Assembly (NCBI GenBank): GCA_030680795.1
Contig: JAUXUL010000031.1
Location: 1 to 64,000 of the forward strand
Length of the DNA: 64,000 bases
Source of the DNA: Anaerolineales bacterium
Lineage (GTDB): Bacteria; Chloroflexota; Anaerolineae; Anaerolineales; Villigracilaceae
Direction: 5' to 3'
Shown here: piece by piece, positions 1 through 64,000 of the stretch
Layout of the letters: each line of letters starts with the position of its first letter
How positions within the stretch are numbered: position 1 is the stretch's first letter
Notes under the pieces: generated by a model
The model's database searches: none
Told to the model about the DNA's origin: nothing
The model's input: the letters and a program-made list of their open reading frames with translations, nothing else
Program-made: the position numbers and the translations under genes

Positions 1-19
1 TAATTTGGGGTGAACTCCC

Positions 20-115
20 AGACCCTAAAGGTTTTTCTGTCAGATTGGGTACTTTGCTGGCAAAATACGCTGTTCGACAAGATAATTTGGCCAGCGAGGG
101 AAACCTTTAGGGTCT
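20..115. repeat. Inverted repeat agaccctaaaggttt ... aaacctttagggtct (15-bp arms, 66-nt spacer)
   Basis: Arms read directly at 20-34 and 101-115; the same core occurs as a palindrome inside leuS (30605-30638). Confidence 0.85.
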
Positions 116-285
116 CCGCCCCTGTTTTTTGAGAAGATACAAATTCGCGGCAAAATGCTCTTGCTTTGAGGTTTTGAATGGCGGATACAGACTTGTGGGT
201 AATCACCAGACCTGACGGAATTGACGGGCTATCCCAGTCGTGCTATGATGACACATCATTGCAATTATTTTCAAAGGAGTTATTA

Positions 286-1365
286 ATGAGTTTTGAATTT
301 ATCCTTCGTATTATCGGTATGATCGCACTGGCAGTTGCCGGGGGATTATGGGGGGTTGACTTCTCGCGGTTTTACAATCAAGAGGAAGCCATTCGCAACA
401 CCCTGCTCTTTAGCCTGGTCGGTGCGCTGGCGGGCTTGATCCTGACCCCCTACTTTACCACCCGCCCTGCGCGGGCGATGAAATCCCTGCTGGGACGCAT
501 GTCGGCGGAAAGTTTGTTTGCCGGTCTGACGGGTTTGGTCGTCGGCTTGTTGATCGCCGCATTGCTGGCATTTCCCCTTTCCCTTTTGCCCGAGCCATTT
601 GGTCAGATCCTGCCTTTTATTGGAGTATTGATATTTTCCTATTTTGGCGTTTCCCTGTTTGTCATGCGGCAGGGTGATATCATGGGCTTGGTCAGCGCCC
701 TGAGCGGACGTAATGAAGGCGGCGGCTCCTCCTCATGGACCAACCTCAACCGCACCATTTTGCTCGATACCAGTGTCATCATTGATGGGCGCGTGACCGA
801 TATTGCGCGGACAGGTTTCCTGCCCGGTACGCTGCTCATCCCCCGCTTCGTGCTGAACGAACTCCAGTACATTGCCGACTCCCCGGATGGCATGCGCCGC
901 CAGCGTGGACGCCGCGGCATGGAAGTGCTCGCAGAACTGCAAAAACTGCCCAACGTGCTCGTCCGCATCTCGGATATTAATGTGGAAGGCGTGCGCGAAG
1001 TGGACGACAAACTGGTGGTGCTTGGCAAGCAGCTCAAAAGCCCGATCCTCACCAACGACTACAACCTCAACCGCGTGGCGGAAATCCAGGGTGTGACCGT
1101 GCTCAACATCAACGAACTGGCGAATGCCGTCAAATCCGTCGTTTTACCGGGCGAAGGACTGCGCATCAACATCATGCAGGAAGGCAAGGAGCATGGTCAG
1201 GGCGTGGGTTACATGGACGACGGCACGATGGTCGTGGTCGAGAACGGCAAGGAATACATCGGCGAGTACATGGAAGTGAACATCACCAAAGTCCTGCAAA
1301 CCGCCGCCGGACGCATGATCTTCGGACGTGTGGATGAAGATAATAGCAAACGCGGGAAAAAGTAA
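286..1365 (+). CDS. PIN/TRAM domain membrane protein (YacL-like)
   Basis: N-terminal TM helices, PIN motif ILLDTSVIIDGRVTDIARTGFLPGTLLIPRFVLNELQ, C-terminal TRAM-like region; ATG at 286 has RBS aaaggag, preferred over track start 178. Confidence 0.9.
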   Translation: MSFEFILRIIGMIALAVAGGLWGVDFSRFYNQEEAIRNTLLFSLVGALAGLILTPYFTTRPARAMKSLLGRMSAESLFAGLTGLVVGLLIAALLAFPLSLLPEPFGQILPFIGVLIFSYFGVSLFVMRQGDIMGLVSALSGRNEGGGSSSWTNLNRTILLDTSVIIDGRVTDIARTGFLPGTLLIPRFVLNELQYIADSPDGMRRQRGRRGMEVLAELQKLPNVLVRISDINVEGVREVDDKLVVLGKQLKSPILTNDYNLNRVAEIQGVTVLNINELANAVKSVVLPGEGLRINIMQEGKEHGQGVGYMDDGTMVVVENGKEYIGEYMEVNITKVLQTAAGRMIFGRVDEDNSKRGKK

Positions 1366-1447
1366 CCAGTAAACAGTAAACAGTGATCAGTAAACAGGGC
1401 GCGTGAAGCGTCCTGTTTTTGTTTTAATTCACAAGGTATACCCAGCG

Positions 1448-1497
1448 CGGTCACAAATTGCGCTTTTTCAGAGGGCGGAAAGCGCAATTTGTGACCG
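1448..1497. repeat. 19-bp perfect inverted repeat cggtcacaaattgcgcttt / aaagcgcaatttgtgaccg
   Basis: Arms 1448-1466 and 1479-1497 with 12-nt loop; a partial half-copy (cacaaattgcactttt) near 3026. Confidence 0.85.
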
Positions 1498-1606
1498 TGG
1501 GCATTATGGGATAAAATAACCGCCATCGTCAATAACTTTTCGAAGCCTCTGCGCTTCTGAAACCTCTGGATCTTCGCACCTTTGAAACCTTTGTAAAAGA
1601 GAACTC

Positions 1607-3004
1607 ATGCTGAAAATCTACAACACCCTCACCCGCAAGACCGAAGAATTCAAAACCCTCGAACCGAATCTCGTCAAGATGTATGTCTGTGGCGTGACGG
1701 TTTATAACGACGCGCATGTCGGGCACGCCATGTCTGCCATCGTGTTCGATATCATCCGCCGCTATCTTGAATATCGCGGCTACACCGTCAGGCACGTCAT
1801 GAACTACACCGATGTGGACGACAAGATCATCAACCGCGCCAAACAACTCAACGAAGACCCGCTCAAACTTTCCCAACGCTACATCGAGGATTACGCAGCC
1901 GACCTCAAGAGTCTCAACGTTCTGCCTGCCACATCCTACCCGCAGGTTAGCAAGACCATGCCGCTCATCATCGAATTCATCGAAGGGCTGATCCAAAAAG
2001 AAAATGCCTACGCCGCCTCGAATGGTGACGTTTATTTCAGTGTGACCAGCGATGACGACTACGGCCGCCTCTCAGGCCGCAAGCTCGATGATATGCAGGC
2101 AGGCGCGCGCATCGAAGTCGGTGAAGCCAAAGACCACCCAATGGACTTCGCGCTTTGGAAAGCCGCCAAAGAAGGCGAAATCTCATGGGACAGCCCGTGG
2201 GGCAAAGGCCGCCCCGGCTGGCACATCGAATGCTCCGCCATGAACCTCGCCGAACTCGGCGAACAGATCGACATCCACGGCGGCGGCAATGACCTGATCT
2301 TCCCGCATCACGAAAACGAGATCGCACAAAGTGAAAGCTACACCGGCAAGGAATTCTCGCGCTACTGGATCCACAATGGCATGTTGCAGCTTGGCGGCGA
2401 GAAAATGTCCAAGTCACTCGGCAACATCGTCAGCATCAAGGAGTTTCTTTCGAAGCGTTCCTCCGATGTGATGCGCATGTTGGTCTTGAACGGAACTTAT
2501 CGCGCCCCGCTGTTGTTCAATGACGACACACTCGACGCCGCTGAAAAAAACGTCGAACGCCTCAAATCTGCGCTCAAGCCTGCCCCTCTCTCCGCAAAGG
2601 GACTCGCCGCTGATACAGTTTCCGCTCTCGCCGCTGCCAGCGAATCCGCCAAAACCAACTTCACCAACGCCATGGACAGTGACTTCAACACTGCGGGCGC
2701 CATTGCAGCCCTGTTCGAACTCTCCAAATTCATCAACACCGCCCGTGACAACGGCGCAACCAGCGAACAACTTACGGCGGCACAGGGTACGTTCCGCGAA
2801 CTGGCAGGTGTGCTTGGCTTGAAACTGGAAGATAAAAAAGGATCAAGCGAGCAGGAAGCGCAGGTCGATGCCTTGATCGCAGAGCGTAATGAAGCGCGCC
2901 AGCAAAAACAGTGGGCCCGTTCAGACCAGATCCGCGACCAATTAAAAGAGATGGGTGTCACCCTCGAAGACAGCAAGGATGGCACCACCTGGAAGTGGGG
3001 ATAA
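1607..3004 (+). CDS. cysS: Cysteinyl-tRNA synthetase
   Basis: MYVCGVTVYNDAHVGHAMSAIVFDIIRRYLEYRGY, GWHIECSAM, KMSKSLGN. Confidence 0.98.
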   Translation: MLKIYNTLTRKTEEFKTLEPNLVKMYVCGVTVYNDAHVGHAMSAIVFDIIRRYLEYRGYTVRHVMNYTDVDDKIINRAKQLNEDPLKLSQRYIEDYAADLKSLNVLPATSYPQVSKTMPLIIEFIEGLIQKENAYAASNGDVYFSVTSDDDYGRLSGRKLDDMQAGARIEVGEAKDHPMDFALWKAAKEGEISWDSPWGKGRPGWHIECSAMNLAELGEQIDIHGGGNDLIFPHHENEIAQSESYTGKEFSRYWIHNGMLQLGGEKMSKSLGNIVSIKEFLSKRSSDVMRMLVLNGTYRAPLLFNDDTLDAAEKNVERLKSALKPAPLSAKGLAADTVSALAAASESAKTNFTNAMDSDFNTAGAIAALFELSKFINTARDNGATSEQLTAAQGTFRELAGVLGLKLEDKKGSSEQEAQVDALIAERNEARQQKQWARSDQIRDQLKEMGVTLEDSKDGTTWKWG

Positions 3005-3105
3005 TTTTTGGACAGCACGGCGGCACAAATTGCACTTTTACGTTAACCCGTTTGCAAATTCAGCATAGTGGTACATAGGCAATTCTTTACCGGTAGGAGA
3101 ATATC

Positions 3106-3876
3106 ATGCCATCCCCCAGACAAATGTTTTGGAACTATTGGTACCAATACCTTAGCGGACGAATCGGCAGTGATGCTGTCACTTTTCTAAACTACGGTTA
3201 CTGGCCGCCAAAAGGGGAGACCCTGCCGCTTGACCCACAGGATGAGATCAATCGGCCTGCCATTCAGCTATATCATCATGTGGCGGGGGGCTGGCCGCTG
3301 GGCGGAAAAAAAGTACTCGAGGTCAGTTGCGGACATGGCGGTGGGGCTTCCTTTACCACCCGCTACCATCATCCAGATTCCTACACCGCCATTGACCAGA
3401 ATCCCAAAGCCATTGATTTTTGCCGCAAAACCCATGCCCCCTTGAACATTGACTTCCACACGGGCGACGCACAAGCGCTGGACTTCCCTGAAAACTCCTT
3501 CGACGCGGTCATCAATGTGGAGGCGTCCCACTGTTATCCGAGTCAGCAGGCTTTCTTTGCTTCAGCCCGTCGCGTGCTAAAACCCGGCGGAAGATTGCTG
3601 TATGCCGACTTCCGCCCGCGCGAGGAACTCTCGCAATGGGAGACTGACATCGCAGCCAATTTTCAGATCGCATCCAAAACAGATATTACCCCGCATGTGG
3701 TGAGCGCCTTGCAGCGCACCACAGACCGCTTCCGTACCCTCGCCCACCGCTTAGCTCCCAAAATCCTACATCCCATCATGGAAACCTTTGCCGGTGTGGA
3801 AGGCTCCACCATATACAATAGCTTCGTCAGCGGCGAGCGTGTATATCTATCGTTTCAACTGGTCAAATCTGCGTAA
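3106..3876 (+). CDS. Class I SAM-dependent methyltransferase
   Basis: SAM motif KVLEVSCGHGGGASF; NVEASHCYPSQQAFFASARRVLKPGG. Confidence 0.85.
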   Translation: MPSPRQMFWNYWYQYLSGRIGSDAVTFLNYGYWPPKGETLPLDPQDEINRPAIQLYHHVAGGWPLGGKKVLEVSCGHGGGASFTTRYHHPDSYTAIDQNPKAIDFCRKTHAPLNIDFHTGDAQALDFPENSFDAVINVEASHCYPSQQAFFASARRVLKPGGRLLYADFRPREELSQWETDIAANFQIASKTDITPHVVSALQRTTDRFRTLAHRLAPKILHPIMETFAGVEGSTIYNSFVSGERVYLSFQLVKSA

Positions 3877-3964
3877 AGAACCCGGTGTGACGATTCAAGA
3901 TTGTAAAGATGGTACATAATGGCGGTGGGAGTAAGCGCAAAACCCAAGTGAATCAGGTCAGATC

Positions 3965-3997
3965 AAGTGACTGTCACCTTTAAGGTGACAGTCACTT
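3965..3997. repeat. Perfect palindrome aagtgactgtcacctt-t-aaggtgacagtcactt
   Basis: 16-bp perfect arms around one central base, directly upstream of rlmB. Confidence 0.85.
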
Positions 3998-4010
3998 ATA
4001 ATCAGGAAAT

Positions 4011-4739
4011 ATGAAAGAATTCATCTACTCTCGTAATGCCGTACATGAAACCCTGCGCGCCGGGCGCAGGCAGATATTTTCCATCGAAATTGCCGAGGGG
4101 GCGCAGGAGAAAGGCACACTGGCGGAGATCGTCAAACTGGCAGAGCAGCAGAAGATCAAGGTCAACCGCGTGCCGCGCGGCAGGCTGGATAAGGTCAACC
4201 AGCATCATCAGGGTGTCATCGCTGAAGTGAGCGGCTACCCGTATTCGGACCTGGTCGAAATTCTGGATGGCATCAAAGACGAACCGCCGTTCATCCTTTT
4301 GCTTGACTCGTTGCAAGACCCACAGAATTTCGGCACGCTGATCCGCACGGCGGAGGCGGTGGGTGTGCATGGCATCATCATCCCGTTGGCGCGCTCGGTG
4401 GAAGTCACTCCGTCGGCGGTGAATGCGTCTTCGGGGGCGAGCGAGCACATGCTGATCGCCAAATCGAATCTCTCGCAGGCGATGGACGCTCTCAAGGATG
4501 CAGACATCTGGCTCGCAGGCTTGGACCAGGCCGGGGCGGAGGTCGAAGCGGGTTCACGTCATCTTAAAGGCGCTGTGGGACTCGTCGTCGGCTCTGAGGG
4601 CGAAGGTCTGCATGAACTCACGCGCAAGAAATGTGACATCGTTTTGAAGCTGCCGATGCGCGGAAAAATCGAATCACTCAATGCTGCCGTGGCGGGGTCG
4701 GTGGCGTTGTATCTGGCGTATCTAAACCGCACGAAATAA
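4011..4739 (+). CDS. rlmB: 23S rRNA (guanosine-2'-O)-methyltransferase, SpoU/TrmH family
   Basis: EFIYSRNAVHETLRAG, LLDSLQDPQNFGTLIRTAEAVGVHGIIIP, GSEGEGL, IESLNAAVAGSVALY. Confidence 0.93.
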   Translation: MKEFIYSRNAVHETLRAGRRQIFSIEIAEGAQEKGTLAEIVKLAEQQKIKVNRVPRGRLDKVNQHHQGVIAEVSGYPYSDLVEILDGIKDEPPFILLLDSLQDPQNFGTLIRTAEAVGVHGIIIPLARSVEVTPSAVNASSGASEHMLIAKSNLSQAMDALKDADIWLAGLDQAGAEVEAGSRHLKGAVGLVVGSEGEGLHELTRKKCDIVLKLPMRGKIESLNAAVAGSVALYLAYLNRTK

Positions 4740-4740
4740 C

Positions 4741-4833
4741 ATGTCGTTGCGAGGAGGGCTCGTGCTCTTCCCGACGAAGCAATCTCCCGCTTCAAAGAGG
4801 AGACTGCTTCGCAAAGAACGCTCGCAGCGACAT
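4741..4833. repeat. Palindromic repeat atgtcgttgcgaggag...gacgaagcaatctcc...gcttcgcaaag...cgctcgcagcgacat
   Basis: Terminal inversion atgtcgttgcgag / ctcgcagcgacat plus internal gaagcaatctcc / ggagactgcttc; diverged second copy at about 34917-35065. Confidence 0.8.
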
Positions 4834-4850
4834 TATCACAGGAGACAAAC

Positions 4851-6176
4851 ATGCCCAAGGGAACATATCATTTTCCAAAAGGATTTTTGTGGGGGACGGC
4901 GACGGCGTCGCATCAGGTGGAAGGCAATAACACGAACAACAATTGGCACGCGTGGGAAGAGGCGGGACACACCGTCCATAAATCTGGTCTGGCTGCCGAT
5001 TGGTGGGGCGGACGCTGGCGCGAGGATTTTGACCGCGCCGCCGAAACGGGACAGAATGCACATCGTTTTTCGATTGAGTGGAGCCGCGTCCAGCCGACGC
5101 CTGATCGTTGGGATGAGGAAGCCATCGAGAAATATCGCTCCATGCTGCGCGGACTGAGGGAACGCAATCTGACGGCTTTGGTTACGCTGCATCATTTTAC
5201 AGATCCGTTGTGGGTCAGCGAGAAGGGAGGATGGGAATCGGAAGAGATTGTTCCTTTATTCGATAAATATGTCCGCAAGATGGTGGATGCGTTGAAGGAA
5301 TACACCAACCTATGGGTAACCATCAACGAGCCGAATGTGTATGCGCTGAGCGGCTATGTGGCGGGAGCCTTCCCACCTGGCAAGCGGGATATCAAGTTGT
5401 CGATGCGTGTACTTGCCAACATGCTGCGCGGACATGCCGCTGCGTATCGTGCCATCCATGAGTTGCAACCCGAGGCGCGGGTTGGCTATGCCCTGCATTA
5501 TCGCCCGATGGTTCCGCGCTTGAGTTGGTCGCCGTTGGATATTGTGATGCGGAACATTCGTTACAGCGGTGTCAACATGGGCTTTCCGTCCGCGATCTCA
5601 ACAGGGGTGATGAAATCTCCTGTGGGTAATGTCAACATCCCCGAAGCCAAAGGCACGCAGGATTTCCTCGGCTTGAATTATTACTCGGTGGATACGGTCT
5701 GGTTTGATATCACCCGTCCCGGTGAATTATTCTCGAACAGCGGCTATCCCAAAAACGCCGACATGAGCGATACAAACTTCCTTGCCAACATCCCCGAAGG
5801 CATCTTCGACTCGATCAAGTGGATCACGCGCACCTATCCCAACCTGCCGATCATCATCACCGAGAACGGTGTGGAAGATTTTGACGATCACATCCGTCCG
5901 CGCTATCTGGCGGGGCATTTGCACCAGGTCTGGCGCGCGGTCAATTTCAACTGGCCGGTGAAGGGTTATTTCCACTGGTCACTGGTGGACAACTTCGAAT
6001 GGGAGCGCGGCTGGACTCAGCGCTTCGGCCTGTGGGGATTGGACCTGGATACGCAGAAGCGCATCCGCCGTCCTTCTGTTGATTTTTATGCAGAGATCTG
6101 CAAGGAGAATGGCATTTCATCCGAGATGGTGCAGAAGTATTGTCCTGAAGTGTTTGATAAATTATTTCCCTCTTGA
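4851..6176 (+). CDS. Glycoside hydrolase family 1 beta-glucosidase
   Basis: FPKGFLWGTATASHQVEGN, TINEPNVYALSGY, IITENGVED, GYFHWSLVDNFEWERGW. Confidence 0.95.
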   Translation: MPKGTYHFPKGFLWGTATASHQVEGNNTNNNWHAWEEAGHTVHKSGLAADWWGGRWREDFDRAAETGQNAHRFSIEWSRVQPTPDRWDEEAIEKYRSMLRGLRERNLTALVTLHHFTDPLWVSEKGGWESEEIVPLFDKYVRKMVDALKEYTNLWVTINEPNVYALSGYVAGAFPPGKRDIKLSMRVLANMLRGHAAAYRAIHELQPEARVGYALHYRPMVPRLSWSPLDIVMRNIRYSGVNMGFPSAISTGVMKSPVGNVNIPEAKGTQDFLGLNYYSVDTVWFDITRPGELFSNSGYPKNADMSDTNFLANIPEGIFDSIKWITRTYPNLPIIITENGVEDFDDHIRPRYLAGHLHQVWRAVNFNWPVKGYFHWSLVDNFEWERGWTQRFGLWGLDLDTQKRIRRPSVDFYAEICKENGISSEMVQKYCPEVFDKLFPS

Positions 6177-6231
6177 CTTCGTAGGGGCGAGACTTGTGCC
6201 ATGAAGTGGTATTATCTCGCCCTTTTTGACC

Positions 6232-6278
6232 TTGACAAATTAGAGTATTTACTCTAAAATAATAGAGTAAATACTCTA
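6232..6278 (+). promoter_or_regulatory. Sigma-70-type promoter overlapped by two TetR-type operator dyads
   Basis: TTGACA 6232-6237, 17-bp spacer, TAAAAT 6255-6260; tagagtatttactcta (6241-6256) and tagagtaaatactcta (6263-6278). Confidence 0.8.
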
Positions 6279-6290
6279 TAGGAAAATATC

Positions 6291-6869
6291 ATGGACACAC
6301 GTGAAAAAATATTGGATACCGCCCTTACCCTATTCAACAAGGAAGGCACAGCGGCTGTCAGCACCAACCATATTGCAGAAGCTGCAGGCATTAGCCCGGG
6401 AAATTTGTATTATCACTTTCATAACAAGCAGGAAATTATCCGTGAATTGTTTCAGCGCCTGAACATTATCTGGGAAACTCTGGAATCAATCCCGCAGGAT
6501 CATGCCCCGGTCATGGCCGATCTGAAAACGGTCATTGAAGCCAACTATAAGATCATCTGGCAATATCGTTTTCTATATCGCGAACTGGTCGCCCTGCTGC
6601 GTCAGGACACGGAACTGCGCACAAGCTTTCTTGCCGTTCGTCAGCGTGGGTTTGATGGGTTCCATGAACTGCTCCATATGTTTTCAGAGGCAGGCGTGCT
6701 TGATTTACCGGACGATCCAAAAGTCGTCAATGAACTTCAGGAAATATGCTGGCTGATCAGTGAATTTTGGCTCACCAATCTGGAGGTCAATGGACTCAAG
6801 GTGAATGAGGCGGAAATGCAGCGCGGCGTGAACTTAATATTTAGAGTCATCCAACCTTATCTTGCTTAA
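6291..6869 (+). CDS. TetR family transcriptional regulator
   Basis: REKILDTALTLFNKEGTAAVSTNHIAEAAGISPGNLYYHFHNKQEIIRELF. Confidence 0.95.
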   Translation: MDTREKILDTALTLFNKEGTAAVSTNHIAEAAGISPGNLYYHFHNKQEIIRELFQRLNIIWETLESIPQDHAPVMADLKTVIEANYKIIWQYRFLYRELVALLRQDTELRTSFLAVRQRGFDGFHELLHMFSEAGVLDLPDDPKVVNELQEICWLISEFWLTNLEVNGLKVNEAEMQRGVNLIFRVIQPYLA

Positions 6870-6879
6870 AGGAAATCAA

Positions 6880-7590
6880 ATGTCAACAAAACAATTTCGT
6901 CAGCTTACTGGTTTATTCTTTATCCTCGGCGCAATCCTGATCAACATTCCCTACACCCTGTTGATCATCAATTTCGATTATCCGGATATCCTGCGTTTTC
7001 CTGTCGAAGAGATCCTCACAAAATTCCAAGCAGGAGGCAGTACGTTGATATATACCTGGCTCGCCTTTGCCTGGGTTGGTTTACCGATGCTTTTCGGCAT
7101 GATCATGCTCAAGCGTGTTCTCGAAAAGGAAAATTCACCTTTTCTTGAAACTGCGACAACGATTGGCGTGATCGGTGCCATCGTTCAAGTCATTGGACTC
7201 TTACGCTGGGTCTTCGTGGTACCGATCATCTCCCGCCTCTATACCGACCCGTCAACTGCTTCGGCTACGAAAGAATCTCTTTCCGCCCTGTTCATGGCTG
7301 TGCATCAATATGGCGGCGTGATTCTGGGTGAACATATTGGTCAGATATTCACGATCCTTTGGTCAACTATGATCAGCGTGATCATTTACAGGTCAAGCCT
7401 GTTCAACAAATGGGTTGCATGGCTGGGCTGGGTGGCTTCCACAATTTATCTACTTGCCCAGACAGAGCTTTTCGCCACTGTCATCCCTGATTTTCCAGTT
7501 CTTGATTGGGCAGGGCTATATGGCAGCCTGTTATGGCTGGTCTGGGTGATCATTCTCGGCACCCATCTGGTCAAATATAAAGAACAATAA
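6880..7590 (+). CDS. Multi-pass membrane protein, DUF4386-like
   Basis: Start MSTKQFRQLTGLFFILGAILINIPY with several TM segments; follows tetR directly. Confidence 0.7.
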   Translation: MSTKQFRQLTGLFFILGAILINIPYTLLIINFDYPDILRFPVEEILTKFQAGGSTLIYTWLAFAWVGLPMLFGMIMLKRVLEKENSPFLETATTIGVIGAIVQVIGLLRWVFVVPIISRLYTDPSTASATKESLSALFMAVHQYGGVILGEHIGQIFTILWSTMISVIIYRSSLFNKWVAWLGWVASTIYLLAQTELFATVIPDFPVLDWAGLYGSLLWLVWVIILGTHLVKYKEQ

Positions 7591-7691
7591 TTTGAAATCA
7601 TCAAGAAGGCATGGAAGGAGATGTCCATGCCTTTTTGATTCACCCATATATGTAAAAGAAACTTTGTTCTACTATGATAAAATCGCCCTCT

Positions 7692-7973
7692 ATGACTCAC
7701 GCAGAACAGAACGCCTCCCAACTTCATGCCAAGCGTCGCAGGTGACGGCGGTCATCAACCTATTGGACGAAGGCAACACCGTTCCATTTATTGCCCGTTA
7801 TCGCAAGGAAATGACAGGCTCGCTCGACGATGAACAGATCCGCATCATCGCCGATGAACTCCTTTGCCTGCGCGGACTCGACCTGGATACGCAAAAGCGC
7901 TTCCGCCGTCCCAGCCTGGATCTGTATGCAGAAATATTGTCCCGAAGTATTTGAAAAGATATTTCCGTCGTAA
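7692..7973 (+). pseudogene. Chimeric remnant: N-terminus of Tex fused to C-terminus of GH1 beta-glucosidase
   Basis: Tex-like MTHAEQNASQL...QVTAVINLLDEGNTVPFIARYRKEMTGSLDDEQIR, then GLDLDTQKRFRRPSLDLYAE and, frame-shifted, KYCPEVFEKIFPS*, matching the GH1 end GLDLDTQKRIRRPSVDFYAE...KYCPEVFDKLFPS*. Confidence 0.85.
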
Positions 7974-8031
7974 TGTGTAGGGACACGGCGCCGCCGTGTC
8001 CCTACATTTATGCCGTGTCCCTGCATTTTTT

Positions 8032-8994
8032 ATGAATCTTCCCCCTGATTTTATTCGCACCATCCAAACCGCCTTTGGCGATGACGGGCGTGACATGCTG
8101 GCACGTCTGCCTGAATTGATCGCGGAAGCATCCCTCCGCTGGGGGTTGGCGGAGGATGTTCAGCCTGTTCCCAATCTATCCTACAATTTTGTCGCGTTCG
8201 CAAAACGTCCTTCGACTACGCCGCAAAATGCGCGCGGCTCCGCTCAGGACGAAGTAATCCTTAAGATCGGCGTGCCGCACAAGGAATTGAACAGTGAGAT
8301 GGAGGCGTTGAAGTTTTTTAACGGCGAGGGCGTTTGTCAATTACTGGAATGCGACGAGGAAAAAGGCATGTTCCTGCTGGAAAGGCTCAAGCCGGGGAAG
8401 ATGCTCTCCGAATTGGAAGATGACGACGAACGCACGCATATTGCAGTGGATGTGATGCAAAAATTATGGCGACCTTTGGAGACCAGCGGCTTGCCACTGG
8501 CGCAGGAGCTTGCTCCTGCATTCCATAAATTTATAAAACTCTCCGATTGGTTCGATGGATTGAAGGAAATCCGTCCGCATTTTGAGGGTGGGACGGGCCC
8601 CTTCCCGACGGAAATTCTGGAACGGGTTGAGTCTTCCCTGCCAGAATTATTTGCGGATGAACACTGTTTGATCCATGGAGACTTTCATCATTTCAATATT
8701 CTTTCCTCCGAGCGGGGTTGGCTGGTGATCGACCCCAAGGGAGTCATCGGGCCCGCGGGATATGAGATCGGTCCGCTGATGCTCAACCCGTGGGGAAGCC
8801 TAATGGACAACGACCAATTCAAGGTCCAGACAAAGAGGCGGGTGGACATCCTCCATGAACGGTTGGGCTGGGAGCGGGAGATGACCATCCAATGGGCGCT
8901 GGCTCATGCTGTCCTCTCTGCGTGGTGGGATTATCCAAACCTGGATTGGAACTACTCGCTGAATTGTGCGAAAATATTTTCTGAGCTTAAATGA
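8032..8994 (+). CDS. APH(6)/hydroxyurea-type antibiotic kinase-like phosphotransferase
   Basis: HGDFHHFNILSSERGWLVIDPKGVIGPAGYEIG; start MNLPPDF chosen at 8032. Confidence 0.85.
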   Translation: MNLPPDFIRTIQTAFGDDGRDMLARLPELIAEASLRWGLAEDVQPVPNLSYNFVAFAKRPSTTPQNARGSAQDEVILKIGVPHKELNSEMEALKFFNGEGVCQLLECDEEKGMFLLERLKPGKMLSELEDDDERTHIAVDVMQKLWRPLETSGLPLAQELAPAFHKFIKLSDWFDGLKEIRPHFEGGTGPFPTEILERVESSLPELFADEHCLIHGDFHHFNILSSERGWLVIDPKGVIGPAGYEIGPLMLNPWGSLMDNDQFKVQTKRRVDILHERLGWEREMTIQWALAHAVLSAWWDYPNLDWNYSLNCAKIFSELK

Positions 8995-9020
8995 CACAAC
9001 CTCCCATACGGGAGGTTGTG
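8995..9020. terminator. Perfect 11-bp hairpin between convergent genes
   Basis: cacaacctccc-atac-gggaggttgtg. Confidence 0.7.
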
Positions 9021-9034
9021 TAGTAGGTGAAGGG

Positions 9035-9184
9035 TTACTTGCCGAGCAGTGAGAAGATGGCATATCCCAGGGCGAGGATGCCAGCGATCACACCAGCCAG
9101 TGGGAGCGCCACAAAAGCGCCGATGCCGACCCACAGGAAGTACAGCCACATGCACCAACCGGAAATCGTTTGAGGTAAAGACAT
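9035..9184 (-). CDS. 49-aa small hydrophobic membrane protein, absent from the ORF track
   Basis: Reverse strand: MSLPQTISGWCMWLYFLWVGIGAFVALPLAGVIAGILALGYAIFSLLGK*; RBS aaaggag just upstream. Confidence 0.7.
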   Translation of the reverse strand: MSLPQTISGWCMWLYFLWVGIGAFVALPLAGVIAGILALGYAIFSLLGK

Positions 9185-9301
9185 TTCACACTCTCCTTTG
9201 AGATGAAAGAGGCCAGCCGGATTGCCAGCCCGTACTTAATAACCCTGTTTGGGGAAGGGGGTTGCGGAAGATGTGATTTTTGAAAATGGTACAATTGTTC
9301 T

Positions 9302-11122
9302 ATGACTACCCTCAGTACCCCTGCAGAATTTACTCTGCATCGAAAAAATAAATATGACCAATCCTCACCTGTGCGGTGGATCCTGTCACACATCCGCCCA
9401 TATTCGTGGATCGTGGTGATGATGATCCTCGGCGCAATTGGCAATGCCGTGCTGGCGGCGGTGGTGCCGGTGCTGACAGGCGATGCCTTCAACGCCATGC
9501 TGGAAAGTCCGCCCAAAACTTCGGTGTTGCTGCCGCTGGCATTGACCATCGGGTTTTCGCAGATCATTCGCGGTGTGCTGCAGCTCGGGCGAAACTTCGG
9601 CGCGGAGTTGATGGCGCAAAAGATAGAGCGCGACATTCGTGACGAGTTGTATCTTTCCCTGCTCGGCAAGAGCATGACCTTCCACAACCTTCAGCCTGTC
9701 GGCGATACGATGGCGCGTTCCACCAATGATGTGCGCGAAGTGAACTACATGTTCAGCCCGGGTGTGAACCTGGTGGTCGGTTCGTTCATGTTCATTCTCA
9801 TGCCGATCTTTTTTGCGCCGCGCTATCACCCTGCGCTCATCATTACCCCGCTCATCTTCACCGTCTTCTATTTTGTGGCGCTGGCGGGGTATCTCAAACA
9901 ACTGTCGCCGATCACGGATGAAGTCCGTTCGACGTTTGGCGCGATGAACACGCATCTCTCCGAGTCGCTGGATGGCGTGGAGATCATGAAGGGCGCGGCG
10001 CAGGAAGGCGCGGAAGTGGAACGCTTTGTCGTCAACGCGCGCAAGGTCCGTAATGCGTTTGTGCTGCAGGGCGATCTCGAAGCGAAATATATTGCCATGC
10101 TGCTGTTGGGGCTGGCGTATGCAGGCGGACTTGTCCACGCGCTCTTTCTCTTCCGCGCGGGGCTGATCAACGTCGGCGCGGTGGTTGGCTACTTTGGCAT
10201 GTTGCAGCTTTTGGGTTTCCCAACCTTTACCTCCACCTGGGCATATTCCCAGATCTCTTCAGGACTTTCCTCCGCCCGCCGCATTTTGGAGTTGATCCAG
10301 CGCGAGACGCTCCTTGACCAAAACGCCTCCGGCCGCACCTCGGAACTGCGCGGCGAGATCGAATTTCGCGGCGTCTCTTTCCATTACCCTCACCCCCTGC
10401 CCCCTTCGACAGGCTCAGGGCAACGCCTCTCCCCGGGAGAGAGGGGGGCAGGCGACAACGTGCTTGAAAACATTTCCTTCAAGGTCAAGCCTGGTCAAAC
10501 AGTAGCCATTGTCGGGCAGACGGGCGCGGGCAAGACCTCCCTCGTCAAGTTGATCAACCGCACCTACGATGTTTCCTCAGGTCAGGTTCTCGTCGATGGC
10601 GTGGATGTGCGCGCTTGGAACCTCGCCTCCCTGCGCGAGCAGATCTCCATCATCGAGCAGGATGTTTTCCTGTTCTCGCGCTCCCTGCGCGATAACATCG
10701 CTTTTGGCAAACCTGACGCAACCCGTGAGGAAGTCATCGCTTCCTCCATCGCCGCGCAGGCCCATGATTTCGTCCTCGACTTCGACCAGACCTACGAGAC
10801 GACTGTCGGCGAACGCGGCGTGACCCTCTCCGGCGGACAAAAGCAGCGCATCGCACTCGCCCGCGCCTTTCTCACCGACCCGCACATTCTCGTGCTGGAT
10901 GATTCCACCTCCGCCATCGACTCTGCCACCGAGGATAAGATTCAGCGCGCCATCTCCAACGCCGCCCGCGGGCGCACAACCTTCATCATCACCCACCGCC
11001 TCTCACAGATCCGCTGGGCCGATCTGATCATCGTCCTCCGCAAGGGACACATTGCCGCCATCGGCTCACACGATGAGTTGATGCAGACCTCCGAGGCGTA
11101 TTCGAGGATATTCAGGGAGTGA
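9302..11122 (+). CDS. ABC exporter, fused TMD-NBD (partner of 11234-13048)
   Basis: Walker A GQTGAGKTS, signature LSGGQKQR, Walker B ILVLDDSTSAID. Confidence 0.95.
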   Translation: MTTLSTPAEFTLHRKNKYDQSSPVRWILSHIRPYSWIVVMMILGAIGNAVLAAVVPVLTGDAFNAMLESPPKTSVLLPLALTIGFSQIIRGVLQLGRNFGAELMAQKIERDIRDELYLSLLGKSMTFHNLQPVGDTMARSTNDVREVNYMFSPGVNLVVGSFMFILMPIFFAPRYHPALIITPLIFTVFYFVALAGYLKQLSPITDEVRSTFGAMNTHLSESLDGVEIMKGAAQEGAEVERFVVNARKVRNAFVLQGDLEAKYIAMLLLGLAYAGGLVHALFLFRAGLINVGAVVGYFGMLQLLGFPTFTSTWAYSQISSGLSSARRILELIQRETLLDQNASGRTSELRGEIEFRGVSFHYPHPLPPSTGSGQRLSPGERGAGDNVLENISFKVKPGQTVAIVGQTGAGKTSLVKLINRTYDVSSGQVLVDGVDVRAWNLASLREQISIIEQDVFLFSRSLRDNIAFGKPDATREEVIASSIAAQAHDFVLDFDQTYETTVGERGVTLSGGQKQRIALARAFLTDPHILVLDDSTSAIDSATEDKIQRAISNAARGRTTFIITHRLSQIRWADLIIVLRKGHIAAIGSHDELMQTSEAYSRIFRE

Positions 11123-11229
11123 TCAGTGGACAGTGGACAGTAATCAGTAAACAATATGATGACCTGTCACTGATACACTGTTCACCGATTACTGATCACT
11201 GATTACTGATTACTGATTACTGGACACTA
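11119..11229. repeat. Degenerate 7-nt-period array (tgattac/agtaatc type)
   Basis: ...gattactgatcactgattactgattactgattactggacac. Confidence 0.75.
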
Positions 11230-11233
11230 AACT

Positions 11234-13048
11234 ATGGGTTTCTTCGCAGGACTTAACGACGAAAAATATGACCGCCAGTATACCGACCGTGTGCTGGTGC
11301 GCCGCATGGTCAACTACTTCAACACACAGACCTCGCGGCTTGTGTACGCATCCATCACCATCATCGTGCTGGCATTCATCGGCGCAGCATTGCCGGTCAT
11401 TGTCAGCCGCATGGTGGATTTGATCCAGGTACAGCCAACCATCATATCCATTGTTTGGGTGGGAGTCGCGCTTGTCGGCGTGGGAATTGGCTTGTGGGGA
11501 CTGAACTGGCTGAGGCGGAGTCTGATCGTGCGCGCCGTCGGCGATGTGGTGCTGGACATGCGCACGCGTGCCTTCCGCGCCGCCGCCGAGCATGATCTCT
11601 CGTTCTACGATCAATTCTCCTCGGGCAGAATCGTCTCGCGCATCACCTCCGATACAAATGATTTCGGTCAACTCGTGGTCATCATCACTGATGTGGCCGC
11701 GCAAATCTTTCAAGCCATCATCATTGCGGTGGTGCTCTTCCGCACGGAATGGCGTCTGGCGTTATTGCTGATCGGTTTCCTGCCATTCATCTTCGCGATT
11801 GCATCCGGCTTTCGCGTGCTGGCGCGCCGCATTACAAGAAAAGGCATGAAAGCCATGTCAGATGTGAACGCCGCCATCAAGGAAACCATCAGCGGCATTT
11901 CGATTGCGAAAAATTTCCGGCAGGAAGAAGGCATCTTCGAATCTTTTGATGAATCGAACCAGCAGTCGTATCACGTCAACGTACAGCGCGGTTTCATTCT
12001 TTCGCTGGTCTTCCCAGTGCTCAATGCCATCGGCGGCATCTTCGTCGGCGTGCTGGTATATATCGGCGGCATGAGCGCGGCGCAGGGTATGGTCAGCATT
12101 GGCGCCTGGTATCTCTTCATCATCAGCCTAGACCAGTTCTTCTTCCCCATTTTGAATCTCACCTCGTTTTGGGCACAGATCCAGGGTGGACTTTCCGCCG
12201 CGGAGCGTGTCTTCGCCTTGATCGATGCAGACCCGAACGTGATCCAGAATGAAAAACAGGATGTGCCGCGGCTGAAAGGCGAGATCCATTTTGATGCGCT
12301 TCATTTCCGTTATTCGGATAAGGAAGCGGTTCTGACGGACTTCAACTTGCTCGTACAACCCGGAGAGACTCTTGCGCTGGTAGGACATACCGGCGCGGGC
12401 AAGTCATCCATTGCAAAATTGATCGCGCGCTTCTACGAATATCAACAGGGACGCCTGCTCATTGACGGACGCGACCTGCGTACTTTTGACCTGACCCAAT
12501 ACCGCAGGCAGCTCGGTATTGTTTCACAAGTCCCATTTTTGTTTTCAGGCACATTAGTTGACAATATCCGTTATGCCGCGCCAGGCGTCCCTGAAGAGGA
12601 AATGCTCAAACTCGCCAAAAGAATCGGCGATGGCGAATGGCTGGAGACATTGCCCGAAGGTTTGCACACCGAAGTGGGTGAGCGCGGCAATCGGCTTTCG
12701 ATGGGACAGCGCCAGCTCGTGGCGTTGATGCGCGTGCTGGTTCAAAACCCTGCCCTCTTTATTCTCGATGAAGCCACCGCCAGCATTGACCCGTTCACTG
12801 AATGGCAGATCCAGCAGGCGTTGAACTTGATCCTGAAGAACACCACCAGTATTTTGATCGCGCACCGCTTGTCCACCGTCAAAGCCGCAGACCGCATCGT
12901 CGTCATGCAAAAAGGCACGATCATCGAAGAGGGCAGTCACGACAGTCTGTTAAATCAAAACGGACATTATGCCGAGTTATACAATACTTATTTCCGGCAC
13001 CAGAGCCTGGCGTATATCGAGCAGGTGAAGGAAATGGTTGGGAAGTAA
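11234..13048 (+). CDS. ABC exporter, fused TMD-NBD (partner of 9302-11122)
   Basis: Walker A GHTGAGKSS, signature LSMGQRQL, Walker B LFILDEATASID. Confidence 0.95.
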   Translation: MGFFAGLNDEKYDRQYTDRVLVRRMVNYFNTQTSRLVYASITIIVLAFIGAALPVIVSRMVDLIQVQPTIISIVWVGVALVGVGIGLWGLNWLRRSLIVRAVGDVVLDMRTRAFRAAAEHDLSFYDQFSSGRIVSRITSDTNDFGQLVVIITDVAAQIFQAIIIAVVLFRTEWRLALLLIGFLPFIFAIASGFRVLARRITRKGMKAMSDVNAAIKETISGISIAKNFRQEEGIFESFDESNQQSYHVNVQRGFILSLVFPVLNAIGGIFVGVLVYIGGMSAAQGMVSIGAWYLFIISLDQFFFPILNLTSFWAQIQGGLSAAERVFALIDADPNVIQNEKQDVPRLKGEIHFDALHFRYSDKEAVLTDFNLLVQPGETLALVGHTGAGKSSIAKLIARFYEYQQGRLLIDGRDLRTFDLTQYRRQLGIVSQVPFLFSGTLVDNIRYAAPGVPEEEMLKLAKRIGDGEWLETLPEGLHTEVGERGNRLSMGQRQLVALMRVLVQNPALFILDEATASIDPFTEWQIQQALNLILKNTTSILIAHRLSTVKAADRIVVMQKGTIIEEGSHDSLLNQNGHYAELYNTYFRHQSLAYIEQVKEMVGK

Positions 13049-13059
13049 AAAAAACAACT

Positions 13060-13255
13060 AATGTGTCACCCTCCCGAAGAGCACACCGCACTGGCGTACG
13101 GCGCAAGTGTCGGGACGATGTGAGGGAGCGTTCCCTTCGACAAGCTCAGGACAGGCTTTGCGACCGGAGGGTCTCGCTCGCAGAGTTGGAGATTCTCACC
13201 GCACTGGCGCGCGGCGCAAGTGTCGCTCCGCTCAGAATAAGGTGTTACATATAAA
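13060..13255. repeat. Mosaic repeat block containing two copies of the ccgcactggcg..gcgcaagtgtc module and one ttcgacaagctcagg module
   Basis: Modules read at about 13087-13112, 13131-13153 and 13199-13224. Confidence 0.75.
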
Positions 13256-13260
13256 AATTT

Positions 13261-13295
13261 ACCCGATGGCTCAAAGCCCATCGGGTGAATTTTTT
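13261..13295. terminator. Bidirectional intrinsic terminator
   Basis: acccgatgg...ccatcgggt stem with aaaaattt upstream and gaatttttt downstream. Confidence 0.8.
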
Positions 13296-13977
13296 AGTTA
13301 ATCACATGTCTTGAAGGCGGTTCGAGCAATATTGCCAATTGATTTGCGCCTTCGCTGTCTGTGACTGCCAGCACTTCGTCGCCTTCTTCGAGCGCGGTGG
13401 TACCGCGCGGCAGGGTGATCTGTCCGTGGCGGATGATGGCGGCAATCACACATTGGTCGGGCAAGCCCAGGTCTTTGAGATGCACGCCAACTGCTTTTGC
13501 GCCGGGGGGGACTTTCTCCTCCACCACCGAATACCGTCCACGGCGCAGTTTGAGCAGGGTCATCATATCGCCTAGGGACATTTCCTCCTGAATGAGGTGC
13601 GCCATCACATCCGCTTGATTGATGGTCTCATCCACGTGGAAGTTCTGGTCAAACAACCAGGCATTGCGCGGATTATTGATGCGGGCCACCGTACGCCTGA
13701 CCTTAAACATCGTGCGCGCCAAATAACATAATACGAGGTTGGCGGCATCGTCACTGGTACAAGCCACGATCACGTTCGCTTTTTCCAAACCAGCCAATTT
13801 CAAGACAGCCGGGTCGGTTGCCTGTCCCTCGTAGATCACTTCAGTGGGAAGCTCGTGATGAAGGCGACCAAGCAATTCACGGCGATGCTCGACCAGCCGC
13901 ACCTGATAGTTTTGCGCCAATAACTGAGAGGCAAGTTGAGCGCCTGTCCGCCCGCCGCCTGCAATAAATACATACAT
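13294..13977 (-). CDS. TrkA/RCK-type K+ transport regulatory protein
   Basis: MYVFIAGGGRTGAQLASQLLAQNYQVRLVEHRRE Rossmann motif; C-terminal TrkA_C-like region. Confidence 0.9.
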   Translation of the reverse strand: MYVFIAGGGRTGAQLASQLLAQNYQVRLVEHRRELLGRLHHELPTEVIYEGQATDPAVLKLAGLEKANVIVACTSDDAANLVLCYLARTMFKVRRTVARINNPRNAWLFDQNFHVDETINQADVMAHLIQEEMSLGDMMTLLKLRRGRYSVVEEKVPPGAKAVGVHLKDLGLPDQCVIAAIIRHGQITLPRGTTALEEGDEVLAVTDSEGANQLAILLEPPSRHVIN

Positions 13978-13978
13978 G

Positions 13979-14644
13979 TTAAGCCTCCTGGCCTTCCTGC
14001 AACTTTACACGCAGGGCTTTTACGCCTTCGAAAGTTGCGCTGACGGTAAGCACATCGCCACTCTTAAGTTTTGCATCCGCTTTTGGTAATTCTGCACGGC
14101 CGGCACGGGTTAACGCAGCGCAGATGATATTGTTACAGCCGTCCAGCAAGCTGGAAACGATCATTCCATCCCATTTGGGGGAGATGTACATCTCGTACAC
14201 TTCCACTTCGCCATTGCCGGCGGAAAACACTGCGCGGAAGGATGGATCAATCAGCAATTCCTGCACGCGTTGTGCGCCCCAGGCCGTGGAACTAACGATC
14301 TGCAATCCAAATGCCTCAAGCATTTCGCGCATGGCTGGGTCATAATTGCGGACAATCACTTGCTTCACATTGGGATAATGCACACGAATGGTATGTCCGA
14401 TCACAGCATTCATGGTGTCTGAATTGGTGACGACGGCAACGCCATCGGCTTTGTCAATTCCGGCACGGGACAAGGTGTCAGATGAGAGAACTTCTCCTTC
14501 AACGGTGCGCCCCCGAAAGTCCGGATGGAGGCGGTTTAAAGCTTTTTGATCGCTATCCACAACCACAACTTGATGTCCATTTGTAAATAGGCCGAAGGAT
14601 AATTGCTCTCCGACCCTGCCGCAACCGACAACAATGAAATTCAT
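13979..14644 (-). CDS. TrkA/RCK-type K+ transport regulatory protein
   Basis: MNFIVVGCGRVGEQLSFGLFTNGHQVVVVDSD; ATGA overlap with upstream permease. Confidence 0.9.
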   Translation of the reverse strand: MNFIVVGCGRVGEQLSFGLFTNGHQVVVVDSDQKALNRLHPDFRGRTVEGEVLSSDTLSRAGIDKADGVAVVTNSDTMNAVIGHTIRVHYPNVKQVIVRNYDPAMREMLEAFGLQIVSSTAWGAQRVQELLIDPSFRAVFSAGNGEVEVYEMYISPKWDGMIVSSLLDGCNNIICAALTRAGRAELPKADAKLKSGDVLTVSATFEGVKALRVKLQEGQEA

Positions 14645-16629
14645 TTTACAACTCCTTCATGCCCGCCATCTTCATGGACGTGATAGGGCACATTTGTAAT
14701 CACAATATCGTGCAAATGCTTTAACTGACTGCGTAATATTTCCGCCGTATTGGTGTGCAATGCGGAAGTCATGCGGTTGTCTGAAACGAACTCGGGCACT
14801 ACAATCGTGATGGTTTCACCGGGCTGGCGTTGTTCTGCAATATCGGCAATATATCCTAGGATCGGTTCAATAAAAAGGCGGTATGGGGAATCCAACATCA
14901 CCATGCGAACTCCCTCACCCCAGGTTTCCCATTTTTGGCGGACTTTTTCAGCTTCTTCCGGTTCAATCGTGACGTGCACCGCGGTCACATCGTCCGACAA
15001 CATGCGCGCATAACGAAGGGCAGCCAGTGTACCCTGATGCACGCCGCTGACCGGCATGATCACACGATGGCGGATGGCGTGAGGTGGAATGACTCCAAAA
15101 TTATCAAGTGAAAGTATTTTTGCAAGATTTTTGTAATGACGATGTACCAGCCAGAGAGCGCCAACCAGCACGGGGATAAGTATCAAGACAACATACGCAC
15201 CATCGTGAAATTTTGTAACCGAAAATACCATCATAACGATTGTAGTACAGAGTCCTCCAAAACCATTGGTGATCATTTTGACCCTCCAAAGAGGATCATA
15301 TCGAAGTGTGGACCCGCGCTCAACAACTTCCTCACCAGGTTTCAGGTTCCCGCATTTCCACCAGCGCAACGCCATGCCAAATTGTGAAAAAGTAAAGGAG
15401 AGGAAAACACCAATAGCATATAACGGAATAAGACGCGTCACGCTTGCCTGAAATATCACGATCAAAATGGATGCAATAATTGCCAGGGCAACAATGCCGC
15501 GCGAATAAACAAGGCGGCTGCCGCGATAGGTTAATTGACGGGGTAGGAAGCCATCCCTTGCCATGAGCGCGCTTAAACGCGGGAAACCCGCAAAGGCAGT
15601 ATTCGCTGCAAGAAGTAGAATAATGGTCGTTGCAAAAATAACAGTGATGTAAAAGAAGCCCTGCCCATTAAATATTGTACGAGCCAGCTGCGAAATGACT
15701 GTTTCAAGTTCGGATGGGACGGCAAGGATATTCATCGAAAGGTAGGATATGCCCAGGAACAACGATGAAAGAATAATAGCCATCCAGGTTAATGTAATGG
15801 CCGCATTCTTACTGCGAGGTTCCTTGAAGGCAGTAATACCGTTTGAAATTGCTTCGATACCTGTCAGGGCGGCTGTGCCGCTGGAAAATGCATGAAGGAT
15901 CAGGAATGGCGTTATCACAGTTAGAACGCCCTCCACATGAACCATTTCAGGCGGGTTCAATACGACACCTAGCGATCCTGTAAGATACTTCACCATACCC
16001 ACTCCCAAAGCAACGAACATGATGATAATGAAGAGAAAACTGGGAATGGCTATCGCTGCGCCGGATTCTCTTACCCCACGCAGGTTGATCAACATCATTA
16101 CGAGAACCGCAATCACAGCAATAATTACACGGTATTCATAAACTTCAGGGTATGCCGAAACAATCTGCGCCACACCGGATGAAATGGATACGGAAACAGT
16201 CAGGATGTAATCCATCAAAAGTGAGGAAGCGGCGATCAATGCTGCCAATTCACTGATGTTGTCTCTCGCCACAATATACGCACCGCCACCGTCAGGATAT
16301 GTGTGGATAATCTGTGTATACGAGATGGAAACAATCACCAGCAACGCCACAATTGCAATCGAAATCGGAAAAACATAACGAAAACCTTGAGCGCCTGCAA
16401 TGGCGAGAATTACGAGAATTTCCTGTGTAGCGTAAGCGTTTGATGAAAGTGCATCTGATGCAAATACAGCCAGCCCGACTCTTTTCCCAATGGTTTGATG
16501 CGGGGCATCTGCTGTGGATAAGGGACGACCGATCAGCCAGGAACGCCAGCTTTTTCGGGGCATATAATCCGTCGTACGTTCAATAATGGATGTTTGTGAA
16601 TTATCTTCCTGATTGATCATGTTGTCCAA
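14641..16629 (-). CDS. APC-superfamily permease, KimA-like K+ importer
   Basis: IGRPLSTADAPHQTIGKRVGLAVFASDALSSNAYATQEILVILA; YPDGGGAYIVARDN; cytosolic C-terminal domain; linkage to TrkA genes. Confidence 0.82.
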   Translation of the reverse strand: MDNMINQEDNSQTSIIERTTDYMPRKSWRSWLIGRPLSTADAPHQTIGKRVGLAVFASDALSSNAYATQEILVILAIAGAQGFRYVFPISIAIVALLVIVSISYTQIIHTYPDGGGAYIVARDNISELAALIAASSLLMDYILTVSVSISSGVAQIVSAYPEVYEYRVIIAVIAVLVMMLINLRGVRESGAAIAIPSFLFIIIMFVALGVGMVKYLTGSLGVVLNPPEMVHVEGVLTVITPFLILHAFSSGTAALTGIEAISNGITAFKEPRSKNAAITLTWMAIILSSLFLGISYLSMNILAVPSELETVISQLARTIFNGQGFFYITVIFATTIILLLAANTAFAGFPRLSALMARDGFLPRQLTYRGSRLVYSRGIVALAIIASILIVIFQASVTRLIPLYAIGVFLSFTFSQFGMALRWWKCGNLKPGEEVVERGSTLRYDPLWRVKMITNGFGGLCTTIVMMVFSVTKFHDGAYVVLILIPVLVGALWLVHRHYKNLAKILSLDNFGVIPPHAIRHRVIMPVSGVHQGTLAALRYARMLSDDVTAVHVTIEPEEAEKVRQKWETWGEGVRMVMLDSPYRLFIEPILGYIADIAEQRQPGETITIVVPEFVSDNRMTSALHTNTAEILRSQLKHLHDIVITNVPYHVHEDGGHEGVVK

Positions 16630-16703
16630 GTTATCTGCAAAATCATCCCGTTCTTCAAATGGGACAAGGACGGATTATAGTCCAAATCCTTTTTTTCGGC
16701 AGA

Positions 16704-17423
16704 TCAGGAATATTCCCCGCGATATTTCTCCGGGAGCAGATTGGCCAAGGCCGCCATGATCTGACGCGTGCCTTGAACCACCGCCTCCTGCCGACCCCCA
16801 GCCTGCTCCTCCAACTTGAACATTTTCCCCACTTTGACATGCACCCGCGCGCGGCGTAATCTCTTCATATTTCCATAGACATTTTCGTTTTCCGAACCGC
16901 TGATGGCCATCGGCAAAATCGGTGCGCCTGATTTATAGGCAAGGAATGCCGCTCCACCATTCCCTTCTTCCAACGCACCCGTAACGGAGTATCTACCCTC
17001 GGGCGCGATCACAAGCACACGCCCCTCAGTGAGACCATCCAACGCGGCCCTCAAAGCGCGGATATCGGCGCGCCCGCGATGCAGCCAGATCACGCCATAC
17101 CAGCCTATTAATTTTCCGAGAAGGGGGAGATCGTACAATTCGATCTTGCCAAGCGCATCAGGAGGAAAGGGCAAAGTCGAAATGATGGCAGGCACATCGG
17201 CATCGCCGATATGGTTGATCACGATAAGTAAAGGTCCTTTTTGTGGGAAATTTTCCAATCCCTCTGCGGTCACATTCAAACAAATCTTTGCAATGAGTTT
17301 TATTAATCCATGTGAGAAGGCGCGAAAAGCGCGGCGCGCAAATGTCATTTGTGGAAGGCGCACCAATTCAGGCCGCCAACCTTCGCTGACAGGTTTAGAT
17401 GGGAGAAATGGCTTGTCCTGCAT
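16704..17423 (-). CDS. PlsC-like 1-acyl-glycerol-3-phosphate acyltransferase
   Basis: LIVINHIGDADVP, VLVIAPEGRYSVTG; start MQDKPFL. Confidence 0.85.
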   Translation of the reverse strand: MQDKPFLPSKPVSEGWRPELVRLPQMTFARRAFRAFSHGLIKLIAKICLNVTAEGLENFPQKGPLLIVINHIGDADVPAIISTLPFPPDALGKIELYDLPLLGKLIGWYGVIWLHRGRADIRALRAALDGLTEGRVLVIAPEGRYSVTGALEEGNGGAAFLAYKSGAPILPMAISGSENENVYGNMKRLRRARVHVKVGKMFKLEEQAGGRQEAVVQGTRQIMAALANLLPEKYRGEYS

Positions 17424-18081
17424 AGACGCCGTGATATTCCTCTGGTAAAAGCCCCGCAATATTGCGCATGACCAAATCTGCATTGCGTTGACGCGCCTCC
17501 CTTCTCTCCGCGCCCTTTTGGGTCATGGGTGGAAAGTGAATGGCTTTGCCGATCCGCATTTCAAGGTTGGGTTTCTCCCCGCGTTTGGCACGCCGCCAAA
17601 AATCATCGGTTGTGCCAACCAACCCGACAGGTACGACGGGTATTTGCGCATGTTCAACAATATAGCCAATACCCGGCATGGCGCGCCGCATGGCCGGCTC
17701 ATGAGAACGCCCGCCTTCGGGAGCGATTACCAACGGACGCCCCGCTTTCAGAATCGCCAAAACCTTTTCGAGCAGCATGCGGTCATAATCACCGCGATGG
17801 ACAGGGATAACGCCGTACATCACAAGCAGTGGCCCCTGTCCTTTTTTCTCGAAGACATCCGCTGCGCCGATCACCTCGGGTTGTTCTGGCCAGAAGGTAA
17901 CCACCAAAGGCGGGTCGAAAATTGAAATGTGATTCATCGCGATCACATACGGTTTCCCAAATGGAATATTTTCCCTGCCAAAAACTTTCACATGCCCCAG
18001 AATGTGGAACAAGGTGCGAATAGCGGGACGCAAAAAACCACGGTTGACTTGAATATGGAATGGAACGTGATAGGGTTTCAT
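17395..18081 (-). CDS. PlsC-like 1-acyl-glycerol-3-phosphate acyltransferase
   Basis: YVIAMNHISIFDPPLV, PLVIAPEGGRSHEP. Confidence 0.88.
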   Translation of the reverse strand: MKPYHVPFHIQVNRGFLRPAIRTLFHILGHVKVFGRENIPFGKPYVIAMNHISIFDPPLVVTFWPEQPEVIGAADVFEKKGQGPLLVMYGVIPVHRGDYDRMLLEKVLAILKAGRPLVIAPEGGRSHEPAMRRAMPGIGYIVEHAQIPVVPVGLVGTTDDFWRRAKRGEKPNLEMRIGKAIHFPPMTQKGAERREARQRNADLVMRNIAGLLPEEYHGVYAGQAISPI

Positions 18082-18132
18082 TTGAAAGAATTTTTAAAGG
18101 GAATGTGAGGCTTGGACATATTCGTGATTTCA

Positions 18133-18810
18133 TTACTTGCATAATTCCAGGACACGCGCGAAAACCTGGTCTGCATCCAGTTTGTCCGAGTCGATGATGA
18201 CCGCATCATCAGCGGGGCGCAGCGGGGCAACGGCGCGAGTGGAGTCGATGTGGTCACGCTCGATCACTTTTTTCAGGATATCGTCATAATCGGCTTTGTC
18301 ACCGCGCGCGATGATCTCATCATACCGGCGCCTGGCGCGCTCTTCGGCGCTCGCCTCCAAATAGACCTTTAGGTCTGCTTCCGGTAAAACGACAGTGCCT
18401 ATATCCCTGCCGACCATGACCACCTGGCCGCGCAGCCCAATGCGGCGCTGCTGTTCGGATAAGGCCTGACGCACACCCGCATACGCAGAGATAACTGAGA
18501 CATTTGCATCCACTTCACTGTCACGCATAGCCCAGGTCACATCTTTTTCACCGATCATCACGTCATAAGCGCGGCCATCTTTTATTGAAGGCGGACGAAT
18601 ATCTATTTGCGCTTTCTGTGCTAATTCGGTGATCTCGGTTTCAGCGCGCGGGTTCATATCATGCTGTAAGGCGATCCATGTGATGGCGCGGTACATGACG
18701 CCGGTATCAAAGAAAAGGTAACCAAGCGAATCAGCCAGTTTACTTCCAAGCGTGGATTTGCCCGATGCGGCTGGACCGTCGAGGGCGATGATGGAGGGGG
18801 GTGGTGTCAT
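18133..18810 (-). CDS. cmk: Cytidylate kinase
   Basis: IIALDGPAASGKSTLGSKLADSLGYLFFDTGVMYRAITW; GRDIGTVVLPEADLKVYLEASAEERARRR. Confidence 0.96.
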   Translation of the reverse strand: MTPPPSIIALDGPAASGKSTLGSKLADSLGYLFFDTGVMYRAITWIALQHDMNPRAETEITELAQKAQIDIRPPSIKDGRAYDVMIGEKDVTWAMRDSEVDANVSVISAYAGVRQALSEQQRRIGLRGQVVMVGRDIGTVVLPEADLKVYLEASAEERARRRYDEIIARGDKADYDDILKKVIERDHIDSTRAVAPLRPADDAVIIDSDKLDADQVFARVLELCK

Positions 18811-18813
18811 GTT

Positions 18814-20589
18814 TTATTGACCGAGGAAGAGATCGTCGCGCGCCCAAAGGATAATGGTTTCACCGCTCTGCGGCATTTCACGCAAAGTGATCCAGCGGAT
18901 CCAATCATTGGGGAGTGTGGCGTTCCATAGCGGCGTTTGCCGCCAGGTGAAATCCTGTCCGCGGTAGGCGGCGACGAGGACCGGGTCTGTTTGATAGGGT
19001 GTGATGACGAAATAGGGGGCGCTGGAAATATCCAGAGATCCGACGACGCTTATGAAATGTTCCCGCAAGGCCCACTCAAGCGCGGGAGAATCTATCCCTG
19101 TGATCACAACGGGCGCCGAGAAATCATTGCCGAGGCCGAACTCTGAAATTTCACGGACTGTGGCTTGCAGCAGGTCTGCCTGCATGGGTATGGCTGAAGG
19201 CCACCAAAACTCTGGATGGGCCAATCCGCGCAAGCCTGCCGAGCCGAGCGTGCCACCAAAACCAAGCACACCCAGCACAAGCGCCAATCCCCACACGCCG
19301 CCAAGCCGAGCCGTGCGAATGGACCAGCCTGCCGCAACCAGCAGGAGACTTAACACAAGCAGTACCAATGCGCCGAACAACAGCCAGAAGCGCATTACAT
19401 ATTCACGCGAATTCGCAGAAAGCCAAACCATGCCCGAAAAATCCAACCAGGCAAAGAGCCAGATAAATGCAGTCAAAAGTACAACGCCGATCACTTCGCT
19501 GCGCTCTTCGGGGAAGATGTTAAAGCTGCGCGCCAATTCCATTGCGGCCAGCGCGCAAAGCGGAATAAGAGTCCACGCGAGATCACTGATCTGACGCGAG
19601 GGCAGGAATACTGCCAGTAATAACGAGACGAGCAGCCAAATACTTAATGGAATAATGCGGAAACTTCGATTGACCCAGCCGCGAATAAGGGCGATCGATG
19701 CGAGTAAAAAGGCCAGCGGTTGATAAACAAGAAGAGAAAGGAACAACCTGCCGGCAGAGACATCCGAGGCAGTAAGCCATGCCTTGATAAATGCAGGGAT
19801 GGAGGCGAGTGCGGCGCTCAATCCATTGGGGACGATAAAGAAAAGTGTGCCGGCGGTAATGAAGGTGACGAGGAAAGGGAGCAGGGAAGATCGGTATTTG
19901 GTAATTGGGGATTCGGGATTGGGGATTGGACGCTCTCCGTGGAGATTAGAGATTGGAGATTGGTAATCGGTAGTTGTTGAATCAGTGAAGATGGTTTCAA
20001 GATCGGCGGTAGATTTTGATGAGCGACGGGAATTAAATCCCTGAAAGATAGCCCAGGTGAGTCCGAGTCCGAGCAAGCCCTGCCAGATGGAAGGTCCGCT
20101 GAGCAGGGCCAGGGCGGCGAAGAAGCCTCCCAGGCTAGGTTTGTTTTTGTTGATGAAGGCCCATGTGAAAAGCAAAAAGGCAATCGCAAAGATCGGGCTG
20201 GCGGCCTGCCTTGATAGCGTTGTCAGGCCGGGGTCCAGGGCAATGAAGAAGGCCAGGAGCAGGCTGGGGCGGGGGCGAAGCGTGAGTCTTTCATCAAAGA
20301 GCCGGGGCGCAAAAACGAGCAGACTCCCGATCAGAGCGGGAATCAGTCGGGCGAGGAAATTTGTCCCGCCGCCATAGAGGAAGAAAAGAACTGAGGTGGA
20401 TAAAATGTAAAAGGGATGGGGACTGAGCGCGGGCCTGGCGCCTTGCGCGATTTGGAGGGCTTGCAGGGCGGGCGCGGCTTCGGCGTCGGTGAGGGGCATG
20501 GCGCCGAGTTGGGTCAGGCGCAGTGCGAGGGCTAGCAGAAAAGCGAAGACGTAGAGCCAGCCCTCATATTTGAAATGTCGGTAGGTCAT
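18814..20589 (-). CDS. Multi-pass membrane protein, glycosyltransferase/mannosyltransferase-like
   Basis: LRLTQLGAMPLTDAEAAPALQALQIAQG N-terminus and many TM segments; contains a repeat-derived hydrophilic insert. Confidence 0.65.
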   Translation of the reverse strand: MTYRHFKYEGWLYVFAFLLALALRLTQLGAMPLTDAEAAPALQALQIAQGARPALSPHPFYILSTSVLFFLYGGGTNFLARLIPALIGSLLVFAPRLFDERLTLRPRPSLLLAFFIALDPGLTTLSRQAASPIFAIAFLLFTWAFINKNKPSLGGFFAALALLSGPSIWQGLLGLGLTWAIFQGFNSRRSSKSTADLETIFTDSTTTDYQSPISNLHGERPIPNPESPITKYRSSLLPFLVTFITAGTLFFIVPNGLSAALASIPAFIKAWLTASDVSAGRLFLSLLVYQPLAFLLASIALIRGWVNRSFRIIPLSIWLLVSLLLAVFLPSRQISDLAWTLIPLCALAAMELARSFNIFPEERSEVIGVVLLTAFIWLFAWLDFSGMVWLSANSREYVMRFWLLFGALVLLVLSLLLVAAGWSIRTARLGGVWGLALVLGVLGFGGTLGSAGLRGLAHPEFWWPSAIPMQADLLQATVREISEFGLGNDFSAPVVITGIDSPALEWALREHFISVVGSLDISSAPYFVITPYQTDPVLVAAYRGQDFTWRQTPLWNATLPNDWIRWITLREMPQSGETIILWARDDLFLGQ

Positions 20590-20849
20590 GGGCGCAATTG
20601 TAATCGGTTATTGTTGGAGGTGAAAAGACTTACATGATTATTCTTTGCCGATTGCTGTTAGAATAGTTTTTATACTTTTTTCAAAATAGTTCTTGATATC
20701 ATATTCCCACAATCGAATCACTTTTCACCTTTTTGGCCGCAGTTCTTTGTAACTTGTTTGTCGCGCTCTTTATTTCGAACAATTTTTTGAATACTATAAA
20801 TGACCTGTATAAAACATCTATCCTATAACATATCATTGACAACCCTGAT

Positions 20850-21353
20850 CTACTTCAAATTCATTCGTTTTGTTAGCGCTTTGAATATTTGTTTATAACT
20901 TATTGGTTTTAAAGCATCATTACATTCTTGAACAATTAACACAAATTGTTCTCTTACATCATCAGGCATATCCTTTGAATTAGTAATCAACGCAATTTCT
21001 CTAATTTCATTTAAAGCTTTGTAAAGTTGATTTCGCTCTTTTACCTCACCGACAACATGCTTGAAATCAGCCTGAATATGCATATCACCTCCTATAAACA
21101 ACCAAGTCATATATGTTGAATGATATGAGGTTTGTTTATTCGTTGTTATCTGTTTTTTTAGAGCGAAACTTACTACAGGATTGAAAATGGACGTCAATTT
21201 AGGCAGTGCTTCCAAGTTACTTACAACAACAAGTCCATAATCGTTCTTATACTTTTTCGCCTTTGTGAATTCATTTTCGCCAAGTCTACCACTCCGCTTC
21301 GTTACGGGTACGATCTCCCCCAAATCCGACAACAATGGACACTGAATCCGCAT
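20850..21353 (-). pseudogene. Possible truncated DUF3883/NOV_C-like gene with repeat-derived N-terminus
   Basis: KRSGRLGENEFTKAKKYKNDYGLVVVSNLEALPKLTSIFNPV resembles the C-terminal half of DUF3883-type domains; upstream segment is palindromic repeat. Confidence 0.4.
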
Positions 21354-21385
21354 AAATAATTTCAATGTCGGATTTGGGGGAGATG
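21313..21385. repeat. Inverted repeat tctcccccaaatccgac ... gtcggatttgggggaga
   Basis: Arms flank about 36 nt; related compact copy at about 62278-62325. Confidence 0.8.
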
Positions 21386-21456
21386 CCCGATAGGGCAGAG
21401 GGGGCACCACCCACCCACACCCTAACAACGTGGGCGAGCATGGAATATTGCTATTT

Positions 21457-22710
21457 CTATTCTTTCAGCACTTTTTCAATTCTGTCTCTTACCCAATTCC
21501 CAAATACAACTGGTTTCCAATCCTCGCCAATTTTGGAGGCTACATCAATGAGATAAACAGCACCTGCACTAATGCTACCAGTCATCAGAACAGTTTCTGG
21601 ATAGGCTTTTGCAATAAATGCCTCTGCAAGCGGTATGCCTAAAATACCAAACATTCGCAATGTTTTTCTGCCTAATGAAACTATTCCTGCTTCTTTAGCA
21701 ACTTCATTGTGATAAGCAATGATCGTATTACGGTCACGATCACTTTCGGATTGTAGCCAATCACGAAATCTCTTTGCTTTCTTCCTTATTTTCAAAATTT
21801 CTGATAAATCCAGTTTCCCTTCATTTACCAATTTTCGAATGTTAGGAAACTCAACTTCTTGATTGAGTTGGCCGATATTTTCTTTTATCTTTGTATTCTT
21901 TAAGCGGCTTTCATATAACTTATCACCTACAAGATTCGCCATTGGATTACCCAGATATAAATCACACTTTTCTTGAGCAGCCGACCATATCAACCTGTTG
22001 CAATGTGCTATTCCCGTTAAAGGTGTTCCGCCATGAAAATTTAAATTAACACCAAGTAACCGCTTTATATTTTCAAAGTCAATGTTGTAAATGGTTCTGT
22101 TGAATCCAGGAAGAGTTTCGATAGTTGCTGTAACCGTTGGAGGAGTGCCTAATCCGAGAGATGGGTATGCCTCATCAACAAGTGCCTGTAACAATAACGC
22201 ACTTCTTCTTGGGTCTAGATAGTCCTGTCTTGCATTTTCAATTGAATGCCCAAAATCTTTTGCCTTTATTTCAACAACTTTCCCCCGAAGTGCCTTATAT
22301 AGCTTGATTCTGTCGCGGGAATTTCGAAAACAAGAATTGAGACTTTCGTGGTACAGAAATCTTTGCTCGAATGTGTTAGGCTTTTCTTGAATAGGATCCT
22401 GCATATTCATTATCATGTAACTATTACTGGCGGCGTCTAAAAAGGCGGCTGTTGCAAAACTGTAATCATAAAGTTTTATTGTCTCGTCTCGGAATAACGC
22501 TAATAAGTCCGCGTATTTCTTTTGTGCAACAAACCAGTTGATGAACTCTGCAAGTTGCGGCTGATTGGTGATGTTTAGAAAAACTTGATCGTAATAGATT
22601 AATGCCTCAGCCATTAATCCAATATCCACAGAGTTTCCCCTATATCTGATTTCTGGAGAATTGTAAGACCAAGATTCTAACGGCACTAATGTTTTTGAAT
22701 GATTTGACAT
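21457..22710 (-). CDS. Conserved-looking orphan protein, 417 aa, hydrophobic C-terminal segment
   Basis: Long intact ORF in AT-richer DNA; no family recognised. Confidence 0.75.
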   Translation of the reverse strand: MSNHSKTLVPLESWSYNSPEIRYRGNSVDIGLMAEALIYYDQVFLNITNQPQLAEFINWFVAQKKYADLLALFRDETIKLYDYSFATAAFLDAASNSYMIMNMQDPIQEKPNTFEQRFLYHESLNSCFRNSRDRIKLYKALRGKVVEIKAKDFGHSIENARQDYLDPRRSALLLQALVDEAYPSLGLGTPPTVTATIETLPGFNRTIYNIDFENIKRLLGVNLNFHGGTPLTGIAHCNRLIWSAAQEKCDLYLGNPMANLVGDKLYESRLKNTKIKENIGQLNQEVEFPNIRKLVNEGKLDLSEILKIRKKAKRFRDWLQSESDRDRNTIIAYHNEVAKEAGIVSLGRKTLRMFGILGIPLAEAFIAKAYPETVLMTGSISAGAVYLIDVASKIGEDWKPVVFGNWVRDRIEKVLKE

Positions 22711-22792
22711 ATTTTTTCTTGTTCAATAACTTTATTTAGGGACGGCGTCCCACCCTCCGCCGTCCCATTCTCTATTCTCTATTCACTTGCTC

Positions 22793-25700
22793 TTACAACT
22801 TCGCAAACCTCGACACTACCTTCGCCGCCGTGGCGGGACGATCCATCAGTTCACCCTGAGCCTGTCGAAGGGCCGCTCCTTGATGAATGAGGATCGGCGT
22901 GCCTTCCTTTGTATAAGCAAAGTCCAAATACGCCTGACCTGTAATGAACCTGACACCATCAATGGCGCAGGATGTGACGAAGCCAATGCGCTCGCCGTTG
23001 GCGTTCATCACCGGGTCACCGTTATGCGCCATGCGGACGCGCTGGTCATCGAAGGTAAAGCGGATGACCACGCCCTTGCGTTCTTTCTCACGCGCCACAT
23101 AAGCGTCACGACCGATGAACCACGGCTTGTAAGTCTTGACGTATGAACCAAATCCGCCTTCCGCCACGCCGAGATCGCGACCGTCAAACTTGCCAGAGCC
23201 GAGTCCCATTTCGTGACCGTACAAGGGCAAGCCTGCTTCGGTGCGAAGCGAGTCTCTCGCGCCCAAGCCAATCGCCTTGACGCCGAACTGCTCGCCAGCT
23301 TTCATGACCGCGAGCCAGAAGTCCACGGCGCGTTCGGGGTGGACGAATAATTCAAAGGCCATCTTCTCGCCTGTGTAACCCGTGCGAGAAACGATCAGGT
23401 CGAACCCACCAACCACTGCATCGCAGAGTTCCGTTCTCTTCAACTTCATGATGCGCGCACGAGTCTTATCGTCCACGCCCATCGCCAGCAGAATGTCGCG
23501 GCTCTTCGGTCCTTGCAGGGCAATATCCACCCGCATGGCAGAACCAGCTTTCGGGTCACGTAAGTTGCGGATCTCGGCGTTATATCCATACGTCCGTGCC
23601 CACGGTCGGCCGTTATCAATTTTCACTTTGCCATCGCGCACACTTTCGAGCCAGGTGCGATCCTTGTCATCGTTCGACGCGTTCACGACCACGAGATAAT
23701 TATCCCAGCCGCGGCGATAGATGAGCGTGTCGTCGATCACGTCCGCATCGGGCGTGAGGAAATGTGAATACAACGACTCGCCTGGCAGCAACCCGCCGCA
23801 GTCATTGCCGCAGACCGTATCGAGAAACGCAGCCGCATCCGCGCCGCGCACATCGTACACCCCCATGTGCGAAACATCGAACAAGCCCGCCGCATTGCGC
23901 GTGGCAAGATGCTCCTCGAAAATCCCCGTGTACTGCACAGGCATTTCCCAACCCGCAAATGGAACCATTCTGCCGCCCAGATTTCGATGGGTTTGATTCA
24001 ACGCCGTCTTTTTTAATTCGCCTTCGGATTCGTTCCAGACGAAAGGCGGCAGCGCCTCTTCCTTTAACTGGGAGCTGACTCCGAGAAACCAGGGTTTGAC
24101 TCCGCCTTTGAGAGGGGGAACTGTCGCTGTTAATTTGGCTTTGACTTCGCTGACAACAAATGCGCCCGGCATTCGCTTCGCGCTGAAATCTTTTTCGCCA
24201 TCCAAATTGAACGACATGTATCCATCCGAAAGATCGCGCAGCCATGTGGCTACTGCGGATGCATTCTTGACAGGGACTGCCAATTGATATGCCGTGTTAT
24301 CCACGTTCTTCAACATCCCTTTGACAACGCCCTTGGGAGTTGCAATGGAAGTTACTTGCGTCTTGCCTTTCTTCAACGCAGAGAGATCGGAAGACACAGC
24401 GAAATCCAAGACCTGACGCACGCGCTGACCGCTCAACTCATACACCGCTGTCTGTCCCTCTCCCTTGGGGGAGGCTAGGTGGGGTTTGTCATCAATGTAA
24501 TAAAAGTGTGGGTAGCCAGTCTTCTTGAATTTGAAATCAATGCCGGCAGACTCCGCCAACTTGCGAACCTTCAAACGTGCAACGTTCAACGTGTCAAAAT
24601 CAAGTTTGGCGCGGCGCTGTTTGCCTTTCTTCACCGTATCCACTGAATGAGGAGCACAGGCTTCAAGCACATCTGCCATCACATTGGCCAGTTCACGCGT
24701 AGTCTTCTCGTTGAATCCGCGTTGTGTTAACCACGGCGTTCCCAAACGAATACCCGATGGGTCAGCCGAATTCTTGTCACCGGGGATGGTATTGCGATTG
24801 ACCACCACGCCCACGATATCGAGGATGCGTGCGGCTTGATCACCGCTTAACTGCGTGCCATCTTCACCCACAACCGAAGTCACATCCACATTCAGCATGT
24901 GACAATTCGTTCCACCGAACGGCACGCGGAATCCGCGCTTCTTGAATTGATCTGCCATTGCAACCGCATTCTTGATCGTCTGTGCCTGCAACTGCTTGAA
25001 TTGTTTGGTCTGGGCGAGTTTGAAGGTCAATGCCAAACCAGCGAATACATTCACGTGAGGTCCGCCCTGCTCACCGGGAAAGACAGCCTTATCAATTTTC
25101 TTTGCAATGTCCGCGTAAGTTGTCATCAACACTGCGCCGCGTGGGCCGTCGAGACTCTTGTGCGTGGTAGACATCACCACATGAGCAAATCCAATTGGCG
25201 ATGGCACAACCCCCGCCGCGACTAGTCCGCCGATGTGGGAAATATCCGCCAGGAAATACGCGCCGACTTCATCCGCGATCTCGCGGAACTTCTTCCAATC
25301 GGGAACCCATGAATAAGATGAATAGCCCGCGATCAACAGTTTGGGTTTGTTCTCCAAAGCCAATGTGCGAATGGCTTCATAATCAAGCTTCTCATTCTGG
25401 TCAATCGTGTAATGTACTGCCTTGAACCATTTGCCTGAGCGATTGACAGACGAGCCGTGTGAGAGATGTCCGCCATGCAGGAGGTTCAGTCCCATCACGG
25501 TATCGCCAAGATTAATCAACGCCTGATAGACGGCATTATTTGCGGGCGCGCCTGATAACGCTTGCACGTTCACGTAAATCTGGTCAGCCTTGTAACCGTT
25601 GGCCGCGAAGGCTTCTGCCGCGCGCCGCCGAGCCAACGCCTCTATTGCATCTGCATACTCCACGCCCTTGTAATAGCGAGGGTCACCACTGCGGCGATAA

Positions 25701-25948
25701 TCAGCAAGCCGCGCCGGATAATCGAGAATCTCTTCCTCGGTCATCCAACGCGACTCTTCGTCGGGGTAGCCTTCGGCATAAATATTTTGGAAAGCGGACG
25801 ATAATGCTTCACGTACCGCCATTGGCGCAGTCGATTCGCTTGGGATGAGAATCAGCTTCCTGGCCTGCCTCTCAGCTTCCAGTTGAGTCAGATCGAAAAC
25901 GTCAGGGTCAAGTTTGGCGAGATCGCCACGAAATAAAAAATCGGACAT
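22793..25948 (-). CDS. Serine hydroxymethyltransferase-aminomethyltransferase fusion (GlyA-GcvT)
   Basis: SHMT: ILIPSESTAPMAVREALSS, MSTTHKSLDGPRGAVLMT, FPGEQGGPHVNVFAG; GcvT: AGWEMPVQYTGIFEEHLATRNAAGLFDVSHMG, SRTGYTGE, GARDSLRTEAGLPLYGHEM. Confidence 0.95.
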   Translation of the reverse strand: MSDFLFRGDLAKLDPDVFDLTQLEAERQARKLILIPSESTAPMAVREALSSAFQNIYAEGYPDEESRWMTEEEILDYPARLADYRRSGDPRYYKGVEYADAIEALARRRAAEAFAANGYKADQIYVNVQALSGAPANNAVYQALINLGDTVMGLNLLHGGHLSHGSSVNRSGKWFKAVHYTIDQNEKLDYEAIRTLALENKPKLLIAGYSSYSWVPDWKKFREIADEVGAYFLADISHIGGLVAAGVVPSPIGFAHVVMSTTHKSLDGPRGAVLMTTYADIAKKIDKAVFPGEQGGPHVNVFAGLALTFKLAQTKQFKQLQAQTIKNAVAMADQFKKRGFRVPFGGTNCHMLNVDVTSVVGEDGTQLSGDQAARILDIVGVVVNRNTIPGDKNSADPSGIRLGTPWLTQRGFNEKTTRELANVMADVLEACAPHSVDTVKKGKQRRAKLDFDTLNVARLKVRKLAESAGIDFKFKKTGYPHFYYIDDKPHLASPKGEGQTAVYELSGQRVRQVLDFAVSSDLSALKKGKTQVTSIATPKGVVKGMLKNVDNTAYQLAVPVKNASAVATWLRDLSDGYMSFNLDGEKDFSAKRMPGAFVVSEVKAKLTATVPPLKGGVKPWFLGVSSQLKEEALPPFVWNESEGELKKTALNQTHRNLGGRMVPFAGWEMPVQYTGIFEEHLATRNAAGLFDVSHMGVYDVRGADAAAFLDTVCGNDCGGLLPGESLYSHFLTPDADVIDDTLIYRRGWDNYLVVVNASNDDKDRTWLESVRDGKVKIDNGRPWARTYGYNAEIRNLRDPKAGSAMRVDIALQGPKSRDILLAMGVDDKTRARIMKLKRTELCDAVVGGFDLIVSRTGYTGEKMAFELFVHPERAVDFWLAVMKAGEQFGVKAIGLGARDSLRTEAGLPLYGHEMGLGSGKFDGRDLGVAEGGFGSYVKTYKPWFIGRDAYVAREKERKGVVIRFTFDDQRVRMAHNGDPVMNANGERIGFVTSCAIDGVRFITGQAYLDFAYTKEGTPILIHQGAALRQAQGELMDRPATAAKVVSRFAKL

Positions 25949-26160
25949 TATTGGTCTCCGTAATTCGGGAATTGGGATTCGGGAAGTGTATACACGGTCA
26001 ACAATTCACGATTCCCGATAAACGCTAATTGAATTGTAGGACTAGATGAGGTGAGGGTCAAGTGAAAAACAGCATGTTAATTTTAATATTTGAATTACAC
26101 CTGGAATTTTGCTATACTATTTTCAAGCCAGCGGTTTCATATTAAAAGGAGATACTGCCA

Positions 26161-27125
26161 TGAAAGCGAAAATACCATTTTATCTATTTATCGTGCTGAT
26201 CTTCCTGCTTGCCGCATGTGCATCCCCTGTCCCCGCGTCAGAAGTTGCAAAAGAGCCAGCCACACCGACCGAGGCGTTCACGGCAACGGAAGTTCCCTCA
26301 ACGGCAACAGTAGTCATTCCATCGCGTCCGCTTTCCAATTTAAGCGCCGACCCACAGCGCAAAGAATTCCAAGCCGAAGATGGAAAAAATCTGGTGGGTT
26401 ATTACTACCCGTCGAAGTATGCCGACGCGCCGATCATAATCCTGATGCACTGGGCGGGCGGCGACCTGACTGATTGGTGCGAGATAGCCCTCTGGCTGCA
26501 AAACCGCCGCGACGAGAATCCCGCCGCGCTCGAGCGTTGCACGAACGCCGGTTCTGGTTTGCCGGCAGGCATGTCCACGCCATGGTTGGATTCCACCTGG
26601 TTCCCACCCATGGCTCCGGAGGTTTCGTTTGCCGTGTTCGCTTTTGATTTCCGCGATTATGGCGAAAGCGAAAAGGGGCTGGGCAGTTCATCCAACTGGG
26701 CGAAAGACGCCAAAGCGGCCTTCATCACAGCAGCAGGATTGGAAAGTGTGGACGCAACTCGCATGGCGTCCATGGGCGCCAGCATCGGCGCGGACGGTGC
26801 GCCGGATGGCTGTGTGCTATACAATCAGGAGGCGGGAAGCGGATGCGTGGGCGCATTTTCGCTGTCTCCGGGCAATTATTTAGGAATGGACTTTGCCGCA
26901 GTGGTAAGAGACCTCGCCTCGACTCCGGTCTGGTGCCTGGCGGGCGAACTGGATAGCGGATCTGCTCCTGTTTGTGACGGCGCCAGCGGAGAGAGATATC
27001 GCTCCGTGGTTTACCCGGGCATTGACCTACATGGGATGAGACTGATCACTCCCGACCTGAAACCGCAACCCTTGATCCTGACCCAGGATTTCCTGGAACT
27101 CGTATTTGGAGAAATAGTGAAGTAA
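26161..27125 (+). CDS. Alpha/beta-hydrolase-like lipoprotein
   Basis: Signal and lipobox FLLAACASP; GYYYPSKYADAPIIILMHWAGG; FDFRDYGESEKG; MASMGASIGAD. Confidence 0.75.
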
Positions 27126-27362
27126 AAACATTGATAACTGCGAAGATTAGTGCGTGTCTCTGCGTGCGTTCCGCGAAGGAGTCTACGCCTTGCATTGGGC
27201 GATCACAGCGATAGGATATACCGGTGCTGGCAGGCGGCGCCAAGTAGAGAGCATGTGCATCCTCTCAAACACATAATGAATTACGGTTTTCATTGACATT
27301 CCCAAATGCCTCAGGTAGAATGTTCTTCGCCTTGCCCCGCGAATACACGGGATAAAATAATT

Positions 27363-27435
27363 GGGCCTGTAGCGCAGTTGGGAGCGCGCCTCAATCGCAC
27401 TGAGGAGGTCAGGGGTTCGAATCCCCTCAGGTCCA
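27363..27435 (+). tRNA. tRNA-Ala (anticodon CGC)
   Basis: Cloverleaf fits gggcctg..caggtcc acceptor with G3-U70; anticodon loop atcgcac; ttcgaat T-loop. Confidence 0.9.
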
Positions 27436-27549
27436 CAGATTTACGAGTGACGATTTTAGATTGACGATTGTCAGACCCAATCCAAATCGTAAATCTGAAA
27501 CACTTGCACCGTACGCAAGTGCAAGTGTCAACAATCCAAAATCGAAAAG

Positions 27550-27622
27550 GGGCCCATAGCGCAGTTGGGAGCGCGTCTCAATGGCATTGAGAAGGTCGAG
27601 GGTTCGAATCCCTCTGGGTCCA
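27550..27622 (+). tRNA. tRNA-Ala (anticodon GGC)
   Basis: gggccca..tgggtcc acceptor with G3-U70; anticodon loop atggcat; ttcgaat T-loop. Confidence 0.92.
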
Positions 27623-27629
27623 CAATTGA

Positions 27630-27947
27630 AGTAAGTCACGTATCCCCCATTCGGGGACTTTGCAAACGTGACCTACGCGTAAAAGTCATGGCAGGAGTAG
27701 TAGGTCATCCCGTCAGCGAGTTGGGAAAGTGAGGTGGAAGCCCAACAGAGTGCCCAACGGGAGCGCAAATAAAAGGCCGAACTCGCCTGTTTACCCTGAC
27801 GCAGTCGCAGGGAAACTTTGCTGGTGAATCAAGTAGTCAGCGACGGGAAAGCCCGTTATAGCTACAAAGTGACGTTAGTTGTCTAACGTAATTTGGGTGG
27901 TACCGCGGAGCATTCCTTCGTCCCTCTATGTGGATGAAGGATTTTTT
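27630..27947 (+). promoter_or_regulatory. T-box leader upstream of leuS
   Basis: Anti-terminator motif gggTGGTACCGCGG (27898-27908) followed by terminator ccttcgtcc..ggatgaagg-attttttg; structured leader. 5' boundary approximate. Confidence 0.9.
27915..27947 (+). terminator. T-box-associated intrinsic terminator
   Basis: 9-bp stem ccttcgtcc/ggatgaagg plus attttttg. Confidence 0.88.
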
Positions 27948-27954
27948 GTTTAAT

Positions 27955-28010
27955 TCTGGAGTTGTGGAGCTTGCTCCACGAAATTCGTCAACAAGCTGAC
28001 GGACTCCAGA
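27955..28010. repeat. Three-way-junction-like palindromic element
   Basis: Outer tctggagt/actccaga enclosing gtggagc/gctccac and cgtca/tgacg hairpins. Confidence 0.75.
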
Positions 28011-28117
28011 GAAGACAAGGAGGCACAAATGAACAATCGGATCAAAACCATTTTCTGGAAACAGGGGCCTTTGCTTCCGCGCCTCCTTGCTTGCAAATAG
28101 AATTTCCCTAGGAAACT

Positions 28118-28149
28118 GTCCTTCGACTACAGGCTTCGCTCAGGACGAT
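28118..28149. repeat. Repeat tgtccttcgactacaggcttcgctcaggacgat
   Basis: Same flanking halves occur inside the kinase CDS at about 8206-8253. Confidence 0.75.
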
Positions 28150-28183
28150 GAATCTCGATGACAACAACCATAATGAGGTAAGA

Positions 28184-31117
28184 ATGGCTACTACGAAAAA
28201 GAAAGAAATAAAGAAGAAAGAAGTCAAGAAGAAATCAACCGCAACGGCAACCAAGCCCGCGGTGAAGAAAGTCGTGGCAAAGAAAGTTGTGAAGGCTGCA
28301 AAGCCCGCGGTTAAAAAAGTCGCTGCAAAGAAGCCTGCGAAAAAGACTGTTGCGAAAAACGCCCCTCTAACAACAGCGGCCAGGAAACCCGCTGCGACAA
28401 AATCTTCGAAGGCGATTGAGCCTGTGAAGGAAATGGCTGTGATGGATCCGCCTTCTCCGCGCAGGGGAATTATGCCCAAGACCGAGCCGGTCAAAGCGGT
28501 TGTGCTTGTGAAGGAAAAGCCAAAGGCAATCATGCCTGCAAGAGAAACTGTGAAAGAAAAACCGCAGGCAAAGGATAAATCCTATAACCCACAAGCCATT
28601 GAGAAAAAATGGAAACAGAAATGGGAAGCGGACAAGTTGTATCGCGCAGTGATTGATACATCCAAGCCGAAGCATTACGCGTTGACCATGCTTCCCTATC
28701 CCAGCGGCGACTTGCACATCGGTCACTGGTATGCGATGACGCCTGCGGATGCGCGCGCGCGCTACATGCGTATGAGGGGCTACAACGTATTGTTCCCCAT
28801 GGGCTTTGATGCGTTCGGTCTGCCCGCGGAGAATGCCGCCATCAAGGAAGGCATTCACCCGATGAAGCGCACGTTCGAGAATATCGAACACATGCGTACT
28901 CAGATGAAGACCATGGGCGCGATGTTCGATTGGGAACGCGAGACTGTATCTGCATCGCCCGAATACTACAAGTGGACGGAATGGTTCTTCATCCAATTGT
29001 TTAAGGCTGGTCTGGCATATCGCAAGATGTCTGCCGTAGATTGGTGCCCGCATTGCAATACGACATTGGCGCGCGAGCAGGTCTGGGGCGATGACCGTCA
29101 CTGCGAACGCTGCGGCACGCCTGTGATCAAAAAGGATTTGGACCAATGGTTCTTCAAGGCAACCCAATATGCCGATGAGTTGTTGAAATTCGACGGTATT
29201 GACTGGCCGCAGACGGTCAAGACTTTGCAGACAAATTGGATCGATCGCTCTGAAGGCGCGGAGGTCTTTTTCCGCCTGGATTGGGAATCGGTCGTTGGGA
29301 AAATGGGAATCCAGGAGCAGGGCATGGGGACTGAAGACGGCCCTACACCTGAATCACAAGTGATGATCCCTGTCTTTACCACACGTCCTGATACGTTGTG
29401 GGGCGCAACGTTTATGGTCTTCTCGCCTGAACATCCGCTGGTGAACAAGATCACCACGCCCGAGAATAAAGCCGCGGTCGAAGAATATAAGGCGCAAGCC
29501 GCGCGTCAAACGGATATTCAACGCGGCGCTGTGGACAAGGAAAAGACGGGTGTATTTACGGGCGCGTATGCGATCAACCCTGTCAATCAGGAGCGCATTC
29601 CAATTTGGATCGCGGACTATGTGATGATGTCTTACGGCACGGGAGCGATCATGGCTGTGCCTGCGCACGACGAACGCGATTTTGCTTTTGCCAAAAAGTA
29701 TGAACTACCCATCGTCCCAGTGATCCAGCCCGAGCGCAGTCCCGAAGCGAAGGGTGAGACGATGGAAGCCGCTTATGTAGGACCCGGCGTCATGGTCAAC
29801 TCAGGCGAATTCTTCAACGGGACTCCAGTCAATACAGAAAAGGGACGCAAGAACCCTGCCATCAGCGCGGTCATCGATTGGCTGGAACCGCAGGGCATTG
29901 GCAAGGAGTCAGTGAACTACCGCTATCGTGATTGGTTGATCAGCCGCCAGCGTTATTGGGGCGCGCCGATCCCGATGATCTACTGCGAGCAACACGGATG
30001 GAACCCTGTGCCTGAAGATCAATTGCCTGTGCTGTTGCCCGAAGATGTTGAATGGAAACCAACGGGCGAGAGCCCATTGAAACTGCATCCGACATGGAAG
30101 AACACAACCTGCCCAGTGTGCGGCGAACCTGCCACGCGCGAAACCGATACGATGGACACGTTCATGTGCTCGTCGTGGTATCACCTGCGTTATCTGTCGC
30201 CGAAATATGATCAGGGTCCGTTCGATCCAGCCGAGTACGATTACTGGATGCCTGTTGATACATACACGGGCGGCATCGAGCACGCCACCATGCACCTGCT
30301 GTACACGCGCTTCTTCCACAAGGCGCTGCGCGACGCGGGCATTGTCAAAGGTGACGAGCCGATGATGCAGTTGCGTAATCAAGGCATGGTGCTGGGCGAA
30401 GATAACGACAAGATGTCAAAGAGCAAGGGCAATGTGGTGGCTCCCGATGTGCTGGTGGACAGGTACGGCGCGGACAGTGTGCGCGCCTATATCATGTTCT
30501 TTGCGCGATGGGAAATGGGCGCGCCGTGGGACCCGCAAGGCATTGAGGGAGCCGTGCGTTGGGTACGCCGCGTGTGGACGTTGTTCACCGATCCTGTTCC
30601 CGATAGACCTTTAGGGTCTTCGGAGACCCTAAAGGTCTTAAGAAGAAAGGTTCACCAGACCCTGCGCAAGGTGACACATGACTTCGAGAACTTTGAATTC
30701 AACACGATCATTTCCTCATTGATGGAGTTGATGAATGAAATGTACAAGGCCCGTGAAGCCGGCGCGGCACGCGCAACCACGGAATGGTCAGAAGCACAGG
30801 ATATCTATTTGAAGATGATGGCTCCTATCACACCGCACATCGCAGAGGAACTGTGGTCACAGTTGGGCAAGCGGTATTCCATCCACCAACAATCCTGGCC
30901 GCAAGTGGACGAAGCCGCCACGAAAGAAGACTCCATCGAGTTGCCCGTTCAGATCAACGGCAAGGTACGTGACAGGATCACTGTCCCTGCGGAGGCCACA
31001 GAGGACGAGATCAAGTCCGCTGCGCTGGCGAGTGAAGTTGTCCAGAAGTATCTGGAAGGCAAAGAGCCAAAGAAAGTGATTGTGGCGAATCGGCGCTTGG
31101 TGAGTATAGTGGTGTAG
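28184..31117 (+). CDS. leuS: Leucyl-tRNA synthetase with Lys/Ala-rich N-terminal extension
   Basis: PYPSGDLHIGHWYAMTPADARARYMRMRGYNVLFPMGFDAFGLPAENAA; KMSKSKGN; start MATTKKKE at 28184. Confidence 0.97.
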   Translation: MATTKKKEIKKKEVKKKSTATATKPAVKKVVAKKVVKAAKPAVKKVAAKKPAKKTVAKNAPLTTAARKPAATKSSKAIEPVKEMAVMDPPSPRRGIMPKTEPVKAVVLVKEKPKAIMPARETVKEKPQAKDKSYNPQAIEKKWKQKWEADKLYRAVIDTSKPKHYALTMLPYPSGDLHIGHWYAMTPADARARYMRMRGYNVLFPMGFDAFGLPAENAAIKEGIHPMKRTFENIEHMRTQMKTMGAMFDWERETVSASPEYYKWTEWFFIQLFKAGLAYRKMSAVDWCPHCNTTLAREQVWGDDRHCERCGTPVIKKDLDQWFFKATQYADELLKFDGIDWPQTVKTLQTNWIDRSEGAEVFFRLDWESVVGKMGIQEQGMGTEDGPTPESQVMIPVFTTRPDTLWGATFMVFSPEHPLVNKITTPENKAAVEEYKAQAARQTDIQRGAVDKEKTGVFTGAYAINPVNQERIPIWIADYVMMSYGTGAIMAVPAHDERDFAFAKKYELPIVPVIQPERSPEAKGETMEAAYVGPGVMVNSGEFFNGTPVNTEKGRKNPAISAVIDWLEPQGIGKESVNYRYRDWLISRQRYWGAPIPMIYCEQHGWNPVPEDQLPVLLPEDVEWKPTGESPLKLHPTWKNTTCPVCGEPATRETDTMDTFMCSSWYHLRYLSPKYDQGPFDPAEYDYWMPVDTYTGGIEHATMHLLYTRFFHKALRDAGIVKGDEPMMQLRNQGMVLGEDNDKMSKSKGNVVAPDVLVDRYGADSVRAYIMFFARWEMGAPWDPQGIEGAVRWVRRVWTLFTDPVPDRPLGSSETLKVLRRKVHQTLRKVTHDFENFEFNTIISSLMELMNEMYKAREAGAARATTEWSEAQDIYLKMMAPITPHIAEELWSQLGKRYSIHQQSWPQVDEAATKEDSIELPVQINGKVRDRITVPAEATEDEIKSAALASEVVQKYLEGKEPKKVIVANRRLVSIVV
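30605..30638. repeat. Perfect 15-bp palindrome with tcgg loop inside leuS
   Basis: agacctttagggtct-tcgg-agaccctaaaggtct. Confidence 0.92.
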
Positions 31118-31148
31118 GGGAAAAGGAATTACTGATTAGGGATTAGGA

Positions 31149-31195
31149 AAAGGCGGTGGGCTTTCTGAGAAGAGAGTCCACCGCCTTTTTTTTTA
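31149..31195 (+). terminator. Intrinsic terminator after leuS
   Basis: aaaggcggtgg...ccaccgcctttttttttt. Confidence 0.85.
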
Positions 31196-31352
31196 CGTTG
31201 CAATGAAAACACCGATGAATGTCCATGCATGGGGAGGTTAGCACTCACCGACACAAAACTCGCCCCTGAGGGATGCTTCGACAGGCTCAGCACAGGCATC
31301 CACTCGGGGCAAGTTGGTTTAGTTTTACCCAATAATCGAATACAATCTCTTT

Positions 31353-32423
31353 TTGACCATGTCTGTACCTCGCAAACTTCTTTCCACGTTTGACAAAATC
31401 CTGCTCGGCGGAATTGGCTGTGGCGTGCTGGGAATTTGTGTCTTGGCCGGGGTGTTTTCCTACATCTGGATAAACCCTCCCAATCAAAGCCCCAACCCGA
31501 CTCCGCTTGTCAACCTGCCTTTGGAAACGCCAACTGCATTAGCATTGGACTTCTCCACACCCACTTTATCGCCAACGATTGAGCCAGGGAGCATACGGCT
31601 GACGCTGATTCCTTCCCCCGTCCCCAGTTTTGGCGGGGATACACCTCCAGTCGGCAAGATCGCCTTCACCTGTTATATCAAACAGATAGACCAGATCTGT
31701 TTGATGAATGCCGATGGAACGAACCGCAAACAACTGACGGAATTTGAAGCGACAGCATTTTATGCCTCCATTTCGCCTGACGGGCAAACGATTTATCTCT
31801 CCTCGCGCCTCAAGGCCGGGTTTGAGATCTTTTCCATCAACATCAATGGACATGAGTTGAAGCGCCTGACGAGGAATATCGGCAGTTTGTATGCGCCGGA
31901 ACTCTCTCCAAACGGTAAATGGATCGTCTTTACGAATGATGGGAACGGGCTTTGGGTGATGAAGCCTGATGGGTCGAACCCTCATGCCATCACTACCTTT
32001 GACGATATTGATCCAACCTGGTCAGCGGATGGTGCGATGATCGCTTTTGCTTCCTCGCGCGCGGGGGAGCGGCAGTTGTTTGTGATGAACACGGATGGTT
32101 CGAACCTCCGCCAGGTGACGAAGGTTCAGGACATGGGAGGGCGCAGTTCCTGGTCACCCGATGGGACAAGGTTGGCCTTTTATGCGGGTCCATTTGGGGA
32201 TCACAATATTTACATCATCAACGTGGATGGGACGGGTTTGGTACAGCTTACCAACGGCGGGGACAATCTCGGCCCAAGCTGGTCACCGGATGGGAATTGG
32301 ATCGCCTTCGCCTCATTTCGAGATGGGAACAACGAAATTTACATTATCCACCCGGACGGCACAGGATTGACCCGTTTAACAAACAATCCTATTTCAGAGT
32401 GGCAGCCTCGCTGGGGAAGATAA
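31353..32423 (+). CDS. TolB-like beta-propeller protein with N-terminal TM segment
   Basis: Repeated LMNADGTNRKQLT / SWSPDGTRLAF / IHPDGTGLTRLTNN motifs. Confidence 0.88.
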   Translation: MTMSVPRKLLSTFDKILLGGIGCGVLGICVLAGVFSYIWINPPNQSPNPTPLVNLPLETPTALALDFSTPTLSPTIEPGSIRLTLIPSPVPSFGGDTPPVGKIAFTCYIKQIDQICLMNADGTNRKQLTEFEATAFYASISPDGQTIYLSSRLKAGFEIFSININGHELKRLTRNIGSLYAPELSPNGKWIVFTNDGNGLWVMKPDGSNPHAITTFDDIDPTWSADGAMIAFASSRAGERQLFVMNTDGSNLRQVTKVQDMGGRSSWSPDGTRLAFYAGPFGDHNIYIINVDGTGLVQLTNGGDNLGPSWSPDGNWIAFASFRDGNNEIYIIHPDGTGLTRLTNNPISEWQPRWGR

Positions 32424-32536
32424 AAACAAGGGCGAGTTCCATATTCTCGTCAGGATTTGAAAACTTTCAGGTCATCATTAACATGACCATGTTGTAACCA
32501 TACTTCAAATGCTGTATATTATTCATGGAGGCAAAC

Positions 32537-33259
32537 ATGAAAGAAGAGCTGCTATATCGTTTTCTCGCCGCAGGATTTCAGGCCTTCATTTGGGGAGGAG
32601 AAGTAACGGGAGAAGAAAATTTGCCTGAGCAGGGTCCTGCGATCCTGGTTGCGAATCACGTCAGAGTGCTGGGGCCGATTGCAGTGGTTTCGTCTGTGCC
32701 GCTCAGACTCTACCCGTGGGTGACATCCGACATGCTGGACGCAAAGCTTGCCCCCGAATATCTTCGTTGGGATTTTGTCGAAAGGCAATTACATTTACCC
32801 ATGCCGTTTAGTTTATGGGTGGCAAAAGCCATCTCGAAGATTTCCGTTCCAATGCTGAACAGGATGGGTTGTATTCCTGTATATCCAAACCCCGATCAAT
32901 TTCATACCACCTTCGAGCAAAGCGTTAACCTGCTGGCTCAGGGTCGCTTTGTGCTGATATTCCCCGAAGATCCAACGCAACCGCTTGACCCTCAATTTGA
33001 GATGTCTCCTTTTAAAAAAGGTTTTGTGCGATTGGGCGAGTTCTATTTTCAGCACACGGGTCGCTTACTGCGGTTTTATCCGCTGGCGGTTCACGCCGTA
33101 TGCCGTACTGTGCAAGTTGGCAGGCCTGTGACATACAATCCCTATACTCCGCACATCAAAGAACGAATACGAGTCAAACGGGCTCTTGAAAATATGATCC
33201 GCGAGATGCTTGGTGGAATGGGTGGACACATTTATCTCAGGGTTCCACTGTCCGATTAG
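32537..33259 (+). CDS. PlsC-like acyltransferase
   Basis: GPAILVANHVRVLGPI; FVLIFPEDPTQP; start MKEELLYRF. Confidence 0.75.
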   Translation: MKEELLYRFLAAGFQAFIWGGEVTGEENLPEQGPAILVANHVRVLGPIAVVSSVPLRLYPWVTSDMLDAKLAPEYLRWDFVERQLHLPMPFSLWVAKAISKISVPMLNRMGCIPVYPNPDQFHTTFEQSVNLLAQGRFVLIFPEDPTQPLDPQFEMSPFKKGFVRLGEFYFQHTGRLLRFYPLAVHAVCRTVQVGRPVTYNPYTPHIKERIRVKRALENMIREMLGGMGGHIYLRVPLSD

Positions 33260-33410
33260 CGGATGTCCTTGAGGGTGTGAGACCAGAAGGGGCTTTTTCG
33301 AAACTTCGTTAAGAGTATAAAGTGATGACCATAGAAGAAGCTTCTGAAAATCGAACTTTCAGAGGCTTTATAATTCCACAAATCAGATAAAATCAGAGAA
33401 TTCATTCCCG

Positions 33411-34061
33411 TTGCTTGGAGAAAAAATGCAAAAACATGATCTTGACGATGATGCGAACGAACAGGAATTTCTTGAAAGCGATATTGATACGGACGCGATA
33501 GAAATCGCAATCCAGTCCATGCTGCTCGCTTTTGGAGAAGACCCGCAGCGTGAAGGTTTGTTGAACACGCCCAAACGCGTTGCAGGCATGTATCCTGAAT
33601 TATTAAGCGGCTACCGCGCGGACCCGAAAAAGATCGTCAATGATGCGCTTTTTAATGTTACCTATGATGACATGGTGATTGTGCGCGATATTGAATTTTA
33701 CAGCTTGTGTGAGCATCATATGCTTCCGTTCATGGGGCGCGCGCATGTGGCTTATATTCCTCGCGGACAGGTGCTCGGTCTCTCCAAGATTCCCCGCATT
33801 GTGGATATGTACGCCCGCCGTTTGCAAGTGCAGGAACGGATGACTCGCCAGATCGCCGATTTCATCAACAACCTGCTAAAGCCACAAGGTGTAGCAGTGG
33901 TGGTGGAAGCCCTTCATCTTTGCTCGATGATGCGGGGCGTTCGTAAGCATGATGCGCGCATGACCACTTCCACCATGCTGGGAATTTTCCGCACCAAGAT
34001 CGCCACGCGTGAGGAATTTTTGGATAATATAAGTCGCGGGGCAGGCCCACTCAAGATATAA
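33411..34061 (+). CDS. folE: GTP cyclohydrolase I
   Basis: [78 protein letters not shown]. Confidence 0.98.
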
Positions 34062-34557
34062 CCACATCCGGACGAGGCGCGATCCATACCTGATCCTTCG
34101 ACACGCTCAGGACACCGCCTTGTAACTGCTCGGAGACTCGGGATAATTTTTCATGTCTGACGGGATGTTGAAAGTCTGGAGTCAATTCTGCCAGCGGCAC
34201 TGTAACGAAGGCATAATCCCAAAAATCCGTGTTGAGCGGTTGTTCATCGAATAGCACAATGTCAATGTCAATGGTACGCGGAGCGTTTTTCTCCGCATTG
34301 CGGATGCGTCCCAGTTTTGCTTCAATCGGTCGGATGACTTGTTCCTTTAATTCAACAGGCTGCAAGCGGGTCAGGAATAAAACACAGGCATTTAAAAAAT
34401 TGGGTCCCTCAAAACCAATCGACTCAGATTCCCATACCCTGGATACAGATACAATCTTTCCAACCTCCCGCAGCAAATGAACTGCTTTCGGGAGGTGGCT
34501 TTCTGCTTCAATGTTCGAGCCCAGGCTGAGATACGCTTGATGCAGATCAGTCATCAC
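34051..34557 (-). CDS. folK: HPPK (6-hydroxymethyl-7,8-dihydropterin pyrophosphokinase)
   Basis: [36 protein letters not shown]. Confidence 0.95.
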
Positions 34558-34903
34558 GCTTGCGTTCTACTTCCACGCCGACAGATTTTGCGAAACGCAC
34601 TGCCCCGGGTTTTTCCACACGGACAATAGCCTTTCTCACACTTTTTTGCTCAAGACATATTTTTGCAAGATCATTTGCGAGTGCTTCGACGGTCAAACGC
34701 GCCGATGTCTCTGCATGGATTTGGATTTTCTTTGCCAAAACGCTATAGTCCACACAATATGCAATATCATCGGTTTCTGCCGCGCGTGAGGTATCACTGA
34801 AGGCCGTCACGTTGATCAGAATATCCTGCGGTTTTTCACGCTCCCAATCACGAATCCCAATAATGCCGCGCACTAGCAGATCTTTGATAAAGGTTTTATC
34901 CAT
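34547..34903 (-). CDS. folB: Dihydroneopterin aldolase
   Basis: MDKTFIKDLLVRGIIGIRDWEREKPQDILINVTAF. Confidence 0.93.
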   Translation of the reverse strand: MDKTFIKDLLVRGIIGIRDWEREKPQDILINVTAFSDTSRAAETDDIAYCVDYSVLAKKIQIHAETSARLTVEALANDLAKICLEQKSVRKAIVRVEKPGAVRFAKSVGVEVERKRDD

Positions 34904-34916
34904 GGGTTCTCCATTT

Positions 34917-35065
34917 CGTCATTGCGAGGGCGGTGTTCTCCCGCCCGACACTTGCACCGCGCGCCAGTGCGGTGAGCATTCTTCCTCACCGTGTTGGAGA
35001 TTGCTTCGTCGCAAAGTGCACACCTGCCCTGGCGGGCGGTGCCAGGGAGAGCGCTCCTCGCAATG
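34917..35065. repeat. Composite palindromic repeat cgtcattgcgagg...cctcgcaatgacg with embedded gacacttgcaccgcgcgccagtgcggtgag module
   Basis: Terminal inverted arms read directly; embedded module at 34947-34972. Confidence 0.85.
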
Positions 35066-35069
35066 ACGA

Positions 35070-35795
35070 TTATGTTAAATGCCTTCCGCCATCCACATGA
35101 ATGATCTCTCCGGTGACATAGGCTGGGCCTGTCAGCAGGAAAAGCAAGGCTTCACCAACTTCCTGCGGTTCACTCCATCGTTTGGCTGGGACATTTTTAA
35201 TGATGTCGTCATTCACGGCTCCATCGGACGGCGGGAGAATGGCTCCCAATGCCAACCCGTTGACTGTAATACGCGGCGCTAATGCAACTGCAAGAGATTG
35301 AGTCAACGCGGCGAGGGCGGCTTTGCTGATGGTGTAGGGAAAGTGGTCTGCACCGGGGCGTAAAGCGCGCCAATCTACAATGTTGACGATGCGGCCTTCT
35401 TTAGTCTGTCTCGCAAATTCCTGGCTCAATAAAAATGGCGCGGTCAGGTTGATCGCCATGTGACGCTCCCAATCTGTAAGCGTCGTTTCATTGAAGGAAA
35501 GCGGTTCAAAGATGGCGGCGCTGTTTACCAGCGCGAATAGCGGGGAAAATTCATTTGCCTGGGAAATGAGTCTCGTAGCCTCAGCAGGCTTCCCGAGGTC
35601 TGAGGCGAGGACGTGAGCCTTTCGTCCGAGTGCATCAATCTCATCTTTCACTTTCAAGGCGTCTTTTTCCGAATGTCCGTGATGGATGACGATATCCGCA
35701 CCTGCGCTGGCACAAGCCAACGCAAAGATACGACCCACTCGTTTGGCGGCGCCCGTGATCAAAATGGTTTTCCCGTTCAGGGATTTCTCGTTCAT
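35070..35795 (-). CDS. SDR oxidoreductase, pteridine reductase/FolM-like
   Basis: TILITGAAKRVGRIFALACASAGADIVIHHGHS; YTISKAALAALTQSLAVALAPRITVNGLALGAI; pterin-gene context. Confidence 0.8.
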   Translation of the reverse strand: MNEKSLNGKTILITGAAKRVGRIFALACASAGADIVIHHGHSEKDALKVKDEIDALGRKAHVLASDLGKPAEATRLISQANEFSPLFALVNSAAIFEPLSFNETTLTDWERHMAINLTAPFLLSQEFARQTKEGRIVNIVDWRALRPGADHFPYTISKAALAALTQSLAVALAPRITVNGLALGAILPPSDGAVNDDIIKNVPAKRWSEPQEVGEALLFLLTGPAYVTGEIIHVDGGRHLT

Positions 35796-35939
35796 ACGGT
35801 TAAGATTTTATCATGCTGTCATCGGTCAAAGCAATGCGCAGTTTATTAGACCAGATTTGTCCTATTCTTGACGTCCGATTTTGGAGGTGATAATATCCTA
35901 TGGCTCAAGGCCTGTTACTTTATTTGAAAGGTGAAAATC

Positions 35940-36959
35940 ATGACAAAAAATCAAAACCCGCCAGTTTACACCGGTGATATCGCCGAGCAACACATTGATC
36001 CAGCTCAAGAATATACTGTTGGAAACCAGGAAATTATTTTTTCCGATGAACAACATGCAATTTGGGCTGAACTATTCACTGGAATTCATCAGCCCTATTT
36101 GCTGGAGCATATCTGCCAGGAATTCAAGAATGGACTGGAGTTGTTGCAACTCGATCCACGTCGCATCCCTACGGTGGGGCATCTCAACGAACATATTACC
36201 CCTCAGACTGGATGGCGCATCGAGCGGACGGCTGTCCGTTATACCCTTGCCGATGACTGGTATAAGATGTTTGCCCAACGTATTTTCCTGATCACCGATT
36301 ATCTGCGTTCACGTGGGCAAATGTTGTTTACGCCGGAACCGGATATGTTCCACGATATTTTCGGTCATCTGCCTTTTTTGACCCAGGGTTTTTATGCGCG
36401 CATCGAGGATAAATTTGCCCCAGCTTACGTAAATGCAACCCAGGCAGAGAGGGAGGTCATTAAACGCCTGGCATGGTACAGCACCGAATTCGGATTGGTC
36501 ATGGAAGACAACCGTATAAAAGTATTTGGCGCGGGGATTATTTCCGGGCGGAGCGAGCTTACGAATACGATCATGGAGTTCTACCGGCTTGGCCGCGACA
36601 ATGTGCTGGATTACAGCGGGGATGTATTTGAGCAGTTACAAGATAATTACCTGACCCATAAAAAGAATATCAACCGCATCACCGCCGGTATCAATGAACT
36701 GCATCAAAAGGGCCAGATGTCATCTGAAGATCAGGGTTGGAATGTCATTCACGCGCTTTACGACAAGCTGGGAATCGATCGCAGTGGATATTTCGGCGGT
36801 GAGGTGATCTTGGCTCCGTTTGATATTGAAACGATTTCTCAAATCCCCAAAACAGTCTATGCTTTTAATCCAATGTTTTTTGTCTGTGAGTCACTTGAAC
36901 AGATGGATGCGTTGCTTGATTCTTATTTGAAGCCGATTGCGCTTCGAACAGGATTTTGA
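35940..36959 (+). CDS. Pterin-dependent aromatic amino acid hydroxylase (phenylalanine 4-monooxygenase-like)
   Basis: FTPEPDMFHDIFGHLPFL; RLAWYSTEFGLV; GAGIISGRSE. Alternative ATG at 35931. Confidence 0.93.
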   Translation: MTKNQNPPVYTGDIAEQHIDPAQEYTVGNQEIIFSDEQHAIWAELFTGIHQPYLLEHICQEFKNGLELLQLDPRRIPTVGHLNEHITPQTGWRIERTAVRYTLADDWYKMFAQRIFLITDYLRSRGQMLFTPEPDMFHDIFGHLPFLTQGFYARIEDKFAPAYVNATQAEREVIKRLAWYSTEFGLVMEDNRIKVFGAGIISGRSELTNTIMEFYRLGRDNVLDYSGDVFEQLQDNYLTHKKNINRITAGINELHQKGQMSSEDQGWNVIHALYDKLGIDRSGYFGGEVILAPFDIETISQIPKTVYAFNPMFFVCESLEQMDALLDSYLKPIALRTGF

Positions 36960-36968
36960 ATCGGCAGT

Positions 36969-39266
36969 TCAAAACATCATCATCTGCCTCGTGGACGCTT
37001 CCACAGGGTCGCTGGCGATCTGCTCTTCAAACGTTTCACGCGTCAACATCTGGACCTCCAAAAGGTTGCGCAGTAAACGATATTTCACCAGCGGATACTT
37101 TTTCAAACGCGCCTTGAGCGACGGATCGCGTTCCTGTTTATAGGCGGCCAAGGCGGCGCGTCCGCCGGGGATGATGATCACAGTTTGTTCATCCGCATTT
37201 TCCAATGCGCGACTGACCAAAGCCGAAGCCAGCACATGAAATTTTCTGACGGTCTTGTTATTTTCTTTCCACATCAATTCTTCGTCAATTTTTTGCGATT
37301 GATAGTTCAATCTCTTTCCAAGAGTTTCAAGGGTTCCGAAAATATTTTTCATTTCAGCGCGCCGTGCCAGGGCGAGATCTTCCTCGCGCAGTTTCCAGCG
37401 CGCGCCATCTTTCCTGGCGTATGAATTCAGCACTGCGTAGATCATCCCTTTGGACGGTGTCAGTAATCCCGGGAAGCGTGGATACAAATCCGTTTCGATT
37501 TCAAGATAAACAGCCTCGTTTTGCTTTTGCAAAAACAAAAATGTGACGATGGCAACTTCCACGCGGTCTGTAAGTGATTCGTTGTTTTCATCCTCCCGAA
37601 AGATCGCCGGGATACTGTGAGCAGAGCCGTGTGCTTCCCGTAGGGGCGGCGCGGTGGAAGGATCCAACCCCCACATCCCTGTATCCACATTCTCGCCTGT
37701 CGAATAATGCACAAACTCTTTGCCATCCTTCAATGCAGATTCAAACAAACTTTGTGTTTTTCGCAATGCCTCGTCAAATTCATGCTCTGGCTGTTTGAGC
37801 GCATTGGCTTCCTCACACACGATCAACCCCGCGCAATGAATGTGTAAATATCCAGCAGGCTCACCTCGCGCGGATAAATACTCGCGCATGGCTTTTCGCA
37901 CAGTTTCAACATTTGTATTCCCAGCTTTTATTTTTTGCGCGCTCTTCCATGTCACCTGCACAGGATCATGTTCCGTTCGCAGCGCCACGCTTTCCAATTT
38001 GAATCCCGCCGCTTGCGCGGCAGTGATGGCCGAGGTCATAAAGGCAGGCTCAGGTTCGGCAATCAAACCGAACATCGGCACGCCATCTGCCAGCAACTTA
38101 TTTAAGTGATTGAAGGTCCCATGCAGGGCGGTTGCATTCCAAGCCCAATCGTAACGTCTGCGGCGCAGCGCGTTTTTATACGGCTCAACTGCTTCCTGGC
38201 CCCACAACCAGCCTGCCCACAAAGCGGAGAGAGTCCAAAATGCCTGGTTTGGACGCGGCACTGAACAAATCACCGCAGCAATTGGAATTTCTTTTTTGAC
38301 TTCATGCGCAAGGTCTTTGAGACGACCTTCATAGATACAAATCCCGCCGCTTTCTGGAATCTTCTTCGGCCACGCCTCACACGGGACTGTTGAGCCTGTT
38401 CCCGTCCATAGGCTTAATCCACGCTCGAGCATCATCCACACGTTATGCTCGCGGAATTGACCTGGTGTGCTTAACTGTTTCGGCCTTGGTCTTTCAGACG
38501 GATGTGCCCAGAGCGTGTTGCCCGCGTCACATGCCACCAGGGTCAGGGCGGTCAATGCGCGTTTTCGTTCTGGGGATAGATTCAAGCCATCCAGGCGGTT
38601 GATGATCGTGGTCAACACATAAAGCGGACGCGGCAGGTAATGTTGAATTGCCTCTTCTGCATAAAAGCGGTCGTCGTCTTTTAGCGATACCACGCGTTCA
38701 AAAGCGCGTGAACGATGCAAAGCGTCCGTGGATGCGATTTTCTTTGCGCGTTCAATATCTTCATCGGTCACAATACGTTCGCCAGAGTCGCCGCATTGTT
38801 TACATTCGTAGATACGGGCGTAGGGCGCGGTCTCTCCTTTGCGCCATAAAAAGGTATGCGCCTGGATTTGTTGTTTGCAATTTTCGCATATAGTGAAGTA
38901 AAGGGATTGAAAATGATGTTCGAGTCGTTCGTCCCCTTTTTTGAGTGCGCCCAGGTCAGCCAGCGCGGCGATGAATTCCGATTCGGGTGGAGGCTTGGCG
39001 AATGTCTCCAGCAGGAAACGCGTGACCGGGTTGTTGACTGTCACCAGCACACGGTATCCGCTTCGCGCGGCTTCGAGGACGAGTAGTGGGGAGAATCCGA
39101 ATGGGTCGAGCAACCAGCTTCCAGGCTTGCCCTGAGCCGTGTCGATGGGTAGGGCCTGAAGCGAGAGCCAGACTGAGATCACTCCCTCTTCGAGCGCAGG
39201 CAGAAATCGCGAGAGCGGTCCCGGGTCTGCGGGTTTCAATCCTGGAATGAAGGGTTGGAAATCCAT
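36969..39266 (-). CDS. Degenerate DNA-adenine-methylase-like protein with zinc ribbon
   Basis: WLLDPFGFSPLLVLEAARSGYRVLVTVNNP resembles a methylase SAM motif; CENC...CKQC ribbon; SVPRPNQAFWTLSALW where DPPY would be expected. Confidence 0.55.
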   Translation of the reverse strand: MDFQPFIPGLKPADPGPLSRFLPALEEGVISVWLSLQALPIDTAQGKPGSWLLDPFGFSPLLVLEAARSGYRVLVTVNNPVTRFLLETFAKPPPESEFIAALADLGALKKGDERLEHHFQSLYFTICENCKQQIQAHTFLWRKGETAPYARIYECKQCGDSGERIVTDEDIERAKKIASTDALHRSRAFERVVSLKDDDRFYAEEAIQHYLPRPLYVLTTIINRLDGLNLSPERKRALTALTLVACDAGNTLWAHPSERPRPKQLSTPGQFREHNVWMMLERGLSLWTGTGSTVPCEAWPKKIPESGGICIYEGRLKDLAHEVKKEIPIAAVICSVPRPNQAFWTLSALWAGWLWGQEAVEPYKNALRRRRYDWAWNATALHGTFNHLNKLLADGVPMFGLIAEPEPAFMTSAITAAQAAGFKLESVALRTEHDPVQVTWKSAQKIKAGNTNVETVRKAMREYLSARGEPAGYLHIHCAGLIVCEEANALKQPEHEFDEALRKTQSLFESALKDGKEFVHYSTGENVDTGMWGLDPSTAPPLREAHGSAHSIPAIFREDENNESLTDRVEVAIVTFLFLQKQNEAVYLEIETDLYPRFPGLLTPSKGMIYAVLNSYARKDGARWKLREEDLALARRAEMKNIFGTLETLGKRLNYQSQKIDEELMWKENNKTVRKFHVLASALVSRALENADEQTVIIIPGGRAALAAYKQERDPSLKARLKKYPLVKYRLLRNLLEVQMLTRETFEEQIASDPVEASTRQMMMF

Positions 39267-39301
39267 CTTGGGTTAAGTATACATCTCCCCAGAAAAAGTG
39301 T

Positions 39302-39985
39302 TTACAATTTTTCTGCCGTAAATATCTCGAAGAGCGGTATCGGCCAATAAAGTGTGGCGATGGGGTTGATGCGCGCAATGCGAGTGATCTCGTTTTTGAT
39401 CTCTGCAATGCCGCGTTCGTGATATGCGCCAGAATATTCAGGACCGGCCACTATGCGGCCGATGCGGTAAAGGATGTTTTCTGTAGGTCCGGAGACGATC
39501 AGTTGCCCGCCTTGTTTGAGAAGTGCGAGAAGTTCATTCAATGTGCGCGGCAAGTCTTTGACATGTTCAAGCACATCTAATGCAATGATGAGGTCGAAAG
39601 AATTTGCGGGTAGATCGTTGACGTTGTTTTTGGTTGCATCTTTAACTTCCACATTCGATGCAAGCGGAATATAGGCTTGCACGCGTTCAAGCGGAAGAAG
39701 ATCAACATCCAGCGCGGTGACTTGTGAACTGATCTGCGAAAGATAGGGCAGCATCACACCGCTGCCGCATCCGAAATCAAGCACGCGCACATAAGGCCTT
39801 GGGCGTTGAATGTGTTCCATCACTTTGCGAAGGCGCTGCCAGAATAACCAGTTGATGACTGGGTTGCGATGTGAATATGCCGGGAAAGCGGCTTCGTCCA
39901 TACGGCCAGATTCTGCCTGTGCAAGCACTTGCCGAATAGCCTTTCGATAGCGTGTTTTGTAGGAGTTGAAGTCAGTTGCTTTCAT
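39302..39985 (-). CDS. Class I SAM-dependent methyltransferase
   Basis: VLDFGCGSGVMLPYLSQISSQVTALDVD; LIIALDVLEHVKDLPRTLNELLALLKQGGQLIVSGP. Confidence 0.88.
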   Translation of the reverse strand: MKATDFNSYKTRYRKAIRQVLAQAESGRMDEAAFPAYSHRNPVINWLFWQRLRKVMEHIQRPRPYVRVLDFGCGSGVMLPYLSQISSQVTALDVDLLPLERVQAYIPLASNVEVKDATKNNVNDLPANSFDLIIALDVLEHVKDLPRTLNELLALLKQGGQLIVSGPTENILYRIGRIVAGPEYSGAYHERGIAEIKNEITRIARINPIATLYWPIPLFEIFTAEKL

Positions 39986-40947
39986 AATGGGTCTGAGAGC
40001 GCTTTGCGTGGGGTGGAGTTCATATCAATTTCGATTGCAGACAGCAGAATTTGAATTCCTAAAATAACAGACAGGGTAGGCAGCATGACCGTGCCAGTGG
40101 GTGCGGGGATATTTTGCCTGGCATATTGGATCCATTTGGTTATGCCAAAGATGAGGCCGAATAATAATAATGGAATGCCGCTGACGAGGTAAAGCGACAT
40201 CATTGAAAAATCATAGATGTAGTATTTCAATGCAATTCGCCTGAGAAATGTGGCAAGCAGTTTTATGGGAAATTCAAATAAGCTGCGGCGGATGGACAAA
40301 TTCGATGTCTCATTGCCATAACGCGCGGGTATGGTTACATCCAAAACGAAGGCATTCAGCATGTATAAATGCGAGAGCATGGAGGTTTCAAAATAATAGC
40401 GGTGGTCTAGTTTTTCAAGTGGAAATTGCACAAGCATTTCAGCGCGGATGGCAAAATATCCATTGGTTGGGTCGAAAATGTTCCAATAGCCAGTGGCGGC
40501 TTTGGTGAGGAAACTCAACCCAAGGTTTCCAATTCGGCGGATGTACGGCATTTGTTGAAGCGATTGAAAATCACGAAAGCGGTTGCCTTTAACGTAATCA
40601 GCTTTACCTTGAATTAGAGGCGTGATGAGCGCAGGGATGTGAGCTGGGTCCATTTGCCCGTCGCCATCTAGTTTTATGGCGATCTGGGCACCCAGTTCCA
40701 GCGCTTTCTTGAATCCTGAAACCATCGCTCCGCCCACACCTTGGTTTTGTTTGTGGCGGATAAGAGTAATGCGTTTATCTTTTTTTGCGGCGGCAGTAAT
40801 CAGGTCTGCAGTTGAATCGGGAGAAGCATCATCCACCACGATAATATATTTTATATAACGCGGTAATCCGCGCAGCACAAATGCAATATCCTGCTCCACA
40901 CGATACGCTGGAATTACTACGGCAATCTTAAACCTTGAAAAATTCAT
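39982..40947 (-). CDS. Glycosyltransferase family 2 (dolichol-phosphate mannose synthase-like)
   Basis: VVIPAYRVEQDIAFVLRGLPRYIKYIIVVDDASPDSTADLI; KLDGDGQMDP; ATGA overlap with next gene. Confidence 0.92.
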   Translation of the reverse strand: MNFSRFKIAVVIPAYRVEQDIAFVLRGLPRYIKYIIVVDDASPDSTADLITAAAKKDKRITLIRHKQNQGVGGAMVSGFKKALELGAQIAIKLDGDGQMDPAHIPALITPLIQGKADYVKGNRFRDFQSLQQMPYIRRIGNLGLSFLTKAATGYWNIFDPTNGYFAIRAEMLVQFPLEKLDHRYYFETSMLSHLYMLNAFVLDVTIPARYGNETSNLSIRRSLFEFPIKLLATFLRRIALKYYIYDFSMMSLYLVSGIPLLLFGLIFGITKWIQYARQNIPAPTGTVMLPTLSVILGIQILLSAIEIDMNSTPRKALSDPL

Positions 40948-41002
40948 AACTAAAATTGTACTCGAAAAGGTGATAGAATCTTGCCGAGGATAAATTATTT
41001 AC

Positions 41003-41496
41003 ATGGCATCCGGGGAACAAATTCTTATTGTGGAAAGTGATCCTGATATTGCCGATCTGATCGGGAGACAATCGCTTCAGCCGCTTGGCTATCAAGTGAC
41101 AGTGGAGCACGATGCGGCTTCTGCCCTTAAACGCGCAGTTCAGACTCCTCCGGATTTGATCCTCGCCAATATAAATTTACCAGGCTTGAGCGGAAAAGAC
41201 CTGCTCACCGCGCTCAGTTCACAGGGCGTGGAATCGCCATTGATCGTTGTGCGAAAGAATGAACATGAATTCTCCCGCGATACACAAACACTGCCTGCAG
41301 CGATGGCGGATTATGCATCCGTTTCCCTGGTTAATGTTCCGTGCGTTGGAGCAAAATGCTGAAACTGTGCACATCGCAGAGAAGCAAAAATATGCCCCAC
41401 TTGAATCATTGCGCGGAACAAAGAAAAGCGCTTGAATCTGTACAATTTTCATTGCAACGTCTGGCGCAATTCTCCGAAAAGACAACTGCTCAATAA
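41003..41496 (+). pseudogene. Decayed response-regulator receiver gene with frameshifts
   Basis: QILIVESDPDIADLIGRQSLQPLGYQVTVEHDAASALKRAVQTPPDLILANINLPGLSGKDL, then the continuation is spread over other frames (RALEQNAETVHIAEKQKYA; AEQRKALESVQFSLQRLAQFSEKTTAQ*). Confidence 0.7.
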
Positions 41497-41520
41497 AAAT
41501 AAAAACATATTATTGATCAC

Positions 41521-42969
41521 ATGGCAAAACAGTCTCTCATTCTACTCGCGCTGAATCCCTCTCCCATTCTGGATCTAATGGAACGAACTTTACATGCGGC
41601 CGATTTTAAAGTGGCAACTGCCGATGATCGTCCAGGGCTGGAAAAGTCTGTGCAGGAAGCCATTCCTGCATTAATAATCATTGGTGAGAAGTTTGCAGAC
41701 CGTGACGGTTTGTCTGTATCCAGCGATATGCTTGAACGATTCCCCACTTTACCGATCATTTTTTATGCAGATCAGGATACACCAGGGCTTGTCAAATCTG
41801 TGTTTAAGAAGGGTTTGAGCGGCTATCTTTATTCCCCGCTCAATGAGGCTGATATTGTTGATGAAGTTCGAAATAGCCTCACGCGTGCAAGAAAACTGGG
41901 GGATTGGCTGCGTCGTGAAGTGAAGCGCACTACCTCATCTCTGACAGAAAAAGCCAAGATCTCCGAGGCCGAGCGCGCCCAATTGGAGGCGATCATCGCA
42001 AATATTCAGGATGGTGTGATCGTCATGGATGAGAATCAAGTCATCCTGTTTGTGAATCGCGCCATACGAGATATTTTCAATTTGGGTGAAAAAACTGTTG
42101 TCGGCAAACCACTTAAGGATGCCATTATGAATGCAGACTTACGCGCCTTGCTGTCCCGCTCAAGAGAGGGATCTTTTAAATATCATGAGATCAATTTTGA
42201 TGATGGCCGCATTTTCAATGCTCAATATACACCCATCCCGGGAATAGGCGCGGCAGTGACCATGCAGGATATTTCATATCTAAAGGAACTCGACATCCTG
42301 AAGAGTGATTTTATCCATACTATTTCACATGACCTGCGCTCTCCCTTAACTGCCGTTCTCGGTTACACCGAATTGGTGGAACGTACGGGTCCCCTCAACC
42401 AGAACCAGCAGGAATTTTTACGTCTCTTGCAGGGGAGCGTTCAGCACATTACCTCGCTGGTCAATGACTTGCTTGATCTTGGCCGCCTGGAAGCAGGCTT
42501 TGACACACGTCGTGAATTCGTACAACTTGAAGGCGTGCTCAAGTACACTCTTGATATGTTCGATGCACAAATAAAGAAAAAGAAACTCAACCTTACAACA
42601 GAGGTTGCAGGGAATTTACAAGCGGTACGCGTCAATCCCATCCGTATTCGTCAGATGCTTGATAATCTGGTTGGCAATGCGATCAAGTACACGCCGGAAG
42701 GCGGCAGTATTCGGGTGAGCATGTCCGTGCAGGATAAGCAGACAATCATCAAAGTTGAAGATACCGGTCCGGGCATATTGCCTGAAGATCAAAACCACGT
42801 ATTCGAAAAGTTTTACCGCGCTTCAAATGTCCCGGATAATGTAAAGGGCTCCGGATTGGGATTGGCAATTGTTAAGTCCATTGTGGATAGGCATCAAGGG
42901 CGGATTTGGGTGGAATCGATAATGGGTGTTGGTTCTACGTTCACCGTGCTGCTGCCGACACAGGAATAA
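41521..42969 (+). CDS. Sensor histidine kinase (pseudo-receiver, PAS, HisKA, HATPase_c)
   Basis: SDFIHTISHDLRSPLTAVLGYTELVER; LVGNAIKYTPEGG; VEDTGPGILPEDQ; GSGLGLAIVKSIVDRHQG. Confidence 0.95.
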   Translation: MAKQSLILLALNPSPILDLMERTLHAADFKVATADDRPGLEKSVQEAIPALIIIGEKFADRDGLSVSSDMLERFPTLPIIFYADQDTPGLVKSVFKKGLSGYLYSPLNEADIVDEVRNSLTRARKLGDWLRREVKRTTSSLTEKAKISEAERAQLEAIIANIQDGVIVMDENQVILFVNRAIRDIFNLGEKTVVGKPLKDAIMNADLRALLSRSREGSFKYHEINFDDGRIFNAQYTPIPGIGAAVTMQDISYLKELDILKSDFIHTISHDLRSPLTAVLGYTELVERTGPLNQNQQEFLRLLQGSVQHITSLVNDLLDLGRLEAGFDTRREFVQLEGVLKYTLDMFDAQIKKKKLNLTTEVAGNLQAVRVNPIRIRQMLDNLVGNAIKYTPEGGSIRVSMSVQDKQTIIKVEDTGPGILPEDQNHVFEKFYRASNVPDNVKGSGLGLAIVKSIVDRHQGRIWVESIMGVGSTFTVLLPTQE

Positions 42970-42978
42970 AAAATACAA

Positions 42979-45738
42979 TTACTTCTTCCACCACTTCTCC
43001 AACTCCATCACCACGAATACGATCACACCCGCTGCCGCGGCAATGGACAGGTCACAACCGCTGAGGGGCAAAACTTCAAAAAATTTAGCCAGGGCGGGAA
43101 TGTACATCACCAGCATTTGCATTACAACAACCAGCAATGCCATGCCTGCCAGCAATGGATTACTCAGTAGACCCATTTTGAATAACGAGTCTTTTGCCGA
43201 GCGTGAAGCCAAAGCCTGGAAGACCTGCATGAATGCAAGCGATGTGAAGATCATCGTCTGCCATTCGGGGCGCCCGGTAAAGAAATACCAGGAACCAAGT
43301 CCCAATGCGAGCGCGCCGATCAGTACGCCAACCCAAATGGTTTGAGCGCCTGCGCCGCGTGAGAACACACCTTCGGTGGGGGAGAATGGCTTGCGCTTCA
43401 TGGTGTCAGGTTCGGGATTTTCCATACCCATGCCCAGCCCAAGCAGACCGTCTGTTAATAAGTTAAGCCACAACAACTGTAATGGCAGCAGAGGCAATGG
43501 CTTTCCTAAAAATGGGGCGAGCAGCATTACCAATACCTTGCCGATGTTTCCAGCCACGCTGAAACGCACGAACTTGCGGATATTATCGTAGATCGTTCTG
43601 CCTTCCTGCACTGCCGCAACGATGGTGGCAAAGTTATCGTTGAGCAAAACCATGTCAGATGCCTCTTTCGACACATCCGTGCCAGTCAGTCCCATCGCCA
43701 CGCCGATATCCGCTTTGCGAAGCGCAGGCGCGTCATTTACGCCGTCGCCTGTCATCGCAACGATATGTCCCTTTGCCTGCAAGGCTTGCACGATCCTCAT
43801 CTTGTGTTCAGGAGCAACACGCGCAAACACATTGACCTCATCCACGACATTCTTTAATTCTTCAAAACTTAAATTCTCGATCTCAGTTCCGGTCAACGCT
43901 TTTATGCTTGAGACGGCGTCCTCGCCGCCGGGGACGGCGGCTGGAGCAGAAGAAACAATCCCCAACTGACGCGCGATCTCAATTGCAGTCAATGGATGGT
44001 CGCCTGTGATCATCACTGGTCGAATCCCTGCGGCGCGGCAGGTTGCCACCGCCTCTCTTACTTCCGAGCGTGGCGGGTCAATCATGCCGAACAAGCCAAC
44101 CAGGGTTAGATTCTGTTCAAGGTCTGTTTGAATGATTTGAGGGATGGAGTTAAGCAGGCGGAAGGCAACGCCGAGGACGCGCATGCCCTTTTTGGCGAGC
44201 CGCTCATTAGCCGCTTCGATTCTGGACCTCCAGCCTGCGTTCATTGGCAGGGACTTTCCCTCCATCCAAACATGGCTGGTGGTGTCGAGCAGTCCATCTA
44301 TACCACCCTTTGTGAAAGCAATGTATCGTTTGTCGCCGATCTCAAGCCCTGACAGCACAGTGGGATCATATTGACCAAGATGATGGACAGTGGTCATGCG
44401 TTTGCGTTTCGAGTCAAATGGAAGTTCTGCCGCGCGTGGAAAAGATGAATCGAGTGACGATTTCCAATAACCCATCTTCGCGGCGGCCACCACCAATGCG
44501 CCTTCGGTTGGGTCGCCAAGTGTGTGGAAGCGGTCATCGCCGGTGTCTATCAGCTTGGCGTCATTGCATAAGGCGCCGCCGATCGCTGCCAGCGAAAGAG
44601 ATGATTGGACTGGCGCACCCAGCCCCCGGGTAGTGTGAAGCGAACCGTCGCGTTCCATTGTTTCGGTTAGATTAATCGCATGTTCAGCTACATCCAGCAC
44701 TACGACGGTCATGCGGTTTTCAGTCAGCGTGCCTGTTTTATCGGAGCAGATGACGGTGACCGAGCCAAGCGTTTCAACAGCGGGCAGTGTGCGGATCAAT
44801 GCCTCGCGTTGCAGCATGCGTTGTGCGCCGAGCGCCAGCGTAATGGTAACGACGGCGGGAAGACCTTCCGGCACAATTGCAACGGCCACACTGACTGCCG
44901 TGAGCAGCATGTGACGAAGTTCGTCGCCGCGCATCATGCCAAGCAAGAGGATAAGCCCAGCAATGAAAACACCGATGATTGCCAGATTTTTTCCAAGCGC
45001 ATCCAACCTGCGTTGAAGCGGTGTTTGCTCCTGCTGCACTTGCTGGATCAATTCAGCGATCCTGCCAAGCTCGGTCTGCATACCTGTGGCAACCACAAGC
45101 GCGAGGCCGCGTCCCTGTGTGACAATGGTTCCCATGTAACTCATGTTGCGGCGATCACCCAATGGAAGAGCCTGTCGAAACCCTGTCGCAGGATCGCTCG
45201 AGAGCGCGGTGGTATGTTTTCCGATGGGTTCCGATTCACCTGTGAGTGCGGCTTCTTGAATTCTCAAATTTACCGCTTCAAGCAGGCGTAAATCTGCAGG
45301 GATCACATTGCCTGTTTCCAATTGAATGATATCGCCGGGCACAAGTTCGCGCGCGGGAAGTTCCTGCAATTTGCCGTCACGCAGCACGCGCACATTTGGC
45401 ACAGACATTTTCTTGAGCGCGGCAATGGCCTGCTCTGCGCGGTATTCCTGAATGAAACCCAAAAACGCGTAAAGCGCAACAATGGCAAGGATCGCAATTG
45501 TATTTTTTACGTCGCCGAGCAAACCCGCGACCACAGCCGCGCCAATCAGGATCAAAACCATCGTGGCAGTGATCTGCTCCCACAAAATCTGTAATGGGGT
45601 TCGTCCGCCGCGTTCGATGAGTTCATTCGGGCCGAATTGGGTTTTGCGTTCATTTACTTGCGCAAAGGTCAATCCCGTCTCAAGCGATGAAGAGAGTTCG
45701 TCCAGTGCAGGTTTTGTTTCGAGGGTATGCCAGTTCAT
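42979..45738 (-). CDS. Calcium-type P-type ATPase
   Basis: [53 protein letters not shown]. Confidence 0.96.
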
Positions 45739-46211
45739 TTTTTCTCAATCTTAAAACCTGACAGGTCTTCGGGAAGCTCTGATCAGTTGTGATCAAAGTC
45801 CACGCATGGTTAAAGGTCAACCATGCTGCTTTTGGGACAGATCAGGTTTGGTTATTTACCTTATTCCATTTATGAGTCCATTGCAAAAACATTCTTTTTA
45901 CCGTGACACTTGCGCCTGCGCGCAATGCAGGTGAGAAGCGCAGGGCGCGAAGGAATTTTATTGACCGCGAAGAGAAACAAAAAAACTGGGAGATGTTCTT
46001 TAGATTCTTGAACTTTCCCTTGAAAATCTTCGTGGTCTTCGTCCCTTCGCGGTGAGAACAGGCGTTTTGCAGTAAAGTCATTTATACCACTTGCGATTGT
46101 TCTTCGCACGGTGCCCACCATTATTCATACCATGATTGGATTAAGCCTTCCCCCATTGAGGAGGGGCTGCCCCTCTCTTTTTGGACAGCCCCAGTTAATT
46201 GTTGTTTAGAT

Positions 46212-46589
46212 TTACTTATTCCTGCCCTTTAACTCATCACGCAGGATAAAGCCCATGACAACACTTACGAAACTGATCACCAAACTGCCGAGCAGTGCCT
46301 GCCAGAATCCATCCACAGTGAAGCCGATGCCAAACGATTGCCCAATCATACTGGTGAGCAAAAGCAAGACCGTGTTGATCAGGATGGTGAACAAACCCAG
46401 TGTCAGAATGATGAGCGGGCAGGTCAGGAATTTGAGTAGGGGGCGTACCAGCGCATTGAGCAAGCCAATGATGAGCGCCAGCCAAAGAATACCAGTCCAG
46501 GCGCCGTTGAATTGGATGCCCGGCACGATCAAGACTGCCACATATAATGCGACTGCATTGATTGCCCAGCGGATTAAGAATTTTGTCAT
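46212..46589 (-). CDS. Phage holin family 4 superfamily small membrane protein
   Basis: FLIRWAINAVALYVAVLIVPGIQFNG...LIIGLLNALVRPLLKFLTCPLIILTLGLFTILINTVLLLL. Confidence 0.88.
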   Translation of the reverse strand: MTKFLIRWAINAVALYVAVLIVPGIQFNGAWTGILWLALIIGLLNALVRPLLKFLTCPLIILTLGLFTILINTVLLLLTSMIGQSFGIGFTVDGFWQALLGSLVISFVSVVMGFILRDELKGRNK

Positions 46590-46651
46590 TTGAATTCCTT
46601 TCTGTGTAGAGCGAGATAAATTTCGCGTTACATATGGATACGCAAAAATGA

Positions 46652-47626
46652 TTAAGAAGTTGCCTGCATCCAGACCAAAGTGCGGATGGGTTTGAAACCT
46701 GCGGCGCGGATGGCGTCGTCAAACTCGTTGACTGGGAATTCCAGCGTAATGTTTGGGTATAGATGAAATATCTCGCGCCGCGCCTGGATCAGCAATACCG
46801 TCAACGCTTCGGGGTCGCACCTTTCGCCTGCTGCAGCAAAAAGAGATTCGCCTCGCCCGTTGGGAATCCACGAGAGCGTGGCGTGAAGTTGATCCTTCCG
46901 CACCGCGGCCCATTGACGGACATTCATATCCACAAAAAGCAGAAATAACCAGTTCCATAAACCAGGCCGAAGGGAGTTAAAGTTCAAATTGCGGTGCCAG
47001 GCCAATTGGTCGGGGTAGAGGCGCGAAAGCCAGTTGAGTTGAGTCTGCCAAAAGCGTGGATGTCTGTTTGTGATGGCGATGTCCGTCTCCAGTCCTCGTA
47101 CATGACGGTCAGTGGCTGCCTGCCAGGAGGTGCGCCGCGCGCGTTCGGTAAATCCTAGTTTGGTGTAAAGATCAACCGCTTCGGGGTTGTCAGCGCGGAC
47201 GTGCAGCCAGATGTTATCTGCCTTTTTTTCGCGGGCATGTTGCATGGCGCGTTCGGTCAGGGCGCGGGCAATTCCCTTGCGGCGGTGTGACGGATGAACC
47301 CCGACATTGGCAATTAGATAAATGCGTCGCTGGTTGTGTCGAAATGGAACGAGACTGGCGTTGCCGATGATGTCTCCGTTTTCCTCCCAAATGTAGCCAG
47401 TCAGCGGAAGCGAGGTGGTTTCGGCGGCGCGGCTCGCCCATTTAACAAATGAGTTGTCACTGCCTGCCCGGCGCATCTCCTGTACATAGCGTTTGCCTTC
47501 ACTATCCATTGTGCCGGAGAAGCACAATTCAATCAGATCTGCCACGGCCGGCAGGTCTCGCACAATGCTGAGCGGGCGCAGGTTGGGGTGCACATCTGCG
47601 CGCACGGAGAGGGTGATGGAGGACAT
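46652..47626 (-). CDS. GNAT family N-acetyltransferase
   Basis: YLIANVGVHPSHRRKGIARALTERAMQHAREKKADNIWLHVRADNPEAVDLYTKLGFTE. Confidence 0.9.
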   Translation of the reverse strand: MSSITLSVRADVHPNLRPLSIVRDLPAVADLIELCFSGTMDSEGKRYVQEMRRAGSDNSFVKWASRAAETTSLPLTGYIWEENGDIIGNASLVPFRHNQRRIYLIANVGVHPSHRRKGIARALTERAMQHAREKKADNIWLHVRADNPEAVDLYTKLGFTERARRTSWQAATDRHVRGLETDIAITNRHPRFWQTQLNWLSRLYPDQLAWHRNLNFNSLRPGLWNWLFLLFVDMNVRQWAAVRKDQLHATLSWIPNGRGESLFAAAGERCDPEALTVLLIQARREIFHLYPNITLEFPVNEFDDAIRAAGFKPIRTLVWMQATS

Positions 47627-47964
47627 TGGGGATATTATAGCCCCATGTTTACTCCTCGTCGCATAAATTTCTACAAGTTATCTCAATATGTCACCCTGAG
47701 CGGTAGTGAAAGGTCTCTACCCCAAAAATGCGAGACTCTTTGGTCGCGAAGAACGCTCCCTCAGAGCGACATAGTATTTTGAACAGGTGCGAAAATATAG
47801 GACGTGACACGGACTCCCCGTCAAAACGGGACACTGCCTGAGCGTAGTATAAACCCAATTTAGCGCGGTGGTGGAGCATGGCTTTTCGTTTCTCCCAAAA
47901 AATCTAACGCACTTCTTACGTCTCACATACAACCTGTAAATCTGACATTTGTTATAATGCCCCT

Positions 47965-48060
47965 ATTGTTGGACGGTGGAGGGCGGACGATGGACGGCAG
48001 ACGGTAGACGGTGTAAACGGTCTATGGTCAATGGTCTATCGTCTATCATCATCGTCCCCA
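47965..48060. repeat. Degenerate 7-nt-period arrays (gacggta... and ggtctat...)
   Basis: gacgatg gacggca gacggta gacggtg ; ggtctat ggtcaat ggtctat cgtctat. Confidence 0.75.
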
Positions 48061-48076
48061 ACGGAGGAACTACCCT

Positions 48077-50551
48077 ATGATGAGATTTGACCGATTTACC
48101 GAAAGAGCGCAGGAGGCAGCGCAGCGTGCCGCCGAGATCATCCAGCGCTATGGACATAACCAGATTGATACCGAGCACATCCTGCTGGCTCTGATCGAAC
48201 AGCCCGGTGGTGTGATTCCCCAAATCCTTGAAAAATTGAACGTCAGCGCCGAGGCTCTCACTGAGCGGCTGGATGCCACTTTGCGCTCCAGCCCCAAGGC
48301 GAATATCTTTGGCGGCGGCGCAGGGCAGATCTTTATTACGCCGCGCGTCAAGCGCATCATTGATCTTGCAAATGAAGAAGCCAACCGACTCAAGGATGAA
48401 TATATTTCCACAGAGCATATCTTTCTTGCAATCCTGACTGAGCGCAACACACCCGCTGCCCGCATTTTGGAAAGCGCCGGGTTAACCCGTGACCGTGTCT
48501 ATGATTCGATTCAGGATTTGCGCGGCGGACAACGCGTCACAGACCCACAAGCCGAGACGAAATATCGCGCACTCGAAAAGTATTCGCGTGATCTTACCCA
48601 ATTGGCGCGCGAAGGCAAACTGGACCCGGTCATCGGCCGTGATAAAGAGATTCAACGGCTCATTCAAATCCTGTCACGCCGCACGAAGAACAATCCTGTG
48701 CTGATCGGTGAAGCCGGTGTCGGGAAGACTGCCATCGCCGAAGGTCTCGCGCAGAAGATTGCGACCAACGATGTGCCGGAGATATTAAGCGGCAAGCGCG
48801 TAGTGGCCTTGGATCTGGGCGCGATGATCGCAGGTTCGCGCTTCCGCGGCGAGTTTGAAGAGCGCCTCAAGGCTGTGATGGATGAGGTTCAACGCGCGAA
48901 AGGCGAAGTCATTTTAATGATTGACGAGTTGCACACGGTTGTCGGTGCGGGCGCGGCACAAGGCGCCATGGATGCCAGCAATATGCTCAAACCTGCATTG
49001 GCACGCGGTGAATTGCAATGCATTGGCGCGACCACTTTGGATGAATTCCATAAGCACATTGAAAAAGATGCCGCACTCGAAAGGCGTTTCGCTCCCATTT
49101 ATGTGGAAGAACCAAACGTGGAAGATACGATCAAGATGTTGCTTGGCTTACGTGATCGTTATGAGGCCCATCATAAAATCCACTTTACCGATGATGCGCT
49201 GGAGGCTGCGGCGCAACTGGCTGATCGTTACGTGACCGACCGTCACCTGCCGGATAAAGCCATTGATCTGATAGACGAAGCGGCCGCGAAAGTGCGTGTC
49301 GCGCTTTATTCCATGCCTCCCGATCTTAAGGGTATGAAAACAGATGTAGAGCGTTTACGTGCCGAAGAAGAGCAGGCTGGTTTGGAGCGTGATTACGAAC
49401 GCGCCGCCCAAAAGAAAGCCGAGCGTATACGGCTTGAATCTGAATACTCTGAAAAACGCGAAAAATGGGAAACCGAACATCAACTCGACGAAGTGGTGGA
49501 CGTGGATGACATTGCCTCGGTCGTGCATCAATGGACCGGCATTCCTGTTAGTCATATGCTCGAAGCTGAATCAGAGAAACTCCTGCACATGGAAGCGCGT
49601 CTGGGCGAGCGTATCATTGGTCAATCGGAAGCCATTCGTGCAGTTTCAGATGCCATTCGACGCGCGCGTTCCGGTTTGAAAGATCCTAGCCGCCCGATCG
49701 GTTCATTTATTTTCATCGGCCCATCCGGTATTGGTAAAACTGAAATGGCGAAAGCGCTGGCCTGGTTTATGTTCGATGATGAAGAAGCGCTTGTTCGGAT
49801 TGATATGTCTGAGTATCGTGAACAGCATACGGTCAGCCGTCTCTTTGGGGCGCCGCCCGGATATGTCGGTTATGAAGAAGGCGGCCAACTCACAGAAGCA
49901 GTTCGCAGGCGTCCGTATCGAGTCGTGCTCTTTGATGAGATCGAGAAGGCACATCCTGAAGTGTGGAATGCGCTGCTCCAAATTTTGGACGACGGCCGTC
50001 TGACGGATGGTCAGGGCAAAGTGGTGGACTTCCGCAACACGGTTCTGATCATGACCTCGAACCTGGGCACTGAATACGTGACCAAAGGCGGCACCTTAGG
50101 CTTCCTCACCCAAAAAGCGGATGATGACGAACGCGCCATGCACGATAAGATCGAGAAGGCTCTCAAGGGAGCTTTCCGCCCTGAGTTCCTCAACCGCGTG
50201 GACGAAACCATTATGTTCTCGCCGCTCTCTTTGGAGCAAATGGAAGAGATCGTGGTGTTACAGATGAAGGAAGTGCAGGATCGTTTGAACGATCATGACA
50301 TCACGGTCCAACTGTCGGATGCGGCCCGCCTTTGGCTTGCCAAAGAAGGCTATGATCCCGCCTTCGGCGCGCGTCCATTACGCAGGGCGATCCAGAAATA
50401 TGTCGAGAGTCCGCTTTCAGTGGAATTGCTCAGCGGAAAATTCAAGGATGGCGCGGTGGTGATACTGGATGTGGATGCGAAGGAAAACAAGATCATATTC
50501 AACACGGCGCCGGCGGTAACAAAGAAAACCAGGCAAAAGGTAGAAGCGTAA
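48077..50551 (+). CDS. clpC: ClpC-type AAA+ chaperone ATPase
   Basis: Clp_N repeats; [96 protein letters not shown]. Confidence 0.95.
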
Positions 50552-50574
50552 GCATACTGAGTCTGTAAACAATT

Positions 50575-50648
50575 TAGCCACGGATTACACCGATTTTCAC
50601 GGATAAATTCAATAAATCCGTGTTCATTCGTGAACTCTGTGGCTAAAA
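50575..50648. repeat. Inverted repeat tttagccacgg...cacggat...atccgtg...ctgtggctaaa
   Basis: Nested complementary arms read directly downstream of clpC. Confidence 0.65.
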
Positions 50649-50739
50649 TATTAAGAACGCTTTTATAAAAACAAACTCAACTGCGAAAGACTAATCTCGG
50701 GGTGTGTCATGTTTTATTAAGTGACCTTACGCACCCAAT

Positions 50740-50846
50740 TGTGATTCCCTGAGCGGAGCGAAGCGTCTCTACTGCTGAAATACGAGATGCTCACCGCACT
50801 GGCGCGCGGCGCAAGTGTCACTGCGCTCAGCATGACACTGCGTAAG
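50740..50846. repeat. Composite repeat with module ccgcactggcgcgcggcgcaagtgtc
   Basis: Module at about 50794-50819, identical to the copy at about 13199-13224. Confidence 0.75.
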
Positions 50847-50927
50847 GTGAGTTTTTATCTTAAATTTCCTAATCCATTTTTCAGTCACACACGGTATCAT
50901 CGGTAATCTTTTCAAACCAGAGAATAA

Positions 50928-52928
50928 ATGACGGAAAACAAATCAAGTACAGTTGCAATTGTGATCGGGATCGTTGCTTTATTGTGCTGTATCTGCGTGC
51001 TTGTTGCCGGGATAGCCGGCTATGGATATTACGCGTTCAAAAGGCAATCCCCAATATCAAGTTCCCCTGGAATAAACCCGAATAATGATATGCTCACGTC
51101 CGAACCTGAAATCATCCACCCGCCTGTGGACTCGCTTTCCAGCGAGACCCTGAAGAAATTACAGACCACCATTGTTCCGTCCAATGATCCCAGGCAGCTG
51201 GCTTGCCGTTTGGATGGCAAGTGCAATGTCCCTGAGGTCATGGCTACCTCCGCCGCACCGCGCGCGATCGGGGACAAGGATAACTTCTGGGTCTCAAACC
51301 TTGATACGATCACGAACACTGAAATTCAAGCCACCCTGCAATATGCCACCCCGCACGTTTATTTCTGGGTGCAGGATGGCGTTGAATACAATGACAGCGA
51401 AATGAAAGCATTGGTAGATGAATTTGAAAACAAGATCTACCCAACCAACCGCGAATTCTTTGGCAGTGAATGGTCGCCCGGTATTGACGGCGATGAGCAT
51501 ATCTACATCCTTTACTCCCGAGGACTTGGCTCCTCCATTGCAGGCTATTTCTCCTCCTCCGATTCTGTCCATCCGTTGGTGCAGGAATACTCCAATGCGC
51601 ATGAGATGTTCCTCTTCAATGCGGATAACACAGAGCTTGGCGATGAATTCACCTATGGCGTTCTGGCGCATGAATTCCAGCACATGATCCATTGGAAACT
51701 GGATGGCAACGAAACCTCCTGGTTGAATGAAGGTTCGTCCGAGCTGGCGGCATTTATCAATGGCTATGACCCCGGCGGTTTTGACTGGTTATACATCAAT
51801 GAACCGGACCTGCAATTGAACGACTGGCCCAATGACCAAAATGCAACCTCGCCGCATTACGGCGCGGGTTTCCTGTTCATGACCTACTTTTTAGACCGCT
51901 TCGGCGAAGATGCCACAAAATTACTGGTAAAAGACCCTGCCAATGGACTGGATAGTGTCGAGGATGTTTTACGTGAGATTAACGCCGCAAACCCAGCCAC
52001 AGGTCAGCCGATCAGCGCTGACGATTTTTTCATGGATTGGGCAGTCACTAATTTCGTGTTGGATAAATCCGTGGGCGACGGCCGTTATATCTACAATAAT
52101 TATCCCGCTGCGTATCGCGCCTCTGCTACCGAAACCATTAACAGTTGTCCGCAAGCGCCTGTTACACGCGATGTGCGTCAATACGGCGTGGATTACATTG
52201 CCATTGAGTGCGCAGGCGATTACACCCTTTCGTTTACCGGTTCCACCGTCACGGGTTTATTGCCTGTTGACCCATACTCCGGTGATTATGCCTTCTGGTC
52301 CAATAAAGGCGATGAATCAAACATGACCTTGACCCGTGAGTTTGATTTCACCGATGTAAGCGCACCCATTGAATTGTCCTATCAAACATGGTATGACATT
52401 GAAACAGATTGGGATTATGTTTATGTTGAGGCATCAGAGAACGGTGAAAACTGGCAGATCCTTACAACCCCATTAGGTACCGGCACAGATCCATCAGGCA
52501 ATTCGTATGGCTGGGGCTACACTGGTGAAACCAATGGTTGGATCGAAGAGCAGGTTGATCTTTCTGAATATGCAGGCAAAAAAGTTTTTGTCCGCTTTGA
52601 GTATCTTACCGATGCCGCTGTCAATGGGGAAGGCTTTTTGCTGGATGATGTCAAAGTGGAAGGGGCAGGCTACAGGTCCGATTTCGAAGCGGATGAGGGC
52701 GGCTGGCAGGCTGAGGGATTCGTGCGAGTCCAAAACGTTCTTCCCCAGACCTTTAGCCTGGCTCTCATCCTAACGAGTGATTCAAGCGTGACCATGATCC
52801 CGGTCAATGAAGACCAGATAGCGAAGGTACACCTTTCATTGAAGTCTGGCGAGAAGGCGTATTTGGTTGTTTCTGGCACAACCCGCTTTACACGCGAAGC
52901 GGCTGGGTATCAGATCGAAATTCGATAG
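50928..52928 (+). CDS. Secreted or anchored metalloprotease, M6/immune-inhibitor-A-like
   Basis: N-terminal TM; VLAHEFQHMIHWKLDGNETSWLNEGSSELAAF (HExxH); C-terminal sandwich-like region LSYQTWYDIETDWDYVYVEAS. Confidence 0.82.
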   Translation: MTENKSSTVAIVIGIVALLCCICVLVAGIAGYGYYAFKRQSPISSSPGINPNNDMLTSEPEIIHPPVDSLSSETLKKLQTTIVPSNDPRQLACRLDGKCNVPEVMATSAAPRAIGDKDNFWVSNLDTITNTEIQATLQYATPHVYFWVQDGVEYNDSEMKALVDEFENKIYPTNREFFGSEWSPGIDGDEHIYILYSRGLGSSIAGYFSSSDSVHPLVQEYSNAHEMFLFNADNTELGDEFTYGVLAHEFQHMIHWKLDGNETSWLNEGSSELAAFINGYDPGGFDWLYINEPDLQLNDWPNDQNATSPHYGAGFLFMTYFLDRFGEDATKLLVKDPANGLDSVEDVLREINAANPATGQPISADDFFMDWAVTNFVLDKSVGDGRYIYNNYPAAYRASATETINSCPQAPVTRDVRQYGVDYIAIECAGDYTLSFTGSTVTGLLPVDPYSGDYAFWSNKGDESNMTLTREFDFTDVSAPIELSYQTWYDIETDWDYVYVEASENGENWQILTTPLGTGTDPSGNSYGWGYTGETNGWIEEQVDLSEYAGKKVFVRFEYLTDAAVNGEGFLLDDVKVEGAGYRSDFEADEGGWQAEGFVRVQNVLPQTFSLALILTSDSSVTMIPVNEDQIAKVHLSLKSGEKAYLVVSGTTRFTREAAGYQIEIR

Positions 52929-52935
52929 AAAATAT

Positions 52936-52978
52936 AAGAACGTCCTGCAAGAAATTTGCGGGACGTTCTTATAAAAAT
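52936..52978 (+). terminator. Intrinsic terminator after metalloprotease gene
   Basis: aagaacgtcctgc...gcgggacgttctt-ataaaaa. Confidence 0.8.
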
Positions 52979-53026
52979 TGAAAATACCAATTCAAGCTTC
53001 ATGACTTATAATCTCGGCATTACATC

Positions 53027-54886
53027 ATGATAGCAGATAAAAAATCCGCAGGTGAGCGAAAAACGATTGCCATACTTGGCGCACAATTATCCCGTGTGTG
53101 GGGCGCTGAGTTTATGGCGGGTGTGCTGGAGTCTGCCAAAACCCATGATGTTAATGTGGTTTATTTTGCAGGAGGGAAGCCGATTTCTATGGCCGCACCG
53201 GAGCATGGGAGGCGATCTTATGGGCTGTACGATCTGATCAAGCCAGGCCAGTTTGATGGGGTTTTGCTCTCTGCTGATATTGGCCATGGGCCCTCCGCTG
53301 AAGACATCAAAAATTTCTGTCGTGTATTTGAACCTGCGCCGGTGGTTTCCTTTGCCGTACGAGCGGAAGGCGTCTCTTCGTTTATTGCGGATAACGAAGG
53401 CGGGATGCGCGCGGTGATCCGTCACCTGATCGAAATACATGGATACAAACGAATTGCATTTATTCGCGCACCCAAAGGACATATTGATGCAGACCAGCGT
53501 TTTAATGCCTATCAGGAGGAGTTGCAGGCGCACAATATCCGTTTTGATGAAAAACTTGTTATGGAAGGCGATTATACCCCGCAGAGCGGACGCGCCGCAG
53601 TGCGCACGCTTTTGGATGAGCGCGGTATTCGTATTCGAGCCATTGCGGCATCCAACGATCGTATGGCTTTTGGTGTGCTGGAGGCGTTACAACAACGCGG
53701 TATTCAGGTGCCTGACAGCATTGCCTTGACTGGCTTCGATGATATTAGCGAAGCGCAATCCATGGGCGTGCCGTTGACGACAGTACGTCAATCCTTTTAT
53801 GAAACCGGCCGGTTGGCTTTTGAAGCCTTGCTTAAGCGCATCAATGGCGGGCAGGTTGACGATATTAATATCATACCCGCCGACCTGGTGGTGCGCTGGT
53901 CTTGCGGTTGTTTGCCTGAGAGCATCCAAAAAGCGATCGTGCTTCCCAAAGAAGTAGCTCACACGGGCAGGCTGGAGAACAAGCGTGATGCCGCCATTCA
54001 GGCTTTGTGTGGCGCGGCAGGCATTGTCGAAAATGACCCTGTAAAAGCCCAGTATGTGGATGTGTTTGGACGCATGTGGGATGTGTTCCTCGCAAATTTG
54101 CACAATACGAATAAAAGTGATGCTTTCCTGAAAGCGATACAATCCATGGTGGAATTGTTGCAACGGAATGGTTATGATTTCACCACATGGCAAAATGTTA
54201 TCTCCACTTTCAGAAAGTATGCGCTGGGCGGCATTGCGAGCAATACCACCATGCTGCGCGCTGAGAATCTTTTTCAGCAGGCCCACATGCTGGTGGGGGA
54301 ACTGTCACAACGGGCACAGGCCTATCGCCGCTTGCAGTTTGAACGGCAGGAAGAAGCCCTGAGCAATTTTAGTTTTTCCATGGCGCCTGCCATGACCCTG
54401 GAAGCAATTGGAGATGCGATCTCGAAGCATTTTCCAGTTTTGGGCCTGGAGCGCTGGTATGTGATGTACTATAGCGATGTCGGCGAGCAGGGCTCGATCT
54501 CCTCTCCGCCGCCTGAAAGTTATCATTTGTTATTGCAATATGATGAAAACAAATTTAAGATCCCACGACAGGAATCTGCGCTTGCCACGGGATATTTGAT
54601 TCCGCCAGGAAAAACGCCGGACGACCATCGTTACGATGCCATCGTCATGCCGCTGGAGCTGGCGAGCAATCGTTTTGGTTTCATGTGGACGGAGATTGGG
54701 CTGGCCGATTGGGATATCTACGTCCGTTTGAAGAATTTGCTTGCCAGCGCGCTTCTGCGTACCATGCTCGTGCAGCAACGTGGCAAGGCACAACACGAAG
54801 TGGAACGGTTATCGAGTGAAGCGCGTGAGAGGGCGGTGACGGAAAAAACCGCGGTGCAAGAAGACACTGATCGGCGTGAAGGATAG
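53027..54886 (+). CDS. LacI-type ligand-binding sensor protein without HTH, probably C-terminally truncated signalling protein
   Basis: TIAILGAQLSRVWGAEFMAGVLESAK..., GGMRAVIRHLIEIHGYKRIAFIRAP, AIAASNDRMAFGVLEALQQRGIQVPDSIALTGFDDISEA; coiled-coil C-terminus. Confidence 0.75.
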   Translation: MIADKKSAGERKTIAILGAQLSRVWGAEFMAGVLESAKTHDVNVVYFAGGKPISMAAPEHGRRSYGLYDLIKPGQFDGVLLSADIGHGPSAEDIKNFCRVFEPAPVVSFAVRAEGVSSFIADNEGGMRAVIRHLIEIHGYKRIAFIRAPKGHIDADQRFNAYQEELQAHNIRFDEKLVMEGDYTPQSGRAAVRTLLDERGIRIRAIAASNDRMAFGVLEALQQRGIQVPDSIALTGFDDISEAQSMGVPLTTVRQSFYETGRLAFEALLKRINGGQVDDINIIPADLVVRWSCGCLPESIQKAIVLPKEVAHTGRLENKRDAAIQALCGAAGIVENDPVKAQYVDVFGRMWDVFLANLHNTNKSDAFLKAIQSMVELLQRNGYDFTTWQNVISTFRKYALGGIASNTTMLRAENLFQQAHMLVGELSQRAQAYRRLQFERQEEALSNFSFSMAPAMTLEAIGDAISKHFPVLGLERWYVMYYSDVGEQGSISSPPPESYHLLLQYDENKFKIPRQESALATGYLIPPGKTPDDHRYDAIVMPLELASNRFGFMWTEIGLADWDIYVRLKNLLASALLRTMLVQQRGKAQHEVERLSSEARERAVTEKTAVQEDTDRREG

Positions 54887-54929
54887 CGGTATCGGAATTG
54901 ATGCCGCATCTGAATTCGCCCTCCAGAGG

Positions 54930-55835
54930 CTACTTCATTTTATTGCGGAAATCGAAAATGCCGTCGTTAACAGCCCAGCGCGCCTGGCAGGTTGGGCACA
55001 GCAGGTGCTCTTTTTTATCCTGCATATTCCCACTTCCACATTCAGGGCATTTGAACAGGTCTATCACATTCAAGGCTGTTTCAATGTTTTGAGATTGACC
55101 CTTTACTTTTGCCTTTAAAAATACACTGGGCGTGAACTGCCAGAGCGCGCCTGTAGGTTGAAATAATCCATCCAGTGCGGCGAGCAGTTTCGGGGAGAAG
55201 AGGCGTTTTAACAAACCAAGGCGGAAATGTGAAACGGTAAGTATCTTTTCAATCGAAAAACCAAGTTCACCAAGCCAGTTGCGGATGGCTTTGGGGTGAA
55301 AGTCAAAATTCAATTTGACGAATTCCACAGGCTCAAGCGTGAACGGATTCCAATCCTGTTTTCCAAGCCAGTAGCGCAAAATGGATTTGAGGTTTAATTT
55401 GTTCGCGAATTCAAGGATTAATATGGCGTTCGGCTGTAATACTTTTCGGATCTGGCTTAATGCTTTCGGCGCATCTGCCATGTGATGCAGGGAGCGGATC
55501 ATCGTGGCTGAATCAAATAATCGGTCCAGAAAAGGGAGGCGGTAAATATCCGCTGCGACGTAGATGTATTTGTCGCAGCGTCCCAATCGTTCCTGGGCTT
55601 GTGCCAGTTGTGTGGTCGAATAATCCAACAGGACAATGCGCTCAAAACCCGTGTAGCGCGGGGTGTTGCGCCCTGCGCCAGCGCCGAGTTCCAGCATGAG
55701 TTTGCCGTTTTTAGGGAGCATTCTTTTTAAGGCAATGGCTTCGGCGCGGTCTTCGTATTCGTGCCCGCCCTGCTCCCAAAAGGATTGTTGATAATCGGAG
55801 CCTTCGTAATTGCAAACGGGAGGGGTGTTAGTCAT
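54930..55835 (-). CDS. SAM-dependent methyltransferase with C-terminal Trm112-like zinc motif
   Basis: MLELGAGAGRNTPRYTGFERIVLLDYSTTQLAQAQ; CPECGSGNMQDKKEHLLCPTCQARWAVNDGIFDFR. Confidence 0.85.
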   Translation of the reverse strand: MTNTPPVCNYEGSDYQQSFWEQGGHEYEDRAEAIALKRMLPKNGKLMLELGAGAGRNTPRYTGFERIVLLDYSTTQLAQAQERLGRCDKYIYVAADIYRLPFLDRLFDSATMIRSLHHMADAPKALSQIRKVLQPNAILILEFANKLNLKSILRYWLGKQDWNPFTLEPVEFVKLNFDFHPKAIRNWLGELGFSIEKILTVSHFRLGLLKRLFSPKLLAALDGLFQPTGALWQFTPSVFLKAKVKGQSQNIETALNVIDLFKCPECGSGNMQDKKEHLLCPTCQARWAVNDGIFDFRNKMK

Positions 55836-55882
55836 TAGTCTGTTAGTCTTTAGTCTGTTTGTCTTTAGTCTGTTAGTCGAAC
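55834..55882. repeat. Degenerate 7-nt-period array (ttagtct type)
   Basis: gtcattagtctgttagtctttagtctgtttgtctttagtctgttagtc. Confidence 0.8.
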
Positions 55883-55898
55883 AGCCTTGATTATTCGA

Positions 55899-57194
55899 CT
55901 ATCTTCCAACGGCGCGATAGGTGAAGCCCATTTCTTTCATGATTTTGGGGTCGTATATATTACGCCCATCGTAAATAATGGGGACCTTGAGCAGGCTTTT
56001 CACCTTTTCAAGATCGAGTTGCTTGAACTCATTCCATTCCGTGACGACCATGAGCGCGTCGCAGTCTTTCGCCATTTTATATGGATCATCAAACATATCC
56101 ACCGCAGGCAAAATGGGACGGGCAACTTCCATTGCCACAGGATCATACGCGCGGACTTTTGCGCCCGCCTTGACCAATGCCTCTGCAATATCAATCGAGG
56201 GCGCATCGCGCATGTCATCTGTGTTGGGTTTGAAAGCCAGCCCAAGCAAGCCGACGGTTTTGCCTTTTAGACTCCCAGCAAGCATTTTTTCAACATGCGC
56301 CACTGCGGCTTTGCGGCGGTCATAGTTGACTTCCATCACGTCATTCAGAATACGCGGATTAAGTCCCTTTTCTTTTGCCATGAATGCCAGCGCTTCCACA
56401 TCCTTGGGAAAGCACGATCCGCCCCAGCCGAGGCCTGCGTCCAAAAAGTGACGGCCAATGCGCGCGTCGTAGCCCATGCCTGCGGCAACTTCCTTCACAT
56501 CCGCGCCGACGAGTTCGCACAGGTCAGCCAGCTCATTCATGAAGGAGATTTTTGTGGCGAGGAAGGCATTGCTGGCGTACTTGATCATTTCCGCGGTACG
56601 CAGGTCTGTGATGACGATCGGCGCGCGCAGGGGCAGATGTAAATGCGCCACTTTGTTCGCGGCCTCCTTATCCAATGAGCCGATCACCGTGCGGTGTGGA
56701 CTCATGAAATCAGCAATGGCTGAACCTTCACGTAAAAATTCGGGGCAGGACACAACCGTGAATTTCATCTGCTTGGGCTGGGCGCCCTTCACAATGTCCG
56801 CCACCCAGTCGCCAGTTCCGATCGGAACCGTGGATTTATTGATGATGACCAGCGGCGCAGCCATATTCTCCGCAATGGATTTGGCAGCGGCGGCTACATA
56901 TTGCAAATCTGCTTCGCCGTCTGAACCGGAGGGAGTGCCGACCGCGATGAAGGCATATTCCGCATTCTTTAAGGCTTCTTTGTAGGAGGTTGTAAACGAG
57001 ATACGCCCCGCATTGACATTGCGCTTGACCAATTCTTCGAGCCCGGGTTCATAGATCGGCATAATGCCCTTTTTGAGATTCTCCACCCGTTGTTCGTCCA
57101 CATCCAGCGCGGTGACGCGGTTGCCGAGGTCGGCAAAACAGGCGGCGGTAACCAAGCCGACGTATCCCACGCCGACGACACAAATTTGTTTCAT
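55899..57194 (-). CDS. ugd: UDP-glucose 6-dehydrogenase
   Basis: [70 protein letters not shown]. Confidence 0.96.
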
Positions 57195-57333
57195 AAGTTT
57201 TCCTCTTGATTGAAAAGTTTTTTGAAATGAACCACAATCATGACGCCCTGCTCATCCAAATGAGGATGCGGCCTTTGCTCATTGCTTAAATATACTACGT
57301 CTCACAAATGCGGGCAATGAGTATAATCACAGG

Positions 57334-58521
57334 ATGCGACTGCTTTTCGTAACCGATGCCCGTTCTCCCATTTCACAAAATTGGATCCGTTATTTTGCCG
57401 AACGGGGCGACGAAATCTATATCGCCTCCACATTTCAATGTGAAGTGGATTTTTCCGTTAAGCGGCTGGAGTTTACGCCGGTCGCCTTTAGCGCCGCCAA
57501 AAAGCAGACTTCACGCCCCGGCTCCGCTTCTTTGCGGACCCTGGGCCTGCGTACCCTTTTCAGACAGTGGTTCGGCCCCCTCACCATTCCCCGCTCCGCG
57601 AAAAAATTACGCGCCTTCATTCAAGAAGTTCAGCCCGATCTTATCCATGCCATGCGTATACCTTATGAAGGCATGTTAACGGCAGCAGCGATGAATGGTG
57701 GTCTCGATACGCTCTTCGCGAAAGCGCTCAGGGCTACTCGACCACCATTGATTGTATCCATCTGGGGCAATGACTTTACCTTGCACGCGCCGTCCACGCC
57801 TTTAATGAGATATTACACACGTTTGACGATGAGCAAGGTCAACGCCTTTCACGCGGACACAGAACGCGATGTGCGCCTTGCGCGGGAATGGGGCCTCAGC
57901 GAGGGTAAAGCCGCTTTGGTGGTGCCAGGCAATGGCGGAGTCAGAAGCGATGTTTTTTATCAGCCAAAAAAGCCAGTGAAGAATCCAGTCATCATTAATC
58001 CGCGCGGAGTTCGTCCTTATGTCCGCAATGATTCTTTTTTCAAGGCGATTCCACTTGTGCTGGCAAAGCGAAGTGATGCACGATTTGTGTGTTCATCAAT
58101 GCAGGGTGAGGCGCAGGTATTACAATGGATTCGGGAATTGAAGATCGAACATGCAGTGTACCTGCTGCCGCTGGTTTCGCACACTGAAATGGGGGAAATT
58201 TTTCGCGGCGCACAGATCGTGGTCTCGCCGAGCATTCACGATGGCACGCCGAATTCATTGCTCGAAGGTATGGCTTGTGGATGTTTCCCTGTGGCAGGTG
58301 ATTTGGAATCCATTCGCGAGTGGATCACCCATGGGCAGAACGGCTTGCTGGTTAATCCAAACGACCCGCAGTCCATTGCGGATGCGATCGTGCTCGGACT
58401 GGAAAGAGAAGACCTGCGACAGGATGCCGCAGGTCTCAATGCAAAAATGATCTCCGCACGCGCAGAGTATGGGGTGAATATGAAGAGGGTGGGCGAGTTT
58501 TACGAGGAGGTAGTGAAGTAG
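57334..58521 (+). CDS. Glycosyltransferase family 4 / group 1
   Basis: VVSPSIHDGTPNSLLEGMACGCFPVAGDLESIREWITHGQNGLLVNPNDPQSIADAI. Confidence 0.9.
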   Translation: MRLLFVTDARSPISQNWIRYFAERGDEIYIASTFQCEVDFSVKRLEFTPVAFSAAKKQTSRPGSASLRTLGLRTLFRQWFGPLTIPRSAKKLRAFIQEVQPDLIHAMRIPYEGMLTAAAMNGGLDTLFAKALRATRPPLIVSIWGNDFTLHAPSTPLMRYYTRLTMSKVNAFHADTERDVRLAREWGLSEGKAALVVPGNGGVRSDVFYQPKKPVKNPVIINPRGVRPYVRNDSFFKAIPLVLAKRSDARFVCSSMQGEAQVLQWIRELKIEHAVYLLPLVSHTEMGEIFRGAQIVVSPSIHDGTPNSLLEGMACGCFPVAGDLESIREWITHGQNGLLVNPNDPQSIADAIVLGLEREDLRQDAAGLNAKMISARAEYGVNMKRVGEFYEEVVK

Positions 58522-58605
58522 ATACGTAAACACGTACACACGTACACATGCAGACACGAACTTGTATACCTGTTTACTTGTTTACCTGCCTACGTTTCTA
58601 CATCT
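58522..58605. repeat. Degenerate 8-nt-period array
   Basis: cgtaaaca cgtacaca cgtacaca tgcagaca ... cctgttta cttgttta cctgccta cgtttcta. Confidence 0.75.
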
Positions 58606-58816
58606 CCCTCGGCGTTCGCATTGTTTCCAACCGATGGCGCAATTCGATGCGGCGCGAATCTGCCGAGTGGCGGATATCGTTCATGAAACCCTGTCCGCGT
58701 TCACGCAATTCGGCCCGCAGGTTTTCACCAGATTCGGGGGCAAGCAGCAAAGCGATGACTGAACCAACCAACCCGCCGACAAAGATCCCGATCAAAAAGC
58801 CAAACATTCTTCGCAT
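58598..58816 (-). CDS. YtxH-like small protein
   Basis: MRRMFGFLIGIFVGGLVGSVIALLLAPESGENLRAELRERG. Confidence 0.85.
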   Translation of the reverse strand: MRRMFGFLIGIFVGGLVGSVIALLLAPESGENLRAELRERGQGFMNDIRHSADSRRIELRHRLETMRTPREM

Positions 58817-59020
58817 GGGTGTTTCTCCTTCATGGAAATGTGATAGTGTTTGAGACAAAGTCCTGATAGATTTATTATAGGCGAAAAAACATATTTAAGG
58901 AATATTGTACTCGCCGCATGGATCCATGAGAACATGATGACAGCAAACCAATCAGGGCACAAATTTGATCCGTGACATTTGTCCATTATGAATTTGATTG
59001 TTTAAATGTAAGATACGGCT

Positions 59021-59761
59021 ATGAATATTCATCACCATGATCCACTGATCCATGAGCATTTTCATCACGACCATACAGACCCGCACAAGCGTGGTTTGGG
59101 CCTTTCCGACTTTATTTTGGGTGCGCAGGATGGACTGGTCAATGTTCTTGGCGTTTTGCTTGGAATTGCGGCGGCAACGAATGATGTGCGTGTGGTGCTG
59201 GTGGCGGGACTTGCAACAACCTTCGCTGAATCCATTTCGATGGGCGCGGTGGCTTTCACCACCACTCTTGCAGATGCAGACTTATACCAAAGTGAACGTG
59301 AGCGCGAATACCGTCATGTTTTGGAGGCACCCAACCTTGAAACGAAAGAGATCCGCGATATTTACGAAAGCAAAGGATTCAAAGGGGAATTGCTTGATCG
59401 CATTGTAGGGACGATTACGTCAAATCAAGATGTATGGGTGGCCGTGATGATGGCGGAGGAGCATCAACTTGCGCCAGTGGATAGAAAGACCGCGCTGCGT
59501 GCGGCCTGGGTGGTTGGCCTTTCTGCGATCATTGGTTCACTTGTGCCGATTGCGCCGTTTTTATTCCTGCCCGTTTCCACAAGCATGTGGATGTCTGTAT
59601 TGGTGACGGCTTTGGTCTTGTTTGCCATCGGCGTATACAAAGCGCGTATGACAGTTGGCAAGCCGACGCGAAGCGGGTTGGAAATGATGATGATCGGAAC
59701 CCTGAGCGCGATGGCTGGTTATTTGGTCGGAGTCCTGCTCAAGGTCCCGCCTGCGCCGTGA
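59021..59761 (+). CDS. VIT1/CCC1-family transporter
   Basis: GLSDFILGAQDGLVNVLGVLLGIAAATNDVRVVLVAGLATTFAESISMGAVAF. Confidence 0.92.
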   Translation: MNIHHHDPLIHEHFHHDHTDPHKRGLGLSDFILGAQDGLVNVLGVLLGIAAATNDVRVVLVAGLATTFAESISMGAVAFTTTLADADLYQSEREREYRHVLEAPNLETKEIRDIYESKGFKGELLDRIVGTITSNQDVWVAVMMAEEHQLAPVDRKTALRAAWVVGLSAIIGSLVPIAPFLFLPVSTSMWMSVLVTALVLFAIGVYKARMTVGKPTRSGLEMMMIGTLSAMAGYLVGVLLKVPPAP

Positions 59762-59835
59762 CGGTTTGCGGAACTAGCCGACCAAATAAACGCGAGTAGA
59801 TTCATCCCTGCAAACCTTGCCACTCTGCCAGTTTC

Positions 59836-60183
59836 TTATTTTAACAACCCAGACAATTCCAAAATCTGCTTTGACCATATTCCAGATTTTTCAGCGATCT
59901 GCCTTCGTTCAGTAGAGTCGGGCCAAATCCTATCCCAGCGGATCTGCCAGAGCGCCAATTGAATTTGCACCTCCACCATGACCGAGGCTGTATTTATCTC
60001 TGCTTGTGCGGCTGTCCACTCAATGAACATTTTACTTTCATCAATCAGGCTGGCAACCGTTTCACGGCTGTTTTCATTTACTGAAAAAGATTTAATACGG
60101 CTTAAATTCGCAGCAAGTCCACCCAGGCGGACGGGCAAAGGGTCGCGCATATATCTTTCGCGGATTCCAGTCCAGTCTTTCAT
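59836..60183 (-). CDS. Hypothetical protein
   Basis: ORF from MKDWTGIRERYMRDPLPVRLGGLAANL; no family recognised. Confidence 0.65.
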   Translation of the reverse strand: MKDWTGIRERYMRDPLPVRLGGLAANLSRIKSFSVNENSRETVASLIDESKMFIEWTAAQAEINTASVMVEVQIQLALWQIRWDRIWPDSTERRQIAEKSGIWSKQILELSGLLK

Positions 60184-60199
60184 GTCGAGATTATAAACC

Positions 60200-62218
60200 T
60201 TATCCCTGTAACCCTTCCCACTCAGCCATCGTTGCGTCCATCTCTTTTTGCACGCGATCATATTCTTTAGCCAACTTGATAACTTCACCCGCATCTTTGG
60301 AAGGTTTTGCCAGTTTCTCTCCAATTTCACTTAGCTGTATTTCAAGTGCGGCGATTTTATTTTCCAACTCCAATTTCTTCGCGTTCTTTCTTCTTTCATC
60401 TTTCGCGTTCCCAGACTTTGCCTTCGGCGTCTCTTTTTTGCGAGCATCAGCCTCTTCGCGCTCTTCCTGTGCGGCACTACGCCGAGCTAGGTCTTTTTCC
60501 CGTTCTTCCTTCAATTGAGAGTAGATACCCTTGAAGATGATCAAATGGGATTCGTCCATGTCAATTTCCCAGATTTGAGTTGCGATGGCATCCACGAGAT
60601 AACGGTCATGGGTGACGAGCAGGATCGTGCCTTCATAGTCATCCAACACGGCTTCGAGGATTTCCTGAGAGGGAATATCCAAATGGTTGGTGGGTTCATC
60701 TAATAAAAGTAAATTCGTATCTTGCAAAGCGAGCTTTGCTAATGCGAGGCGGCCGCGCTCACCACCGGAGAGCATGGATACCATCTTGAAGGCGTCGTCA
60801 CCAGAGAATAGATATTTGCCGAGATACTCGCGCGCCTTTTGCGGCACCCAGCCTGTTGTGTGCATGATCTCATCAATCACACTTTTTTTCGGGTCAAGGC
60901 TTTCGTGCGCTTGAGCGAAATACCCAATATGCAGACTCTCTCCCAGAGTCACCTCACCAGCTAACGGCGGAATCTGACCGAGGATCGTCTTCAGAAAAGT
61001 GGATTTGCCCGCGCCGTTCGGTCCGATTAATGCGGCACAGTCGCCGCGTCTTAAATCTATATTTGGTGAACGGAATAAAAATTTATCTGAGAATCCCACT
61101 TTGAGATTTTCAGTGCGGATGACCATGTCGCCAGAGCGTGCGGCCTGGCTAAGACGCAAATGTAAATTGGGCAACTGGCGCACAGGTGATTGCAACGCAT
61201 TGATGCGACGACCAGCTTCGTCCACGCCGAGAATGGATGTGGTGACAGAAATTTCACCCGCGGTCTCGCTCCACTTTTGTTTAAGCGCGGCTTCCATGCC
61301 GATCTGTTCGATGGCTTGCACAATGCGTGACAGCCGTTTGAGTTTGCCTTTAGCTTGCAATACATTTTGCCCCGCCACATTTTTTCTGATGTATTCCATT
61401 TCTTTCTGTAGCTTTTCTTTTTCGCTGTCAAAAACTTCCTGCCTGCGCGCCATGCGTTCGACGCGTTGTTTTAAATACGCGCTGTAATTGCCGCGATAAT
61501 TTTCTGTTGCACCCGGGAACATTTCCAAAATCGCATTGCTGGCTTTATCCAAAAAGAAACGGTCATGTGAAATAATAATGGCCGCGCCTTCCCATTGACT
61601 CAAATATCCTTCGAGCCACTCGACGGCGGCGATGTCGAGGTGATTGGTCGGTTCATCGAGCAGGAGCAAGTCCGGGTCTTCGAGCAGGAGGCGCGCGAGA
61701 AATCCGCGTGTGCGCTGCCCGCCGGAGAGATGGTCAAGATCAAGTTGATAATCGGCTTCGCTGAATCCCAAACCCGTCAACACTTGGCGGATTTTTGTCA
61801 GGTAGGTGTAGCCGCCGCGCCGCTCAAATTCCTCCTGCAATTTGCCGTAGCGTTCCATCACCTCTTCAAGTTGCGCGGGGTCAGACATCAAGCCCTCAAG
61901 GCGATGTAATTCTTCCTGCTCATCTTTAAAATGACTAAAGACAGCTTCGCATACATTCCAGAGAGTTCCTGTCATTTCGAAATCTGCCTCTTGCGATAGA
62001 TATCCGATTCGGACTCCCCGTGAGCGGCTGACTGTTCCCAAAGTAGGTTCATCAACTCCGACGAGGATTCGCATGAGCGTGGTCTTGCCGATTCCGTTGG
62101 GTCCGACAATCGCCATGCGCGCGCCCTTGGACACAGTGAATGATACCCCGCTGAAAATATCAGTAGGGCCGTATGATTTGGAGAGTGAACTTACAGTTAT
62201 GAGTGACATGGTTTTCAA
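60200..62218 (-). CDS. ABC-F family ATPase
   Basis: Two NBDs: GPNGIGKTTLMRI / LSGGQRTRGFLARLLLEDPDLLLLDEPTNHLD and GPNGAGKSTFLKT / LSGGERGRLALAKLALQDTNLLLLDEPTNHLD. Confidence 0.95.
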   Translation of the reverse strand: MKTMSLITVSSLSKSYGPTDIFSGVSFTVSKGARMAIVGPNGIGKTTLMRILVGVDEPTLGTVSRSRGVRIGYLSQEADFEMTGTLWNVCEAVFSHFKDEQEELHRLEGLMSDPAQLEEVMERYGKLQEEFERRGGYTYLTKIRQVLTGLGFSEADYQLDLDHLSGGQRTRGFLARLLLEDPDLLLLDEPTNHLDIAAVEWLEGYLSQWEGAAIIISHDRFFLDKASNAILEMFPGATENYRGNYSAYLKQRVERMARRQEVFDSEKEKLQKEMEYIRKNVAGQNVLQAKGKLKRLSRIVQAIEQIGMEAALKQKWSETAGEISVTTSILGVDEAGRRINALQSPVRQLPNLHLRLSQAARSGDMVIRTENLKVGFSDKFLFRSPNIDLRRGDCAALIGPNGAGKSTFLKTILGQIPPLAGEVTLGESLHIGYFAQAHESLDPKKSVIDEIMHTTGWVPQKAREYLGKYLFSGDDAFKMVSMLSGGERGRLALAKLALQDTNLLLLDEPTNHLDIPSQEILEAVLDDYEGTILLVTHDRYLVDAIATQIWEIDMDESHLIIFKGIYSQLKEEREKDLARRSAAQEEREEADARKKETPKAKSGNAKDERRKNAKKLELENKIAALEIQLSEIGEKLAKPSKDAGEVIKLAKEYDRVQKEMDATMAEWEGLQG

Positions 62219-62277
62219 TTTCTAGATTTGAACGCCCCGTATTATACGCGAACCTAACCCCCTCCCTCCTTCAGACA

Positions 62278-62325
62278 CCTCCCCCAATTCCGATGAGCTT
62301 CAGTCGGATTTGGGGAAGGCTGGGA
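62278..62325. repeat. Palindromic repeat cctcccccaattccgatgagcttcagtcggatttggggaagg
   Basis: Arms cccccaa(t/a)tccga / tcggatttgggg; related to 21313-21385. Confidence 0.75.
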
Positions 62326-62330
62326 TATGG

Positions 62331-63179
62331 TTATCTCTCTTCATCAGCCACATCCAGAATATGCCCGGGCTTTTCCTTGCCCAATTCCAATGAGCGTTGA
62401 TACGCCGCCCATACCGCGCGTGAGATCGCTGTGCGAAAGCCTGCCTTCTCTAAATAATACAACGCCTCGGCAGATGTGCCGCCCGGGGATGTGACTTGAT
62501 TCCGCAGGGTGGCGGGATGTCTGCTTGCGCCTTCATAAAACGATGCGGAGCCTTTGATGGTTTGCAAGACCAATCGCTCGGCGATACGACGTGGGAAGCC
62601 CATGTGCACGCCTGCATCTATCAAGGCTTCGGTGAAGAGGAAAACATAGGCGGGACCAGAGCCTGATAATGCCGTCGCCATATCGAGATAACTTTCATCT
62701 TCCACGAATACCTCTTCACCCATTGCGCTGAGAATCGAGCGCGCCATTTTTTGTTGTTCGTTACTTACATCTTTTGAAGCCGCCCAAACGGTAATGCCTT
62801 CGCCAATTTGACCCGGGGTATTCGGCATCGAACGCACGATGGATTTATGTTTCAACCCCGCGCTCATCTTTTTTATGGACGCGCCCGCAATAATGGAAAT
62901 GACCAGCGCATCAGGGCGAATGCCTTTGATGCCTTTCATCACTTCGCTAAGTCTCTGCGGCTTGACGGAGAGCACGACCACATCCGCTTCGTGGATGGCG
63001 GATGAGTTGTCTGTGGTCGCTTTGACGCCATATTTCTTGTGCAATTCATCGCCGCGTTCCTCGCGCGGACCCGAGGCGATGATGTTTTTCGGGTCCGCCA
63101 GTTTCTGGCGCAATAAGCCTGCTATCATGGCTTCTGCCATCACGCCGGGGCCGATGAATGCGATTTTCTTTTTTAACAT
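62331..63179 (-). CDS. proC: Pyrroline-5-carboxylate reductase
   Basis: KKKIAFIGPGVMAEAMIAGLL; RSMPNTPGQIGEGITVW; ALSGSGPAYVFLFTEALIDAGVHMGFPR; SPGGTSAEALYYLE. Confidence 0.95.
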   Translation of the reverse strand: MLKKKIAFIGPGVMAEAMIAGLLRQKLADPKNIIASGPREERGDELHKKYGVKATTDNSSAIHEADVVVLSVKPQRLSEVMKGIKGIRPDALVISIIAGASIKKMSAGLKHKSIVRSMPNTPGQIGEGITVWAASKDVSNEQQKMARSILSAMGEEVFVEDESYLDMATALSGSGPAYVFLFTEALIDAGVHMGFPRRIAERLVLQTIKGSASFYEGASRHPATLRNQVTSPGGTSAEALYYLEKAGFRTAISRAVWAAYQRSLELGKEKPGHILDVADEER

Positions 63180-63271
63180 AATCATCTCCTGATTAAACAC
63201 AAAGGGCACAAAGGTCACAAAGTACGGGCTTTGATTAACCTTCGTGCCCTGGTTGATCTGCTTTTACATCA

Positions 63272-63850
63272 TCAGCCTGTGAAATATCCCAACGCCACGC
63301 GCAATCTTTCTTCCACTTCTTTAGGCGCATCCTTTGGCAGGGCTTGGAGCGCGGCTTGCGCTTCGACAACCGAATATCCCAGTGAAGTGAGTGCGGCGAG
63401 TACTTCGTTGTCGTAATCTGCCATTGCAGCGACCCTAGCAAGCGCATCCGTCGGTTTGAGTTTATCTTTCAAATGCAAAGCCATTTTTTGCGCGGTCTTT
63501 TTTCCCACGCCAGGGACACTGCTTAGCAAATCGGCTTCATCGGTGAAGATGGCGCGTTGGATCGTGTCAATGGTGAGAGTGGATAGAACGGACAATGCAA
63601 CTTTGGGACCGACCCCGTCCACGCCAAGCAGGATGTTGAACAGGTCTCGATCTGCCTGGGATTCGAAGCCATAAAGGGTCAACGCATCTTCCCGGACGAT
63701 CAGATGCGTGAACATGAATATCATTTCGCCCGCTTTGGAATTGGTGCGCATGGGCGCAGGGACAAAGACTCGCAATCCCACGCCGCCGACTTCCACGATC
63801 AGGGCGTTCTCTTCTATTTGGGAGATTTCTCCGTGGAGGGTTGCTATCAT
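63272..63850 (-). CDS. ruvA: Holliday junction branch migration protein RuvA
   Basis: MIATLHGEISQIEENALIVEVGGVGLRVFVP; LLGVDGVGPKVALSVLS; VPGVGKKTAQKMALHLKDKL. Confidence 0.96.
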   Translation of the reverse strand: MIATLHGEISQIEENALIVEVGGVGLRVFVPAPMRTNSKAGEMIFMFTHLIVREDALTLYGFESQADRDLFNILLGVDGVGPKVALSVLSTLTIDTIQRAIFTDEADLLSSVPGVGKKTAQKMALHLKDKLKPTDALARVAAMADYDNEVLAALTSLGYSVVEAQAALQALPKDAPKEVEERLRVALGYFTG

Positions 63851-63853
63851 GGT

Positions 63854-64000
63854 TTAAGGGAAATAACGATAGATGTCTTTTCGGTGCAGGAACCGAATAA
63901 AATAAACGGTATTATTTTCAATTTTTAAGCCAATACGGTAATCAGCAAGTCGAATTCGATAATACACATCGCTTCCGCTTAATTTTTCCATATTATCAAG
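63854..64000 (-). CDS. RelE/ParE-like toxin, C-terminal part (runs off window end)
   Basis: Reverse strand reads LDNMEKLSGSDVYYRIRLADYRIGLKIENNTVYFIRFLHRKDIYRYFP*. Confidence 0.82.
   Translation of the reverse strand, partial: LDNMEKLSGSDVYYRIRLADYRIGLKIENNTVYFIRFLHRKDIYRYFP

Follow-up and report, generated by a model that had tools for sequence, protein, structure and literature searches.

Dispersed palindromic elements of Rickettsia and Wolbachia are found between genes and inside them, where they stand in frame in protein genes (PMC3767692, PMC10969869), and the Rickettsia palindromic elements (RPEs) are given as ~100-150 bp (PMC3767692, PMC10969869). Possible hotspots have been suggested for both genera from different elements in the same gene region, and the choice between random landing with subsequent filtering and preferred landing places was left open for intragenic palindromic repeats (PMC3767692). 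GTAG/CGTC REPs are palindromes of 20-40 bp, mostly intergenic, with some intragenic copies including ones in tRNA synthetases; different REPs occupy about the same recB site in two Xanthomonas species, and GTAG repeats have been reported in Chloroflexi (PMC3733652). Mitochondria of Nematomorpha have coding palindromes of up to 284 bp, both arms of which encode conserved protein parts (PMC6649704).

Here we analysed a 64,000-nt stretch of an Anaerolineales genome (contig JAUXUL010000031.1, positions 1 to 64,000; hereafter the window), whose leuS gene carries a perfect palindrome in frame, together with genomes of the same bacterial family. Our results are best explained if a short copy of a dispersed palindromic repeat replaced loop codons of leuS and was tolerated there as near-neutral DNA, a reading that we consider probable. 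No earlier description of this repeat sequence was found in the papers searched, where the two text matches were plant and human papers.

The leuS palindrome and the loop that it encodes

An inverted-repeat search resolved the leuS palindrome to 30605-30638 as AGACCTTTAGGGTCT-TCGG-AGACCCTAAAGGTCT, with 15-nt arms that are 100% complementary and a 4-nt loop. The perfect 15-bp palindrome reported in the preliminary description is thus real, the span of 30596-30650 given there taking in its flanks. In the leuS frame it reads DRPLGSSETLKVL (RPLGSSETLKV(L)). The LeuRS, which had been called apparently intact, indeed has a 989-aa ORF with the Pfam domains tRNA-synt_1 (catalytic), tRNA-synt_1_2 (editing) and Anticodon_1. 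The features are as follows.

28148..31117, + strand: leuS, leucyl-tRNA synthetase, 989 aa, intact (ORF, Pfam domains and PDB LeuRS matches)
30605..30619, + strand: left arm AGACCTTTAGGGTCT, encoding RPLGS, predicted inter-helix loop (structure model)
30620..30623, no strand assigned: hairpin loop TCGG, 4 nt
30624..30638, + strand: right arm AGACCCTAAAGGTCT, encoding ETLKV, predicted start of the next helix (structure model)
30641..30643, + strand: Arg codon AGA, codon 215 of the query, linked to the palindrome (Fisher p 8e-11)
20..34, + strand: left arm of a 96-nt inward long-form copy (core matches, inverted-repeat search)
101..115, - strand: right arm of the same 96-nt inward long-form copy (core matches, inverted-repeat search)

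Within the window, perfect arms of at least 15 nt with loops of at most 10 nt were centred at 6 places, but 12 Markov-simulated windows yielded no such case, a difference which indicates that palindromes of this size are not due to chance, yet are not unique in this genome. The LeuRS also has a Lys/Ala/Pro-rich N-terminal extension of ~140 aa (window 28148-28600), the catalytic domain beginning at ~residue 155.

The C-terminal 372 residues (29999-31114) were modelled from six sequences, with a mean pLDDT of 61 and values of 66-91 per ten-residue block over residues 181-280. In this moderate-confidence model one helix ends at residue 197 and the next starts at 208 after a loop, so that the left arm is predicted to supply the loop residues RPLGS and the right arm the opening turns, ETLKV, of the following helix. 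Non-carriers have the native helix start E-T-[K/L]-[K/R]-x-L-R-R-K, and by alignment the E. coli LeuRS has six more residues in the loop. A left arm coding for loop and a right arm coding for a helix start, in one frame, would explain why the palindrome is tolerated.

A dispersed repeat family in three arrangements

The palindrome shares its arm, AGACCCTAAAGGTYT, with a repeat family dispersed through the genome. The arm core AGACCCTAAAGGT has four exact matches in the window (20-32, 103-115, 30607-30619 and 30624-30636) and, with up to 2 mismatches, five matches versus 0.6 expected in shuffles. The 12-mer core GACCCTAAAGGT occurs 26 times exactly in the 3.45-Mb genome, compared with 2 for the reversed control, in agreement with the dispersed element proposed beforehand. 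It was clearly in excess in many genomes of the bacterial family, and 42 of the 61 searched hold at least one copy.

Members of the repeat family occur as inward hairpins of 33-34 nt, as an inward long form of mostly 94-96 nt, and as outward palindromes like that in leuS. The preliminary description had also seen the core in a spaced inverted repeat at 20-115. The two sites do have common arms, but in different arrangements: the pair at 20-115 points inward (AGACCCTAAAGG...CCTTTAGGGTCT, 66 nt between) and that in leuS outward (CCTTTAGGG...CCCTAAAGG). The long form was found in 41 of 152 family genomes, with 77 matches in one of them, and 45 distinct copies were examined. Their 15-nt terminal inverted arms are conserved; the interiors have no coding capacity and a nearly fixed length of ~65 nt, with a median identity of 0.60 versus 0.58 for shuffles.

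Within the window genome, 6 of the 26 distinct sites are covered by ORFs of at least 100 aa. Recognisable genes among these are leuS and an acyl-CoA synthetase (two ORFs scanned), while the other four ORFs, of 117-177 aa, may be spurious. The acyl-CoA synthetase (NDP-forming) holds the second in-frame copy of this genome in its interdomain linker (G000:C38:40386-40418, L024), and this copy is common to the window species and one relative (G054), as QTLKVSETLKVSE and QTLKVSETFRVSE. That linker varies strongly across the genus and has repeated-looking peptides, for example HRPSSIV, in other relatives. Further in-frame copies in relatives lie within or between the domains of Tex, hydantoinase B, a helicase, an aldehyde ferredoxin oxidoreductase (AFOR), an alpha-2-macroglobulin and an Fe-S protein.

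Other repeats were also observed. Elsewhere in Chloroflexota (L117, L118, L132, L141), the 15-nt unit is found in arrays with 3-nt spacers (18-nt period) or in 92-nt repeats, in both orientations. The window contains two 50-nt repeats that are 92% alike (13189-13238 and 50784-50833) and have a REP-like CGCTCAG at the end, nested inverted repeats of AGTGGACAGT / ACTGATTACTG units at 11118-11228, and, at 50568-50652, an imperfect palindrome with 42-nt arms and CACGGATT motifs, which resembles ACGGAT repeats in the leuS linker of other species.

Replacement of loop codons and routes to the loop

We compared leuS across ~90 genes of the bacterial family, most of the genomes being MAGs. Of 152 family genomes, 8 gave an exact pattern match of the right arm at the same leuS codons, one more (G060) has it there with a one-base change, and further genomes have partial forms. 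The tree set comprised 8 full and 4 partial carriers, all with the copy in these codons and together spanning five genera (g1, g3, g14, g15 and g17), which contradicts the lineage-specific status first proposed. A quick tree search on one 1-kb region of leuS, linker excluded, gave 7 changes of carrier state for full carriers and 11 with partials included, and a single carrier clade was rejected (p-AU 4.6e-6). The rejection of a vertical single origin on this tree holds unless losses or transfers were frequent. The distribution is patchy. The palindrome is absent from G409, the sister of the window species (support 100), and another sister pair, G034 and G014 (support 100), differs likewise.

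The preliminary description expected an insertion of about 12 aa, but linker codons 199-219 number 21 in the window species, the same as in the palindrome-free G409, whose codons there are different. The linker measures 20-21 codons in 10 of 12 carriers; the mode among non-carriers is 20, and most have 20-22. These lengths rule out a lineage-specific 12-aa insertion. Synonymous agreement among full carriers was 0.80-0.92 in codons 199-213 and mostly 0.5-0.7 outside; in codons 214-216 it was 0.39 between carriers versus 0.14 between carriers and non-carriers, and beyond codons 199-216 carrier agreement equalled or slightly exceeded the carrier versus non-carrier level. The first base of codon 215, an Arg/Lys codon, is A in 10 of 12 carriers versus 1 of 82 non-carriers (Fisher p 8e-11). 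The unchanged length, the agreement limited to the palindrome and ~2 codons downstream, and codon 215 together point to a stretch of ~13 codons of foreign make. These results indicate that the repeat took the place of loop codons with no net length change. At ~0.9 within the palindrome and 0.5-0.7 over most of the flanks, synonymous agreement speaks for DNA derived from an element rather than for a conserved peptide, and its confinement to the palindrome gives no sign of whole leuS gene transfer.

The same loop holds other repeats in other species. CTTCGACTACGCTC (PSTTLRSAQ) lies in the leuS linker of G007 (10 genome copies) and G052 (5; control 0), and ACGGATTCACGGAT (TDSR...) in that of G435 (17 genome matches to the pattern) and G391 (3; control 0). 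With dispersed repeats unrelated to the present family in the same place, the loop is a recurrent landing site.

On the reading that we prefer, a short, two-arm copy with arm AGACCCTAAAGGTYT would have taken the place of ~11-13 codons in a loop that tolerates changes in length and connects two helices beside the anticodon-binding region. It would be tolerated because this one frame turns the left arm into loop residues (RPLGS) and the right arm into ETLKV, a near match to how the native helix begins. The copy presumably has no cellular function and would persist as near-neutral repeat DNA. Its arrival was probably by templated replacement, guided by microhomology or recombination, rather than by cut-and-paste transposition, with a dispersed copy or the leuS of another species as the likely template. 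Target-site duplication was looked for in 45 long and 12 short copies and not detected, with observed values about those expected at every length; a MITE with target duplication is thus ruled out by 57 copies. Y1 transposase genes were present in 14 of 14 genomes, many-copy or not, single cores lay near 2 of 30 Y1 loci, and no arms consistently flanking Y1 (RAYT) genes were found at the 30 loci. The microhomology signal was weak, with a median of 16 better-matching sites among ~2,200 per gene, and in 6 of 83 genes no site matched better than the actual one, which makes microhomology a poor candidate as sole guide. Exact searches found no outward copy outside leuS in any carrier, which means that no direct donor is visible within the carrier's own genome. 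The leuS copies also have a common 4-nt loop, register and A-first codon 215 that are absent from dispersed copies (dispersed outward loops are mostly 3 nt), which suggests some leuS-to-leuS exchange or shared descent. We therefore consider two routes: dispersed copies may have supplied the template for a fresh replacement, or species may have exchanged very short tracts of leuS.

The second route, taken alone, is the strongest rival: leuS would have acquired the element once or a very few times long ago, and short-tract homologous recombination would then have spread the linker between species, with repeated losses and with dispersed copies as the first donor only. We regard this as a serious possibility, though somewhat short of probable. 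It would account for the common register, 4-nt loop and A-first Arg/Lys codon 215 (10/12 vs 1/82), for the leuS copy being the only outward one that exact searches found in carriers, and for the xxPD before and TTAAGAAGA after the palindrome that three g1 carriers on separate branches have in common. However, the agreement ends ~2 codons off the palindrome, which is very short for homologous recombination; one carrier (G015) has a different, 21-nt loop, and another (G398), with a shortened copy, retains native upstream codons alongside the element.

Local arm-to-arm correction, in which replication template switching repeatedly makes a half or imperfect leuS copy perfect without changing its length, is unlikely as the explanation. 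It fits the absence of net length change and the forms seen in some relatives: G413 has an exact right arm and a left arm that matches at 10 of 15 positions, and G424, G432 and G358 have intermediate forms. Yet it leaves unexplained the origin of a 15-nt arm common to the rest of the genome, and the intermediates are equally readable as decaying copies. The half copy of G413 and the shortened copy of G398 could represent either in-frame decay or correction intermediates. G413 also bears on the PLGSSETLK segment, for which the preliminary description had weighed protein-level conservation in distant relatives that lack the palindrome. G413 encodes KPLASSETLKVL with its left arm unmatched, so that such conservation is seen in part; its right arm is exact, however, and G413 therefore reads as a half or decayed copy. 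Our estimates for templated replacement, short-tract spread and arm correction are not exclusive, since each describes its own way for the same repeat DNA to arrive in the loop.

A broader proposal, which we hold to be improbable as it stands, makes the LeuRS loop a site of active exchange: in one bacterial family, a templated process that preserves length, rather than a target-duplicating transposase, would write repeats of several unrelated palindromic families into the same twelve or so codons, and would likewise make the 94-96 nt long forms. Selection for a functional RNA hairpin in leuS mRNA, acting in attenuation, stability or pausing, is very unlikely. As RNA the palindrome is very stable (-25.6 kcal/mol, z -5.0), and it is perfect in several distant species, but most relatives, the sister species among them, lack it, in others it has decayed, unrelated repeats stand at the same place, and the hairpin has no Rfam match. 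Finally, a conserved native peptide with DNA palindromic by chance is less likely still: the native E-T-[K/L]-[K/R]-x-L-R-R-K of non-carriers and the similar peptides of G413 and G005 without the full palindrome speak for it, but the full 15-mer is the dispersed arm, the Leu codon is CTA in 12 of 12 carriers and not among the common codons there in non-carriers, and synonymous agreement ends at the palindrome.

Comparison with known palindromic repeats

Judged by description, the family is close to the Rickettsia and Wolbachia elements. The leuS family is a dispersed, hairpin-forming palindrome with in-frame copies in real protein genes, one of them essential and intact, and the analogy with Rickettsia palindromic elements drawn at the outset is therefore apt. 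The differences are that its copies in genes are 33-34 bp (34 bp in leuS) and its long form 94-96 bp, against ~100-150 bp for RPEs; that it occurs in Chloroflexota, not Rickettsiales; and that it replaces a loop without lengthening it.

With GTAG/CGTC REPs the family has in common a short form of 33-34 bp, within the 20-40 bp range of those palindromes. Unlike them, it has no GTAG or CGTC tag, its ends being AGACC/GGTCT with flanking bases not conserved, and its arms are near-palindromic in themselves. At the 30 Y1 transposase loci, flanking copies were limited to single cores at 2 of them. Such repeats are present in Chloroflexota beyond the tagged REP classes. The long form (94-96 nt) is MITE-like in its 15-nt terminal inverted repeats and lack of coding capacity, but its 45 distinct copies are without target-site duplication, its interiors are almost unrelated at a fixed length, and a non-exhaustive search found no autonomous partner. 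The coding palindromes of Nematomorpha are likewise perfect inverted repeats in functional protein genes; the leuS palindrome differs in being a copy of a short repeat with dispersed members and in occupying a loop that varies.

A loop peptide that looks 'conserved', PLGSSETLKV for one, can in fact stem from repeat DNA, which is a warning for the interpretation of such peptides. One loop of an essential enzyme is readable here across ~90 species, so that twelve carriers, and several carriers of other families, allow landing, decay and tolerance to be traced at the level of single bases. In-frame palindromic repeats are already known; compared with the Rickettsia and Wolbachia elements, what is new here is the recurrent use of one loop by several unrelated repeat families across one bacterial family, with replacement.
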